From: Candidatus Zambryskiibacteriota bacterium
Lineage (GTDB): Bacteria > Patescibacteriota > Minisyncoccia > Phycocordibacterales > WO2-35-19
NCBI GenBank assembly: GCA_016932555.1
Contig: JAFGCQ010000022.1
Location: 1 to 48,711 of the forward strand
Length of the DNA stretch: 48,711 nucleotides
Direction of reading: 5' to 3'
Shown: positions 1-48,711 of the stretch, in pieces
Position numbering within the stretch: the first letter of the stretch is position 1
Layout of the letters: every line of letters starts with the position of its first letter
Translations under genes and position numbers: made by a program
Notes under the pieces: generated by a model
The model's database searches: none
The model's input: only the letters and a program-made list of their open reading frames with translations
Told to the model about the DNA's origin: nothing

Positions 1-549
1 GCTGTCATCGCCTCTATAGTTATATCTTCTACCAATCAATCTAGAGCTAGAGGCAGAGATGCTCATAGAATATCCCAAATTCGCGAGGTTCAGAAAGCTT
101 TGGAGATGTATCATTTAGCTCATGGGCAATATCCAGCAAATCATCTTCCTTTACCTATAAATTTTGGCCCAGAAATACCAGAACAATGGTCTGAGACATT
201 AAAAACTCTTAATAATGAAGGTTTAATTTCCGCCACTTTCGTTAATAAAGGTATCGAATCAATAAAAGAAATAGGGTTTAATTGGATAAATAAAGCATAT
301 GCGGTTGCGATGGCTCCATATTATAAATGCTCTATACAAGACCCTCTTTATAAAACAGCAGATGATTATAAGTATAGTTATGGTTATGTAGCTTCTGCAG
401 ATCAAAAAAATTATAAAATTAGAATCTATATTGAAAACAAAGATAGTATTATTTTCCAAAACTCATTGTCTGGGACTTTTCTAGATGGATCAACTACCGG
501 AAACACTGCCTGTGATAAGGATTTCAATTATTATTGCATTGGAAATTAA
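1..549 (+). CDS. Type II/IV secretion pseudopilin (GspG/PilA-like), 5' truncated by window edge
   Basis: Frame is open from position 1 (AVIASIVISSTNQSRARGRDAHRISQIREVQKALEMYHLAHGQYP), typical post-helix pseudopilin pattern. Confidence 0.75.
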   Translation, partial: AVIASIVISSTNQSRARGRDAHRISQIREVQKALEMYHLAHGQYPANHLPLPINFGPEIPEQWSETLKTLNNEGLISATFVNKGIESIKEIGFNWINKAYAVAMAPYYKCSIQDPLYKTADDYKYSYGYVASADQKNYKIRIYIENKDSIIFQNSLSGTFLDGSTTGNTACDKDFNYYCIGN

Positions 550-582
550 TTTGCAGTTAAAAAAGTTACCCGCCTTCTAAAT

Positions 583-990
583 TTAGGCAAGTTTTTTCTC
601 CAAATGAAGGACTCTGGATTCAAGAAGTTTAAACTCGTCACGAGTTATTTGATTATGTCTAATCAAAGCAACTTCGCCTTTTAATATTTCTAGACTTGAT
701 TCCACTTTATTCAATTTTGATTCTATTTTTTCTAACCTTGTATCTGTTTTATCCAATTTTATATCAATACCATCTAATCTCGTGTCAATACCATCTAATC
801 TTATATCAATACCATCTAATCTCGTGTCAATACCATCTACTCTTTGGATAACACAATCTACTTTATCTCCCACCAAACCTAAACCTTCTCCAAATACCTT
901 AAAATCACTCCTTAAATCTTCCAAAACAACCGTGTATTGATCTCTAGTTTTTGTTTGGGAATCTTTAGTTGTCTTTTCATAATGTGGCAT
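583..990 (-). CDS. Coiled-coil protein with tandem DGIDxRL heptads
   Basis: 135-aa ORF; 7-aa/21-bp tandem repeats (about 5 copies). Confidence 0.65.
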   Translation of the reverse strand: MPHYEKTTKDSQTKTRDQYTVVLEDLRSDFKVFGEGLGLVGDKVDCVIQRVDGIDTRLDGIDIRLDGIDTRLDGIDIKLDKTDTRLEKIESKLNKVESSLEILKGEVALIRHNQITRDEFKLLESRVLHLEKKLA

Positions 991-1016
991 AAGTAGATTA
1001 TATCATAAATAATTTG

Positions 1017-1089
1017 TGCGCGATGAGGGATTCGAACCCCCGACCGCCCCGGTATAAGCGGGATGCTCTACCAACTGAGCTAATCGCGC
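1017..1089 (-). tRNA. tRNA-Ile(UAU)
   Basis: Cloverleaf: acceptor GCGCGAT/ATCGCGC, anticodon stem TCCCG/CGGGG, loop CTTATAC, T-arm GGGGG-TTCGAAT-CCCTC; discriminator A, no encoded CCA. Confidence 0.88.
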
Positions 1090-1127
1090 ATAGCAAAAAT
1101 ATACCACAAAAATAAGCGGTTTAAAAC

Positions 1128-3041
1128 TTAAACCGTTTCTTCTTTTTTCTTTGGAGAAATACCGTTGGTAATAAGTATTGATTCAAATTCATCGCGTTCT
1201 ATGGACTCAGTTTCTATAAGTCTTTTCGCTATAACATCTAGAATTGTCCGGTGTTCGGTAATAATTTTTTCAGCTTTACTTTGTGCTTCTGTCATTATTT
1301 TGGAAACTTCTTCATCAATAGATGAACCAACTTTTTCAGAATATTCTCTTTCATTCACTCCACGACCAAAAAGTGCCTTGCCCTCACTGCTTTCAAGCGC
1401 CACCGGACCTAGAGTGTCTGACATGCCATATTTGGTTACCATATCCCGAGCAAGCGCCGTTGAAACTTGTAAATCGTTTGATGGACCGGTAGTCAAATCA
1501 CCAAAAACTAACTTTTCGGTCACGTAACCTCCCAAAGACATCGCGATATCATCAAGAAATTCATTTTTGGATTGAAGTTTCCTATCTTCAAATGGCAACT
1601 TGAGAGTGTAACCGGCCGCCTTGCCGCGACTGATAATAGATATTTTATGAACTGGGTCAGCATAAGGCAGAATGCTAGCCACTAAAGCGTGACCGGCCTC
1701 ATGGTAGGCGGCAATCTCTTTCTCTTTTTTGGAAAGAATATGACTTCGACGCTCAGGTCCGAGCATAACTTTTTCGATCGAACGAATAAGATCGAATTGG
1801 GAAATCTTTTTATGGTTTTCTCTGGCTGCCAAGATCGCTCCCTCATTCATAAGCGAGTAAAGATCGGCGCCAGAAAAGCCTGGGGTGCGTTCGGCAATAA
1901 TAGTCAAATTAACATCTTCGGCAAACGGCTTCTCTTTAGCATGAATTTTCAGAATTTCCTCTCTATCACTCCGATCAGGCAAGTCAATAGTCACCCGTCT
2001 ATCAAATCTACCCGGACGAAGCAGAGCTGGATCTAAAACATCGGGTCGATTGGTTGCTGCCATAACCACCACTTTTTCATTCGGTTCAAAACCGTCCATC
2101 TCCACCAAAATTTGATTCAGAGTTTGTTCCCTTTCATCATTACCACCACCAAGTCCCCCGCCACGAACACGACCCACTGCATCAATTTCATCCATAAAAA
2201 TAATTGCCGGAGCGGCTTTTTTAGCAACTTGGAAAAGATCGCGCACCCTAGAAGCACCCACTCCCACAAACATCTCCACAAATTCAGAGCCAGAAATTGA
2301 AAAGAAAGACACCTCAGCTTCTCCAGCCACTGCTCGAGCTAAAAGAGTCTTACCAGTACCGGGAGCACCCATTAAGATTATACCTTTGGGAATGCGAGCA
2401 CCGATCTCAAAAAATTTTTTCGGATTTTTCAGGAAATCTACTATTTCAGAGAGTTCTTCCTTAGCCTCCTTACAGCCAGCCACATCTTTGAAAGTCACTT
2501 TTTGCTTCTGATCATCGGGATTAGTTAGTCGCGCTCTAGATTGACCGAAAGAAAAGGCTTGCATACCTGCTCCTTTTACTTGCTTAGCCATAAACCAAAT
2601 GAAAACTGCTATAAAAAGAATGGGAAACAAAATTGGAGAAAGGTTTATTAACCAATATAAAAATCCTCCTTCTTGATTTATGTTTACTTCAACTTTATTC
2701 AACTGTTCTGGAGTAACACCATAAGCAGCTAGGGTTTCAGCTAAACTAATATTTTCTTCCTTTTTGCTAATTTTAATTAAATCATCGACAAAAGTAGCTT
2801 CTATATCTCCGCTTTTTACTGATATTTTTTTGACTTCACCGTTCATTATCGAACCAGCCAACTCGGAAATACTAATTTTTTCCTTTTCATTATTGTCTAT
2901 TAACAAAGAATAAATAGAAATAACAAAAAACAAAACCAGAATGCTGATCAAAAAATTACCGAAAAATGAACCTCTTGGACTTTGGGGTATGTTTTTAAGA
3001 GGTACTTTCTTTGAATTATTTTTTTTGCTCTGCTTGGACAT
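1128..3041 (-). CDS. ftsH: ATP-dependent zinc metalloprotease FtsH
   Basis: Walker [27 protein letters not shown] zinc motif, N-terminal TM helices. Confidence 0.98.
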
Positions 3042-3134
3042 AGTACGACTTTGCTCACTACTAATAATTTAAACATCATAGCAGAAAAATGCTATGATTT
3101 AAAGACGAGTTCGACAGAGCTCTTTATATAATAA

Positions 3135-3578
3135 ATGCCATTAATCCAAAATAAAAAAGCATATTTCAATTATGAAATCCTTGAAAAACATGAGGCCGGT
3201 ATTGAGCTTCTGGGTTTTGAAGTTAAATCCCTAAAAAAAGGCCAAGGTTCTTTGGAAGGTGCCCATATAACAGTGCGAGGTAAAGAAGTGTTCATAATAG
3301 GCATGCAAATCCCCCCCTACCAAGTAGCCAATACCCCCAATGATTACAACCCTCTGCGCAACCGCCGCCTGCTTCTGACCAAAAAAGAAATAGAAACCCT
3401 GAGCAAAGTCGAAGGGCAAAGAAGATTGACATTAGTGCCAATTTCGGTGTATAATAAGGGCAGAAAATTAAAAGTAGAAGTTGCCGTAGCCCGCGGTAAA
3501 AAAAAGTTTGATAAAAGAGAAACTATTAAAAAACGGGACACGGAAAGAGAAATAAAAAGATCCTTGAAATATGAATAA
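3135..3578 (+). CDS. smpB: SsrA-binding protein SmpB
   Basis: NKKAYFNYEILEKHEAGIELLGFEVKSLKKGQGSLEGAHI... and C-terminal KKKFDKRETIKKRDTEREI. Confidence 0.97.
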   Translation: MPLIQNKKAYFNYEILEKHEAGIELLGFEVKSLKKGQGSLEGAHITVRGKEVFIIGMQIPPYQVANTPNDYNPLRNRRLLLTKKEIETLSKVEGQRRLTLVPISVYNKGRKLKVEVAVARGKKKFDKRETIKKRDTEREIKRSLKYE

Positions 3579-3696
3579 TTGTTGCTGGTCGTTCGTGCCA
3601 AATTTAGCTAGTCCTCCTTCGCTCCTCATTATACTCGGAGCTTCGGCGGGACACTCAAATTTACAGCTACTCGTTGCGCTTACAGGTAAATTTGGC

Positions 3697-4101
3697 GGGG
3701 ATGATCGGCTTAGACAATAAGATTAATTTGTAAAATGCAAGAGAGAGATGAAGTGACTCTTAAAACCGCTTCAAAAGATAACTGCAAAAAACAGTATCAC
3801 CAAAGCAGTTCGTTCTCCGTATTTTACGGCTAACGATTTTGCTTTCGCTTACGTTAGGACTTAATTTTAAGTTCGCCTAGGCGACGTCAGATTCTCTCAT
3901 GTCTCATAAGAGAACTCTGGTGTAATAAAACTGAGGCTTTGGAAAATAATCGCTTTGCTATTTTCTGAATTTTAGAAGCTAGAGATTTTAAGGTTTTGTT
4001 TATTTTATACTTAAAATCCTCGAAACTCATGAAATAAACTAACTCTTGTAGAAATTTTCCAAATACCTTGTTGCACGCGAGTTCGATTCTCGCCATCTCC
4101 A
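3697..4101 (+). ncRNA. ssrA: tmRNA (ssrA)
   Basis: tRNA-like ends: GGGGATG pairs with CATCTCC, 3' T-arm GCGAGTTCGATTCTCGC; resume-codon context ATAACT-GCA at 3784; adjacent to smpB; 3' CCA not encoded. Confidence 0.85.
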
Positions 4102-4256
4102 CTCGACTCGTCGCGAATTTTTCGCTACGCTCAAAATTCCCTCCTCGCTCGTGGTAAACCACCTTCTCTAATTTAACATTTAGAGTCGAGTGTCCCGAGC
4201 GTAGTCGAGGGACTTCTTGTCTCGAGTGAAATCGAGAGATTTGTTACAATTATTTC

Positions 4257-4538
4257 ATGTATTTCCTTTACATGATCAAAAATTCTTCCAATAAACTTTA
4301 CGTCGGTATTACAGAAAATCCGAACAAGAGACTGACAACACACAATTCCAAAAGAGGTGCCCAGTTCACCAAAAGAACTCCAGATTTTAAAATAGTTTTT
4401 CTTGAAGAACATCTTGATTTACAACAAGCCAGAAAAAGAGAGACTCAAATTAAAAAATGGAGTCGTTCTAAAAAAGAAATGTTAATTGAAAAGTATAAAA
4501 ATAATTTGCCCTTTGGGGCGGCTTTATTTTTTAATTAA
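4257..4538 (+). CDS. GIY-YIG nuclease family protein
   Basis: MYFLYMIKNSSNKLYVGITENPNKRLTTHNSKRGAQFTK. Confidence 0.88.
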   Translation: MYFLYMIKNSSNKLYVGITENPNKRLTTHNSKRGAQFTKRTPDFKIVFLEEHLDLQQARKRETQIKKWSRSKKEMLIEKYKNNLPFGAALFFN

Positions 4539-4582
4539 ATGATGTAATATCCTATTCAGATATTATTCTGGAGGGAATAATC

Positions 4583-4777
4583 ATGAATACAGAAATTATT
4601 GCGGAAATCAAACACCCCAAAAGCGGCGAAATAGTCAGATTCAGGAGGCTTGAACTTAGAGAAAAGATCAGACCTGGTGATATTCTCATTTCCAGACGTT
4701 TTGGATGTATAATCCCTAAATACATAGGGGAACATCGCGTCTTAACTTATGATGTCATCTGGTTAAGACCTGAATAG
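4583..4777 (+). CDS. Small hypothetical protein (64 aa)
   Basis: ORF preceded by GGAGGG SD, followed by a terminator hairpin. Confidence 0.55.
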   Translation: MNTEIIAEIKHPKSGEIVRFRRLELREKIRPGDILISRRFGCIIPKYIGEHRVLTYDVIWLRPE

Positions 4778-4788
4778 TTTTTTACAAG

Positions 4789-4815
4789 AAACGCTGGCTC
4801 CTGCCAGCGTTTTTA
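4789..4815 (+). terminator. Rho-independent terminator
   Basis: ACGCTGGC-TCCT-GCCAGCGT followed by T-run. Confidence 0.85.
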
Positions 4816-4833
4816 ATTAAATAAAGGAAATTT

Positions 4834-5790
4834 TTATTTATTTAAGCAGGTACGGCCATCGACGAGGAGAGATACGGGGTGTTCAATGATTTCCACATTA
4901 TCTCCTTTTATTTTTATTTCCAAAGCCAAACCTGTTGAAACTTCTTCATTCCAATATTGATCAAAAATAAAATTACCTAAAGAATAATAAACTATTGCTT
5001 GCGGTGAGCTTGTCGAATCCGTGTCGCCAAATTGCTCATGAGACTGCACTATATGTGGGTGCGAGCCGATGATAAAGTCAGCACCTGCTTCAGCAAAAAT
5101 TTTGGCAGTATTTTTAACTCGCCAAGGTGGATCTATATATTCATCTCCCCAATGAGCGTAAACAAAAACTGTTCTGCCTGCTGCTTTTTCCTCTTTTATT
5201 TTTTCCGCAGTTTTTTCTATATTTTCTCCGCTACCTGCCTGCGCAGACAGGAATTCGTTATAAGAAATAAAGCTCATCTTCATACCACCAATTTTAGTAC
5301 GGTAGATTGAATCTTTATCGAAATAATCCACACCAGCTTCGATCAGATATTTTTTGGTTGATTCAACTCCTTTTTCGCCAAAATTATTGATATGATTATT
5401 GTCCAAACTCACCAGCTTTATATTATTTTTAGCCAAAAGATTCGCCGTATTGGTCGGAAAAGTAAATGTGTAATTATTAGGAGTTTCCGGTACCGAAAAC
5501 ATACTGACCGAAGCATTTTCGGTTATTGGACCTTCTAAATTACCCACCACCAAATCTGCCCCCTGCAAAAAATCACTCAAAACTATCCCCTTTGAATTCT
5601 TGCAAGAAAAAATATAATCCCCACTTTTTTCATAAACCATTTTCCTAATATGCCGATCAAACATCATATCTCCGACAAACAAAATTTTGGCTTCCTTTTC
5701 CCAAAAAATAGAGCCAGCCAATCCAATTAAAGTAACAATCATTATTACTAGCAATGTTTTTTTGCAATTTTTTGCTTTAGTTTTTTTCAT
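4834..5790 (-). CDS. CapA-family (PgsA-like) metallophosphoesterase-fold protein
   Basis: ILFVGDMMFDRHI, GNLEGPIT, NNHINNFG, YAHWGDEY, GSHPHIVQ, YYSLGNFIFDQ. Confidence 0.9.
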   Translation of the reverse strand: MKKTKAKNCKKTLLVIMIVTLIGLAGSIFWEKEAKILFVGDMMFDRHIRKMVYEKSGDYIFSCKNSKGIVLSDFLQGADLVVGNLEGPITENASVSMFSVPETPNNYTFTFPTNTANLLAKNNIKLVSLDNNHINNFGEKGVESTKKYLIEAGVDYFDKDSIYRTKIGGMKMSFISYNEFLSAQAGSGENIEKTAEKIKEEKAAGRTVFVYAHWGDEYIDPPWRVKNTAKIFAEAGADFIIGSHPHIVQSHEQFGDTDSTSSPQAIVYYSLGNFIFDQYWNEEVSTGLALEIKIKGDNVEIIEHPVSLLVDGRTCLNK

Positions 5791-5791
5791 T

Positions 5792-6760
5792 CTAGAAAAA
5801 TGAGATTAAAGAAAATACAAATATAACATATAAAATAAATAAGAAAATGCCTTCCTTTTTGCTTATAGTATTATGAGTTTTGGAAAAAATAAGAAAGAAC
5901 AAAGCAGCAGCAATCATAAAGAAACGACTGACGACAAGAAATGATTCGCTTTCGATAACAATAGGATGGATTAAAGAAACTATCCCTAAAACCACAGTTG
6001 CTGGGATAACTATTGAACCTAAAAGATTGCCGAGAATCATAAAAGTTTCTCCTCTTCTAGCTGAAGTAATAGAAAAATAAACTTCAGGTAAAGCATTACC
6101 AAAACCTACAATAAGAAGACCGATGAGACTTATTGGTAATTTAAAACTGAAAGCAAAAAAAGAGGATGAACTTACTATACCCTTAGCAGCTATAAAAACT
6201 AAAATAATCCCCAGCAAAGCCTTAAGAGCATTTTTTACTGACTCTTTTAAAATATTTTTCCAAAGTCCTCGCTCATTTTCTTTATAGACTTTTGAAAATC
6301 TTTCTTTTTTAGAAAAAAGCCACCCTACATAAAAAACAAAAAAACAAATAAGGACCACGCCATCAATTCTAGATAAAACCCCATCAATTAAAAGCACTAC
6401 TGGCAAAATTGCTGTAAAAATAGCGAATATTGATGAATTTTTTATGGTTTGACTTTCGATTTGGATTTCTTTTTGAGGAGAAAAAATAATAGCAGCAGCA
6501 ACAGCTAAAGTTAAAGCAGTAAAATTATTACCAAAAATATCACCCAAAGAAAGCTGGGGTATTTCCGCTAACGCCGAAGTGATACCAACAAAAAGATTAG
6601 GTAAAGAAGCAGCAAAAGCCATAACAAAAAAAGCAACCACAAATTCTTTAAGACCTAAAAATCGAGAAAATCTAACCAAACTGCTAATAACTAACTCACC
6701 AGATAAATATAAAACTCCACAAGAAGCTGAAAATATAGCGACATTTATAAACCATTCCAT
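5792..6760 (-). CDS. Na+/Ca2+ antiporter (CaCA) family membrane protein
   Basis: Two alpha-repeat motifs (AASLPNLFVGITSAL, GFGNALPEVYFSITSARRGE). Confidence 0.85.
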   Translation of the reverse strand: MEWFINVAIFSASCGVLYLSGELVISSLVRFSRFLGLKEFVVAFFVMAFAASLPNLFVGITSALAEIPQLSLGDIFGNNFTALTLAVAAAIIFSPQKEIQIESQTIKNSSIFAIFTAILPVVLLIDGVLSRIDGVVLICFFVFYVGWLFSKKERFSKVYKENERGLWKNILKESVKNALKALLGIILVFIAAKGIVSSSSFFAFSFKLPISLIGLLIVGFGNALPEVYFSITSARRGETFMILGNLLGSIVIPATVVLGIVSLIHPIVIESESFLVVSRFFMIAAALFFLIFSKTHNTISKKEGIFLFILYVIFVFSLISFF

Positions 6761-6768
6761 ATTATAAA

Positions 6769-8307
6769 TTAATATTTACTAGTTTTCGGTCTATAAGATA
6801 TCGCCTCTAAGATGTGGTTGGGAGAAATTTCGTCGGAGGAATCGAGGTCAGCAATGGTACGGGCTAGTTTTATGATTTTATGATAGGAGCGAGCGGAGAG
6901 GTCCAGCGCCCGAGCAGATTTGTTGAGCAAATCTTTGACTTCATCAGAAATATTTAAAACTGTAGTGATATCTCGAGCACTCATTTCAGAGTTAGTGTTA
7001 ATTTTACGTCCAGTTTTTTTAAAACGCAGGTCCTGGATATTTCGAGCTCTTATTATCCGAGCTCGAGCTGGTAAACTTTCACTCTTTTCTGCTTTTTGAG
7101 TAAGTTTTTCATGATCAACCCGCGAAACTTCAGTCCAAATATCAATACGATCTATTATTGGTCCTGAGATTTTCTTTTTATATCTTTCGATTTGCATCGG
7201 CGAACAGGTACAGGGCTTACCTTTGATGCCAAAATTACCACAGGGACATGGATTCATGGCCGCTATCAAAATAAAGTGGGCCGGAAATTTAACTGTACCC
7301 TTAGCTCGCGAAACTGAAACTACTCTTTCCTCTAAAGGCTCCCTGAGCGCTTCTATGGCTTTGTTTTCAAACTCTGGGAATTCATCTAAAAATAATACTC
7401 CTTTATGCGCTAAGGTTACTTCGCCCGGCTTGGGATTTGAACCGCCACCTATTATCGCTACATGTGAAGCTGTGTGGTGCGGGCTACGGAAAGGTCTTTC
7501 TGTCACTAAATTGCCATCCAAGCTACCAGCCATGGAATGAATTTCAGTCACCTCCAAAACTTCATCGAAAGATAGCGGCGGTAAGATGCCAGAGAGCGCC
7601 TTGGCTAACATAGTTTTACCAGTACCCGGTGGCCCATAAAGTGCAATATTATGTCCGCCCGCTGCCGCTATTTCAAGAGCCCGTTTAGCCGTTTCTTGAC
7701 CTTTGATATCGGCTAGGTCAAGAATTATTTCTCCAAAATCTTTTATCGCTTTTCTTTTTTCTGGTTTTAATTTCTGATTAATATCAGATTCTCGCATGAT
7801 ATGGTTTATAATTTCACTCAAAGCTCTCACACCATAAATCTCTACACCATCTATCAAAGTCGCTTCTTTAGCATTTTCCAGCGGCAAAAATATTTCTTTA
7901 AAGCCTTTGTTTTTGGCTTCTCTGACAAAGGCCAAAACACCTTTTATTGGCCGGAGTCGACCGTCAAGCGAAAGTTCTCCCAAAAATATTTTATCTTCAG
8001 CATCAAAAATAATGTCGCCCGAAGCTTTAAGATATGAGAGAGCAATAGCTACATCTAGACCAGAGCCTTCTTTTCTAACTTCGGCCGGAGCGAGTGATAT
8101 AACAACTTTGTGATTTTTAGATTTTGGCGATTCAAAACCGGAATTTTTTACTGCCGCGCTAATTCTATCTTTTGCTTCATCTACCGCTTTATCCCCCAAC
8201 CCTACAATAGAAAAAGAATTAAGACCTCGTGAAAGGTCTGCTTCTACATCAACAATATAAGGTTTTAACAAAAAAGCTTGGGCACTGTGAACCTTCGCGT
8301 AACTCAT
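6769..8307 (-). CDS. YifB/ComM-family Mg-chelatase-like AAA+ ATPase (likely start MSYAKVHSAQ)
   Basis: AFLLKPYIVDVEADLSRGLNSFSIVGLGD, GPPGTGKTMLAKAL, CPCGNFG; upstream 26 aa of the ORF look like extension. Confidence 0.95.
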   Translation of the reverse strand: MSYAKVHSAQAFLLKPYIVDVEADLSRGLNSFSIVGLGDKAVDEAKDRISAAVKNSGFESPKSKNHKVVISLAPAEVRKEGSGLDVAIALSYLKASGDIIFDAEDKIFLGELSLDGRLRPIKGVLAFVREAKNKGFKEIFLPLENAKEATLIDGVEIYGVRALSEIINHIMRESDINQKLKPEKRKAIKDFGEIILDLADIKGQETAKRALEIAAAGGHNIALYGPPGTGKTMLAKALSGILPPLSFDEVLEVTEIHSMAGSLDGNLVTERPFRSPHHTASHVAIIGGGSNPKPGEVTLAHKGVLFLDEFPEFENKAIEALREPLEERVVSVSRAKGTVKFPAHFILIAAMNPCPCGNFGIKGKPCTCSPMQIERYKKKISGPIIDRIDIWTEVSRVDHEKLTQKAEKSESLPARARIIRARNIQDLRFKKTGRKINTNSEMSARDITTVLNISDEVKDLLNKSARALDLSARSYHKIIKLARTIADLDSSDEISPNHILEAISYRPKTSKY

Positions 8308-8309
8308 AT

Positions 8310-8678
8310 TTAATTCATATGTTCTTTGCAAGTACGAGCTGCTTGGTTGGCAATAAGGCGCTCTTCCTCTATTGATCCACCACAAACCTCACATTTACCA
8401 TATTCACCTTTATCAATTTTATCCAAAGCGTCTTTAATATCGTTGTATCTGATTTCTAATTCTTTAAGTACTGCTGTATTACTCTCAAATTCTTCAATAT
8501 TATCTGCAATTTCATTAGGATCGGCCGTTTCTTCGTTTTGGAGAGTTGGCTCAGCCTCCCAATCTTTTTCATTATCAGGATTTTTACGACCTAGATCATT
8601 AAGTTCTTTTTCAACTTCAATGAGTTCTTCTTCTAATTTTTCCTTAAAATAATCTATATCTATATCATCTCTATTCAT
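8310..8678 (-). CDS. DksA/TraR C4 zinc-finger family protein
   Basis: ALDKIDKGEYGKCEVCGGSIEEERLIANQAARTCKEH. Confidence 0.88.
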   Translation of the reverse strand: MNRDDIDIDYFKEKLEEELIEVEKELNDLGRKNPDNEKDWEAEPTLQNEETADPNEIADNIEEFESNTAVLKELEIRYNDIKDALDKIDKGEYGKCEVCGGSIEEERLIANQAARTCKEHMN

Positions 8679-8701
8679 ATATCAATTCTAGCACAAAGTC
8701 C

Positions 8702-10006
8702 TCATCTGACAACTGCTCGAGAAGCGTAAGTATCTGTCAAATTTCCTATAATATGAATATTATTAGTTATCAAAATAGTATTTTTATCAAGAAAAGTATA
8801 GACTAATTTAGTTTCTCCTCTACCATTAACTAATCCCCTAGTATCTTTGTTTTTAATAATCACGTCTTTCCAAGCAAAAACTTCTGGATTAATTAAAATA
8901 TCTGCATCTTCGTTTGTATTAATTAATTCATTTTCAATTATTGATCTAGAAATATTATTGGCCTCTGTATCAACTTCAGGCTTAACATTTAAAAACGCTA
9001 AATCTTCAAAAATATATTTTTCCCATTCAATCATAGCTGAAAAAGCCACCCCAAAATCATCAACAGTAAGAATAAGAAACGGATAATTTCTGTTTTCTTT
9101 GGAAAAAATGCCAATATTATAATTATCTTGCAAAGTTCTAATTAAACCAACTGGTAGAGAAAGGTTCAGAAAACTGAATAATTGTTCTGCCGTTTTTAAA
9201 GAAACGCCACTGGAATCTGAAATTTTCACCAAATTAACTCCGTTTTCAGTTGCTAATTTATTTAAACCCACTCCCAAACTGTCTTCAGTTACATTAGCTA
9301 GAGTTGTTATGTTGTTGTAAGGTATGATTGAAACTTCTATAGACAAGTCAGTGGTCGGTTTTGTATTCAGAAAGTTTAAGACATATAACACTGTCAATAC
9401 TCCTCCAGTTACTAAAAGTAGGCTGGAAATTAAAATAATAATATTGGTATAAAGATTTTTTTTATTTTTACCGGGTAATTTTATTTTTTTGCTTTCCTCT
9501 TCAATTTTTTTCTTTATTTTTGCTTCTTCTTCTAGAATTTTTTCTTGTTCTATTCTATGCTTTTCTTCCATTTCTTTACGTTCCTGAACTCTTTTTTCTA
9601 TTTCTTTTATTTTCTCTTCTTCAATTTTTTTATTTTCTTGCTCATTTTCTTCTTCTATTTGCTTTCTTTGTATTTCTTGCATTTCTTGCTGTTCTCTGGC
9701 AATTTTTTCTTCTTCTTTTTTTCTCTGTTCTTCAATTTCTCTTTGTTTTTTATTAATCTCTTTTTCCTCTTTTTTCATCTGTTCTTTTATTCTTTCTTGT
9801 TCCTGGGTTTTTTCTTCTCTCTCTTGCTGCCGTTTTTTTTCTTTAACAGTAATAGACATTACTGATTCATTTTTTTGTTTTATAAAATCAGAAACATCTC
9901 CGCGATAAGTTCGCAGAGAAGGTATCTTAACTTTATTATGTAAAGCTTTTATAACTCTACCAAATTTACTTGAAGAATTTTGAGAATTATTACTTTCGGG
10001 ATCCAT
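8702..10006 (-). CDS. Hypothetical membrane protein with long E/K-rich coiled coil and one TM helix
   Basis: 434-aa ORF; low-complexity KE region then NIIILISSLLLVTGGVLTVLYVL. Confidence 0.75.
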   Translation of the reverse strand: MDPESNNSQNSSSKFGRVIKALHNKVKIPSLRTYRGDVSDFIKQKNESVMSITVKEKKRQQEREEKTQEQERIKEQMKKEEKEINKKQREIEEQRKKEEEKIAREQQEMQEIQRKQIEEENEQENKKIEEEKIKEIEKRVQERKEMEEKHRIEQEKILEEEAKIKKKIEEESKKIKLPGKNKKNLYTNIIILISSLLLVTGGVLTVLYVLNFLNTKPTTDLSIEVSIIPYNNITTLANVTEDSLGVGLNKLATENGVNLVKISDSSGVSLKTAEQLFSFLNLSLPVGLIRTLQDNYNIGIFSKENRNYPFLILTVDDFGVAFSAMIEWEKYIFEDLAFLNVKPEVDTEANNISRSIIENELINTNEDADILINPEVFAWKDVIIKNKDTRGLVNGRGETKLVYTFLDKNTILITNNIHIIGNLTDTYASRAVVR

Positions 10007-10020
10007 GTAAATATTTTACC

Positions 10021-12123
10021 TTATTTACCCTTCTTAACAAAGTTTGGATCAGCATCTTTTATGGATAACTTTATCTTTCCCATAGCATCAACACTTTTGA
10101 CGACTACAGGTACTTTCATACCAACTTTAAGATAATTTTCAGTTTTATCTATTCTAAAGGGTGCAATCTCAGAAATATGAACTAGACCGTCAATTTTGGG
10201 TCCAAGTTTTACAATAGCACCAAAATCAGCTACTCTAACTACCTCGCCTATAGCTTTTTCACCTGCTTTAAATTCTTTAACGATTTGTTCAATAGCAGCT
10301 CGAGCTTTTTCAGTACTAACAGTTTCCCCAGTTATATAAACTGTACCATCATCTTCAACATCAATTTCTGTGCCAGTATCGTCTTTGATTTCATTAATAA
10401 CTTTGCCACCAGAACCAATAACCTGGCCAATTTGATCTGGTCGGATTTTGATCATAACAATTTTAGGAGCTCGAGGAGAAATTTCAGCACGAGGTTCTTT
10501 AATTTCCTTATTAATAACATCTAAAATCTCCAACCGAGCTTTTTTGGCTTTCTCAAAAGCTTCAGCTAAAATATTTATCGGAATACCGTTCACTTTAACG
10601 TCCATCTGCACTGCTGTCACCCCATCTCGAGTACCAGCTACTTTAAAATCCATATCACCATGCTCATCTTCAGGCCCTTGGATGTCTGTTAGAATTTTAT
10701 ATTGACCATTTGAGCTTAGCATCACACCTGAAGCAATGCCGGCTACTGGTTTCCTTATTGGCACACCACCGTCCATTAGAGCTAAAGTGCTAGCGCAAAC
10801 TGAACCCATAGAAGAAGAACCATTTGAGGAAAGAGTTTCGGAGACTAAACGAATAGTGTAAGGAAAATCTTCTTTACTTGGAATCACCGGCAAAAGAGCT
10901 TTTTCAGCCAAGTTGCCATGGCCGATCATTCTTCTATTAGTGCCGCCAATGCGACCAGTTTCGCCTACAGAAAACGGTGGAAAATTATAATGGTGCATAA
11001 ATCTTTTATCTGTTTTGGTTTCCATATCATCAATCATTTGCGAATCATTAGGACCTCCTAAAGTTAGAGCCGAAAAAATATGGGTACCGCCACGATAAAA
11101 AATTCCGGTACCATGTAGTATAGGTGACACTCCACCAGCCTTGGCGTAAAGTTTTCTGACTTCATCAAAATCTCTACCGTCTATTCTTTTATTCTGCTCT
11201 AGAGAGATTTTATGGACAAAATTATCAATAGCCTCATTAAAAAGTTGACCTGCTAATTTCCTGTTCGCCTCAAGTAAGTTTTTTTCTAGATAAGAAAACC
11301 ACTTTTTATGTAATTCATAAATTTTAGCTTTACCTGGCTCGCCAATAATATCTCCCAAATTTGCTATTACTTCTTTATTAAAAGCCTTTTCTAAATCTGC
11401 CGGGATTCCTTTCTCTTCTATTTTTATTTTCTCCTTACCTATTTCTTTGATAATTTTAGCTTGAAAATTCTGAACTTTAACAATTTCCTCTCTAGCTTTT
11501 TCCAAAGTTTTTACAAGCATTTCTTCAGAAGCCTCGTTAGAGCCGATCTCAATCATATTGATCAAATCATCTTTACCACAAGCGAGAGTATCTATCTCAA
11601 AATCGGCGCTGTTTCTAATTTCATAAGAAGGATTTACGACAAATTCATCACTATTCTTAATTTTGCCGATCCTCACTGCGCTAACTGGACCACTCCAAGG
11701 AATATGAGAAACGCCAAGAGCTAGCGAAGCCCCGATAACTCCCAAAACATCAGGATCATAAGTACCCAAAGAAAGCACTGTCACTACCACTTGTACTTCG
11801 TTTCTCATTTTTTGATTAAAGAGTGGACGGATAGTCCTATCCACAATGCGGCCAGATAGAATAGCTTCATCTGAAGGTCGCCCTTCTCTCCTTACAAAAC
11901 GCGAACCCAAAATTTGGCCGGCAGCATAAAAACGCTCTTCATATTCCACTGTAAGTGGAAAATAGTCAGCGTCTTTTTCATCTTCAGACATAACCACCGT
12001 TACTAAAACAGTAGTATCTCCCAAAGTCAGGAGTACCGAGCCGTGGGCATTCTCAGTCAAATCGCTAAATTCGGCGATTAGTTTTTCGCCGTTAAAAGGA
12101 ACTTCAAATTTTTTAGATTTCAT
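10021..12123 (-). CDS. pnp: Polyribonucleotide nucleotidyltransferase (PNPase; start likely MKSKKFEVPF)
   Basis: Two RNase PH domains, KH (IGQVIGSGGKVINEI) and S1 domains. Confidence 0.97.
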   Translation of the reverse strand: MKSKKFEVPFNGEKLIAEFSDLTENAHGSVLLTLGDTTVLVTVVMSEDEKDADYFPLTVEYEERFYAAGQILGSRFVRREGRPSDEAILSGRIVDRTIRPLFNQKMRNEVQVVVTVLSLGTYDPDVLGVIGASLALGVSHIPWSGPVSAVRIGKIKNSDEFVVNPSYEIRNSADFEIDTLACGKDDLINMIEIGSNEASEEMLVKTLEKAREEIVKVQNFQAKIIKEIGKEKIKIEEKGIPADLEKAFNKEVIANLGDIIGEPGKAKIYELHKKWFSYLEKNLLEANRKLAGQLFNEAIDNFVHKISLEQNKRIDGRDFDEVRKLYAKAGGVSPILHGTGIFYRGGTHIFSALTLGGPNDSQMIDDMETKTDKRFMHHYNFPPFSVGETGRIGGTNRRMIGHGNLAEKALLPVIPSKEDFPYTIRLVSETLSSNGSSSMGSVCASTLALMDGGVPIRKPVAGIASGVMLSSNGQYKILTDIQGPEDEHGDMDFKVAGTRDGVTAVQMDVKVNGIPINILAEAFEKAKKARLEILDVINKEIKEPRAEISPRAPKIVMIKIRPDQIGQVIGSGGKVINEIKDDTGTEIDVEDDGTVYITGETVSTEKARAAIEQIVKEFKAGEKAIGEVVRVADFGAIVKLGPKIDGLVHISEIAPFRIDKTENYLKVGMKVPVVVKSVDAMGKIKLSIKDADPNFVKKGK

Positions 12124-12250
12124 ACACCTATTGAACGAGATCAATTCTTGGGTGTTTTTATTTCCAAATCTTAGAAACAAAAATACTCAAAAATTGGATA
12201 TCTCGCGTTTATTATAATAAAAGCAATATAACACATCTATGCACTTTTTT

Positions 12251-12375
12251 CTAACCTACCCCCATCCCCTCCCTTACTTTAAGGGAGGGGTGCCTCATAT
12301 TTATAATTCTCTCTAAACTCTAAAAGATTGGTTGCCTTATCCCCTCCTTAGAGTAAGGAGGGCTAGGGAGGTTAG
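12251..12375. repeat. REPIN-like twin-hairpin element (copy 1)
   Basis: CTAACC...GGTTAG ends; hairpins CCCCTCCCTT-ACTTT-AAGGGAGGGG and CCCTCCTTA-GAG-TAAGGAGGG. Confidence 0.75.
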
Positions 12376-12378
12376 AGA

Positions 12379-14532
12379 CTATTTCCTCGCTTCAATGATA
12401 GAAGTAGCGACGTTAACAGGCACGATAGCATAGTGGTCGAATTCGATATTAGCGTTGCCACGACCTTCGGTCATGGAACGCAGAGTGGTAACATAGCCGA
12501 AGAGTTCAGCTAAAGGAACTTTAGCTTTAATAACTTTAAGTCCAGCCCGGTCTTCCATACCTTCAACCAACCCTCGCTTTGAAGAAAGATGACCAGTAAT
12601 ATCACCCATAAATTTTTCTGGTACTAAGACTTCTAGCTTCATAATTGGTTCTAGGAGAACCGGCTTAGCTTTTTTAGCTGCTTCTTGGAAAGCTTGCGAA
12701 GCGGCAATCTTGTAAGCAATTTCCGATGAGTCAACATCATGATAAGAACCGAAAGTTAGCTCACAGGAAATATCAATCATTTTATAACCGGCTACAATAC
12801 CACGATCCATAGCTTCTTTAATACCCTTTTCCACGGCTGGAATAAATTCTGATGGGATAATGCCACCTTTGATAGAATCGATGAATTCGAAATGATCATA
12901 GCGATGAACATTTTTCTGTTTCTTTTTACCTTCTACTTCTGGTTCCAGTGGTTTAACATTTAATTTAACATGACCATATTGACCCTTACCACCAGTTTGT
13001 TTAATGTATTTGGTTTCCGCTTCAGCTTTGCCAGTGATAGTTTCTTTGTAAGCCACCTGTGGGGCACCGATATTGGCTTCAACATTAAATTCTCTCTTCA
13101 TACGATCCACCAAAATATCCAAATGTAATTCGCCCATGCCCATAATTACAGTTTCGCCAGTCTCTTGATCAGATTTTATGCGGAAAGTTGGATCTTCATC
13201 AGCTAGACGGTTAAGAGCTAAACCCATTTTCTCTTGGTCAGCCTTAGTTTTCGGTTCAATACGCAAAGAAATCACTGGCTCAGGGAAGGTAATTTCCTCA
13301 AGAATAATCGGGTGTTCCTCATCACAAAAAGTATGAGAAGTTTTCGCCCCCTTCAAGCCAACAGCGGCGGCAATTTCACCAGCAAAAACTTTTTTCACCT
13401 CTTCTCTCTTGTCGGCCTGTAAACGCACAATGCGGCCTAATCTTTCCTTGTCACCAGTGCTAGCATTATAGAGATAGGAACCAGCTTCAATGGTGCCAGA
13501 GTAAACTCTAAAGAAAGTTAATTGACCAACGAACGGATCGGCCTGAAGCTTGAAAGCTAAAGCGGCAAAGGGTTCATCATCTGAAGGATGTCTCTCGATC
13601 TCTTCACCGGTTTTGGGATCAATACCTTTAATGGCCGGGATATCCAAAGGCGAAGGTAAATAATCAACCACCGCATCCAAAATCAATTGGACACCCTTGT
13701 TTTTCAAAGCCGAACCACAAAAAACTGGAAAGATTTTGTTTTCGATAACTGCTTTTCTTAGTATTTTCTTCAAATTTTCTATGGGCACTTCCTCGCCACC
13801 TAGATATTTGTTCATGGCCTCCTCATCATTCTCTACAATTTTCTCCAAAAGCTCGCCTCGATATTTTTCAGCATCAGGTTTAAGCTCTGCCGGAATTTCA
13901 ATTTCAATTACTTCACTGCCTAACTGGCCTTCAAATTTATAACCTTTCATGGTTAAAAGATCTATCACGCCTTCGTGTTTATCTTCTTCACCTGTGGGAA
14001 TCTGCATACGAACCGCATTCTTGGAAAGTCTTGCTAAAATAGATTGATAAGATTTTTCAAAATTAGCACCGGTGCGATCAAGTTTATTTATAAAACAAAG
14101 ACGAGGTACGGATGCCTCCTCAGCATAGCGCCAGTTAGTCTCAGATTGAGGTTCTACTCCAGCTACGCCATCAAAAACAATGATTGCACCATCTAATACT
14201 CTCATAGATCTCTTCACTTCAGCGGTAAAATCAATATGGCCCGGAGTGTCAATGATGTTAAAGCGAAACTTTTTATCTATATCTTTCTTGTGAGCCTCTG
14301 GAGTATAAGTAGGAGCCCAAAAGCAAGTGATAGCTGCAGCGGTTATGGTGATACCTCTTTCTCTCTCTTGAGCCATCCAGTCAGTGGTTGTCTCGCCTTC
14401 GTGTACTTCACCGATTTTATGCTGACTTCCTGTGTAATACAAAATACGTTCGGAGGTAGTAGTCTTCCCCGCATCAATATGGGCAATAATGCCGAAATTT
14501 CTAACTTTTTCTAATGGGTAGTCGCGTTGCAT
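12379..14532 (-). CDS. fusA: Elongation factor G
   Basis: NFGIIAHIDAGKTTTSERILYYTG, DTPGHIDF, NKLDRTGANF. Confidence 0.99.
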   Translation of the reverse strand: MQRDYPLEKVRNFGIIAHIDAGKTTTSERILYYTGSQHKIGEVHEGETTTDWMAQERERGITITAAAITCFWAPTYTPEAHKKDIDKKFRFNIIDTPGHIDFTAEVKRSMRVLDGAIIVFDGVAGVEPQSETNWRYAEEASVPRLCFINKLDRTGANFEKSYQSILARLSKNAVRMQIPTGEEDKHEGVIDLLTMKGYKFEGQLGSEVIEIEIPAELKPDAEKYRGELLEKIVENDEEAMNKYLGGEEVPIENLKKILRKAVIENKIFPVFCGSALKNKGVQLILDAVVDYLPSPLDIPAIKGIDPKTGEEIERHPSDDEPFAALAFKLQADPFVGQLTFFRVYSGTIEAGSYLYNASTGDKERLGRIVRLQADKREEVKKVFAGEIAAAVGLKGAKTSHTFCDEEHPIILEEITFPEPVISLRIEPKTKADQEKMGLALNRLADEDPTFRIKSDQETGETVIMGMGELHLDILVDRMKREFNVEANIGAPQVAYKETITGKAEAETKYIKQTGGKGQYGHVKLNVKPLEPEVEGKKKQKNVHRYDHFEFIDSIKGGIIPSEFIPAVEKGIKEAMDRGIVAGYKMIDISCELTFGSYHDVDSSEIAYKIAASQAFQEAAKKAKPVLLEPIMKLEVLVPEKFMGDITGHLSSKRGLVEGMEDRAGLKVIKAKVPLAELFGYVTTLRSMTEGRGNANIEFDHYAIVPVNVATSIIEARK

Positions 14533-14563
14533 AAATTTAATTATAAAATATTTTAGATAAAAA

Positions 14564-14578
14564 TCCGCCCAAGGCGGA
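14564..14578. repeat. Dispersed short palindrome TCCGCCCAAGGCGGA
   Basis: Identical copy at 34760..34774; related form inside xth at 44122..44147. Confidence 0.7.
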
Positions 14579-14616
14579 CAATAAAAATATACACTAAAAA
14601 TATAATAGATGCAAAA

Positions 14617-15087
14617 TTACCAAGCGAAGTGGGCAAAGGCCTTGTTGGCTTCGGCCATTTTGTGGACGTTTTCGCGTTTCCTCACAGCTTCACCTTCGTT
14701 TTTAGATGCCAAAATTATTTCTTCAGAAAGCCGCTCGGTCATCGGTGCCCCCGATTTAGCTTTAGCAGCATCGATAATCCATTTCATTGAAAGATAGGTT
14801 CGCCTTTCTGGTCTAACCTCTCTTGGCACTTGATAGTTGGCACCACCAACTCTTCGAGAGCGTACTTCCATAGTGGGACCAGTATTTTTAAGAGCAGCAT
14901 CAAAAATTTCCATCGGATCTTCAACTTTAGCTTTCTCTTTAACTAAATCAAAAGCTTTATAAACGATCTTGCGGGCAGTATTCTTTTTACCACGTTCCAT
15001 TATGTAATTAATAAACTTTTCAATTTTAGGAGAATTGAATTTTATATCCGGCTTTGGAATATTTCTATTTTTAACTTTTCCTCTCAT
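14617..15087 (-). CDS. rpsG: 30S ribosomal protein S7
   Basis: VRSRRVGGANYQVPREVRPERR; str operon context. Confidence 0.98.
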   Translation of the reverse strand: MRGKVKNRNIPKPDIKFNSPKIEKFINYIMERGKKNTARKIVYKAFDLVKEKAKVEDPMEIFDAALKNTGPTMEVRSRRVGGANYQVPREVRPERRTYLSMKWIIDAAKAKSGAPMTERLSEEIILASKNEGEAVRKRENVHKMAEANKAFAHFAW

Positions 15088-15128
15088 GTGCGAATTTTAC
15101 AAATAAGATCGAAGGATGCTAATAAAAA

Positions 15129-15545
15129 TTATTTTGAACCTTTAGATTTTTTAACACCGTAAACTGATCTCGAATTTTTGCGATTCTCCACTCCACCCGC
15201 ATCTAGTCGACCTCGAACAATAGTGTAACGGACACCAATATCTTTTACCCTGCCACCGCGTAACATAACTACTGAATGCTCCTGCAAATTGTGACCGATA
15301 CCTGGAATATAAGCAGTTACCTCCATGCCATTAGTTAGACGTACCCTGGCAATTTTCCTGATAGCTGAATTAGGCTTCCTGGGAGTCTTGGTAGTAACTT
15401 TAGTGCAAACTCCTCTTTTGAAGGGAGATGGGTAATACACCGGTTTGTTCTTCTTGGTATTAAAACCACGCGCCAAAGCTACCGCTTTAGATTTACGCCT
15501 AATAATTTTTCTTTTCTTTCTTTTTAATTGGTTTATGGTGGACAT
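15129..15545 (-). CDS. rpsL: 30S ribosomal protein S12
   Basis: [27 protein letters not shown]...[24 protein letters not shown]. Confidence 0.99.
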
Positions 15546-15616
15546 CTAAAAAAACTTTAAGCTTTGAGCTAAAAGCTTAGGGTAATTTAATATAAAGTAG
15601 ACAAAAAAGCAACCTT

Positions 15617-16003
15617 TTAATTGCTCCCCAGGACATCTTCAATCTTTTCAATCATTTCATTCATACTGTTTTCTGTTTTAATAATATATGAGAAACTGCC
15701 ATCTTCTACCGCTTTAGCCACCGCTTTAGCATCTTCAACTGCGGTTAACATTATTATTTTAGCGTTCTTACCCCATTCATCACTCCTCAAACTACCTAAA
15801 ACTGCCCAACCATCCATTTTGGGCATTAAAATATCGAGTAAAATGATGTCCGGATGAATTTCTAGAGCTTTGTTTAAGCCCTCTTCTCCATCTCCAGCCC
15901 CTACAACCTTAAAGCCAGATAAGCTAAGTTTATCAACCAAAACTTTCCTTAAATTACTGTCATCATCTATTATTAGAACTGTTTTTTGTCTTTCTTGATT
16001 CAT
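15617..16003 (-). CDS. Response regulator receiver-domain protein
   Basis: VLIIDDDSNLRKVL, DIILLDILMPKMDG. Confidence 0.92.
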   Translation of the reverse strand: MNQERQKTVLIIDDDSNLRKVLVDKLSLSGFKVVGAGDGEEGLNKALEIHPDIILLDILMPKMDGWAVLGSLRSDEWGKNAKIIMLTAVEDAKAVAKAVEDGSFSYIIKTENSMNEMIEKIEDVLGSN

Positions 16004-16028
16004 ATTTCTATTTTTAAATTTTAAATTT

Positions 16029-17348
16029 TTAAAGTCTTATAATAAAAGTACTACCCTGATTTTCTATAGAAGAAAATTCAATATTACCACCCATATTCTC
16101 TATTAAAGATTTTACTAAATATAAACCTAAACCAGAACTTTGGCTAGTACCGACATTGCGAGCATTCTCTGCTCTGAATAATTTACTAAACACCTTATCT
16201 TGTTCCGCTTTAGGAATACCTATTCCAGTATCAGAAACAATAATCATTCTACCTTGAGAAGAATCTTCAAATTTTACACTTATTGTACCTCCTTCTGGTG
16301 TGTATTTTACCGCATTTGAAATAAGATTGTGTATTACAATTTTTAAGAATTTTGGATCTATTTCGACATTTTTCAATTTATCATTATATTGTTTTTTGAT
16401 GTTTAGGTTTTTTTCGCTAATTTGGGGATTTAATTCAGTAAATATACTCTCTGTAAGCTCTTTGACATTGACTAATTTTTTCTCAGGTTTTATAGAACCT
16501 ACTTCGATTTTTGATATGTTAAGCAAAGTGTTAGTGATTTCAATCATATTTTGATTCACTTTTTGTATTGTGTTGATATAATCCTTTTGCTTCTCATTAA
16601 ATTCTCCTAAACTACCGGAAAGTAACATGTCTGCATACCATTTAATAGTAGCCGTTGGAGTTCGAAGTTGGTGAGAAGCTAAAGAAAGAAATTCGGTTTT
16701 AGCTTTATCCAATTTTTTACGCTCAGTTATATCAAATATGGTAGCTAATCCTTTATTTGAAGGCCCAAAACCTTTAGTCAAAAACACAGAAACTAAAGCA
16801 AATTTTTGATTTTCTTTTTTGGTATTAAACTGGAGTTCCTCTTTATTTATTGGCATATCAGATTTGTAATATTCAAAAAGTTTTTCTGACTTTTCTTTAT
16901 CTTCTTTAGAGCAAAAATAAAAAAGATTTTGCCCCTCAATTTCCTCACGTGAAGCTTCAAAAAAGCGCAAAGTTGCCTTGTTGGGGTCATTAATATTACC
17001 AGCTTCGTCTAAAATTACGTATGGCACGGGAGATTCTTCATAGAGTTTTGTAAATTGAGTTAAAGATATCGTTATTGATTCAGTTTCTTCTCCAGCTATT
17101 GACGCCGCTCTATATTCTACTGACAAAAGTAGATAAATAATCCAAGAAATAAGGAGCAAGATAAAAATCAATAAAACATTTAAAATAAAAAACCTAATGT
17201 CTTCAGCTGAAAAATGACTATTGATATATTTATTGGGGTCACCAAAAAAATTTTTAAGAAGACCAGAAGAAAAAACAAAGAGACTTAAAGAAATTAGAAA
17301 AATACAGAGTGAGGTAATAATATATTTTGTTATAGAATTTTTCCTCAT
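16029..17348 (-). CDS. PAS-domain sensor histidine kinase
   Basis: Two TM helices, PAS, SLASHQLRTPTATIKWY (HisKA), NLISNAVKYTPEGG and SSGLGLYLVK (HATPase). Confidence 0.93.
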   Translation of the reverse strand: MRKNSITKYIITSLCIFLISLSLFVFSSGLLKNFFGDPNKYINSHFSAEDIRFFILNVLLIFILLLISWIIYLLLSVEYRAASIAGEETESITISLTQFTKLYEESPVPYVILDEAGNINDPNKATLRFFEASREEIEGQNLFYFCSKEDKEKSEKLFEYYKSDMPINKEELQFNTKKENQKFALVSVFLTKGFGPSNKGLATIFDITERKKLDKAKTEFLSLASHQLRTPTATIKWYADMLLSGSLGEFNEKQKDYINTIQKVNQNMIEITNTLLNISKIEVGSIKPEKKLVNVKELTESIFTELNPQISEKNLNIKKQYNDKLKNVEIDPKFLKIVIHNLISNAVKYTPEGGTISVKFEDSSQGRMIIVSDTGIGIPKAEQDKVFSKLFRAENARNVGTSQSSGLGLYLVKSLIENMGGNIEFSSIENQGSTFIIRL

Positions 17349-17355
17349 ATCTTTT

Positions 17356-17967
17356 TTAGAAAGCCACTCCAGTAAGTAAAGAAAATAAATAACTGATAAT
17401 TGGTACTAATAAATGCCAAAAGAAGAATATAAATATAAGTACGATTATAAGCCCGTATCTTTCAAGAGATTCTCGAATATGTTGCCATCTATAAGGTAAA
17501 AAAGAAAAAAGTATTTTAGAGCCATCTAATGGTGGGATAGGGACCAAGTTAAAAATAGCCAGAGTTATATTTATAAGTACTACATAACCAGCTAAACCTA
17601 AAAAAGCAGAAGTTAAAAATCCGAAATTTGCAGCAAATCTAATAATCAGCCCAAATATCAAAGCTAGAGCGATGTTGGCAGCAGCACCTGAAACTGCGAC
17701 TATAGCTTCTCCGTACCGGCTATTACGTAAGTTGTAAGGATTAAAAGGTACTGGCCTGGCCCAACCAATAATAAAACCTCCTGCCATATAGCCCAAGAGC
17801 GGCACTATAAAAGAACCCACCGGGTCAAGATGCCGGATAGGATTTAAAGTTAAGCGACCACTGTATTTAGCAGTAGGATCACCCAAAGCCAAGGCAGCAT
17901 AGCCATGAGAAACTTCGTGGATAACTACCGACATTATGAGGATAAAGATAATAAATATAAATTCCAT
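17356..17967 (-). CDS. Site-2 protease (M50) family protein
   Basis: VVIHEVSHGYAALALGD and NLVPIPPLDGSKI. Confidence 0.92.
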   Translation of the reverse strand: MEFIFIIFILIMSVVIHEVSHGYAALALGDPTAKYSGRLTLNPIRHLDPVGSFIVPLLGYMAGGFIIGWARPVPFNPYNLRNSRYGEAIVAVSGAAANIALALIFGLIIRFAANFGFLTSAFLGLAGYVVLINITLAIFNLVPIPPLDGSKILFSFLPYRWQHIRESLERYGLIIVLIFIFFFWHLLVPIISYLFSLLTGVAF

Positions 17968-18009
17968 AATTTGCTATAAGGCTATCTATATGATAGCATT
18001 ATGGTCGTT

Positions 18010-18252
18010 ATGGCGAAACAGTGCGCAATTACAGGTAAGTCTAGTCAGATAGGCGGCTCGTATTCAAATCGAACTCGAGCTACTCAATTCAACCCTTGCG
18101 GTAAGTCAAGGCGGTTTGCTAATTTACATAAAAAGAAAATTTTCGTCCCTGAACTCAACAAATCTTTCACCCTCACTCTTTCCACCAAAGCTATCAAAAC
18201 CATCCAAAAAAAAGGCGCTTACGCCACTCTCAAAGAAGCGGGAGTAATCTAA
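18010..18252 (+). CDS. rpmB: 50S ribosomal protein L28
   Basis: MAKQCAITGKSSQIGG...NLHKKKIFVPELNKSFTLTLSTKAIKTIQKKG. Confidence 0.93.
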   Translation: MAKQCAITGKSSQIGGSYSNRTRATQFNPCGKSRRFANLHKKKIFVPELNKSFTLTLSTKAIKTIQKKGAYATLKEAGVI

Positions 18253-18402
18253 CACCTCAACTCTCTTTTACTCTAAGAAGAGAATGTAAGAAAAAGATAC
18301 AAATATAAAAGGCTTTTGATGCGTCAATTTTGTCAAAAAACTGCAAAATAGTTTTTGAGCGAGATTTAATTTTCGAAGAAAATTTCTAACGGGTAAGAAA
18401 AG

Positions 18403-19284
18403 CTATTTTGCAGTTTCTTGACTTAAATTCAACCCATCACTTTTGAAAATAATCCTTCCTTGTTCATCGGTTCGCAAGATATCAGCGCCAAAATTATTTA
18501 AAATATCCAGAACTTCCTGATTAGGATGATTGTAACGATTATCTTTACCAGCAGAAATAACTACATACTCTGGAGAAACCGCTGCTACAAAACTTTCGGA
18601 ACTAGAAGTTTTTGAGCCATGGTGCCCTGCCTTTAAAACATCACTTTCTAATCCTAAGGTGACACCTTGGGATTCTACTGAAACCAAATAGTTTTCAATT
18701 GAACTCGGCGAGTCGCCGGTCAGCAAGAATTCATTTTCTCCATAAACTAATTTTGTCACTACAGAAGCTGAGTTAGTCTCCATACCGGTCGGATCGCGGT
18801 CAGGAAAAAGAATCTCTAAAATTGTTCCTCCTCCCAAATCAATTACCATACCCCTACGCGCTAATATTTTTTTAAGATTTTTTTCCTGTTTTTCTATGAT
18901 TTTTTCAAGTTCCCTGTAAGTTGATGATTCACTTGGCACACCAGACTCTATAAAAATATCAGTTTTATACTTATTTAAAACATCTAATAGACCGCCTATG
19001 TGGTCTTGATCGGCATGGGTCGCCAAAACTACGTCAATAGAGCGATCGTAAAAAGGCATTACTTTGCTGAGCTCGCGTAAAACCGCTTTGCCTGGACCGC
19101 CATCAATAAGCATCTGGTTGCCGCTGGGAGATTCAATGAAAATACTATCCCCCTGCCCCACATCTAAAAAAGCTACCGTTAAAATTCCCTTACGATCTTC
19201 ATTAAGAGAAGCCGTAAAACAAAAAATCGCGATTAGTAACAAAACTATGAGAGTTATCAGTCTAAGTTTATAAGGCTTACTCAT
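18403..19284 (-). CDS. ComEC/Rec2-like metallo-beta-lactamase-fold hydrolase
   Basis: VAFLDVGQGDSIFIESPSGNQMLIDGGPG, THADQDHIGG, LKAGHHGSKTSS. Confidence 0.93.
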   Translation of the reverse strand: MSKPYKLRLITLIVLLLIAIFCFTASLNEDRKGILTVAFLDVGQGDSIFIESPSGNQMLIDGGPGKAVLRELSKVMPFYDRSIDVVLATHADQDHIGGLLDVLNKYKTDIFIESGVPSESSTYRELEKIIEKQEKNLKKILARRGMVIDLGGGTILEILFPDRDPTGMETNSASVVTKLVYGENEFLLTGDSPSSIENYLVSVESQGVTLGLESDVLKAGHHGSKTSSSESFVAAVSPEYVVISAGKDNRYNHPNQEVLDILNNFGADILRTDEQGRIIFKSDGLNLSQETAK

Positions 19285-19298
19285 GTTATTATTATATT

Positions 19299-19844
19299 AT
19301 GCAAAAATTTGAGGAAAAGAAATTCAACCTGCCAAAATTAAAAGGCATTTCTGAAAAAACTATTGAGGAGCATCTGAAGCTCTACGCTGGTTATGTAAAA
19401 AACACTAACACCGTTTTGGAAAAAGAAAACCCAAAATTGGGTTTTGAATTTGATGGTATGAGAAATCATGAGTATTATTTCTCAGCTTTAGAGAACGGGC
19501 CTCGAGATTTAAAAGAAGATAACGAATTAAAAAAGAAAATTGAAAAAGATTTTAGAATTTTTAATGAATGGCTAGAAAAATTTAAAAATATGGCGATAAC
19601 TCGTGGAATAGGTTGGGCTATGCTTTATTATGATAAAAAAACCGATCAACTCTTAAACGCTTGGGTAGATGAACATCATATTGGTCAGCTCGCTACCTGC
19701 GAAATAATTGTCGCTCTTGATATGTGGGAGCACGCCTTTGTAGCCGACTATAAACCCTCCGGCAAAAAAGATTATATTAACGATTTCTTTGATAACTTAA
19801 ATTGGTCTGTTGTTGAACAAAACTTTGCCAACGCTACAAAATAA
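19299..19844 (+). CDS. Fe/Mn superoxide dismutase-family protein
   Basis: NHEYYFSAL, GIGWAMLYYD, LDMWEHAFVADY motifs. Confidence 0.82.
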   Translation: MQKFEEKKFNLPKLKGISEKTIEEHLKLYAGYVKNTNTVLEKENPKLGFEFDGMRNHEYYFSALENGPRDLKEDNELKKKIEKDFRIFNEWLEKFKNMAITRGIGWAMLYYDKKTDQLLNAWVDEHHIGQLATCEIIVALDMWEHAFVADYKPSGKKDYINDFFDNLNWSVVEQNFANATK

Positions 19845-19930
19845 ACACCCATCAACAAATTCCACAGCCGTGGAATTTGTTGATGGTAAAGTATAACATT
19901 CTGCACGATCGTGAATAGTGTATATAAAAA

Positions 19931-19963
19931 TACCCCGAGGATTTCTACCGAAATCCTCGGGGT
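19931..19963. terminator. Terminator hairpin (convergent genes)
   Basis: CCCCGAGGATTTC-taccg-GAAATCCTCGGGG. Confidence 0.8.
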
Positions 19964-19975
19964 TTGGTTCTACAC

Positions 19976-20410
19976 CTACTTAAGAAGACCGTTTGCTTTA
20001 AAAAAACCTCTCATTTCATTAAATTGATAAGGGACAAATAGAGCTGTTTTTTCTCCGAAGCTCGGTTCGTATCGCATAATTACAGGTCTGCCTATATGAA
20101 TTTTGGTTCCTTTGTCATAAAAGCGTCCAGTTCTTCTTAGAATATTTCCTCTTTTTTTATAATGCCACAAGGCAAACGGAAGTATTATTTCCTTCAACTC
20201 CTCTTTTCCCCTCATCTGTTCGGCTCTGGGCAACACTCTTAACCCTATTACCTCCCTGAATTTCTCCCTGTCAATTTTACTGAAATTTGGAGCCTTACTT
20301 AGATCGCTAAGAATTCCAGAATTTATAAGAGTTGTCACAGCTTCTCTTGAGAGATTTTCAAAGAAACTGTTAATTTGTCTGCCCTGCTTCATGCTTGGTT
20401 CGTTAGCCAT
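19976..20410 (-). CDS. Hypothetical protein
   Basis: 144-aa ORF with SD-like GGAGG upstream. Confidence 0.55.
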   Translation of the reverse strand: MANEPSMKQGRQINSFFENLSREAVTTLINSGILSDLSKAPNFSKIDREKFREVIGLRVLPRAEQMRGKEELKEIILPFALWHYKKRGNILRRTGRFYDKGTKIHIGRPVIMRYEPSFGEKTALFVPYQFNEMRGFFKANGLLK

Positions 20411-20522
20411 AGCTAACCTCCTAATTTTGACACTCCTTAGGCCGGCACAATGCCGGGGATTAGGTATTGTTTTTTCTGATTAGAGTTTACTCTGAATTTT
20501 TAAAAAATCAAATGAAATATTT

Positions 20523-20644
20523 CTAACCCCCTTAATCCCCCTTACTTTAAGGGGGAAACCACGCGAGAATTTTAATATGCAGTTGAAACCCAAAAATATA
20601 GTCACCCTTCCCTTAATGTAAGGGAAGGGATGGGGACAGGTTAG
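20523..20644. repeat. REPIN-like twin-hairpin element (copy 2), overlapping comEC 3' end
   Basis: CTAACC...GGTTAG ends; hairpins CCCCCTT-ACTTT-AAGGGGG and CCCTTCCCTTA-ATG-TAAGGGAAGGG. Confidence 0.75.
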
Positions 20645-22133
20645 ATTTTTTAATTTTATAATTGATGAGACCGTAAAACGCATACCACAAAATAATTACC
20701 CAAAAAGAAATACTGCCTATTTGCAAAGTGGCGAGAGGAAGAGACGCGGCAAATTCAGTGATAGAAATTATGATCTGAGTAAGAAAATATGAAAGCACAC
20801 CAACCGGCCAAGAAATCAAGCCGCCAATAATCGGCAAAATGCCAAGGGCCCCGGTTAAAGCGCCGAGAGTCATCGCCCATGGCACTAAAGGCAAAACAAT
20901 CGGGTTAACAATGAAAGAAACAACAGAAACAAAGCCGACCATTTTAATTAAAATAGGCAGAATAAAAAATTGGACGGCAATAGTTGAAGCTACAATTTCT
21001 CGGATGCCAAATTTTTCCGGTATAATTTTTTTGATTTTATGTTTGGAAATAAAAGAATAAATAGACGGGCTGAAAATAATTAACCCCAAGGTTGCCATAA
21101 AAGAAAGTTGAAATGATGGATCGTAAAAAAGAATTATTGGATTCCAAACAAGCATCACAAGTCCAGCGATAAAAAGCCAGCGCAGAGCGGCCGCCGGTCG
21201 ACCCAAAAATCTAGCCAGTATGGCAATCAAAGCCATAATACCGGCCCGCACCACTGTCGCTCCCAAACCTACCATCAACATAAAGAGTAGAATAAAAATA
21301 GCGCTTATTAAAAATCCTAAATTCCTTTTGCCTAGATATCCGGTGGCATAAAAAATGCCAGCGGCAATGATAGTAATGTTGTAACCCGAGAGCACTACAA
21401 TATGAATAAGCCCTACTTCCCTAAAATCATCCAATAAGTCTTGACCTAAGGATTGTTTAACGCCAAAAATTAATCCGCCAAGTAGTGAGGAGTTTGGTTC
21501 AGGTACGACTTTAGAAATATTTTCTATGAAAATATTCTTCAAAGAATAAAGTAAAGAAACTAATTTTCTTGTCCCGTGAAGTCCAGTGGAACTGGACGAA
21601 ATGGGATTAATTTCCGGATAGTAAATAATAAAATGAATTTTATCTTTGGCTAAATAAGAAACGTAATCGAAATCCAAACCGTTATCGTTTGCGAAATTTT
21701 TTGGCAAATTTAATTCTCCAGAAACTTCTATATGATCACCATACTGCAGTTTAGGGAAGCGATCAGTAATTAATAAAATTTTAGAATTGGAATCTGTTGA
21801 GACTGTGTAACGAGCAGAGTTGTCGCGCAGATCTGGCTCGCTTACAATTTGCGCTTCGAAAGAAATCTTTTGTCCGACAAGTTCTAAAAGATTTTGATCG
21901 GGAGAATTATTTACAAAACTAAATCTTAAAATTCCTAAACCTAAACCTAGAAATATAATTAAAATAATTTTTTCTGATTTACGTAAAACGGCTATTGAAA
22001 AAAATTTGCCAGAGAAAATTAAAAATAAAACTGGGACAAGAAATAGTATTAAAATCCCAGAAGCAAAACCAAAATTAAAATAATTTTCAAAAATAAGACC
22101 TAAAATAAATGAAACGATAAATGAATAGATCAT
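20613..22133 (-). CDS. comEC: ComEC/Rec2-family competence membrane protein
   Basis: DUF4131-like N-terminus, LLGGLIFGVKQSLGQDLLDDFREVGLIHIVVLSGYNITI competence domain, multiple TM. Confidence 0.93.
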   Translation of the reverse strand: MIYSFIVSFILGLIFENYFNFGFASGILILFLVPVLFLIFSGKFFSIAVLRKSEKIILIIFLGLGLGILRFSFVNNSPDQNLLELVGQKISFEAQIVSEPDLRDNSARYTVSTDSNSKILLITDRFPKLQYGDHIEVSGELNLPKNFANDNGLDFDYVSYLAKDKIHFIIYYPEINPISSSSTGLHGTRKLVSLLYSLKNIFIENISKVVPEPNSSLLGGLIFGVKQSLGQDLLDDFREVGLIHIVVLSGYNITIIAAGIFYATGYLGKRNLGFLISAIFILLFMLMVGLGATVVRAGIMALIAILARFLGRPAAALRWLFIAGLVMLVWNPIILFYDPSFQLSFMATLGLIIFSPSIYSFISKHKIKKIIPEKFGIREIVASTIAVQFFILPILIKMVGFVSVVSFIVNPIVLPLVPWAMTLGALTGALGILPIIGGLISWPVGVLSYFLTQIIISITEFAASLPLATLQIGSISFWVIILWYAFYGLINYKIKKSNLSPSLPLH

Positions 22134-22606
22134 AAAGCCTCACTCTCATAATCAAATTTTGATCCCTCATATAATGAAACTTCTTTTCTATCGGCAAAAG
22201 CGGTGGCGATCTCATCACAGCGGTCATTAAACTTATGGCCAGAATGGCCTAAAACTTTTTTCCATTCAACTTTTCTTTTACTAGTTTCTGTTAAAAGTGT
22301 CTGCCATAAATCCTGATTTAAAACTGGTTTTTTATTTTTGGTCCGCCAATTATTTTGCTGCCAATTATTTATCCAAAGAGTAATACCTTTCATTAAATAT
22401 TCTGAATCAGTGTGAAGCTCAATCTCCGAATTTTCTGGTGTATTTTTCAGAGCTTTAATAGCTGCTGTCATCTCCATACGGTTGTTGGTTGTCTCCTCAA
22501 ATCTCTCGCCAATTTCTTTTACCTTATCTCCACTGAAAATAATTGCTCCATATCCACCGGGGCCTGGGTTACCTCGCGATGATCCATCTGTATAAATTAT
22601 TATCAT
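22130..22606 (-). CDS. rnhA: Ribonuclease HI
   Basis: IYTDGSSRGNPGPGGYGAII, TTNNRMEMTAAIKAL, HTDSEYLMKGI. Confidence 0.97.
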   Translation of the reverse strand: MIIIYTDGSSRGNPGPGGYGAIIFSGDKVKEIGERFEETTNNRMEMTAAIKALKNTPENSEIELHTDSEYLMKGITLWINNWQQNNWRTKNKKPVLNQDLWQTLLTETSKRKVEWKKVLGHSGHKFNDRCDEIATAFADRKEVSLYEGSKFDYESEAL

Positions 22607-22630
22607 GAAACTTATTTTAACATACTAATA

Positions 22631-24343
22631 TTAGAAGAAATCAATGATGCGGAGACGGATTTCGGAAGAGCCATTCCAGAAAGATTTTTCAACGTTGGCC
22701 ACCAAATTGGTTTTCAAACCTTCTTGAAGTAACTCGCCAAACTGATCGGGAGAAGTAAAAAAAGCGATGGCTCGAAGTGAATGGGTTCCATCACGAAAAT
22801 TTATTGAAAGATGTTCTGAAGCTCGACCAAAACGATTAATTTTTTCTGGAATAACGTTAGGAAAAATAAAAAGCGGTTTTTCATTTTCGATGCCGAAAGG
22901 CGCTAGTTTTAATATCTCTTCAACTTTTTCTGGTAAAATTTTTTTTAATTCTAATTCGGCATCAACTAAAATTTCTTCTGGTTTTTTAGGCAGAGCCGTT
23001 GAAGCTTCAATTAAAGCATTCTCTAAATCATGGATTTTTTCAAAATCAACTGAAAAAGCACCGGACATTTTATGGCCTCCATACTCCAAAAAATGATCTT
23101 TAGTTTTCTCCATCAAAGCCACTACATCAGTTTTACCATCTGATCTACATGAACCTTTTAATATTTCGCCATTTTCCTTGTCCGCCGCAGTTTTTGCGGA
23201 GGCGGAACGCCCCCATAAAAATACCGGTCGATCAAATTCTTCAACCAGAGAATTGGCTACCAAACCCAAAACTGCCGGTCGCCAATCTGGATTACCCAAA
23301 ACGATAACCGGTTTTTCAGAATCAGCGAGCTTTTCTTTGGCTTTTTTTTTAGCTTCTTTAACTATATTGGCTACTAAAATTTTTCTTTCTTTATTTATAT
23401 TTTCTAAATGTTTAGCATAATTCTCTGCTTCTGCTTCTGTTTTAGCAACAAGCAAATTAAAAGCATCAATCGGATGACCCATGCGAGAAGCGGCATTGAT
23501 TCGTGGAGTTATCATAAAAGCAATATCGTCTTCATTTAAATTCTGTTGATTTATTCTTAAATTTTTAAAAAGTTTAATTAAACCCGGTCGCTTAGTTTTT
23601 CTTAAAACTAAAAGGCCATAAGAGACCAACACTCTATTTTCGCCGACTAAAGGCACCATATCAGAAATAGTCGCAAGTCCCACCAAATCTAATAACCATT
23701 TGTGCTGGCCGTCTTTAAATTTTAGTTTACCCTGAGAGAGTATAGTGAGTCGAAGGGCTTCGATTAATTTCCAAACAACGCCAGTGCCACAAAGAATTTT
23801 TTCCGGATATTTTGATGTCTTCAATTTTGGATTTATTATGGCAAAGGCCTTAGGTAATTTTTCACTAGGTTCATGATGATCAGTGATTATAATTTCCATA
23901 TTCAATTTTTTTGCTTGTTCTACACATTCATTATCTCTCGTTCCGCAATCAACTGTAATAAGCAGTTTGACTTTGTTTTTAGACAATTCTTCTATACCTT
24001 GATTATTCAATCCATAGCCTTCTTCATGACGGCAAGGTATATAATTAGTAAAATTTTTAAAGCCAATTTTCTCAAAAAAATCGTGTAATAGAGCGCCACC
24101 TGGAATACCGTCAGCATCATAATCACTCCAAATACCAATACGCTCATTTTTTTCTATTGCTTTTAAAATTCTCCTTACCGCTTTTCTTATATCAGGTAAA
24201 AGAAACGGATTATGAAGATGTTTTTCAAAATTGGGGTTTAAAAATTTTTCTTTATCTTCTTTATTTTTTATTCCCCTATTATGTAAAAGTTGTTCCACTA
24301 GGTTATCAGAAATTTTAGGTTTTATAGAGTATTTTTTTGACAT
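22631..24343 (-). CDS. recJ: Single-stranded-DNA-specific exonuclease RecJ
   Basis: SDYDADGIPGGALL, ITVDCGT, TDHHEP, CGTGVVWK, GGHKMSGAFSV. Confidence 0.96.
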   Translation of the reverse strand: MSKKYSIKPKISDNLVEQLLHNRGIKNKEDKEKFLNPNFEKHLHNPFLLPDIRKAVRRILKAIEKNERIGIWSDYDADGIPGGALLHDFFEKIGFKNFTNYIPCRHEEGYGLNNQGIEELSKNKVKLLITVDCGTRDNECVEQAKKLNMEIIITDHHEPSEKLPKAFAIINPKLKTSKYPEKILCGTGVVWKLIEALRLTILSQGKLKFKDGQHKWLLDLVGLATISDMVPLVGENRVLVSYGLLVLRKTKRPGLIKLFKNLRINQQNLNEDDIAFMITPRINAASRMGHPIDAFNLLVAKTEAEAENYAKHLENINKERKILVANIVKEAKKKAKEKLADSEKPVIVLGNPDWRPAVLGLVANSLVEEFDRPVFLWGRSASAKTAADKENGEILKGSCRSDGKTDVVALMEKTKDHFLEYGGHKMSGAFSVDFEKIHDLENALIEASTALPKKPEEILVDAELELKKILPEKVEEILKLAPFGIENEKPLFIFPNVIPEKINRFGRASEHLSINFRDGTHSLRAIAFFTSPDQFGELLQEGLKTNLVANVEKSFWNGSSEIRLRIIDFF

Positions 24344-24366
24344 AAAAGGTATGATAGCATTAAGAT

Positions 24367-24747
24367 ATGGAAAATTGTATTTTTTGCAAAATTGTTAGAA
24401 AAGAGATTCCATCCCATATCGTTTATGAAGATGATAATTTCTTGGCTTTTTTGGATATTAATCCTCAATCTGCCGGTCATTGCCAAGTAATACCCAAAAA
24501 ACACTATCGTTGGGTATGGGATCTTCCTGCACAGACAGGCGTGCCAGGAAATATTGGTGAATATTTCACAGTAGTCCAAAAAGTGGCCCAAGCTCAGCAA
24601 AAAGCTTTTAATACAGATTTTATTCTGTCAAAAATTATAGGCGATGAAGTAGAGCACGCCCACATTTGGGTTTTCCCTAATAACAAAATTAAAGATAACT
24701 CTAAAGACTTCGAAAAAAACGCCAAAAAAATCAAAGAAAATCTTTAA
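24367..24747 (+). CDS. HIT family protein
   Basis: [44 protein letters not shown]...HAHIWVFP. Confidence 0.95.
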
Positions 24748-25727
24748 TTATTGAGAGCTTCAATACCCGGCAGAGTCTCATCAGCTAAGAATTCAAGCAT
24801 TGCTCCACCGGCCATTGAAATAAAACCATGACCAGCAATGTCACATTCAGTCTCGGGACTAACTGTAGCCAAAGTATCTCCCCCACCAATAATCAAATAG
24901 GCAGAGCTGTCAGCCAACATTCTAGCTAAAGCGTTAGTGCCAGCAATAAAACCTTTTTCGTAATTACCCAACGGGCCATTCCACAAAACTAATCGGGAGG
25001 AGGTTATTTTTTCTTTGAGAATTTCCAGAGTTTCAGCATTAGCATCCAAAGCACAAACATTGCCTACTGGAAAAATTATTTTTGGGTTATTTGAGAGTTC
25101 ATCAAGTTTTACTTGCATTTCTGAGTCTTTTTTGGCTCTGCTGTGCAGACCGCCGCCTATAAAAATATCATCAGCTTTGTTTAAAAATTTTTCTACCAAA
25201 GGTAGTTTAGTTTCAAATTTGGCACCACCAAAAATCACTAAAAACGGGTGTTCTGGCTTAAAAACTTTAGAGAGATTTTCGTATTCTTCCAAAAATCTAA
25301 ATCCGGCGAAATGGGGTAAAAGTTTTGGTAAACCAACAATAGAAGCATGCTCCCTGTGAGAAGCTGGGAAAGCTTCGTTGATATAGATCTCTGCTAAATC
25401 AGCCAGTTTTTTAGCAAAATTTTCGCTGTTTTCCTCCTCTCCTTTGTCTTGTCTTAAGTTTTCTAAAAACTCGACACCTTCTGATAATTCAGGGTACTTA
25501 CTTTTGGCAAATTCAATAACTGGTTGTATAGACTCTCCCTTTCTACCGAAATGGCTAGCAATAATCGGCACTCCACCCTTTTCTTTTATATAACTTATAG
25601 TCGGCAAAGAAGCTTTTATTCTTGCATCGTTTATTATTTTTCTTCTCTCATCTAAAGCGACATTCCAATCCACTCGGACAAACACCCTTGTTCCTGCTTT
25701 TATCTCTGCTTCTTTTATCGATTTCAT
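24744..25727 (-). CDS. pgk: Phosphoglycerate kinase (short, 327 aa)
   Basis: [72 protein letters not shown]. Confidence 0.93.
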
Positions 25728-26036
25728 TTATTTTACGGTTACCGTTAAGCCTAAACCAGAAACTACTTTTTTAAGAAAACCTAAAGTTGGATTGGATCTA
25801 CCAGATTCAAAACGGGCTAAGGCCGATTGTTTAACCCCAATTTTTTCAGCTAATTCCCTTTGTGACATTTTCTTTTTAGCTCTAGCTTTTATAATCGCTT
25901 TCAATATTTCAAACTCAAAAGCTGAAGCCTTATGGAGCTTCCTGTATTCTGGGTCTTTCATCCATTTTGCTCTTATTTTAGAAAAAGGCATCATTTGATA
26001 CCCAAGTTCCTTGTCTTTTTTTGTTAATTTTTTCAT
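25728..26036 (-). CDS. XRE/HigA-family antitoxin
   Basis: KKMSQRELAEKIGVKQSALARFESGRSNPTLGFLKKVVSGLG. Confidence 0.85.
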   Translation of the reverse strand: MKKLTKKDKELGYQMMPFSKIRAKWMKDPEYRKLHKASAFEFEILKAIIKARAKKKMSQRELAEKIGVKQSALARFESGRSNPTLGFLKKVVSGLGLTVTVK

Positions 26037-26061
26037 ACTATATATGATAACATATATGTTA

Positions 26062-26373
26062 TTAATGTTTCAACCATTTCAAACGATTTCTGGCAGTATT
26101 CAAATCTTTTAAAACAAGCTTTTGGGACTTTTTTCCTATTATATGAAGCAAAGCAATCTTATTTTCATGAAAAGTGTAAAATATTCTGATATTTTTAGAA
26201 CTTTTTATTCTTAATTCGTAAAGATCTTTTTCAATTTTTCTGCTAAAAGGCATTTCTATTTTGTATTCTTTAATTTCAAGCATTTCGATCGCATAATCAA
26301 CCTTATCTCTTTCCTCTCTAGACAAAGAATCAATAAATTTATCTATATTTTTGTGGATAGAAAAAGAGTTCAT
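26062..26373 (-). CDS. RelE/HigB-family toxin
   Basis: DLYELRIKSSKNIRIFYTFHENKIALLHIIGKKSQK; upstream of HigA-like gene. Confidence 0.85.
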   Translation of the reverse strand: MNSFSIHKNIDKFIDSLSREERDKVDYAIEMLEIKEYKIEMPFSRKIEKDLYELRIKSSKNIRIFYTFHENKIALLHIIGKKSQKLVLKDLNTARNRLKWLKH

Positions 26374-26450
26374 TTTTTAATATAAGAATCTAATTCATTT
26401 GTTAGATTAAAAACCAAATTTTTAATATTTGAATCATAAATTTATTTAAT

Positions 26451-27218
26451 TTATCTCTTCAAATCCATGTTTTTTAGAATATTTGGAAATTGGTCGGTGA
26501 GAGAGGCATGACCAACCAATAAGCCATCCACAGCGCCGTATTCCATAATCTCGGCAGCATTCTCCGCTTCAACTGAGCCACCATAAATTATTCTCACGCT
26601 GTCAGCAATTTCTCTACCAAACAAGTCAGTTATTATTTTTTTAATAAATAAAACCGTCTCGTGAATATCAGTCGGTGTCATAGCTTCTTTGTAAGATTTG
26701 CCGATAGACCAAATCGGCTCATAAGCAATGGTTATGCCTATCAAATATTTTTTGGGTAAATCAGATAAACATTCTTTAATTTGCTTTTTCAAAAAAGCTA
26801 AATGCTCACCTTCTTTGCTTCTTTCGAGCTCGCCAATACATAAAATCGGCTTTAATTCGCTATCAAAAGCGATTTTTAGCTTTTGGCTTATGATTTCATT
26901 ATCTTCACCCATAGCTCGTCTTTCAGAATGACCGATGACGACAAACTCGGCGCCTATATTTTTTATCATTTCCGCACTTACTTCACCCGTAAAAGCTCTT
27001 CCTATCTCACTAGCTAAGTTTTGGGCACCAAAAAACAAATTTTTTGGATGTTGGAGTTTCAAAAGAAGCGCCAGATAAACAAAAGGCGGACAAATTCCCA
27101 CCTCAATATTTTTGAACTTTTTAGCTGAATCTCTGGCAGTATTAAAGATTTTCTTGGCTTCCTCTAGAGAGCCAGGATTCATCTTCCAATTGGCGATAAC
27201 TAAATTGCGTTTTTTCAT
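26451..27218 (-). CDS. tpiA: Triose-phosphate isomerase
   Basis: LVIANWKMNPGSLEEA, VIGHSERRAMGEDNE, IAYEPIWSIG, RIIYGGSVEAENAAEI. Confidence 0.97.
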   Translation of the reverse strand: MKKRNLVIANWKMNPGSLEEAKKIFNTARDSAKKFKNIEVGICPPFVYLALLLKLQHPKNLFFGAQNLASEIGRAFTGEVSAEMIKNIGAEFVVIGHSERRAMGEDNEIISQKLKIAFDSELKPILCIGELERSKEGEHLAFLKKQIKECLSDLPKKYLIGITIAYEPIWSIGKSYKEAMTPTDIHETVLFIKKIITDLFGREIADSVRIIYGGSVEAENAAEIMEYGAVDGLLVGHASLTDQFPNILKNMDLKR

Positions 27219-27233
27219 ATAGGGTATTATACC

Positions 27234-28727
27234 CTAAATTTCCTCCCAGGAAAGAATCTCATACTGGTCAGAAGTTCTGGGGAAAGACGGCGGTGGACCG
27301 TAAAGTAAGTTGGCATCATAATTTATATTTCTGATCTGATAACCAGTCCCATTAGTATAAGCAAAACCATAACGATTATTGGTAGCAATCATGCCGTAAA
27401 GAGTAATAGAATTTCTTATATCATAAGGAGCACAGAAACTTGAATAATAATATCTGCCCACCCTACCATTTTGAGAAACTAAAGCCGCATCAATTCTTAA
27501 ATCATTTTCTGATATAAGCCCCACATTTAAATTACCTTGAGAAATTAAGGCGATTACATCACTGCCGTCATAATTAGTGTATAGTAAATCATTATTTACA
27601 ATAATCTGAGGCCGATTAGCTGGATTATCTGGGAATCGACCCGCAGCAATAGTTACTCTGGCAGTATTTATAATTCCCTCTATCCAAACATTATCCTCTA
27701 CAAATATTAAACCATTATCTGGAATGACAAAATTACCTATAAAAGTTTTATTCTGGATGCTCCAAGTACTCCAACCGCTCTGTCCCAATGTATCAAAACA
27801 CCACAATGATGGATTAGCTTGAGAAGTTACTTTGTAAACATCAAAAGTATCATCATTATTTAATATAATTTGATACCCCTGAGAACCAGAAGGAGCAAAA
27901 TACTCACCTTCGGATTGAGCATTAGTTTTTATAGTTGCTAAATTATTAGTTAAGCCTACAAAATCTATAGCCGGTACTGGGAATTTTCTACCAACCTCAA
28001 AAACATCAGACCGAGAAGTTATTTCATTTGGTGGTGCTTCTAATGGACGAAAGGTGTCATCCACTCCAGAACCAGGCGGTGGATTAACATGAGTATGAAC
28101 GGCAAATTCATTGTCTCCAGTATGATCTGGATCATCGCAAACAGAAAGAGCACTAGTTACTATGTTATGAGCCAAACCGTCAAAACGAACACCTTGATTT
28201 GAGTGGATAGGACCAAAAACTTCGGTACCTTCACCAAAGCGCATATTATCACTACCAGCAACTACTGCGTATTTCGCCAATGAAGGTATAGCCATTTCCA
28301 CTCTAATAACTCTCTCAATTGGAGATCCAACAACTTTACCGGTTGATTCAATACACAATTTGGTAGAACCCATTAACGGTGGAGTTATATCTAAACTAAA
28401 TTCCCCCACAATATTACCGTCTTTATCTAAAACTTGATGCACATAAGGACCGGGGTTTCCTGTTCCGTCCTGAAAATCATCCTTGTCATGAGCCAGATGC
28501 CATCTGTAATAATCTATACCAGATTCTGCTAGTTGAATGGTCATTTCTCTGGTTATAAGCTGTCTATTAGCTTCTATGGTAATCCTAGTCCAGCTCATTA
28601 TACCAGTGATTATAATCAAAGCGATAGCAGTAAAAATAATTATTGGTATAAGCAAACCACCATTTTGCCTTTGGAATTTGACCTGCTTGTGCAGGTAGGA
28701 ATTTGAAAATTGAAAATTAATTTTCAT
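27234..28727 (-). CDS. PilX-like/secretion-associated hypothetical protein
   Basis: N-terminal hydrophobic helix GGLLIPIIIFTAIALIIITGIMSW; in pilus operon. Confidence 0.65.
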   Translation of the reverse strand: MKINFQFSNSYLHKQVKFQRQNGGLLIPIIIFTAIALIIITGIMSWTRITIEANRQLITREMTIQLAESGIDYYRWHLAHDKDDFQDGTGNPGPYVHQVLDKDGNIVGEFSLDITPPLMGSTKLCIESTGKVVGSPIERVIRVEMAIPSLAKYAVVAGSDNMRFGEGTEVFGPIHSNQGVRFDGLAHNIVTSALSVCDDPDHTGDNEFAVHTHVNPPPGSGVDDTFRPLEAPPNEITSRSDVFEVGRKFPVPAIDFVGLTNNLATIKTNAQSEGEYFAPSGSQGYQIILNNDDTFDVYKVTSQANPSLWCFDTLGQSGWSTWSIQNKTFIGNFVIPDNGLIFVEDNVWIEGIINTARVTIAAGRFPDNPANRPQIIVNNDLLYTNYDGSDVIALISQGNLNVGLISENDLRIDAALVSQNGRVGRYYYSSFCAPYDIRNSITLYGMIATNNRYGFAYTNGTGYQIRNINYDANLLYGPPPSFPRTSDQYEILSWEEI

Positions 28728-29332
28728 AGATTATCTTTTAGATTACGTAAAAATACTTGACTTCGAACAATTAAAGGATCTTGTCTGTCTGGATTTTTAT
28801 TTAAATTAAGAGTTATGCGGATCAATCTCACTTGAGTTGTAGCAACTGGTTGTATAAGCGGTGTGCTAGTACCAGTATAACTTGAATCAAAATAATCAAA
28901 TACTGGAACAGCTCCGTTATCGATATTTTTAATTAAAGTATAAGTTTCCTCACTATCGAAATGGTAAGACAATGGTATCCCTGATGGTTTAATGATTCCT
29001 TTTTTTAAAGTAGTGCCATCCAAAAAATATCTGACTCTTTCTTTATAATTATCATCATCAATATTAGAAAAAAAGATTACAGAATTATCTTCAGCTGAAG
29101 CAATAGGATAAGCGCCTAAACTTGAGGGGGAAGCTTTTCTTAATTCAGCGACCATGACTTTAAGAACCCTTCTAGCATCATTTTGAGCATTAAGAGTATT
29201 CTGAGCAAATAAATTAAAGGAAAAAATACTCTGACCGAAATTAAAAACCGCGATAAATATAATACAGGCAATGCCTATGACTATTATTGTTTCTGTTAGA
29301 GTAAAACCCTTGTTTTTTGAATTAAAACTCAT
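28724..29332 (-). CDS. Prepilin-type N-terminal methylation protein (PilW-like)
   Basis: NKGFTLTETIIVIGIACIIFIAVF. Confidence 0.85.
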   Translation of the reverse strand: MSFNSKNKGFTLTETIIVIGIACIIFIAVFNFGQSIFSFNLFAQNTLNAQNDARRVLKVMVAELRKASPSSLGAYPIASAEDNSVIFFSNIDDDNYKERVRYFLDGTTLKKGIIKPSGIPLSYHFDSEETYTLIKNIDNGAVPVFDYFDSSYTGTSTPLIQPVATTQVRLIRITLNLNKNPDRQDPLIVRSQVFLRNLKDNL

Positions 29333-29333
29333 A

Positions 29334-31142
29334 TTAATTCGGTAACATATTAGTTTCTATACTCTTCCATTCTTCATTAGTTATAATATTAACTTCAAAA
29401 GTTTTAGTTTGGTAACCTGTTCTTTCTAAAAGAAGATCGTGATTCCCTTCAATAAGATTGATAAATAAAGCCTGACCAGGCGGTACGCATCCTGAAGTGT
29501 AAGTTACAGCCACGTCAGCAATATTGGGAGTTTTATTAGTAACTAAAGTACTTAAATATATTTTATATCTATAATATCTGTCACCATCGTGAACAGAGTT
29601 TATATTATTGTTTGAAGTTGTATAATAAGTCCCTGTCGTGCCATCAGGTCCAAGATATTGCCAAGTGGTAGTAGCTGTATTTTCCAAAGCAGTAGCAAAC
29701 TGGAACCTTACGCTATCTACTCCAGATTGCGGTGGTTGAGATGTTGGATTCCAAATAATATTAGTAAAATTAGAAGAGGTGCCAGTATCAAAAATGGAAG
29801 AAGAAAGCACACCAGACAAAACATAGCTTCCTAAAATTTTTTTCAACTTCAATTCTCCAGTTGGAGAAAAAGCGTCTATATTACCGTCATCGTCCCAATA
29901 TTTAGTAGGATCTGAAAAATCGGTTTGGCCTGAACCGCCTGACCAATCAGTTTGCTCCATATAACCTCGGCCAGTAGTTCTTGTGTCAATCTTGCTACCC
30001 TGATCAAGAGTAAGTTTTACCCCCGAAAGCGGTAGTGAAGTAGTCCCATCAGTTACAGTTACTAAAAGAGTGTTTGGTGTACCAGTAGAAATTATTATAT
30101 CTACATCTTGAACAGAATCCGGTAGAATAGAAAAGGGCGAAGCGGGATTGGTACCAGCTAAATATAAGCCCCCAACAATTTTAAAATTAAAAGTATCCCA
30201 TTCTATATTATTCAAAACTTTAGACCCGGAAGCACCGGTTGTATAATTACCTTCAAATTTTAAAATATCGGGGCTAGTACCAATAAGTTTAGAGCCAGCA
30301 ATATTAAACTCTATATTAGAAACAGGGATACACTGTAAATTCCTTGAATAAACATTTATTGTGCTGACTTTATCTATAATAAATGAAATTGAAGTGAGTT
30401 GACCTTGTAAAACTGTAGCATCTGGTTTAATAGGATTGGGATTTGCTACTGTAGAAGGATAAGTCCTGTCAGTAGTAAACCCTGGTTTAGTAGCAATAAT
30501 CCTATAAGCGTTTAAATCAGGTGGCACATCGACAATTATCAAAAAGCCGTTGTTATTAGTAGTATCATTTATGTTTATCCCCAAACTTGTATTTTCTACC
30601 TGAATCTGAGCCTGGGGCACTGGATTACCATTGGCGTCAAAAACTTTTATAAGCAAGGCTCCATTGTTTGAGGCCGTCTCTAAATTTTTGGGAGAAACAT
30701 TAGAAACTGCCGAAAAAGACAAAGAATTTTTGCAGTTAATGCAATTTACAGAAATTTGCACCATTTTATAATCAGCTGGGGAAAGATCATCAGGTACGCC
30801 GCCAATTGTTCCATCAAAAGGATCATCTATATTTCGAATTGTTCTATTTACAATAAATTCTCGACCATCACTTACTATAGTAGAGGTAGCTAATAAAACT
30901 CCGTCTGGAATACTGCCTTGAATACCAACATCGGCATAAGAAAGATTACGAACTAATTCAAATTCACTATTTACCAGATTTATAGCCGCTAGTTTGTCCC
31001 TTGAAGCCGACATAAGAGAAGTCACTGCAGTAAAGCCTTGGAAAATAGCTCCTGCCACTATCGCAAAAATGCAAGCCGCTACAATAACTTCAACTAATGT
31101 AAATCCTCTATTATTTTTTAATTTCAAATTTCTAATTTTCAT
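29334..31142 (-). CDS. Prepilin-type protein with carboxypeptidase-regulatory/PEGA-like repeats
   Basis: NRGFTLVEVIVAACIFAIVAGAIF; multiple beta-sandwich-like segments. Confidence 0.83.
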   Translation of the reverse strand: MKIRNLKLKNNRGFTLVEVIVAACIFAIVAGAIFQGFTAVTSLMSASRDKLAAINLVNSEFELVRNLSYADVGIQGSIPDGVLLATSTIVSDGREFIVNRTIRNIDDPFDGTIGGVPDDLSPADYKMVQISVNCINCKNSLSFSAVSNVSPKNLETASNNGALLIKVFDANGNPVPQAQIQVENTSLGININDTTNNNGFLIIVDVPPDLNAYRIIATKPGFTTDRTYPSTVANPNPIKPDATVLQGQLTSISFIIDKVSTINVYSRNLQCIPVSNIEFNIAGSKLIGTSPDILKFEGNYTTGASGSKVLNNIEWDTFNFKIVGGLYLAGTNPASPFSILPDSVQDVDIIISTGTPNTLLVTVTDGTTSLPLSGVKLTLDQGSKIDTRTTGRGYMEQTDWSGGSGQTDFSDPTKYWDDDGNIDAFSPTGELKLKKILGSYVLSGVLSSSIFDTGTSSNFTNIIWNPTSQPPQSGVDSVRFQFATALENTATTTWQYLGPDGTTGTYYTTSNNNINSVHDGDRYYRYKIYLSTLVTNKTPNIADVAVTYTSGCVPPGQALFINLIEGNHDLLLERTGYQTKTFEVNIITNEEWKSIETNMLPN

Positions 31143-31153
31143 TTAATTTTCAA

Positions 31154-32368
31154 TTATTGTATCGCATCAACTAAAGAGTAGGTCGGCAACATCATGGCCA
31201 CGGCAAATATACCCACCACAATGCCGATGAGTATCATGAGGAAAGGTTCAATTATAGTTGAAAGATCTTTAGTTTTTTGATCGACCTCACCTTCATAATA
31301 AGTGGCAATATTTTCCAACATCTCTGTCATTTTGCCGGTTTCTTCACCAACAGAAAGCATTTCTCCAACAAAAACAGGGTAAAGACCTTTGTCTGAAGCG
31401 GAAAGAGTAACTGACAAAAGCTCCCCAGTTTCTACTTTTTTGGCTGAATTGGCAAGTAATTTTTTAAAATAATGGTTTTGTAGAACATCGCCAGTTATAT
31501 TTATAGCTGAAACAATATCAACTCCAGATGAAATCAAAGAGGAAAGAGTTCTAGAAGTTCTGGCAGAATTAAGCTCTTTGGTTAAGTTTTTTATAATAGG
31601 AGTATGTAAAGCGATAAAATCAACAAAATTCTTACCTCCTTGAGTTTTAAGAGCAGTTATAGATCCAAAAAATAAAACCACTAAAGCGCTAAAGGTTAAA
31701 ATGATATTCACTCTTAAGAAATCGCTAATAGCAATGATTATCCTAGTAGGTAGTGGTAATTCTATATTAAGCCCTCTGAAAGTTTCGGTTAAAGTCGGCA
31801 CCATATAAATCATAAGAACTATACCAATAATTATCATAAGAGATATAATTATTGCTGGATAGATCATGGCCCCTTTCACTTTTTTAGTTAAAGTATTATT
31901 CTTCTCGAGCTGACTAGCCACAATCAACAAAGATTCTGAAAGTTTACCAGATTCTTCCCCAGCTTTAACCATGGAAACAAAAAGTCCAGAAAATATGTTT
32001 GGATAATTTTCTAAAGATTTAGAAAGAGTCTGCCCACTATTAACTGAAGAGTTTAATTTTTCCAAAATAGTAGTCATTTTTTTGTTTTTTGACTGCTTTA
32101 TCAAAACTGATAAAGCTCTGGAAATTGAAAGCCCAGCATCTATCATTACTGACAGATTTTTTGCGAAAGTAATTATCTCCTGGGTTTTAACTCTTGAACC
32201 AAACGAAAAACTAAAAGATGATTTCTTTTTGTTTTTGGCTTTTTCAGCCGAGACTATAACTGCTCCTTCAGATCGCAAGGTTTTGTATAATTCGGCTTTA
32301 TTGGCAAACTCTTTAGTTTCTTCTTTTTCTTCTCCATCTTTTATGAATTTGTATTTATAAAGTGACAT
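31154..32368 (-). CDS. pilC: Type IV pilus/T2SS inner-membrane protein PilC/GspF
   Basis: FAKNLSVMIDAGLSISRALSVL, VKAGEESGKLSESL, SVGEETGKMTEMLENIATYYEGEVD. Confidence 0.95.
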   Translation of the reverse strand: MSLYKYKFIKDGEEKEETKEFANKAELYKTLRSEGAVIVSAEKAKNKKKSSFSFSFGSRVKTQEIITFAKNLSVMIDAGLSISRALSVLIKQSKNKKMTTILEKLNSSVNSGQTLSKSLENYPNIFSGLFVSMVKAGEESGKLSESLLIVASQLEKNNTLTKKVKGAMIYPAIIISLMIIIGIVLMIYMVPTLTETFRGLNIELPLPTRIIIAISDFLRVNIILTFSALVVLFFGSITALKTQGGKNFVDFIALHTPIIKNLTKELNSARTSRTLSSLISSGVDIVSAINITGDVLQNHYFKKLLANSAKKVETGELLSVTLSASDKGLYPVFVGEMLSVGEETGKMTEMLENIATYYEGEVDQKTKDLSTIIEPFLMILIGIVVGIFAVAMMLPTYSLVDAIQ

Positions 32369-32369
32369 T

Positions 32370-34121
32370 TTATTCCGAAATTACTCTTAATACCTCCTCA
32401 ATAGTGGTCAAACCTTGAGCAGCTTTGAAAATACCATCTTCGATCATAGTGAGCATGCCTTCTTTTTCAGCTTGCAATTCAATATCTTCGGTAGTTCCCC
32501 CTTTAATAATCGAATCTTTGATAGCAGACGAAACGTTAAGTACTTCGTAAATGCCAATTCTACCCTTAAAAGCCTCTTCTCCAGCTTCTTTTTTAGGTCT
32601 ATGAAAAGGAATTTCAACCCAAGTAGCGTTTTCTTTGACAATCTTTTCTTTGCGCAAAAATTCTAAAACCTTATCCAGATTTACCGCTTTAGAGATTGAA
32701 TCGACTTCTGATTTTGAGAGATAGTATTCTTCAGTCTTGCTGGAAAGTTTTCTAACTAAACGCTGGCCGATAATTGCATCAATAGTAGAAATCAGAAGAA
32801 ATGGCTCAACTTTCATATCAATAAGACGTGGGACGGCACCGGCCGCCGAGTTGGTGTGTAGAGTAGAAAGTACTAGATGACCGGTCAGTGAAGCGTTAAT
32901 TGCCAAAGAAGCAGTTTCGTTGTCTCTAATTTCACCAACCATTATAATATTGGGATCTTGACGCACTAAAGTCCTCAAGCCTGAGGCAAAAGTTAAGCCA
33001 ATCTCGGGCTTGACTTGGGTTTGGTTTATTCTTTTAATCTGATATTCAATCGGGTCCTCAATAGTTGAAATATTGACATCAGGAGTATTTAAAATATCAA
33101 GCATAGTATAAAGAGTAGTAGATTTACCGCTACCGGTCGGACCGGTTGTTAAAATCAGGCCAGTAGTACGTTGAAGAGATTTATGCAGAAGCTCTAGGCC
33201 TTCTCCATGGAAACCTAAAGATTCTAAAGTAAAACCAGAAACTGATTCACGCAATAATCTCATTACAATTTTTTCTCCATAATAAACCGGTAGAGTTGAA
33301 ACGCGGAAGGAAACTTTTTCGCCATTTAAATCAATTTTGAATCTACCATCCTGGGGCAGTCTTTTTTCATCGAGCTTTAAACTAGAAAGAACCTTAATCC
33401 TAGCTACCAGAGAATAACCGATATGCTTGGGTAGAATCATGGCATCGTTTAAGATGCCGTCAATTCTATAGCGTACTAGAATTTGATCTTCCATCGGCTC
33501 TATATGGATATCAGAAGCATTTTGGATAATCGCGTGTTTCAAAAGCGTATCAACAATGCGCACCACTGGAAGTTCTTCAGCCAATTTTTTAAGATCGCCA
33601 GGCGAAGCTTCTTCAGCCGGCATTTTTTCAGAAATAGTTTTTATAACATCTGATTCATTTTTTATAATGTCGCCAAATTCATCTTTTAGATTTTTTTGAT
33701 ATTGTAAAAGTGCACTGCGCATTGATTCAGAATCGGTCAGTCGGGGTAAAATTTTAAGACCAACTTTCTTTTTGATAGAATTTAAAGCCTGCAAATCATC
33801 AGTATCAAGCATAGCTACTTCTAGAGAATCCTCCTTTTTGCTAAAAGCCACTACATTATGCTTTCTAGCGATAGGTTCAGGAATAAGGTTTAAAATATCA
33901 CGGTTTAAAGTCTGACCCTTGAGATTTATAAAAGGAATGCCTAAAATATAAGCCTGTACTCGACGTAAATCGTCATCAGAAAACTTACCTTTAGCGACTA
34001 AAATATCGCTTATTGGTTTCTTTTTAGTTTTCGATTCCTTTTCAACCTCTTCTATCTCCGATTTAGAAATCAAACCCGCATCAATGACAAAATCTTTTAT
34101 TTGTGAATCTTCGACATGCAT
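32370..34121 (-). CDS. pilB: Type IV pilus assembly ATPase PilB/GspE
   Basis: GPTGSGKSTTLYTMLD, Asp box, TGHLVLSTLHTNSAAGAVPRL. Confidence 0.97.
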   Translation of the reverse strand: MHVEDSQIKDFVIDAGLISKSEIEEVEKESKTKKKPISDILVAKGKFSDDDLRRVQAYILGIPFINLKGQTLNRDILNLIPEPIARKHNVVAFSKKEDSLEVAMLDTDDLQALNSIKKKVGLKILPRLTDSESMRSALLQYQKNLKDEFGDIIKNESDVIKTISEKMPAEEASPGDLKKLAEELPVVRIVDTLLKHAIIQNASDIHIEPMEDQILVRYRIDGILNDAMILPKHIGYSLVARIKVLSSLKLDEKRLPQDGRFKIDLNGEKVSFRVSTLPVYYGEKIVMRLLRESVSGFTLESLGFHGEGLELLHKSLQRTTGLILTTGPTGSGKSTTLYTMLDILNTPDVNISTIEDPIEYQIKRINQTQVKPEIGLTFASGLRTLVRQDPNIIMVGEIRDNETASLAINASLTGHLVLSTLHTNSAAGAVPRLIDMKVEPFLLISTIDAIIGQRLVRKLSSKTEEYYLSKSEVDSISKAVNLDKVLEFLRKEKIVKENATWVEIPFHRPKKEAGEEAFKGRIGIYEVLNVSSAIKDSIIKGGTTEDIELQAEKEGMLTMIEDGIFKAAQGLTTIEEVLRVISE

Positions 34122-34211
34122 ATTAAGAATTAATTATATCAAAAATAAAAATTCTCTATAAGAAAATATGAGGATAAAAAATAAAATCCCGTCTAAGCAG
34201 GATTTTATTTT

Positions 34212-34745
34212 TTATTTAAACCGATTACGAAAAACACCATTACCGTTTATGAGATATTTTTTGGGAACTTGGTCTAAATCCACAAAGTCATCGGTAGCTT
34301 CAATGAGACGGGCTGAGGTAGATTTACCAAAAGAAACTACTTCCACTTGACAGCCCTGGCTTTTTAGATATTCAACCAGAGGTACAAAATCACCATCACC
34401 GGTTATAAGAACCACTGCATCCAATTTCGGAGCCATTTTAATAGCATCAATAGCAAGACCCACATCCCAGTCCCCTTTCTTAGCACCACCAGCAAAAACT
34501 TGTAAATCTTTGGTTTTAGTTTCAATACCCATTTTACTCAGAGCTTCAAAAAAACCCTTTTCCTCGCCGGATTCGGTAGTAACTACATAAGCCACAGCCC
34601 GGGTCAAAGAACGGCCAGCTAGGCCTTCTTTGACTACTTGATCAAAATTTACTTTAGCTCCATATATATTCTTAGCACTATGATAAAGATTTTGCGTATC
34701 AATAAAAATACCGACTCGCTGGTTTTTGTGTTTAATTACTGACAT
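34212..34745 (-). CDS. NYN-domain (LabA-like) protein
   Basis: VGIFIDTQNLYHSAKN, GDWDVGLAIDAI, VVLITGDGDFVPLVEYL. Confidence 0.92.
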   Translation of the reverse strand: MSVIKHKNQRVGIFIDTQNLYHSAKNIYGAKVNFDQVVKEGLAGRSLTRAVAYVVTTESGEEKGFFEALSKMGIETKTKDLQVFAGGAKKGDWDVGLAIDAIKMAPKLDAVVLITGDGDFVPLVEYLKSQGCQVEVVSFGKSTSARLIEATDDFVDLDQVPKKYLINGNGVFRNRFK

Positions 34746-34759
34746 AAAAATTTGATTAG

Positions 34760-34813
34760 TCCGCCCAAGGCGGATTACTTATAAAAATGCGGACAATCCG
34801 TCAGCTGACGGAT
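34760..34813. repeat. Two dispersed palindromes: TCCGCCCAAGGCGGA and ATCCGTCAGCTGACGGAT
   Basis: First identical to 14564..14578; second near-identical to 38718..38735. Confidence 0.7.
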
Positions 34814-34821
34814 AAAAAGTT

Positions 34822-35094
34822 TTAAGAAGTTTTTTTGAGACCAAGCTTCTTAACAATTGCATTATATCGCTTCTTGTCTTTTTTCTCCAAATATTTCATG
34901 TGAGCTTTACGATCTGCCACCAGACCTAAAAGACCACGACGGGAATGTTTGTCTTTTTTGTTTTTTTTCAAATGTGAAGCCAAATCATCAATTCTCCTCG
35001 AAAGTACGGCAATCTGAACCTCAGGGCTACCTGTGTCAGTATCGTGAATTTTGACTTCCTTTATAATTCTTTGCTTTTTATTCTTGGTTAACAT
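34822..35094 (-). CDS. rpsO: 30S ribosomal protein S15
   Basis: HDTDTGSPEVQIAVLSRRIDDLASHLKKNKKDKHSRRGLLGLVADRK. Confidence 0.97.
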   Translation of the reverse strand: MLTKNKKQRIIKEVKIHDTDTGSPEVQIAVLSRRIDDLASHLKKNKKDKHSRRGLLGLVADRKAHMKYLEKKDKKRYNAIVKKLGLKKTS

Positions 35095-35221
35095 ATTTTT
35101 CCGAAAATTTCCGTTGCTTTTAGCCGCTTTCGTATAATTTTCGTACATTTAGAATAGCATAATCCTCTCTTTTTTGCAATATCTCCCAATTTAAACCCTC
35201 AAATTTGACTGATATGGTATA

Positions 35222-35986
35222 ATGCGAGAAATGTTGGAAAAATACTTACAAAATATAGGTTTGACTGATAAAGAAGCTACTGTTTACTTATCTTTGGTCC
35301 AAGTAGACAACGCTTCGGTTCTTGATTTGTCAAAAAAGACCAAACTAAAAAGGCCAACTGTCTATGTGGTTTTGAATTCTTTGGCCAAAAAAGGTTTGGT
35401 TAGCGAAAACACCGTAGGCAAAAAAACCCATTATCAAGCCGAACCACCGGAAAGATTAGAAACTTTCGTAGAAAGGCAAAAACTTGTTTTAGACGAAAAC
35501 AGCAAGCGTCTAAAGGATATTATCCCCCAGATAAAAGGCCTTGAAAGAGGTTCTGGCGAACGACCCATTGTAAAATATTATGATGGAAAAGAAGGAATAG
35601 TTAGCGCTGTTAATGGTATTTTTGAAAATGACACAGAAACAGATGAGCCAATTTATCTTATATATCCAAGAGATTTGTTAGACAAACTCTTTCCGCCAGA
35701 AGAAAGAAATCAGTATAAAAACAAAAGACTCCAAAGAAAAGTAAAATCGAAAGTGCTTTACTCATATGAAAATGGCGAGATTCCATCAGACGATATGGGT
35801 GAAAGAATAAAAATCGATGGTAAAAAATATCCTATCACTTGTGATATAGCTATTTACAAAGACAGTGTTCGTATAAGTGTTTTGAACAAAAGATTTTCTA
35901 GTATTTATATAAAGAGTGACGATGTGGCTGAAACTTTACGAAGTCTGTTTAGGCTTATATTCGATAAACTGAAAGAAACTAAATAA
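35222..35986 (+). CDS. TrmB-family transcriptional regulator
   Basis: LQNIGLTDKEATVYLSLVQVDNASVLDLSKKTKLKRPTVYVVLNSLAKKGLV. Confidence 0.9.
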   Translation: MREMLEKYLQNIGLTDKEATVYLSLVQVDNASVLDLSKKTKLKRPTVYVVLNSLAKKGLVSENTVGKKTHYQAEPPERLETFVERQKLVLDENSKRLKDIIPQIKGLERGSGERPIVKYYDGKEGIVSAVNGIFENDTETDEPIYLIYPRDLLDKLFPPEERNQYKNKRLQRKVKSKVLYSYENGEIPSDDMGERIKIDGKKYPITCDIAIYKDSVRISVLNKRFSSIYIKSDDVAETLRSLFRLIFDKLKETK

Positions 35987-35995
35987 TTTAAAAGA

Positions 35996-36034
35996 AAAGC
36001 CCCTCGATCTCCTTGCGGAAATCGAGAGGCTTTT
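35996..36034. terminator. Hairpin terminator, possibly bidirectional
   Basis: AAAAGCCCCTCGATCTCC-ttgc-GGAAATCGAGAGGCTTTT. Confidence 0.75.
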
Positions 36035-36304
36035 GGCTGGTGCAACACTGTGTGTCGCCCCAAAAATTGTACTACCTTTCGCTTGGCTTCTGGAATTTCC
36101 AGTGGCTCGCGAAATTATGTTAGTCCTGCATTTTGCCTCCAAATACGTCCGAGAATTCAAAACACCCCCAGACATTGATTATCGAACATTGACCCTAGAG
36201 ATGATTGACTTTCAGCCGATACCGCTTCCCCGCTGTATGGACAAGCGAGGAAGCGGCACCAACCTTTCAGTCTTCCATACGATCACCTCCGTAGGTAGAT
36301 TTAC
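36035..36304 (-). ncRNA. Putative short minus-strand transcript with nested hairpin and two SD-minigenes
   Basis: Promoter 36312..36340, CCGCTTCC..GGAAGCGG hairpin, minigenes at 36267..36278 and 36120..36131, ends at terminator. Confidence 0.45.
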
Positions 36305-36311
36305 TGCGACT

Positions 36312-36340
36312 ATCTTAGCAAATTGAAAATAATTTGTCAA
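36312..36340 (-). promoter_or_regulatory. Sigma70-like promoter TTGACA-17-TAAGAT
   Basis: Reverse complement of ATCTTA(17)TGTCAA. Confidence 0.65.
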
Positions 36341-36582
36341 GCGGCTTTGTCATTTTTTGTGTGAAAATCAATAAAAACCCATATTTTAAGCCATATAATC
36401 TAAAAATAAGTGTTTTTTACCAAAAACATATCATTTTTATAAAAATTTTGTTTACCACGAGCTTGTCGAATAGTCAAAAATATTTTTAATCTGTCATATC
36501 AAATTATCACTCAATAAAAATCAGTGTCTAAAATATGCCTTTATTTAAAGCTTTTTTAGAATATAGAAAAAGAAAATAATTT

Positions 36583-36626
36583 AATCTGTCATAATTACTT
36601 GACAGATTTTATATTATGAGTATAAT
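36583..36626 (+). promoter_or_regulatory. Promoter TTGACA-16-TATAAT with overlapping operator AATCTGTCA-N8-TGACAGATT
   Basis: -35 at 36599..36604, -10 at 36621..36626; 9-bp inverted repeat 36583..36608. Confidence 0.8.
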
Positions 36627-36647
36627 GTTGTCAGAACTTTGAAATAA

Positions 36648-36715
36648 GCTTCTGCTCCTACTCATGAGCCCCGCCCAGATTTTAACGCGAGGGCTCAAAA
36701 GCAGGGGCAGAAGCC
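36648..36715 (+). ncRNA. Structured 5' leader (nested long hairpin)
   Basis: GCTTCTGCTCCT pairs with AGGGGCAGAAGC (12 bp); inner GAGCCC/GGGCTC. Confidence 0.6.
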
Positions 36716-36721
36716 AAAAAA

Positions 36722-36847
36722 ATGAAGCAGTTGCTGGAAGCCTTGAAGGGTTCCAAGCTCTTGGCTGTCGGAGAAGACAGTGAAGGTCGAAAGATCTATC
36801 ACTACCTTCTGCCGGACGGCAAGGTCTTGGAAGTGATTCGAGCTTAG
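36722..36847 (+). CDS. Small hypothetical ORF (41 aa), absent from ORF track
   Basis: MKQLLEALKGSKLLAVGEDSEGRKIYHYLLPDGKVLEVIRA*; first ORF after promoter. Confidence 0.6.
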   Translation: MKQLLEALKGSKLLAVGEDSEGRKIYHYLLPDGKVLEVIRA

Positions 36848-36861
36848 GCTCGAGCCCTTCT

Positions 36862-37030
36862 GGGTGCGACAATCCTTGGCTAAGGCACCAAGGTTGCGAT
36901 AAAACCCTTTCGCGTAAAAGTATGGGCGACGGAGGACGCTTTTTCTCCTCCTGTCAAAGTTCTTAAACTCTTGAGAATTTTGACGGGAGAAATAGTTCTT
37001 CCAAAAGTTCTTTTAATTTAAATAAGGAGG
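36862..37030 (+). ncRNA. Structured inter-ORF RNA module, copy A
   Basis: Core GTTGCGATAAA..CGCGTAAAAGTATGGGC (36893..36927), hairpins GGAGGA/TCCTCC, TCAAA/TTTGA, GGGAGAA-ATAG-TTCTTCC, then GTTCTTTT box. Confidence 0.6.
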
Positions 37031-37034
37031 AGTT

Positions 37035-37226
37035 GTGGGCATAGTAAACGACGGTTTAGTTTGCAAAGATGAAGAAATTGCTGTTGTGATCCAAGTCAGG
37101 CAGGAAAGGTGTGATTTCTGTGGCCAAGTGGCCGAACTAAAACAACTTGCCAATGTAATGCTTTGCTCGGAAGACTATGAGCTTGCGGAAAAAGCGTGGC
37201 AGGAATGTTTTGGAAAACAAACCTAG
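37035..37226 (+). CDS. Small CxxC-containing protein (63 aa, GTG start)
   Basis: SD AAGGAGG 37024..37030; ...ERCDFCGQVAELKQLANVMLCSEDYELAEKAW. Confidence 0.6.
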   Translation: MGIVNDGLVCKDEEIAVVIQVRQERCDFCGQVAELKQLANVMLCSEDYELAEKAWQECFGKQT

Positions 37227-37336
37227 CTGTAACTTCGAGCAATATTGGGAGGAATATTGCTCACTCGAATGGGTTCGCGAAATAGTTCGTGGATCGATAG
37301 AGTTTTTGTTCTTTAACTTACTTATAGGGGGTACTA

Positions 37337-37540
37337 ATGAAAAATCAAACTGCTATTTTCGCTGGCTTGGTTATATTCATTCTTTTAGTGGCAAATGTTG
37401 GTGTGTTGGTTATTGTAGACAACACTCATCCCAACATTTCTTCTGGAGATTGGATAGCTATGGCAATAATATGTCTGGTCTTGGATGTGTTTGTATTTAC
37501 TACATCTATGCGCAGATATTTGTCGCTACCGCGGAGATAG
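37337..37540 (+). CDS. Small membrane protein (67 aa)
   Basis: SD AGGGGGT; two hydrophobic helices. Confidence 0.6.
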   Translation: MKNQTAIFAGLVIFILLVANVGVLVIVDNTHPNISSGDWIAMAIICLVLDVFVFTTSMRRYLSLPRR

Positions 37541-38322
37541 CTCTGGGATCGTCAATCTTTGTTCAAGGAAACAAAGTTGCGATAAAGTCCACTCGCGTAA
37601 AAGTATGGGCAGTGGAAGATTAGTACCTCTTTCCACCAAAGTTTTTGATGAGTCGAAAATTTTGGTGGGAGAAGAATGAGGTCATACCTGTGCTTGTAAG
37701 TAGGCGTCACGGACTAGCAACGATCCGATATCCTGCGGGACGGGGAGCAGTCAACCGCTGAAAGCAAGTGCAATCTGAACCTCATCCTTCTTCCTACTAT
37801 ATTGATCTTTAAAAATTTGCTGGGGCGCATCCGCGAGTATGCAACGTCCTTTCGTAAAAAGATGACCGAAACCAAGATATGGTAATGATTGAAACACATC
37901 TTGCATTTCAACAATGTCATCTTCAGCCGAAAGAGGGATTATTCCTAAAGATTGGAATTTTCAAAAATTTCAGCTAACTCGCAAATAATCAATCGCCGAA
38001 CGGAGGAGGAAAGACCGGTCCCTTCGAAAGGGAGCAATGTCTGACAAGATAAGTGCTTCTTCGGTGAAGCACTAGAGCTTGTTCCCAAGGGAGCATTCTT
38101 AGGGATAATCCCAACCGGTCGTGTCCTTTTATAGGGGGTGATGCCTCCCTAGGATCCTCGCCAAACATTTAGTGTTCACCTTGTGGATATGAAAATGTGA
38201 GTCGAGGAAGCACTTGATTTCGCAGATGCCTAGGCCTGACGAATCAAGCGTTGTTAAGGGTTCAATGTTAGAGGTTTGGACTGTTAGTAATTACTTTCAG
38301 TCCAGCCTCAAACCCTTCTGTC
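37541..38322 (+). ncRNA. Large ORF-free structured RNA, including module copy C, bounded 3' by the hammerhead cleavage site
   Basis: Many long helices, e.g. 37667..37682/37779..37794, 37935..37950/38098..38112, 38213..38219/38242..38248, 38278..38283/38298..38303. Confidence 0.6.
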
Positions 38323-38403
38323 TCGAGATGTGCTTGCCCCGTGTGGGGTAAAACCCCATTTACGGGGTATCTCGACTGATGAGTCCAAAAGGACGAAACA
38401 GAA
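38316..38403 (+). ncRNA. Type III hammerhead ribozyme
   Basis: UUCUG-UC | UCGAGA...UCUCGA-CUGAUGAG-UCC-AAAA-GGA-CGAAA-CAGAA; all core nucleotides present; predicted cleavage after C38322. Confidence 0.92.
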
Positions 38404-38436
38404 ACTGTTCTTTTAAATTTTATAGAGGAGAGAAAA

Positions 38437-38676
38437 ATGAGTGTATTTGTTGCTGTTTTTAAATCTAGAGACGAGTATGTTGTTCCGTATTCAGTTGTTT
38501 TCATGTCAAAAGAATTAACCACATCATATCTAACTAGTAATGGATTCGTAAAATTATCAGGTTGGCACGATGTTGAACAGTGGACAAAGAATGATGATGG
38601 TCGTGGTCCGACGAAAGTTGAGGTTTATGATGCTCCAATATTTGACAAGTGTGACGAATGGGTATGGAAAGAGTAG
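38437..38676 (+). CDS. Small hypothetical protein (79 aa)
   Basis: SD GAGGAG upstream, immediately after hammerhead. Confidence 0.6.
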   Translation: MSVFVAVFKSRDEYVVPYSVVFMSKELTTSYLTSNGFVKLSGWHDVEQWTKNDDGRGPTKVEVYDAPIFDKCDEWVWKE

Positions 38677-38680
38677 AAAT

Positions 38681-38795
38681 TTGGCCGAACACTGTTCGGC
38701 CTTTCATCAAAGTTTTTATCCGTTAACTGACGGATGAGGATTTTGATGGGAGAAATGGTTCTTCCAAATGTTCTTTTGAAAAAATTATAAAGGAG
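38681..38795 (+). ncRNA. Structured inter-ORF RNA module, copy D (3' half)
   Basis: GGCCGAAC/GTTCGGCC; ATCAAAG..TTTTGAT; GGGAGAA-ATGG-TTCTTCC; GTTCTTTT box; SD. Confidence 0.55.
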
Positions 38796-38800
38796 TTGTT

Positions 38801-39100
38801 ATGTTAAAGATAATGTTAGACCAAAGCTGTTTAGATGCAAATTGTATTTGGTATTATCCGGGATCAGAGTCAGAGCTTATAAGAGACTGGCAAAAAGGTC
38901 TGATTCCTTTCATTTCTAGACAACATCGGGGACTACTGAGTCTTCTTCCAGAACAATTCGTTGAGGTTTTTGATCGATTTACAGTATTATTCATCGAATC
39001 AGATCTCAAGGGGTTCATTCTCGAAGAGATGGATGACGGTGTTTCCTATCTCAAGATTAGAAACAAAACTTTTAGGTTTCCAAAAAGGAGAAGAAAATGA
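38801..39100 (+). CDS. Small hypothetical protein (99 aa)
   Basis: SD AAAGGAG; overlaps next ORF by 4 nt. Confidence 0.65.
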   Translation: MLKIMLDQSCLDANCIWYYPGSESELIRDWQKGLIPFISRQHRGLLSLLPEQFVEVFDRFTVLFIESDLKGFILEEMDDGVSYLKIRNKTFRFPKRRRK

Positions 39101-39360
39101 AAAAACTTAGTTTTATTGGTCTTTTAACGTTCGGAGTAGCATTTATATTTTTAATTGTTATTGCGGACATTTCTATGAACAGCAACACCCCAATCCCTGA
39201 CCATCTTCTTGGAATGATTATCGCTATTATGTCTTTTGGCTTATGGCTGATAACCAAGGGTGAGGCAGAACGGAAGAATTGGATAGGAGCCCTTTTTTAC
39301 TTCATCTTTTTTCTTCTATTTGCAACACTCGCTTCCATTGGTCTTTGGTTTGGATATTGA
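39097..39360 (+). CDS. Small membrane protein (87 aa)
   Basis: Three hydrophobic helices; translationally coupled ATGA overlap. Confidence 0.65.
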   Translation: MKKLSFIGLLTFGVAFIFLIVIADISMNSNTPIPDHLLGMIIAIMSFGLWLITKGEAERKNWIGALFYFIFFLLFATLASIGLWFGY

Positions 39361-39396
39361 CCGTCTCCCCTAGGAAAGGAGGCGGCTGTTTTTTTA
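39361..39396 (+). terminator. Operon terminator
   Basis: CCGTCTCC...GGAGGCGG followed by TTTTTTT. Confidence 0.75.
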
Positions 39397-39408
39397 TTTA
39401 AAACAAAA

Positions 39409-39438
39409 AGACCCAAGCGATTTTTGGTCGCAAGGGTC
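39409..39438 (-). terminator. Terminator of the XRE gene
   Basis: GACCCaaGCGA...TCGCaaGGGTC. Confidence 0.6.
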
Positions 39439-39476
39439 TATAATTGAAAAAGGTTCTTTTCTCCTCCCTATCTCTT

Positions 39477-39818
39477 CTACTGACGAACCATTCTGAGAAT
39501 TATATTAACCTCAGCTGATACGCCAGCTTTATCCAAAGCGCTAGAGACTACCTCTTTGATCTCATTTTCTAATTCCTCCTCCGGATATTTTTTGATTCCA
39601 AAGATCGAATTGAAAAAATCAAGCAAAGAGCATTCCAATCCCCGGCAAACATTCAAAAGGGTGCCCAGCTGAATTGGCGCGTTGGTCGTTTCGTACTGCA
39701 CCCATGCGGGTTTCGTTACTCCGATTTTATTCGCCATCGCTTGATGAGTTAAGCCAAAATAGAGCCGACGTTTTCTGATTTCCTTGGAAATTAAAGGTTT
39801 TAGTTCTTCAAGTGTCAT
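39477..39818 (-). CDS. XRE-family helix-turn-helix regulator
   Basis: RKRRLYFGLTHQAMANKIGVTKPAWVQYETTNAPIQLGTLLNVCRGL. Confidence 0.85.
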   Translation of the reverse strand: MTLEELKPLISKEIRKRRLYFGLTHQAMANKIGVTKPAWVQYETTNAPIQLGTLLNVCRGLECSLLDFFNSIFGIKKYPEEELENEIKEVVSSALDKAGVSAEVNIILRMVRQ

Positions 39819-39886
39819 AATCGTCTCCTTTTCAAAGATCTTCCTATGTTTTAAATGCTAAAACAAAGATTCTATAAGAATGACTT

Positions 39887-39946
39887 AAGTTATCATAAAT
39901 ATCGGCTTCTGTCAATGCTTGACAGAATGACATAATTTGCTATAAT
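39887..39946. promoter_or_regulatory. Divergent promoters sharing one palindrome TCTGTCAA-TGC-TTGACAGA
   Basis: +: TTGACA 39919..39924-16-TATAAT 39941..39946; -: TTGACA (39915..39910)-17-TAACTT (39892..39887). Confidence 0.75.
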
Positions 39947-39994
39947 ATAAGCGGTATCAATGTTCTTTTCATAAATATATGGAGGAAAGGTAAA

Positions 39995-40192
39995 ATGTAC
40001 AAGCGTACAGCAAAATTCAACCGATATAATCGACAAAGAATAGAATCTGCTAGCGGAACGGTTATGACGGAAAATGAGCGAAATCGACGCTTCCCTGAAA
40101 AATGGGTAGTTTGCCCGATATGTGGCAAGCCAGTGGAAGAAGCTTGGCTTTTGCCGATACACCTCAAAAGAGCCCATTCTTCCAATGATTAA
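39995..40192 (+). CDS. Small C2H2-like zinc-finger protein (65 aa)
   Basis: VVCPICGKPVEEAWLLPIHLKRAH; SD GGAGGAAAGG. Confidence 0.75.
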   Translation: MYKRTAKFNRYNRQRIESASGTVMTENERNRRFPEKWVVCPICGKPVEEAWLLPIHLKRAHSSND

Positions 40193-40245
40193 ACCCGCTC
40201 ATACCAACAACATCTCGTTGTCAGTATGAAGCGGGTTTGTTGTTT
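40193..40245 (+). terminator. Terminator
   Basis: AACCCGCTcATAC...GTATgaAGCGGGTTT. Confidence 0.75.
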
Positions 40246-40273
40246 TTACTTAAATGCGGAACTTTCTAGCATA

Positions 40274-40302
40274 TCTTGACACAGGCTGGTAATTATGCTA
40301 AA
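40274..40302 (+). promoter_or_regulatory. Sigma70-like promoter TTGACA-17-TAAACT
   Basis: Upstream of 40363 ORF. Confidence 0.5.
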
Positions 40303-40362
40303 CTCATAAGTAGACATTGAATCCTAATAATGTTTTTAGAAAAAGGCAGAAGGGAGTATAAA

Positions 40363-40758
40363 ATGACAAAAAAAGTTGTGGAGCCCGACTATTGGGAAAA
40401 CCGACTAACAAAAATGTGCGCTGCGCGAAATTTCTCAGATGATCTTGAATTTTATGATGAACTTTGGGATGACGAAATTGCCAGTGGAGCTGTGTTCATC
40501 CCCAGAAGTAATCATGAGGATTTAAACGCTTTCTTCATAGGATTCTCTCTGAAGAAATTTCCCAACGGTGTCCGATACGTTGAATTTTGTCGCTTTCCGC
40601 GTTGTACGACACGAAAGTATCGAATGTCGGAGCTGTACTTTACGATGATGTTAAAAGATTTGTGGGATCACTTTCTTTTGCATCCTGATAAAGAGTTTTC
40701 TTGGTCAGAATACACCAAACACGAGAAATTCTTACTATCTAATGGCGAGTGGGTTTAA
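40363..40758 (+). CDS. Hypothetical protein (131 aa from MTKKVVEPDYW)
   Basis: SD GAAGGGAG before ATG 40363; followed by terminator. Confidence 0.65.
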   Translation: MTKKVVEPDYWENRLTKMCAARNFSDDLEFYDELWDDEIASGAVFIPRSNHEDLNAFFIGFSLKKFPNGVRYVEFCRFPRCTTRKYRMSELYFTMMLKDLWDHFLLHPDKEFSWSEYTKHEKFLLSNGEWV

Positions 40759-40803
40759 TACCCGTGCCGCTCATGTAAGATAGAAGAACAAGAACTCGGC
40801 TTG

Positions 40804-40848
40804 AATGCCTAACGGGGTCGTATACGTGAAGTGTACGACCCTTTTCAA
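40804..40848 (+). terminator. Terminator
   Basis: GGGTCGTATAC-gtgaa-GTGTACGACCC-TTTT. Confidence 0.75.
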
Positions 40849-40876
40849 TTGTTGAGATTTTTATTAAACTTTCTAT

Positions 40877-41398
40877 ATGAATGACTGGCAAATAAGCTCA
40901 AAACAAAAGACTTTATTGGACTCGCTTTTTAGTGTTATAGATTTGACTGAGGTTTATAGAGCGTTAGATGTCGGTTCTGGTAGAACCAGTATTTTTTATC
41001 TAACCGATAGGTTTAAAGATTTAAAAATCACAGGAATTATATATCCAGAAGATGAAGAAAGGATACAAAAATTAAAAGACAGCGTAAAAAATACCAACTA
41101 CGAATTACTTAAAACTGATATCAAAGATTTCGATAAAAACGAAGACTATGACGTTATCTTAGCCCATCTGTTTTTAGGTGAAGCTGAAAAGTTCGCTGAA
41201 AACAAGTTTGAGGAGGTTATGAATGAACTTTTTAAAATCAAGACCAAATATCTAGTTATGGTAAATCTGTTTAGGGACAAAATAAACTACAATCTCCTCC
41301 TTAAGAAAATTGCTGAGGTTGGCAATATAATCAAAGTTGCTTATGTTAAATCTGAAGATGGAGAAGATTGTATTGGACTGACCATTCAATTTAGATAA
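40877..41398 (+). CDS. SAM-dependent methyltransferase-like protein
   Basis: VYRALDVGSGRTSIFYL, DYDVILAHLFLGEAEKF. Confidence 0.6.
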   Translation: MNDWQISSKQKTLLDSLFSVIDLTEVYRALDVGSGRTSIFYLTDRFKDLKITGIIYPEDEERIQKLKDSVKNTNYELLKTDIKDFDKNEDYDVILAHLFLGEAEKFAENKFEEVMNELFKIKTKYLVMVNLFRDKINYNLLLKKIAEVGNIIKVAYVKSEDGEDCIGLTIQFR

Positions 41399-41401
41399 TT
41401 T

Positions 41402-41981
41402 ATGGAAGAAATCTTAGAAGAAAACAAAAAATATCAAAAAACAGCGGATGAACTACTTAAGTCATCGGGGTTACTGGATATTTTAAAAAAATACGGAGAA
41501 GTTCATTTTGCAGGTGCATACTCCGCTGGACTAATGATGCACGGCGATATTGATATGAGAGTCGTAAGGGATAAGGAGTTTACGGTAGAAGAAGTTTTTG
41601 AAATATTTAAAGAATTATATTTCGCAGGAAAATTCAGGAGTTATTTTATTAGTGGCGATTGGGATGACCCCAGAAAAGGCAAAGAATTTCCAGATGGTTG
41701 TTATGTTGGAATTAAAATGGATCTTAATGATGAGCGTTGGAAACTTGATATCTGGTTTGTAAGCAAAATAGAACTAGAAAGATATAGACAGGGACAGACC
41801 TACCATCGCTAATATTTCATTCACACAGGAACAAAGAAATACTATATTACAGTTTAAAAAACTCAGAAAAGAAGAAAAATTAAAAATAACAGGACAAGAA
41901 ATATACGATCTGGTTTTGAAAGAAAATGTTATGAATGTTGATGAATTCAAAGAGAGATATGAATCGACAAGAATTAGCTAA
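41402..41981 (+). pseudogene. Nucleotidyltransferase-domain protein, apparently frameshifted near 41784-41800
   Basis: Frame 2 FAGAYSAGLMMHGDIDMRV...LDIWFV; coding continues in another frame as TIANISFTQEQRNTILQFKKLRKEEKLKITGQEIYDLVLKENVMNVDEFKERYESTRIS*. Confidence 0.6.
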
Positions 41982-42471
41982 AGAATTTGCGATTAGGAAA
42001 TTCAAAGAAGCTGGGATTGGCAATCATTGGCCGGACGTTTTGACAGTACTAGAGGATGAATTTGGTGTGACTGATCCAGAAATTTTAATTGCTGCCATAC
42101 TTCATGATATTCTAGAAGATACCGAAACGACTTACGACGAACTAAAAGAAAATTTTGGGCAGAATGTAGCTGACCTAGTACAGGAAGTTTCCCACCCTAA
42201 AAACTATAATGACAAACAGCAACTGGAATTTTATGAACATTTAAATCATATTTCTCCTAAAGCTAAAATTTTAAAACTTGCCGATTTTACCGCTAATTTG
42301 AGAGGGGTTATAGAAATGCGAAAGAGAGAACCAGAAAAACCGTACCACGATAAATATATTGTTTTAATTCGCAAATTTTTAGAAAGCTGTCCTGATTCTA
42401 TAGAAAAAGAGCGAGTTTACAAGCTAACAGAAAAGCTAAAAAAATATGTTACTCAGAAATATCAATTTTGA
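41959..42471 (+). CDS. HD-domain (RelA/SpoT-like HD) protein
   Basis: ILIAAILHDILEDTETTYDELKENFG; KILKLADFTANL. Confidence 0.85.
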   Translation: MNRQELAKEFAIRKFKEAGIGNHWPDVLTVLEDEFGVTDPEILIAAILHDILEDTETTYDELKENFGQNVADLVQEVSHPKNYNDKQQLEFYEHLNHISPKAKILKLADFTANLRGVIEMRKREPEKPYHDKYIVLIRKFLESCPDSIEKERVYKLTEKLKKYVTQKYQF

Positions 42472-42556
42472 TTCAAAATCGATGGATATGCAAATTTCTA
42501 TTTTTTGAAGGATCTTAAGTAATATTTTGCGATATATCATGTTGTAAAATGTTGCG

Positions 42557-42591
42557 ATGTTGTCTGATTTTGGAACAAATTTGGACAACAT
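42557..42591. repeat. Inverted repeat ATGTTGTC-N19-GACAACAT upstream of recombinase
   Basis: 8-bp perfect arms in intergenic DNA before the Xer-like gene. Confidence 0.5.
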
Positions 42592-42628
42592 TTATTGTGC
42601 GACATTAAAGGGTGGTATAATGAATTGA

Positions 42629-43543
42629 ATGGTGAAGGATTTGGAACAATTAAAAAGACAGTTTCTAGAATATGTTGAGATTGAAAAAGGCCGATCTTTG
42701 AAGACCGTTGAAAATTATAATCACTATTTAACAGTTTTTTTGGAGTACACTAAACTTAAGGACCCGGCTGAAATTACTGATAACGTAGTTAGAGAGTTTA
42801 GACTATGGCTCAATCGGCAACCAGTTGGACTTGGTAAACCAGGGACACTCAGCCGCAAGACTCAAAATTATTACCTCATCGCTATCCGCGCTTTCCTTAA
42901 ATATTTGACTAAACAGGAGATAAAAACCCTACCACCTGAAAGGATAGAGCTTGCCAAAATACCTGAAAGATCGCTTGATTTAATTACTGATACCGAACTA
43001 GAAAGGCTATTTGAAGCCCCTGATGGTGATGATGTAAAGGCCTTGCGTGATCGAGCGATATTACACCTCCTCTTCTCTACTGGCTTGCGCGTCTCTGAAC
43101 TTTGTTCCCTAGATAGAGACATCGATTTAAATGATGATGAGTATTCTATACGCGGCAAAGGCGGCAAAGTCAGAGTAGTTTTTTTCTCTGAAGAAGCCAA
43201 AAAAGCGGTAAATGATTACCTAGATAAGAGAAAAGACTTAGACGACTGCCTATTTGCCCAGATTTCCAGAAATATAAAACCTGGACAAAAAAGTTTGCGC
43301 ATGAGCTCACGCTCAATTGCCAGAATTATAAAATATTACGCTACTAAAGCCGGCATTTCCAAAAAAGTCACTCCCCATGTCATCCGCCACTGCTTTGCCA
43401 CCGACCTCCTCTCAAACGGCGCCGATTTACGCTCCGTGCAGACCCTTTTAGGTCACGCCAACATCGCTACCACTCAAGTTTACACCCATGTCACCGACAA
43501 GCATCTCCGTGACATCCACAAAAAATTCCATAACAAAAAATAA
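42629..43543 (+). CDS. Tyrosine recombinase (XerC/XerD-like)
   Basis: LFSTGLRVSELCSL, HVIRHCFATDLLSNGADLRSVQTLLGHANIATTQVYTHV. Confidence 0.95.
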   Translation: MVKDLEQLKRQFLEYVEIEKGRSLKTVENYNHYLTVFLEYTKLKDPAEITDNVVREFRLWLNRQPVGLGKPGTLSRKTQNYYLIAIRAFLKYLTKQEIKTLPPERIELAKIPERSLDLITDTELERLFEAPDGDDVKALRDRAILHLLFSTGLRVSELCSLDRDIDLNDDEYSIRGKGGKVRVVFFSEEAKKAVNDYLDKRKDLDDCLFAQISRNIKPGQKSLRMSSRSIARIIKYYATKAGISKKVTPHVIRHCFATDLLSNGADLRSVQTLLGHANIATTQVYTHVTDKHLRDIHKKFHNKK

Positions 43544-43651
43544 TCATGAAAATCATATCTTGGAACCCCGTAGAATTCGCTCCGCTCATCATGGAGCAAG
43601 ATGTGGTAATGTATATTTAGTGAGATTATTGATTAAATTTTAGTATTGAGT

Positions 43652-44494
43652 ATGAAGATTATCTCCTGGAACGTAAATGGGTTGAGAGCAGTGCATAGGA
43701 AGGATGCATTTTTGCCTTTTGTGAAAAAATACAACCCCGATATTCTGTGTTTACAGGAAATAAAATCGCGCAAAGAGCAAAATGAAATTGATTTACCGGA
43801 TTATGAAGAATTTTGGAACCCGGCTGAACAGCCCGGCTACAGCGGCACGGCCATTTTTGTAAAAAAGTCTCCAAATCTGAAAATTTTGCAGGTTGTAAAC
43901 AATTTTCCCGAAAATTTGGCTAAAAAATACAATCTAAACGAGGACAAATTTGGTGATTTAAACAGCGAAGGCCGGATTATAACAGCTGAATTTGAAGATT
44001 TTTATATAGTCAATGTCTATACTCCAAATTCCAAACCTGACCTCTCTCGCCTCGCTTTGCGTCACAAAAAATGGGATCGAGCTTTTTTGGAATATGTTAA
44101 AGATTTGAGTAAGGAAAAGCTCGCCCAAGGCAGGTCCGCCTTGGGCGGAAAAAACGTCATTTTTTGTGGTGATTTAAATGTTGCTCATACTGAAGACGAC
44201 TTGGCTCATCCTAAAGAGAACAAGGGTGAGCATGGTTTTACAAAAGAAGAACGAGAAGGTATCGATAATATAATAAAAGCTGGTTTTATAGATACGTTTA
44301 GAGAATTCAAAAAAGGCAACGGTTATTACACTTGGTGGTCTCATTTTGCCAACGCCAGAGAGAGAAATATCGGTTGGCGTCTTGATTATTTTTTTGCAAA
44401 TAAAAAACTTTTATCAAAAGTTCTAAGTTCTAAAATATTATCCGAGGTTTTTGGTTCAGATCATTGCCCTATTTTATTAGAGATAAAGAACTAA
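43652..44494 (+). CDS. xth: Exodeoxyribonuclease III
   Basis: MKIISWNVNGLRAVHRKD, LCLQEIKS, CGDLNVAH, GWRLDYFF, SDHCPILLEI. Confidence 0.95.
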   Translation: MKIISWNVNGLRAVHRKDAFLPFVKKYNPDILCLQEIKSRKEQNEIDLPDYEEFWNPAEQPGYSGTAIFVKKSPNLKILQVVNNFPENLAKKYNLNEDKFGDLNSEGRIITAEFEDFYIVNVYTPNSKPDLSRLALRHKKWDRAFLEYVKDLSKEKLAQGRSALGGKNVIFCGDLNVAHTEDDLAHPKENKGEHGFTKEEREGIDNIIKAGFIDTFREFKKGNGYYTWWSHFANARERNIGWRLDYFFANKKLLSKVLSSKILSEVFGSDHCPILLEIKN

Positions 44495-44546
44495 AAAACA
44501 AAACCGCTAATCAAATAACGGCTTTGTTCTATAATGTAAAATTAAA

Positions 44547-44765
44547 TTACATCTGGGATTGTGCTGGAGGCATATCCATTGGTTCAGTTTTTTTGCCTTT
44601 GCCAGCGAAAATCTCAATGAGAGCTGAAATACCAACCAAAGCATAGATGGTTGTCGCTAAACTATCAGGAAGGAAATTACCTATTCCCTGTCCGAAAGAT
44701 TCTAGACCCCAGTTTAAACCGCCGATAATGACTAGAATCCAAGCGATTTTTCGTATTGTTTTCAT
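44547..44765 (-). CDS. DUF378-like small membrane protein
   Basis: MKTIRKIAWILVIIGGLNWGLESFG...TTIYALVGISALIEIF. Confidence 0.85.
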   Translation of the reverse strand: MKTIRKIAWILVIIGGLNWGLESFGQGIGNFLPDSLATTIYALVGISALIEIFAGKGKKTEPMDMPPAQSQM

Positions 44766-45224
44766 GGTTTATTTAAATTAACTTCTAATTTATATATTAT
44801 ATAAATTATCTAAAGTATTGAAAAGTAAAAATGTTTATAACCTTTCAATACATTCAAGGTAAACAAAAAACCGCTTCGATCAAGATGCGGTGGAGGAAAG
44901 GTCGCATGAACATGAACAAGGCGGTTTTGTTGTAAGCTACCTCGTTTATATCAAACAAGGCAAAAGAACATTAAAAGACAAGTTCAGTCAAAAAGCGCTA
45001 TTCATAAGAATCTGTATGATATCTCATTTGTAAAAATAAAAGTTGCAGATATATATACCCTGTCCTTATGATAAACCAAACTTTCTTTTAAAATGGCCAT
45101 AAATAGCAAAGAACAAACGCTAAAAAGGTCGTTTTTTTGTCAAAGATTATTAGCTAAATCTGACTTTAATATTATGTCTTTTACAAAGGGATGTAAAGGA
45201 CATATGTGGACAACTTAATTTTTG

Positions 45225-46706
45225 TTATTGAACAAAATATTTACCTCTTATTTCTCTTATTTTATTATCTTCTTCTTTTTTCTGCCTAATCTTACCTTTT
45301 TCTGCTAATATTTTTAATTCACTATCAGACATTTTTGATAATTCTATTGTCCTTTTGTTTAGATATTCTTCTGAATTTAATTTGGGATTATCTAAAACTT
45401 CTTCCAATAAAGCATTTAATATATAACCCACCTTTGGTCCTGAAGAAATTTTTAAAATGTCCATTATTTTTTTACCGTCAATTTTAAGCATCCCTACTGA
45501 AACCGGATCTCTCATTACTTCATCTATCATTGCCCTATATTTTCTCAATCTATAAGGATTTTCTTTTGGTCTACCCATGCCAATACGGTCACATTCCCTT
45601 ATATTTATAAGATCTTGAACATTTTGAGTACCAACATTAGCAATAAGTCTCCTAACAGCAGAAAGAGTAATTTTTTCGGTATCCGAGAAAAACATATGCC
45701 AGCGTACTAATTTAGTAACTTTATCTATCGTTTCACGTGAAAACTTTAAATTTTCTAATATTTTTTTGGTTACATGTGAACCAACCACCTCATGACCATA
45801 AAAAGTCCAAATTTTTTGCTTCTCATCCCATCTTCTAGATATAGGTTTAGCTATATCATGAAATAAAGCGCCAAGTCTCACATACATAGAATAATCCTTA
45901 TTAGCAGCATGCTGAACTGCTTTTAAAGTATGGTTCCACACATCAAATACATGAGCTCGACTTTGTTCTACACCAACACTTTGTTCTAATTCAGGTATTA
46001 TGTTTTTTAACAAGCCTAATTTTTTCATAATTAAAAATCCATTCATTGGATTATTTGACATAATTATTTTCAAAAACTCATCCCTAATTCTTTCACGGGA
46101 AACCTCTTTTAAAATATACCCATTTTTTAATATAGATTTCTCTGTATCAGGATGAAGAGGGAAGTCAAGTTCCACATGTAACCGAATAGCTCTTAATATT
46201 CTTAGACCATCTTCGGAAAACCTTTCATTCGGATTTCCAACAGTTTTAATAATTCCTTTAGACAAATCAGTAATTCCTTTAAATGGATCAATAATTTCAG
46301 AATTTTCCGGATCATAAGCGATAGCATTTATAGTAAAATCGCGTCTTTTTAGATCATCCAGTATATTTTTGCTAAATTTTACGCTGTCAGGCCTTCTGTA
46401 GTCAGAATAGCTACTTTCTACGCGGTAAGGGGTAATTTCTATAATTTTAAGGGTTTCGTCTTTAGTATCTTTGTTCACAACACCTACCGTACCAAACTCA
46501 TTTTCGTAAAAAGTTTTGATAAATAAAGGGATTATTTCATTCGGAGTGGCGTCTGTAGTAATATCCCAATCTTTCGGCTTGCGCCCCATAAACAGATCTC
46601 TAACACACCCTCCCACCAAAAAAGCTCCAAAACCGGTCTTTTTCAGAGTTTGGGTTACATGAGAAACCTCTTTGGGTATATTAAATTTTTCTACTTTAGC
46701 TTTCAT
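45225..46706 (-). CDS. cca: CCA tRNA nucleotidyltransferase / poly(A) polymerase family with HD domain
   Basis: GAFLVGGCVRDLFMGRKPKDWDITTDATP, RRDFTINAIAYD, RAIRLHVELDF, LGALFHDIAKP. Confidence 0.93.
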   Translation of the reverse strand: MKAKVEKFNIPKEVSHVTQTLKKTGFGAFLVGGCVRDLFMGRKPKDWDITTDATPNEIIPLFIKTFYENEFGTVGVVNKDTKDETLKIIEITPYRVESSYSDYRRPDSVKFSKNILDDLKRRDFTINAIAYDPENSEIIDPFKGITDLSKGIIKTVGNPNERFSEDGLRILRAIRLHVELDFPLHPDTEKSILKNGYILKEVSRERIRDEFLKIIMSNNPMNGFLIMKKLGLLKNIIPELEQSVGVEQSRAHVFDVWNHTLKAVQHAANKDYSMYVRLGALFHDIAKPISRRWDEKQKIWTFYGHEVVGSHVTKKILENLKFSRETIDKVTKLVRWHMFFSDTEKITLSAVRRLIANVGTQNVQDLINIRECDRIGMGRPKENPYRLRKYRAMIDEVMRDPVSVGMLKIDGKKIMDILKISSGPKVGYILNALLEEVLDNPKLNSEEYLNKRTIELSKMSDSELKILAEKGKIRQKKEEDNKIREIRGKYFVQ

Positions 46707-46916
46707 CTAATTGGTGCCCGTATCGGGGACAGACTTCGAATTATTATACCCTCGTGTAGCTCAAAAGAACAAGTCCTAGATAAGTTGATTGATAATCTTT
46801 CAGACTGGTTTAGTACGAATCCAGAAAGCTTAAGTGAACTTAAAACTGTCATGGATAGGATTAAGAATAGAGAGAGGGTAAAAACTGAGCAAGAGGGGAG
46901 ATTGAGTCGGTTCTGA
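46650..46916 (+). CDS. Short ORF with protein-like C-terminal half; 5' part overlaps cca antisense
   Basis: KEQVLDKLIDNLSDWFSTNPESLSELKTVMDRIKNRERVKTEQEG; start uncertain. Confidence 0.3.
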   Translation: MGYMRNLFGYIKFFYFSFHLIGARIGDRLRIIIPSCSSKEQVLDKLIDNLSDWFSTNPESLSELKTVMDRIKNRERVKTEQEGRLSRF

Positions 46917-46925
46917 GAAAGAAAA

Positions 46926-47408
46926 TCAGATTATTTTCTCACAAGCTGTAGTTAATTGATCATTAATTATAATATCATTTAATTCATCTAGTTCATCTTC
47001 ATGGTAAATTTCGCAAAAATATAATTCGGTAAAAGGATTATCGTCTTTTATAGCAGCTGATAATTTTTCAAGATCAACATTTTCTCCGCCCACATCATAG
47101 GCTTTGAATTCTTCAATTGTGGTTGCTTTAAAAAATACAAAATAATCAATAAATCTTTTAGTACAAGCGTTCATCATCGTGAAATAACCATTTTCCAGTT
47201 CTGATATTAGTGATGGACTTTGACCATGACCAACGACCATTTTTCGATCAAACACCACCGCACCGTCTATATGACCGATATTAGTTGGATCTGTTTTAAA
47301 TACCCAGTTACATGGTTTAGGTCCAACTATCATATTGGTACTGTTTAAAATAATATATCCAAATACAGCAATAATAATTATGATTATAATAATTAGTTTC
47401 TTTTTCAT
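46926..47408 (-). CDS. Hypothetical membrane-anchored protein
   Basis: 160-aa ORF with N-terminal TM helix. Confidence 0.6.
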   Translation of the reverse strand: MKKKLIIIIIIIIAVFGYIILNSTNMIVGPKPCNWVFKTDPTNIGHIDGAVVFDRKMVVGHGQSPSLISELENGYFTMMNACTKRFIDYFVFFKATTIEEFKAYDVGGENVDLEKLSAAIKDDNPFTELYFCEIYHEDELDELNDIIINDQLTTACEKII

Positions 47409-47637
47409 GACATTAATACTTAATCTATCAATTTAGTATATGAAATATAGTATGTTTGTACAAATAGATTAATTCGAAATTTTGGGGATAGAATCAGGAA
47501 CAGCTAAAATGATTTCAAAAAAGTTCGAGCCCTCTCGGGGCTCATAATTCCTACATAAATTAATAAAGGACATATAAAAATAGCCACCCTTAGCCATTAT
47601 TGCAACATATTTTGGGTAAATAAAAAGACTGTGAATG

Positions 47638-47709
47638 TGCGCCCGTCAGGATTTGAACCCGAAATACGACGTCCGAAGCGTCGCGTGATATCCATTTCAC
47701 TACGGGCGC
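47638..47709 (-). tRNA. tRNA-Arg(UCG)
   Basis: Acceptor GCGCCCG/CGGGCGC, anticodon stem CGACG/CGTCG, loop CTTCGGA. Confidence 0.93.
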
Positions 47710-47740
47710 ATAAAATTATAATATCACAGATTTTATCAAG

Positions 47741-47811
47741 TGCGGCTAGGGAGAATCGAACTCCCATCTCATCCTTGGCAAGGACGTGTCCTACCACTAA
47801 ACGATAGCCGC
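47741..47811 (-). tRNA. tRNA-Gly(GCC)
   Basis: Acceptor GCGGCTA/TAGCCGC, anticodon stem CGTCC/GGATG, loop TTGCCAA. Confidence 0.93.
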
Positions 47812-47967
47812 AACTATATTAATTTAACATAAAAAAATCTTTTTACAAAAATTTTAATAAATTCTGTCTTAGAAATGTTAAAATGTCTTTGTGGTATAGT
47901 CATCCTTAATTTTCAACAAATCTGGGGATAACTCTGGGGACACTGTTTAAAAGTCAAAGACATAAAA

Positions 47968-48363
47968 ATGGCAAAACATAATAAAATTGGGGTTATAGGA
48001 GAAGGTGTAGCAGAAAAATACCTTAAAAATAAAGGGTTTTTTGTTTTAGACAGAAATTACAGAAAGAAATGGGGTGAATTAGATATTGTCGTTGAGAAAA
48101 ACAGTGTAGTGCACTTTATAGAAGTAAAAACTGTCAGTCGGAAAAGTTATGGCGGAAAATTTGAACAAGAGATAAATAACTATCGCCCCGAAGATAATAT
48201 GCACCCCTGGAAGCTCCAGCGTTTACGTAGAGCCATCCAAACCTATTTATTGGAGAAATATCGAGTAAGCGACCCAAAGTGGCAATTTGACTTGATTTGC
48301 GTCTTTTTAGACTACGAGAAGCAAGTAGCGAAAGTAAAATTTATAGAAAATCTAATTTTATGA
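47968..48363 (+). CDS. YraN/UPF0102 family endonuclease-like protein
   Basis: GVIGEGVAEKYLKNKGFFVLDRNYRKKWGELDIVVEKNSVVHFIEVKTV. Confidence 0.93.
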   Translation: MAKHNKIGVIGEGVAEKYLKNKGFFVLDRNYRKKWGELDIVVEKNSVVHFIEVKTVSRKSYGGKFEQEINNYRPEDNMHPWKLQRLRRAIQTYLLEKYRVSDPKWQFDLICVFLDYEKQVAKVKFIENLIL

Positions 48364-48379
48364 TAAGCTGATTGAATCA

Positions 48380-48453
48380 CGGAGTGTAGTATAGTGGTAG
48401 TATACATGCTTTGGGAGCATGAGGTCCGAGTTCGATTCTCGGCACTCCGACCA
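48380..48453 (+). tRNA. tRNA-Pro(UGG), CCA encoded
   Basis: Acceptor CGGAGTG/CACTCCG-ACCA, anticodon stem CATGC/GCATG, loop TTTGGGA. Confidence 0.93.
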
Positions 48454-48494
48454 ACTAGCAAAAGCGGGCTTGCCCGCCGAAGCTTTAGTGAAGG

Positions 48495-48565
48495 CGGGCC
48501 ATCGGATAGTGGTAGTCTACACCCATGGGGTGGGTGCGGCGGCAGTTCGATTCTGCCTGGCCCGA
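48495..48565 (+). tRNA. tRNA-Pro(GGG)
   Basis: Acceptor CGGGCCA/TGGCCCG-A, anticodon stem CACCC/GGGTG, loop ATGGGGT. Confidence 0.9.
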
Positions 48566-48638
48566 CAAGGAAATTTATTGATTGATAATGCGCTGTTATG
48601 TGATGTAGCCAGAAATTTATTTTCCTTTCGGACAGATT

Positions 48639-48710
48639 TTAAGATTTTTTGGCTCTGAACCAAAAAGAAATTCCACTAGCTATAAGAAAAGCACTAATAA
48701 TATTTCTTAC
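48639..48710 (-). CDS. C-terminal end of a truncated minus-strand CDS
   Basis: Open frame from window edge: VRNIISAFLIASGISFWFRAKKS*. Confidence 0.5.
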   Translation of the reverse strand, partial: VRNIISAFLIASGISFWFRAKKS

Positions 48711-48711
48711 A

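Follow-up and report, generated by a model that had tools for sequence, protein, structure and literature searches.

The question raised by this locus is why the same leader should precede one short ORF after another. In the window, by which we mean the whole stretch of 48,711 nt analysed here, a single contig of a 608 kb host genome that is 93% complete, four successive small ORFs had been noted to follow such a leader, and the original prediction read them as an array of individually controlled cistrons. We favor another reading, to which we assign a probability of about 55%, namely that the region yields one Nus-modified transcript that is cut at unit boundaries by a ribozyme or by hairpins, and that a boxA element reloads the Nus complex after each cut.

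The repeated leader and its surroundings

A G-TTCTTT box does stand before each of the four ORFs (its G at 37007, 37308, 38407 and 38770; ORF starts at 37035, 37337, 38437 and 38801) with a spacing of 28, 29, 30 and 31 nt, and an SD follows the box in every case. The three hairpins with an AURG loop are likewise where they had been placed (36985-37002, 37276-37291 and 38748-38765); their core, GAAATRGTTC (GAA-AURG-UUC in the RNA), occurs exactly three times on the two strands of the 48.7 kb, each time just 5' of a box, with about 0.2 occurrences expected by a simple count. As to the further claim that the stems change while pairing is kept, the leaders at 36972 and 38735, to which the hairpins at 36985 and 38748 belong, are diverged duplicates (65 nt, 82% identical), so that the argument rests on the independent copy at 37276, with two compensatory pairs when set beside the other two.

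Beyond these elements, there is a box at 36633, where it directly follows a perfect promoter, and there are others at 37803, at 39961 and, on the minus strand before an HTH gene, at 39841; a 41-aa ORF starts at 36722; a hammerhead ribozyme (38315-38404) replaces the hairpin before the third ORF; and there are a 78-nt repeat (36859, 37542), a long hairpin in three copies (36950, 37632, 38703) and, from box 37803 to the ribozyme, some 520 nt of RNA that folds strongly. The features, in order, are these.

35222-35986, plus: transcriptional regulator of the TrmB family, encoded by the island's first gene (Pfam TrmB, 1.2e-15)
36587-36626, plus: operator TGTCA-N8-TGACA over the -35 of promoter P1 (TTGACA-16-TATAAT, 36599-36626; 12/12)
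36633-36646, plus: boxA 1 (AGAACTTTGAAATA), right after P1 (11.8 bits)
36648-36714, plus: leader hairpin before ORF0 (24-nt arms, 83% complementary; fold)
36722-36847, plus: ORF0, 41 aa, conserved (homologs in L077 and L144, ~56% identity, E ~5e-8, each upstream of hammerheads)
36859-36936, plus: D1 structured element, copy 1 (78-nt repeat)
36950-36987, plus: long leader hairpin E1 (GTCAAAGTT..AATTTTGAC; 14 bp, covarying with E2, E3 and the L132 and L077 copies)
36985-37002, plus: AURG hairpin, boxB-like (GGGAGAA-AUAG-UUCUUCC; core count)
37006-37019, plus: boxA 2 (AGTTCTTTTAATTT; 13.7 bits)
37035-37226, plus: ORF1, 63 aa, CxxC zinc-finger-like (codon-usage p 0.002; no confident family)
37276-37291, plus: AURG hairpin, independent copy (CGCGAA-AUAG-UUCGUG; core count)
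37307-37320, plus: boxA 3 (TGTTCTTTAACTTA; 12.7 bits)
37337-37540, plus: ORF2, 67 aa, hydrophobic (coding test; no confident family)
37542-37619, plus: D1 structured element, copy 2 (78-nt repeat)
37632-37669, plus: long leader hairpin E2 (repeat, fold, covariation)
to ~37795, plus: stem GGAGAAG..CTTCTTCC after E2, opened by a folded insert (fold)
37803-37816, plus: boxA 4 (TGATCTTTAAAAAT), no SD after it (14.1 bits)
37817-38322, plus: strongly folded stretch up to the hammerhead cut, proposed as a noncoding unit (fold z; no Rfam family)
38315-38404, plus: type III hammerhead, predicted cut 38322/38323, ~35-nt hairpin in the stem I loop (67.8 bits, model R1)
38406-38419, plus: boxA 5 (TGTTCTTTTAAATT; 15.4 bits)
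38437-38676, plus: ORF3, 79 aa, orphan (family searches)
38703-38750, plus: long leader hairpin E3 (fold, covariation)
38748-38765, plus: AURG hairpin (GGGAGAA-AUGG-UUCUUCC; core count)
38769-38782, plus: boxA 6 (TGTTCTTTTGAAAA; 12.7 bits)
38801-39100, plus: ORF4, 99 aa (coding test)
39097-39360, plus: ORF5, 87 aa, hydrophobic (coding test)
39361-39396, plus: intrinsic terminator of the P1 transcript, with stem CCGTCTCC..GGAGGCGG and a T run after it (read from the sequence)
39477-39818, minus: Cro/CI-like HTH regulator (domain search)
39841, minus: boxA+SD leader of the HTH gene (AGATCTTTGAAAAGGAG; 15.7 bits)
39919-39946, plus: promoter P2 (TTGACA-16-TATAAT) over a TGTCA-N5-TGACA palindrome (12/12)
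39961-39974, plus: boxA 7 (13.4 bits)
39995-40192, plus: ORF6, after P2 and boxA 7

The original prediction had named absence of the motif before small ORFs of other genomes as a point against itself; instead, the leader elements recur there, the long hairpin in L132 and L077 and box leaders in L132, L144, L077 and L096. Successive units in L144 (600-2640) are preceded by leader modules repeated three or four times, each with a GGGCAAAC..GTTTGCCC hairpin, TTTTCAATGGGATAG and then boxA. The repeated leader is thus real and recurs elsewhere, and it is the proposed separate control of each cistron that no longer appears to be the best reading, because the box matches boxA, the region has the look of a single transcript and the elements at unit boundaries resemble processing sites. 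That every ORF is controlled separately, for instance by suhB-like Nus-dependent translational repression, is no more than a possibility on our analysis.

The repeated box as boxA

Judged by its sequence, the repeated box matches boxA, the binding site of NusB/S10 (NusE) in rRNA leaders, and this is its predicted function. With a 14-nt matrix trained on hammerhead-linked boxes from other genomes and sites of at least 10 bits counted, the sense strand of 36620-40200 contains seven sites versus 0.42 expected (p=3e-7), and across eight islands there are 21 sense boxes versus one antisense. The 14-nt consensus of the hammerhead-linked boxes, TGTTCTTTGAAAA, fits the gamma-proteobacterial boxA, GYTCTTTAANA (PMC5725501), and the candidate NusB-S10 target in the RNA is GTTCTTTTAA. 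Similar sites are found 40-320 nt upstream of 16S genes in the order (TGTACTTTGAAATA, TGGACTTTGAAAAT, AGTTCGTTGACATA and others), with a combined p of 4e-9 for a set in which the host's own 16S leader was not recovered; plain boxA string searches left most of these 16S leaders without a match, and the sites emerged with the matrix. The host encodes NusB (PF01029, 121.6 bits). The succession of a hairpin and then boxA is moreover that of rrn leaders, in which the order is boxB-boxA-boxC and a second set precedes the 23S (PMC10250234). Many 16S leaders of the order also share a conserved TTTTGTTCCGTTC some 40-100 nt 5' of 16S (L034, L038, L041, L044, L053 and others), and 16S matches in L051-L055 span 2.3-2.9 kb, indicating insertions in these genes. 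Enlarged 16S spans in relatives, together with the size of the host genome, suggest that the host is a member of the CPR/Patescibacteria.

Could the box be something other than boxA, a U-rich element that acts by pairing with the SD or by enhancing initiation, which would make the leaders plain elements of translation? With G-U wobbles, UUCUUU is able to pair with AAGGAG, forming weak local hairpins, and the bare box+SD pattern, in degenerate form, is not above chance (8 matches versus 6.1 expected). Against this stand the boxes that have no SD, that adjoin ribozymes or that come right after P1, and the 14-nt consensus, which reaches beyond the U tract and matches the rrn leader sites; we therefore consider this explanation very improbable.

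The main rival accepts boxA and holds that it chiefly controls translation of its own ORF, a Nus complex just upstream of the SD blocking ribosomes such that output tracks the supply of Nus factors. There is precedent in the boxA of the E. coli suhB mRNA leader, which represses translation (PMC5725501), and five of the seven sense boxes begin 18-21 nt before an SD, which fits the suhB-type placement of boxA shortly upstream of the SD; the divergent HTH gene carries a like box+SD leader. However, no SD follows the boxes at 36633 and 37803 or many of those in other islands, the position of boxes directly after hammerheads is left unexplained, and suhB repression leads to Rho termination, while the Rho RNA-binding domain (PF07497) was not found in the 93% complete host genome by a search that was positive in 9 of 14 control genomes. 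As the main account of the leaders we regard this as rather unlikely, even though such a role could hold alongside cutting and reloading for the boxes with an SD at this distance. With Rho not found in the genome, the classic anti-Rho role of boxA may not apply either, and the box, if it works, may act on folding or processivity instead; at E. coli rRNA, the Nus factors are credited mainly with RNA folding (PMC5725501).

A hammerhead ribozyme coupled to the box

The core of the window's hammerhead directly precedes boxA 5 (by 7 nt), the box ahead of the third ORF. It is a complete type III hammerhead with a CUGAUGA / GAAA core, three stems, an NUH cut site and an open stem III, and model R1, built without the window copy, scores it at 67.8 bits (E=1.8e-17). 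Its score with Rfam RF00008, 22.6 bits versus a gathering score of 48.5, is low because a hairpin of ~35 nt is inserted in the stem I loop; the relative in L075 passes the Rfam cutoff (51.6 bits). Rfam hammerhead matches initially comprised six loci, one of them above the cutoff, and later nine more. A blastn search with the noncoding region matched 41 of the order's 297 genomes, nearly always at the stretch of hammerhead plus box, and 43 complete type III hammerheads were recovered in the order. Their covariation is strong, with 94.6% of cells paired and 149 double changes versus 43.5 in shuffles.

How regularly does the box follow? Within the order it does so at 26 of the 43 hammerheads, a figure inflated by the presence of the box in the blastn query. 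A fairer one comes from loci of the class picked by the ribozyme alone (L134 excluded; no strict box lies within 26 nt of the L132 hammerhead, 1501-1555), where the box follows in 6 of 22 (p=1.4e-6). Among further loci at the level of the phylum it follows in 3 of 23 (p=0.002 in the matrix test), and in viral contigs at 0 of 22 hammerheads (Fisher versus the order, 5e-7). The pairing of hammerhead and boxA hence recurs across the order and weakens with taxonomic distance: hammerheads are widespread in the phylum, and the partnership with boxA belongs mainly to this order and class. Two further loci are worth recording: in L086, small ORFs are separated by five hammerheads that share a strand and lie within 7 kb, and in L087 a twister-P1 ribozyme (6303-6369; 59.4 bits, just under the cutoff) lies between two hammerheads.

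Promoter, operator and a shared layout

P1 is a perfect promoter (12/12) that overlaps the TGTCA-N8-TGACA operator downstream of the TrmB-family gene. Seven distinct hammerhead loci outside the window share this promoter arrangement (L077, L086, L090/L143, L096, L103, L132 and L144), and 374 kb of other loci contain none besides the window's own copy. Of the 68 hammerhead loci (498 kb), 19 have TrmB homologs, versus 1 of 78 others (283 kb), the window's copy being set aside; six of these homologs, at 48-61% identity, lie on the same strand 1-3 kb upstream. In L077, L086, L096, L103 and L132 the layout as a whole recurs: a TrmB-family gene precedes a promoter over TGTCA-N8-TGACA, and after it come leaders and short ORFs together with boxes, hammerheads and folded RNA. 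L144 has a like promoter and layout in a sequence that, as examined, starts at the promoter. In L077 and L144, the ORF0 homologs occupy the corresponding position. The near-palindromic operator is probably bound by the TrmB protein, which would make it the regulator of P1; the candidate targets are TGTCAAAAGTACTTGACA and the P1 and P2 operators of the window.

Folded RNA between the ORFs

The spaces between the ORFs fold far better than their shuffles (z -3.4 to -6.2, and -7.6 for 37541-38436), and the three ORF stretches that were tested do not. The long leader hairpin occurs twice in L132 and once in L077, which represent two other families, with four double changes among what are only six sequences. 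A degenerate pattern of this hairpin, TCAAAGTT..AATTTTGA, gave mostly noise over the class, little above a reversed control, and was convincing only in G381 (L132) and the window. The two copies of D1, 78 nt and 77% identical with an invariant TTGCGATAAA..TCGCGTAAAAGTATGGGC core, form a single pair for which no relatives were found; TCGCGTAAAAGTATGGGC has three exact matches in genome contigs and none in viral contigs, and since the contexts of the three are unrelated (a Mfd-type coding region, a position upstream of a NUDIX-like gene, and another) we attribute them to chance. No Rfam family, known riboswitches and cis-regulatory RNAs included, reached its gathering threshold anywhere in the region, and the noncoding unit 37817-38322 gave no sequence relatives.

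A model for cutting and reloading

The following scenario would accommodate these observations. P1, a strong promoter probably under the control of TrmB, would drive a transcript of ~2.75 kb that carries short ORFs and long folded noncoding stretches and that, as far as we infer its extent, probably runs from P1 to the terminator at 39361-39396 (~36.63-39.39 kb) with six boxes, at 36633, 37006, 37307, 37803, 38406 and 38769. A Nus complex would load at the first boxA, such that RNA polymerase stays processive and the RNA folds correctly, as on rRNA. The transcript would then be cut at unit boundaries: the hammerhead would do so at 38322/38323, and RNase III might do so at the long hairpins. 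Since each cut detaches the preceding boxA from the chain still being made, the boxA right after each boundary would allow the complex to be reloaded for the next unit. The stretch from box 37803 to the cut at 38322 would be released as a noncoding RNA of ~500 nt, and P2 (39919) would drive a second short unit with the seventh box.

Computation supports the identity of boxA, the ribozyme, their order-wide coupling, the promoter and operator, and the recurring layout; from these we infer ribozyme activity, hairpin cleavage, Nus loading, reloading and the role of TrmB as regulator. The ribozyme is present at only one of the six boundaries of the transcript, and cleavage at the long hairpins is our guess.

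The components of the model are familiar. With rRNA antitermination leaders (boxB-boxA-boxC, NusA/B/E/G) the island shares the succession of hairpin and boxA, which stands near the promoter and recurs ahead of later structured units, as well as long stretches of folded RNA and a box consensus that resembles the clade's rrn leaders; unlike them, it is not rRNA, it has six boxes on 2.75 kb, mostly before short ORFs, and a ribozyme lies beside one box. A suhB-type leader likewise has boxA shortly upstream of an SD in an mRNA, whereas the island has many copies per transcript, unrelated ORFs, some boxes without an SD and no Rho found in the genome. The lambda nut and HK022 put sites, EAR and the LoaP targets are processive antitermination RNAs, and they too are RNA elements of the kind that would modify RNA polymerase; the island differs in that no N-like or LoaP-like protein was recognised among the proteins scanned and in that its element is repeated before each unit.

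Hammerhead clusters that possibly cut prophage transcripts (PMC3088659) and boxA in mRNA leaders (PMC5725501) are known already; their combination was not found in the literature searched, which was mostly open-access and without preprints and contained no paper linking hammerheads with CPR/Patescibacteria, nor natural hammerhead-boxA units. Should the model hold, Nus antitermination in these bacteria would extend past rRNA to accessory transcripts rich in folded RNA. Hammerheads, whose function in bacteria has been called unclear (PMC3088659), would have a steady partner in boxA, suggesting that their purpose is to cut a transcript while the polymerase is re-equipped; this would give bacterial hammerheads a testable role and point to a set of large unclassified structured RNAs. 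More tentatively, and at less than even odds, we propose that the islands form a class in small-genome bacteria: a promoter under TrmB control would give rise to a transcript with Nus modification, hammerheads or hairpins would separate its units, both coding and noncoding, a boxA just behind each cut would reload the Nus complex ("cut and reload"), and the main products would be long structured noncoding RNAs.

Genomic setting and the question of a prophage

The island amounts to ~7.4 kb of extra DNA (~35.18-42.60 kb) between rpsO (S15) and xer, genes that in genus mates are ~60 bp (L031, L032), 0.44 kb (L030) or 0.76 kb (L028, L029) apart. Together with the CI-like repressor and a divergent promoter, such an insertion could indicate a prophage or its remnant, whose transcript is chopped by hammerheads and in which the box is incidental. 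Indeed, hammerhead clusters that border single genes or blocks of genes are known from prophages, where they likely process a long transcript (Perreault et al. 2011, PMC3088659), and the island resembles them in this placement. Yet genes for phage structure, replication or lysis are absent from the island (all its PHROGs matches are weak or of HTH type, and Pfam likewise yields no phage genes), and it has no DNA match to phage or plasmid records. The gene at 42629, which was considered as a mobile integrase and rejected, is the sole integrase-family gene nearby, a chromosomal Xer found in 277 of 297 genomes and not the IntI of an integron cassette array. The island further differs from the prophage clusters in its boxA directly after the ribozyme and in its TrmB-linked promoter, and viral hammerheads of like core are never found with the box. 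A prophage is thus distinctly unlikely in our view. ORF4, ORF7 and ORF1 have no relatives in viral contigs, and a defence system was likewise rejected, PADLOC matches being only weak or partial.

Several islands of other families have similar surroundings, with rpsO, NYN or xer genes close by (L095, L103 and L112; in part L083, L096 and L105). In the window itself, the stretch directly upstream of xer (42500-42650) also folds strongly, with a z of -7.2.

Follow-up and report, generated by a model that had tools for sequence, protein, structure and literature searches.

Hammerhead ribozymes of all types have been described in bacteria, often near prophages and in clusters that flank small genes (PMC3088659; review PMC6155905). 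For those that flank prophage genes, cleavage has been demonstrated both in vitro and in E. coli (Perreault et al. 2011, PMC3088659), and the processing of long transcripts has already been proposed as their task (PMC3088659; PMC6155905); the biological role of bacterial hammerheads is an open question (PMC6155905). The ribozyme reported here is therefore itself of a known kind. Among papers available without subscription, none was found that joins a hammerhead with Patescibacteria, the candidate phyla radiation (CPR) or Saccharibacteria, and the titles and abstracts of such papers gave no natural pair of a ribozyme and a boxA. The locus described below probably represents a recurring punctuation module of operons in Paceibacteria-type CPR genomes, made up of a hairpin, a hammerhead and a boxA-like motif, in which a genuine hammerhead would cut the transcript co-transcriptionally after C38322.

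The window, which is the whole analysed stretch of 48,711 nucleotides, contains a complete type III hammerhead ribozyme on the forward strand at 38316..38403. The assignment draws on its sequence, the z value of its fold, a sub-threshold match to RF00008 and covariation among relatives, and on these grounds the element is judged to be a genuine type III hammerhead that would cleave in the cell. All the hammerhead elements that a preliminary description of this DNA had proposed are found where it had placed them, and the core is intact. Stem III is a 5-bp stem of UUCUG (38316-38320) and CAGAA (38399-38403), with U38321-A38398 in addition. Stem II consists of four base pairs, GUCC (38383-38386) with GGAC (38391-38394), closed by the loop AAAA, and the invariant core is present as CUGAUGA (38376-38382) and GAAA (38395-38398). 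The description had the pairing and the coordinates of the stems right but gave stem I 6 bp, and it has 7 (UCGAGAU, 38323-38329, with AUCUCGA, 38369-38375). The cleavage-site residue is C38322 in the NUH-type triplet GUC (38320-38322), and the predicted cut lies between C38322 and U38323. This agrees with the earlier proposal that cleavage there would separate the upstream structured RNA from the downstream 79-aa ORF. When the element is folded alone with RNAfold, the three helices meet at the core and stem III forms the open end.

The usual loop I of 5-6 nt is replaced by an extension of stem I (38330..38368, forward strand) consisting of a 6-nt bulge, GUGCUU (38330-38335), and a GCCCCGU..ACGGGGU hairpin; the residues of loop I are present in the form of this bulge. 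The hairpin behind the bulge comprises 33 nt and the whole insertion about 35 nt. Stem I had been called unusually elaborated with an internal hairpin. No other such insertion is present among about 280 collected copies; an extended stem II is seen in several of the others. The AUGUGCUU segment of the window had been likened to the stem I loop of the sTRSV hammerhead, and loops of the type (A/G)UGUGUA are the consensus of related CPR copies.

The ribozyme is situated in an operon of small genes, all on the forward strand, in a host genome of 608 kb that is 93% complete. The operon promoter, TTGACA-16-TATAAT (36599..36626), matches sigma-70 at 12 of 12 positions. It is followed by a 63-aa ORF with a GTG start (37035..37226, boxA-like motif at 37007) and a 67-aa membrane-like ORF (37337..37540, boxA-like motif at 37308), and the stretch from 37540 to the ribozyme is non-coding. 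Downstream, 3' of the ribozyme, are a 79-aa orphan ORF (38437..38676), a 99-aa ORF (38801..39100, boxA-like motif at 38770) and an 87-aa ORF (39097..39360), which overlaps the 99-aa ORF and is the last gene before a GC-rich hairpin and a T run. The ORFs starting at 37035, 37337, 38437, 38801 and 39097 are orphans or nearly so, and no useful homologues or families were found for them; the 79-aa ORF matches no Pfam or PHROG family, and a search of 296 other genomes of the order gave no homologue. Four findings uphold the initial proposal of a type III hammerhead between the small ORFs of an operon: the core is intact, the stems covary in 110 relatives, the same genus holds a related copy, and the operon has one perfect promoter. 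The boxA-like motif behind the ribozyme, the hairpin adjoining it on the 5' side and the wide distribution of this arrangement in CPR bacteria go beyond that proposal.

The non-coding stretch is highly structured. It holds leader element B (37630..37800, forward strand, z = -5.2), which combines a 16-bp hairpin with a GGGAGAAGAAUGAGG..CCUCAUCCUUCUUCC stem enclosing a domain of about 120 nt. After element B comes the boxA-like TGATCTTTAAAAA (37802..37814, forward strand), and then an orphan structured non-coding RNA of about 0.5 kb (37812..38322, forward strand), whose 3' end would come from the ribozyme cut. No sense-strand ORF of at least 60 aa was found within 37812..38322. The z value is -4.9 for 37985-38255 and -11 for 37630-38440, compared with -0.3 for the coding control 38437-38676. 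Within 37812-38322, capped hairpins are enclosed by a GACCGGU/ACCGGUC stem. No homologue of this RNA was found; the weak matches obtained were rejected as chance, and those examined sit inside protein genes.

Two repeats were observed in the same operon. A long hairpin, CAAAGTTYTT..TTTTGRYGGGAGAA, is present in three copies (36955-36991, 37637-37673 and 38708-38754). In every case a GGGAGAA/TTCTTCC-type stem comes next and a boxA-like motif after that, and the hairpin was found neither in the rest of the genome nor in 346 relatives. It occupies the position that the hammerhead has ahead of other genes, and may be a further processing element. The shorter repeat, GCGATAAA..CGCGTAAAAGTATGGGC, occurs twice (36894-36935 and 37579-37617), downstream of the initial small ORFs.

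Two nucleotides behind stem III, and 31 nt ahead of the ATG of the 79-aa ORF, lies the boxA-like motif TGTTCTTTTAAA (38406..38417, forward strand). A motif of this kind, GWTCWTTnAAA (G[AT]TC[AT]TT and then an A run), is linked to the ribozyme in relatives: within 32 nt it follows 65 of 123 Paceibacteria-type copies (47 of 78 loci), a group that includes loci without a listed title. It follows none of 12 Saccharibacteria copies and none of 128 viral copies (within 25 nt), and controls at offsets of 100-500 nt contained it in 1/137, 0/136, 0/134 and 3/131 cases. The gap between ribozyme and motif is usually 4-13 nt and tightly distributed (median 7, quartiles 6-9), whereas the distance from motif to start codon is loose (median 69.5, quartiles 45-249). 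In the window, boxA-like motifs stand 28-31 nt ahead of four gene starts (37035, 37337, 38437 and 38801).

These figures bear on a possible, if rather unlikely, explanation in which the ribozyme is real and simply serves to form the 3' end of the orphan RNA ahead of it, while the boxA-like motif belongs to the leader of the next gene and is unlinked to the cut. The upstream RNA is strongly structured, has a boxA-like motif of its own at 37804 and ends at the cut. Moreover, the genes at 37035, 37337 and 38801 carry the motif about 30 nt before their starts with no hammerhead upstream, which counts against a punctuation module. However, in relatives the ribozyme is also found behind ordinary protein genes, and the spacing of the motif is tight to the ribozyme and not to the start codon; both observations speak against this explanation.

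The identity of the motif as a boxA is read from its resemblance to the consensus GYTCTTTAANA (PMC5725501), which 38407-38417 fits at 10 of 11 positions. This putative identification is the weakest link of the account, as the motif is not clearly present in rRNA leaders from the order: a motif profile reached at least 9 bits in 5 of 33 leaders compared with 7% of shuffles, which is not significant, and comparison within genomes was mixed. Several of the leader matches (CTTTGACAA) might be -35 boxes. The host genome yielded no 16S gene, and the other TGTTCTTTNNAA matches listed there are not evidently in front of genes. NusB is encoded in the genome (PF01029, E 1.3e-35). The RNA-binding domain of Rho was not found, an absence that is not certain at 93% completeness, and the classical anti-Rho role of boxA would therefore not apply here. 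A role of the motif as an rRNA-pairing site was considered and rejected, as no conserved complement was found in four rRNA-containing loci.

A doubtful alternative is translational control, in which GWTCWTTnAAA would not be a boxA but a pyrimidine tract whose pairing with the Shine-Dalgarno sequence regulates how the cut mRNA is translated. In the window, UUCUUUU could form such a pairing with the GAGGAGA in the ribosome-binding site, but it requires neither the conserved leading G nor the trailing A run. The start codon is at most 60 nt away in only 21 of the 54 motif copies with an ORF start found, 24 more have none within 600 nt, and viral and Saccharibacteria copies with nearby start codons have no motif.

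The third part of the proposed module is found on the other side of the ribozyme. A stable hairpin (38256..38317, forward strand) abuts the 5' side of stem III and shares UU 38316-38317 with it. Because this helix borrows two stem III bases, the ribozyme-competent fold in the native context lies 0.9-2.6 kcal/mol above the minimum according to ViennaRNA, in energies that exclude tertiary contacts, which may reverse the order. A hairpin ends at most 4 nt from stem III in 124 of 152 CPR copies and 107 of 125 viral copies (about 41-43% in shuffles). A subset of the CPR copies has an H-type pseudoknot-like 5' element with an A-rich loop (38/162, against 11% in the control). H-type pseudoknots with an A-rich third loop were observed directly 5' of the ribozyme in, for example, L142, L150, L109 and L073. 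In the viral loci L165-L265, type III hammerheads have an abutting GC-rich 5' hairpin, often a start codon about 30 nt downstream, and no boxA.

Type III hammerheads are spread through the order (Patescibacteria/CPR), where 59 of 397 genomes have matches at E <= 0.001. Several contigs hold 3-6 hammerheads spaced by single genes, often between unrelated small genes, and no other ribozyme class was found in multi-hammerhead loci at Rfam gathering. Searches with a DNA pattern limited to the core, which made no demand on stem I or on the 5' half of stem III, gave 99 stretches in GTDB genomes and 101 in viral contigs. Titles are listed for 80 of the 99: 12 are Saccharibacteria-type, 5 carry the label of another phylum, and the remainder consists of Patescibacteria and bacteria without a label. 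Of the tabulated copies, all but about four have the two stems and the NUH site in place. A prophage reading was rejected, as the downstream proteins in relatives have mixed cellular functions or are orphans and are not phage structural proteins.

In the same genus, one further genome (G008) has a type III hammerhead, at an unrelated site, and none was detectable in the other genus relatives. The G008 copy (L003 1460-1632, contig 3) begins where transcription from a TTGACA-17-TATACT promoter, located downstream of 5S rRNA, is predicted to start (+1); its cleavage would therefore take no more than a few nucleotides off the 5' end of the transcript. This sparse occurrence within the genus fits a history in which the hammerhead arrived with a mobile element and is a relic without a role in the operon, as do the orphan nature of the operon genes and the many hammerheads carried by mobile elements and phages and common in viral contigs. 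Such a history is nevertheless improbable, since the core and the stems are intact at every position even though stem I is elaborated, and the abutting hairpin and the motif have been retained.

Comparison of 110 distinct standard CPR copies shows an invariant core and strongly covarying stems. Pairs 1-6 of stem I and all pairs of stem II are paired in 110 of 110 copies, compared with 46-85 for the variable pairs when columns were shuffled. Most of these copies came from the pattern blind to stem I. Part came from a script for which each stem needed three pairs; ascertainment therefore affects the innermost pairs in part, and those of outer stem I and stem II not at all. The isolated 89-nt ribozyme RNA of the window folds exactly as a hammerhead at -39.3 kcal/mol (z = -5.4), and none of 200 shuffles is as stable. 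A mechanical hammerhead search of both strands in 300 Markov-1 randomisations of the whole 48.7-kb window yielded matches with at least 12 stem pairs at a rate of 0.01 per window. None had 18, the number in the real ribozyme (counted by the script as 9+4+5).

The match to the Rfam model is weak by comparison with its cut-off. RF00008 scores 22.6 bits (E 0.11) in a scan of 4227 families and 25.7 bits (E 8.5e-4) in a search of the whole genome, both below the gathering cut-off of 48.5 bits. The covariance search suggested in the preliminary description thus recovers the core, which RF00008 aligns while dropping the 5' half, and does not reach threshold, because the model cannot bridge the loop I insertion of about 35 nt. 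The description would have given up the ribozyme if there were neither a hit above threshold nor cleavage in vitro; the first half is, taken literally, what was found, and it reflects a limit of the model. Only 4 of the 59 order genomes with hammerheads reach the Rfam cut-off and 55 miss it, though nearly all copies are complete. A chance hairpin that resembles a hammerhead, as the score under threshold might suggest, is extremely improbable given the lack of any match of equal quality in 300 randomised windows and the covariation of homologues.

In the module proposed here, the hammerhead would fold on emerging from the polymerase and cut the operon transcript after C38322. The 5' product would be the orphan structured RNA of about 0.5 kb; behind its protective hairpin it would end in UUCUGUC bearing a 2',3'-cyclic phosphate. 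The 3' product would be an mRNA with a 5'-OH, capped by stems I and II, with the boxA-like element next and the 79-aa ORF 30 nt further on. The ribozyme would separate cassettes, and a boxA after every cut may let NusB/S10 re-engage the elongating polymerase or the new mRNA leader. Since the cut would break the loop of RNA by which an earlier boxA complex is held to the polymerase, a new boxA might be expected behind each ribozyme. Rho seems to be absent, and the task of the complex would thus lie in elongation, RNA folding or translation and not in Rho resistance. The other protein genes of the operon that carry boxA-like motifs have no hammerhead upstream, which is counted against this scheme.

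More tentatively, and with somewhat less than even confidence, Paceibacteria-type CPR bacteria may use the hairpin or pseudoknot, the hammerhead and the boxA as an exchangeable operon separator. The ribozyme would excise each cassette from the nascent transcript and the boxA would reload the antitermination/S10 complex. Unrelated cassettes, with non-coding RNAs among them, would in this way be transcribed as one unit and handled as separate RNAs. The pairing of a ribozyme with a boxA-like motif in many related bacteria and not in viruses points to an unreported way to cut and tag operon transcripts. A partner signal behind the ribozyme in one lineage, absent in viruses, offers a concrete and testable answer to the question of hammerhead function, namely cutting coupled to recruitment of NusB/S10. 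Many hammerheads have been retained in the streamlined genomes of CPR bacteria, mostly hidden by the Rfam cut-off.

Compared with the boxA of rRNA operons and suhB-type leaders (PMC5725501), GTTCTTTTAAA fits GYTCTTTAANA at 10 of 11 positions and lies less than 50 nt from the start codon as in suhB. It differs in that it adjoins a predicted self-cleaving ribozyme in a host where no Rho was found. As in the clustered hammerheads that flank prophage genes (PMC3088659), several ribozymes punctuate a polycistronic transcript of small genes. The viral copies of the present collection share the 5' hairpin, but none of 128 carries the boxA-like motif. From the type III hammerhead of RF00008 the copy in the window differs by its loop I insertion of about 35 nt, its host chromosome of the CPR, the boxA-like motif directly 3' and a score below the cut-off, which is a detection threshold and not a structural feature. 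It shares with that class (RF00008; PMC3088659, PMC6155905) the same core, the three stems with stem III open, the NUH site and the place between small non-conserved ORFs.

Follow-up and report, generated by a model that had tools for sequence, protein, structure and literature searches.

Hundreds of hammerhead ribozymes were found in bacteria in 2011, and their biological role has been open since. The locus described here raises the question of what such a ribozyme does at the end of a long stretch of DNA in which no gene is apparent. The locus lies on contig C33 (48,711 nt; referred to below as the window) of the 608-kb, 93% complete genome G000, from a member of the Paceibacterota (CPR) related to Candidatus Zambryskibacteria. 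The original prediction, made from the letters of the window, had supposed a CPR-like host, rightly, and had described an ORF-free, helix-rich RNA of roughly 650–750 nt at positions 37541–38322, with its 3' end set by a hammerhead.

A predicted hammerhead at the 3' end of an ORF-free RNA

A covariance-model search placed a type III hammerhead ribozyme on the forward strand at 38316–38404 (25.7 bits, E = 8.5 x 10−4 genome-wide), with predicted self-cleavage between positions 38322 and 38323, exactly at the end coordinate first proposed. The core reads CUGAUGA-GUCC-AAAA-GGAC-GAAA, in which GUCC-AAAA-GGAC is stem II, and is joined by stem I (UCGAGAU/AUCUCGA) and stem III (UUCUGU/ACAGAA); the stems have 9, 4 and 5 pairs and the cleavage triplet is GUC. 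The defining features of the type III class in Rfam family RF00008–the CUGANGA...GAAA core, three helices, an NUH site and an open stem III–are all found in the window copy. Its score of 22.6–25.7 bits is under the RF00008 gathering score of 48.5, which is a search threshold and not a mechanistic feature, because loop I carries an inserted hairpin. This insertion of about 35 nt (38333–38368) splits the loop between the UGUG and the UA of its common form, most often UGUGUA in relatives, and it could weaken or regulate the ribozyme. Directly 3' of the hammerhead are a GUUCUUU box (38407–38413, forward strand), a Shine-Dalgarno sequence, and an ORF at 38437 that encodes 79 amino acids.

The sequence upstream of the cleavage site is strongly structured, as had been claimed: the minimum free energy (MFE) of 37541–38420 is −319.1 kcal/mol, compared to −247.9 ± 6.9 for shuffled sequences (z = −10.4), and sub-parts folded separately have z-scores of −4.7 and −5.5. 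Most of the helices originally listed (37667/37779, a UUCG hairpin near 38052, 38213/38242, 38256/38311 and 38278/38298) are present in the sequence and mostly appear in the MFE structure, but the pairing 37935/38098, although complementary in sequence, is absent from it. The proposed length did not survive. Because 37541–37803 is a separate leader-type module that repeats 36859–36936, the ORF-free unit proper extends from about 37808 to 38322, and the claimed 5' extent was about 265 nt too long. We therefore describe the unit as an RNA of about 510 nt on the forward strand, probably beginning at 37811 and ending at the cleavage site at 38322. Folded alone, 37808–38322 has z = −7.7. Its longest ORF has only 32 codons, a length equalled or exceeded in 93 of 100 shuffles, and none of its ORFs is preceded by a Shine-Dalgarno sequence, in agreement with the earlier view that it contains no convincing gene. 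The ORFs of at least 60 codons that touch 37541–38322 are overlapping or antisense and have no support, and a recoded reading with TGA as glycine opens no convincing frame in the region. The unit ends in a hairpin of the form AAGGGUU-CAAUGUUA-GAGG...CCUC-A-AACCCUU (38256–38317, forward strand). A scan for the CAAUGUUA internal-loop motif gave strict matches only in the window and in two copies at locus L071, but this motif has a notable background and the L071 matches are tentative.

The RNA had been reported to resemble no large RNA known by name, and database searches bear this out. No Rfam family matched the region at its gathering score, and the hammerhead is the sole credible match at E ≤ 10. 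Neither the region nor six related loci gave covariance-model matches to RNase P, SRP, tmRNA, OLE, GOLLD, ROOL, or group I/II introns. By BLASTN we found matches to the region only in its own genome among the genomes of the genus and family, and none in phage records; no homolog of 37816–38255 was found. Exact-pattern scans of viral contigs for GCGTAAAAGTATGGGC and GTTCTTCCAAANGTTCTTTT returned coding-looking or chance matches.

Small orphan genes beside a TrmB-family regulator

Upstream of the RNA is a gene for a TrmB-family regulator of 254 amino acids (35222–35986, forward strand; Pfam PF01978, E = 1.2 x 10−15), which precedes what appears to be an operon and whose homologs, 48–86% identical, adjoin the corresponding loci. 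A sigma70 promoter at 36599–36626 (TTGACA-16-TATAAT) matches the consensus at 12 of 12 positions, and an operator-like inverted repeat, TGTCA-N7-TTGACA (36587–36626, forward strand), lies over its −35 element. Of 13 TrmB loci, 11 have such a repeat over their promoter; across all loci, the density of the pattern is 0.05 per kb. TGTCATAATTACTTGACA is a candidate TrmB binding sequence.

The operon features described next are all on the forward strand. The transcript would start with a rod-like leader hairpin, E0 (36646–36715), whose structure is conserved among loci: 7 of its 12 consensus pairs are changed on both sides among 8 loci, and each single-sequence fold shows more pairs than the consensus. 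Then comes a first peptide of 41 amino acids, MKQLLEALKGSKLLAVGEDSEGRKIYHYLLPDGKVLEVIRA (36722–36847), which by eye is like the peptides after E0 in L074 and L130. Module A (36859–37013) consists of a 5' element that we call R1, two hairpins (H1 and H2) and a GUUCUUU box at 37007–37013. The ORF list gives two small ORFs after it: an orphan of 63 amino acids (37035–37226) and, after a further box at 37308–37314, a membrane-protein-like ORF of 67 amino acids (37337–37540). Module B (37542–37810) comprises a second R1 (37542–37619), H1, an H2 whose loop is extended by about 100 nt (37667–37794), and a GAUCUUU box (37804–37810); the two R1 copies, at 36859–36936 and 37542–37619, are 77–80% identical. 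Beyond the ORF-free unit and the hammerhead are the 79-residue orphan ORF of the downstream cleavage product (38437–38676), a module C with H1, H2 and a GUUCUUU box (38702–38776), and the operon's last two small ORFs, of 99 and 87 amino acids (38801–39360). H1 occurs in all three modules, and several of its pairs show compensatory changes. When the A/B element was searched for with a two-sequence covariance model, a single clear homolog emerged (E = 3.5 x 10−18), beside the TrmB gene at locus L054 in the same-genus genome Zambryskibacteria 39_39 (G001). Weak R1 matches in four other genomes (G247, G078, G029 and G003) seemed on inspection to be chance matches.

Within module A (36927–37033), UCCUCC can pair either with GGAGGA or with the Shine-Dalgarno sequence GGAGGAG of the ORF at 37035, the two pairings being exclusive, and module B has an analogous pairing, GUGGAAGA/UCUUUCCAC. 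These arrangements are possible translation switches.

A divergent RNA with its own promoter (TTGACA-17-TAAGAT) is predicted on the reverse strand at 36000–36340. It contains two ORFs of three codons, each preceded by a Shine-Dalgarno sequence: AUG-GAA-GAC-UGA at 36278–36267 (MED) and AUG-CAG-GAC-UAA at 36131–36120 (MQD). ORFs of the form AUG-NNN-GAY-stop, with a Shine-Dalgarno sequence and located between the TrmB gene and the operon promoter, are found in the divergent RNA of 8 of the 13 loci (the window, L068, L054, L071, L072, L076, L115 and L118), twice in four of them, and L074 has a five-codon version, MGDAK. The divergent RNA looks like a conserved minimal-ORF RNA.

Hammerheads and boxes in related genomes

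A search of a genome collection with the TrmB protein identified nine loci, and type III hammerheads are present downstream of the TrmB gene in L071, L072, L074, L075 and L076. RF00008 matches are scattered through the order, at E ≤ 0.01 in 61 of 397 genomes (48 of 179 genera, with up to 10 matches per genome); at E ≤ 0.001 they occur in 30 of 380 genomes of a phylum sample, and we found none in 14 control genomes. The best hammerheads of relatives score 40–54.5 bits, a few of them (49.6–54.5) above the gathering score.

A structural scan of the fetched loci yielded 84 distinct hammerheads, which show several pair types in each stem–for example, the first pair of stem I is TA in 38 copies, GC in 23 and CG in 20–and have GUC or other NUH cleavage triplets. 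Since the scan demands pairing, the percentages of paired positions hold by construction, and the evidence for these hammerheads is the variety of pair types together with the RF00008 matches, which are independent of the scan. In 56 of the 84, a GUUCUUU-type box with the consensus UGUUCUUUGAAA is within 40 nt of the hammerhead (background 2.5%). A TrmB-family gene is close to the hammerhead in 18 of 40 loci that were selected for carrying hammerheads, an association expected by chance in a few per cent because genomes of the genus have 0–3 TrmB-family genes. The locus is also present in L054 and L068, the closest relatives by TrmB sequence, which retain the promoter and leader as well as boxes and ORF-free stretches but have no recognisable hammerhead, so that hairpins may stand in for the ribozyme at these loci.

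ORF-free units between two hammerheads

Some of the units between successive hammerheads contain an ORF starting shortly 3' of the box. Their cargo is variable, including a histidine phosphatase, receiver-like, RNA polymerase alpha C-terminal and cold-shock domain proteins, and many orphans. Other units have hammerheads at both ends and are ORF-free: L115 3494–3878 (384 nt, z = −7.7), L120 2557–2989 (432 nt, z = −10.0), L126 3061–2692 (369 nt, z = −11.3), L128 1960–1621 (339 nt, z = −8.9), L130 3934–3512 (422 nt, z = −3.4), L130 3512–2732 (780 nt, z = −13.5) and L132 3547–3250 (297 nt, z = −5.5). The longest ORFs in the L115, L120, L128 and both L130 units are equalled or exceeded by most shuffles, and the L126 and L132 units have only ORFs of ordinary length that lack a Shine-Dalgarno sequence. 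Most of the double-hammerhead units have a hairpin of 20–25 bp soon after the box, and most have another immediately upstream of the cleavage site. The window unit has a hammerhead at its 3' end only; its terminal hairpin is like theirs, but it lacks the long first hairpin.

The L115 unit is a homolog of the L120 unit, which comes from another genus of the same family. Of the 77 pairs in their consensus fold, 17 differ at both positions, 13 at a single position and none is broken, and the energy of the fold is −82.5, compared to −15.8 ± 4.1 for shuffled columns; the count of 17 exceeds the maximum of 15 seen among 100 column shuffles. Because the comparison involves two sequences and the structure was derived from the same two, we regard this covariation as supportive rather than final. 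These relatives, with hammerheads at both ends and covariation in the L115/L120 pair, much strengthen the original idea of a large noncoding RNA matured by a ribozyme, which for the window RNA itself is putative. Elsewhere in the window's own genome (L034 1440–2440; contig C1 near 1567) there is a stretch of about 1 kb that is ORF-free by eye, contains a GUUCUUUAAUU box and has no Rfam match.

A model for transcript maturation and its alternatives

We consider it probable, though far from certain, that hammerheads divide a TrmB-controlled transcript into small mRNAs and stable noncoding RNAs, the window RNA being one of the latter. The RNA would be a single unit within a hammerhead-punctuated operon, whose one sigma70 promoter the TrmB-family regulator would control through the inverted repeat over the −35 element. 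The transcript, from about 36630 to 39390, would contain the structured leader, the small orphan ORFs and the ORF-free structured RNA, in units separated by hairpins or the hammerhead and each followed by a GUUCUUU/GAUCUUU box. Judging from its sequence, the type III hammerhead would cleave co-transcriptionally after C38322. This would leave upstream an RNA of about 510 nt whose 3' end is a stable hairpin followed by CUGUC with a 2',3'-cyclic phosphate, and downstream an mRNA that starts with a 5'-OH hammerhead hairpin and encodes the 79-residue protein. Most likely the ORF-free RNA persists as a stable noncoding RNA that has a role of its own, perhaps as part of a ribonucleoprotein, and the box after each unit may, by analogy with boxA, aid the polymerase across long untranslated structured RNA. 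A broader proposal, to which we incline a little less than evenly, is that the Paceibacterota have a widespread and undescribed class of large noncoding RNAs, which hammerheads at one or both ends would cut from TrmB-regulated transcripts and which would act in trans as stable structured RNAs or ribonucleoproteins.

Alternatively, the RNA may act only in cis, as a long intercistronic or leader regulatory element in which the hammerhead and hairpins only serve to produce monocistronic mRNAs whose 5' ends are protected, the fragment upstream being functionless. In favour of this view, a GUUCUUU box and an ORF often come directly after hammerheads and the H1/H2 hairpins, ORFs follow modules A and C, and module A can either form the GGAGGA/UCCUCC pairing or leave UCCUCC for the Shine-Dalgarno sequence. 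However, because this explanation needs just a 5' hairpin, it has difficulty with the double-hammerhead units of 297–780 nt, which have no convincing ORF, fold elaborately and covary in the one pair tested, and we think it rather unlikely. It is improbable that the hammerheads are relics of phage transcripts in a prophage or mobile element, like the prophage clusters of Perreault et al., even though many known bacterial hammerheads are near integrase genes in prophages (PMC3088659). The cargo does consist of small orphan ORFs that differ between loci, and a tyrosine-recombinase-like ORF is present at 42629–43543. Against this, a PHROGs scan of the window found no phage structural or replication genes among its ten island ORFs, the region has no match in phage records, viral contigs yielded no confirmed relatives of the ORFs at 38437 and 38801, and in several lineages the position beside the TrmB gene is constant, some of them also having rpsO close by.

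Two further possibilities concern the fate of the released RNA. Viroid-like RNAs and retrozymes circularise via hammerhead-made ends, and units with hammerheads at both ends would have exactly the 5'-OH and 2',3'-cyclic phosphate groups whose joining could make excised circular RNAs. RtcB ligase, however, is absent from G000 and present in only 3 of the 397 genomes of the order, none of them hammerhead-positive, a near-absence that argues against circles made by RtcB; back-ligation by the hammerhead is another possible route, and overall we have little belief in circularisation. Still harder to credit is a Y-RNA-like partnership with a TROVE/Ro60 protein. The G001 operon does have a TROVE (Ro60/Rsr-like) gene, on the reverse strand at L054 3557–1894, directly downstream of the homologous structured leader, but G001 is its only carrier among 297 genomes searched, G000 lacks it, and no YrlA or Y RNA match was found in Rfam. 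This gene hints that RNA-binding proteins can be cargo.

If the units are indeed stable trans-acting RNAs, they would constitute a new RNA class. They are a candidate large-RNA family in organisms whose genomes are minimal and for which carrying about 500 nt without coding content is costly. Across an uncultured group, many members share one recurring hammerhead architecture, frequently at a homologous locus, and the hammerheads here delimit both small genes and large noncoding RNAs; their role in transcript maturation can therefore be put to a direct test. A literature search, with most subscription journals and preprints outside its scope, found no paper linking hammerheads or other self-cleaving ribozymes to Patescibacteria/CPR.

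Comparison with known systems

The box invites comparison with boxA, which has the consensus UGYUCUUURA and acts in antitermination leaders of rRNA operons. The consensus UGUUCUUUGAAA closely resembles it, and the order of a hairpin followed by a box is alike, but the box here is repeated before many units. The motif G[TCA]TCTTT is missing from the 1 kb that precedes each of four 16S genes in the genus, so identity with boxA is unsupported by 16S leaders and the box is an unproven candidate. Upstream of 16S, four genomes of the genus (L077–L080) have GUUUUGUUCCGUUC in common, together with a conserved GGUAAGGUUUG...UUGCAAGUC stretch. In G001 the 16S rRNA gene (C5:33029–35102) is matched in four pieces, with an apparent insertion of about 800 nt.

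OLE, GOLLD, ROOL and the raiA motif are highly structured, ORF-free RNAs of hundreds of nucleotides, and units of the window type are likewise; they differ in having no Rfam match, in being bounded by ribozymes, and in residing inside an operon of small orphan genes. The window ribozyme is like Hammerhead_3 (RF00008) in its core, three stems and NUH site, and differs by the loop I insertion that accompanies its score of 25.7 bits. The closest parallel in arrangement is provided by prophages, in which tandem hammerheads cut a polycistronic RNA around individual variable genes and cleave both in vitro and in E. coli (Perreault et al. 2011, PMC3088659). Here too several ribozymes would punctuate a polycistronic transcript, but those described here are apparently chromosomal, linked to TrmB, and of type III with a GUUCUUU box, and they bound ORF-free RNAs and not only genes. 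Both the ribozyme class and the punctuation of transcripts by tandem hammerheads in prophages are already known, whereas the TrmB-linked, boxed arrangement across the Paceibacterota and the large hammerhead-bounded ORF-free RNAs in CPR chromosomes appear to be new.
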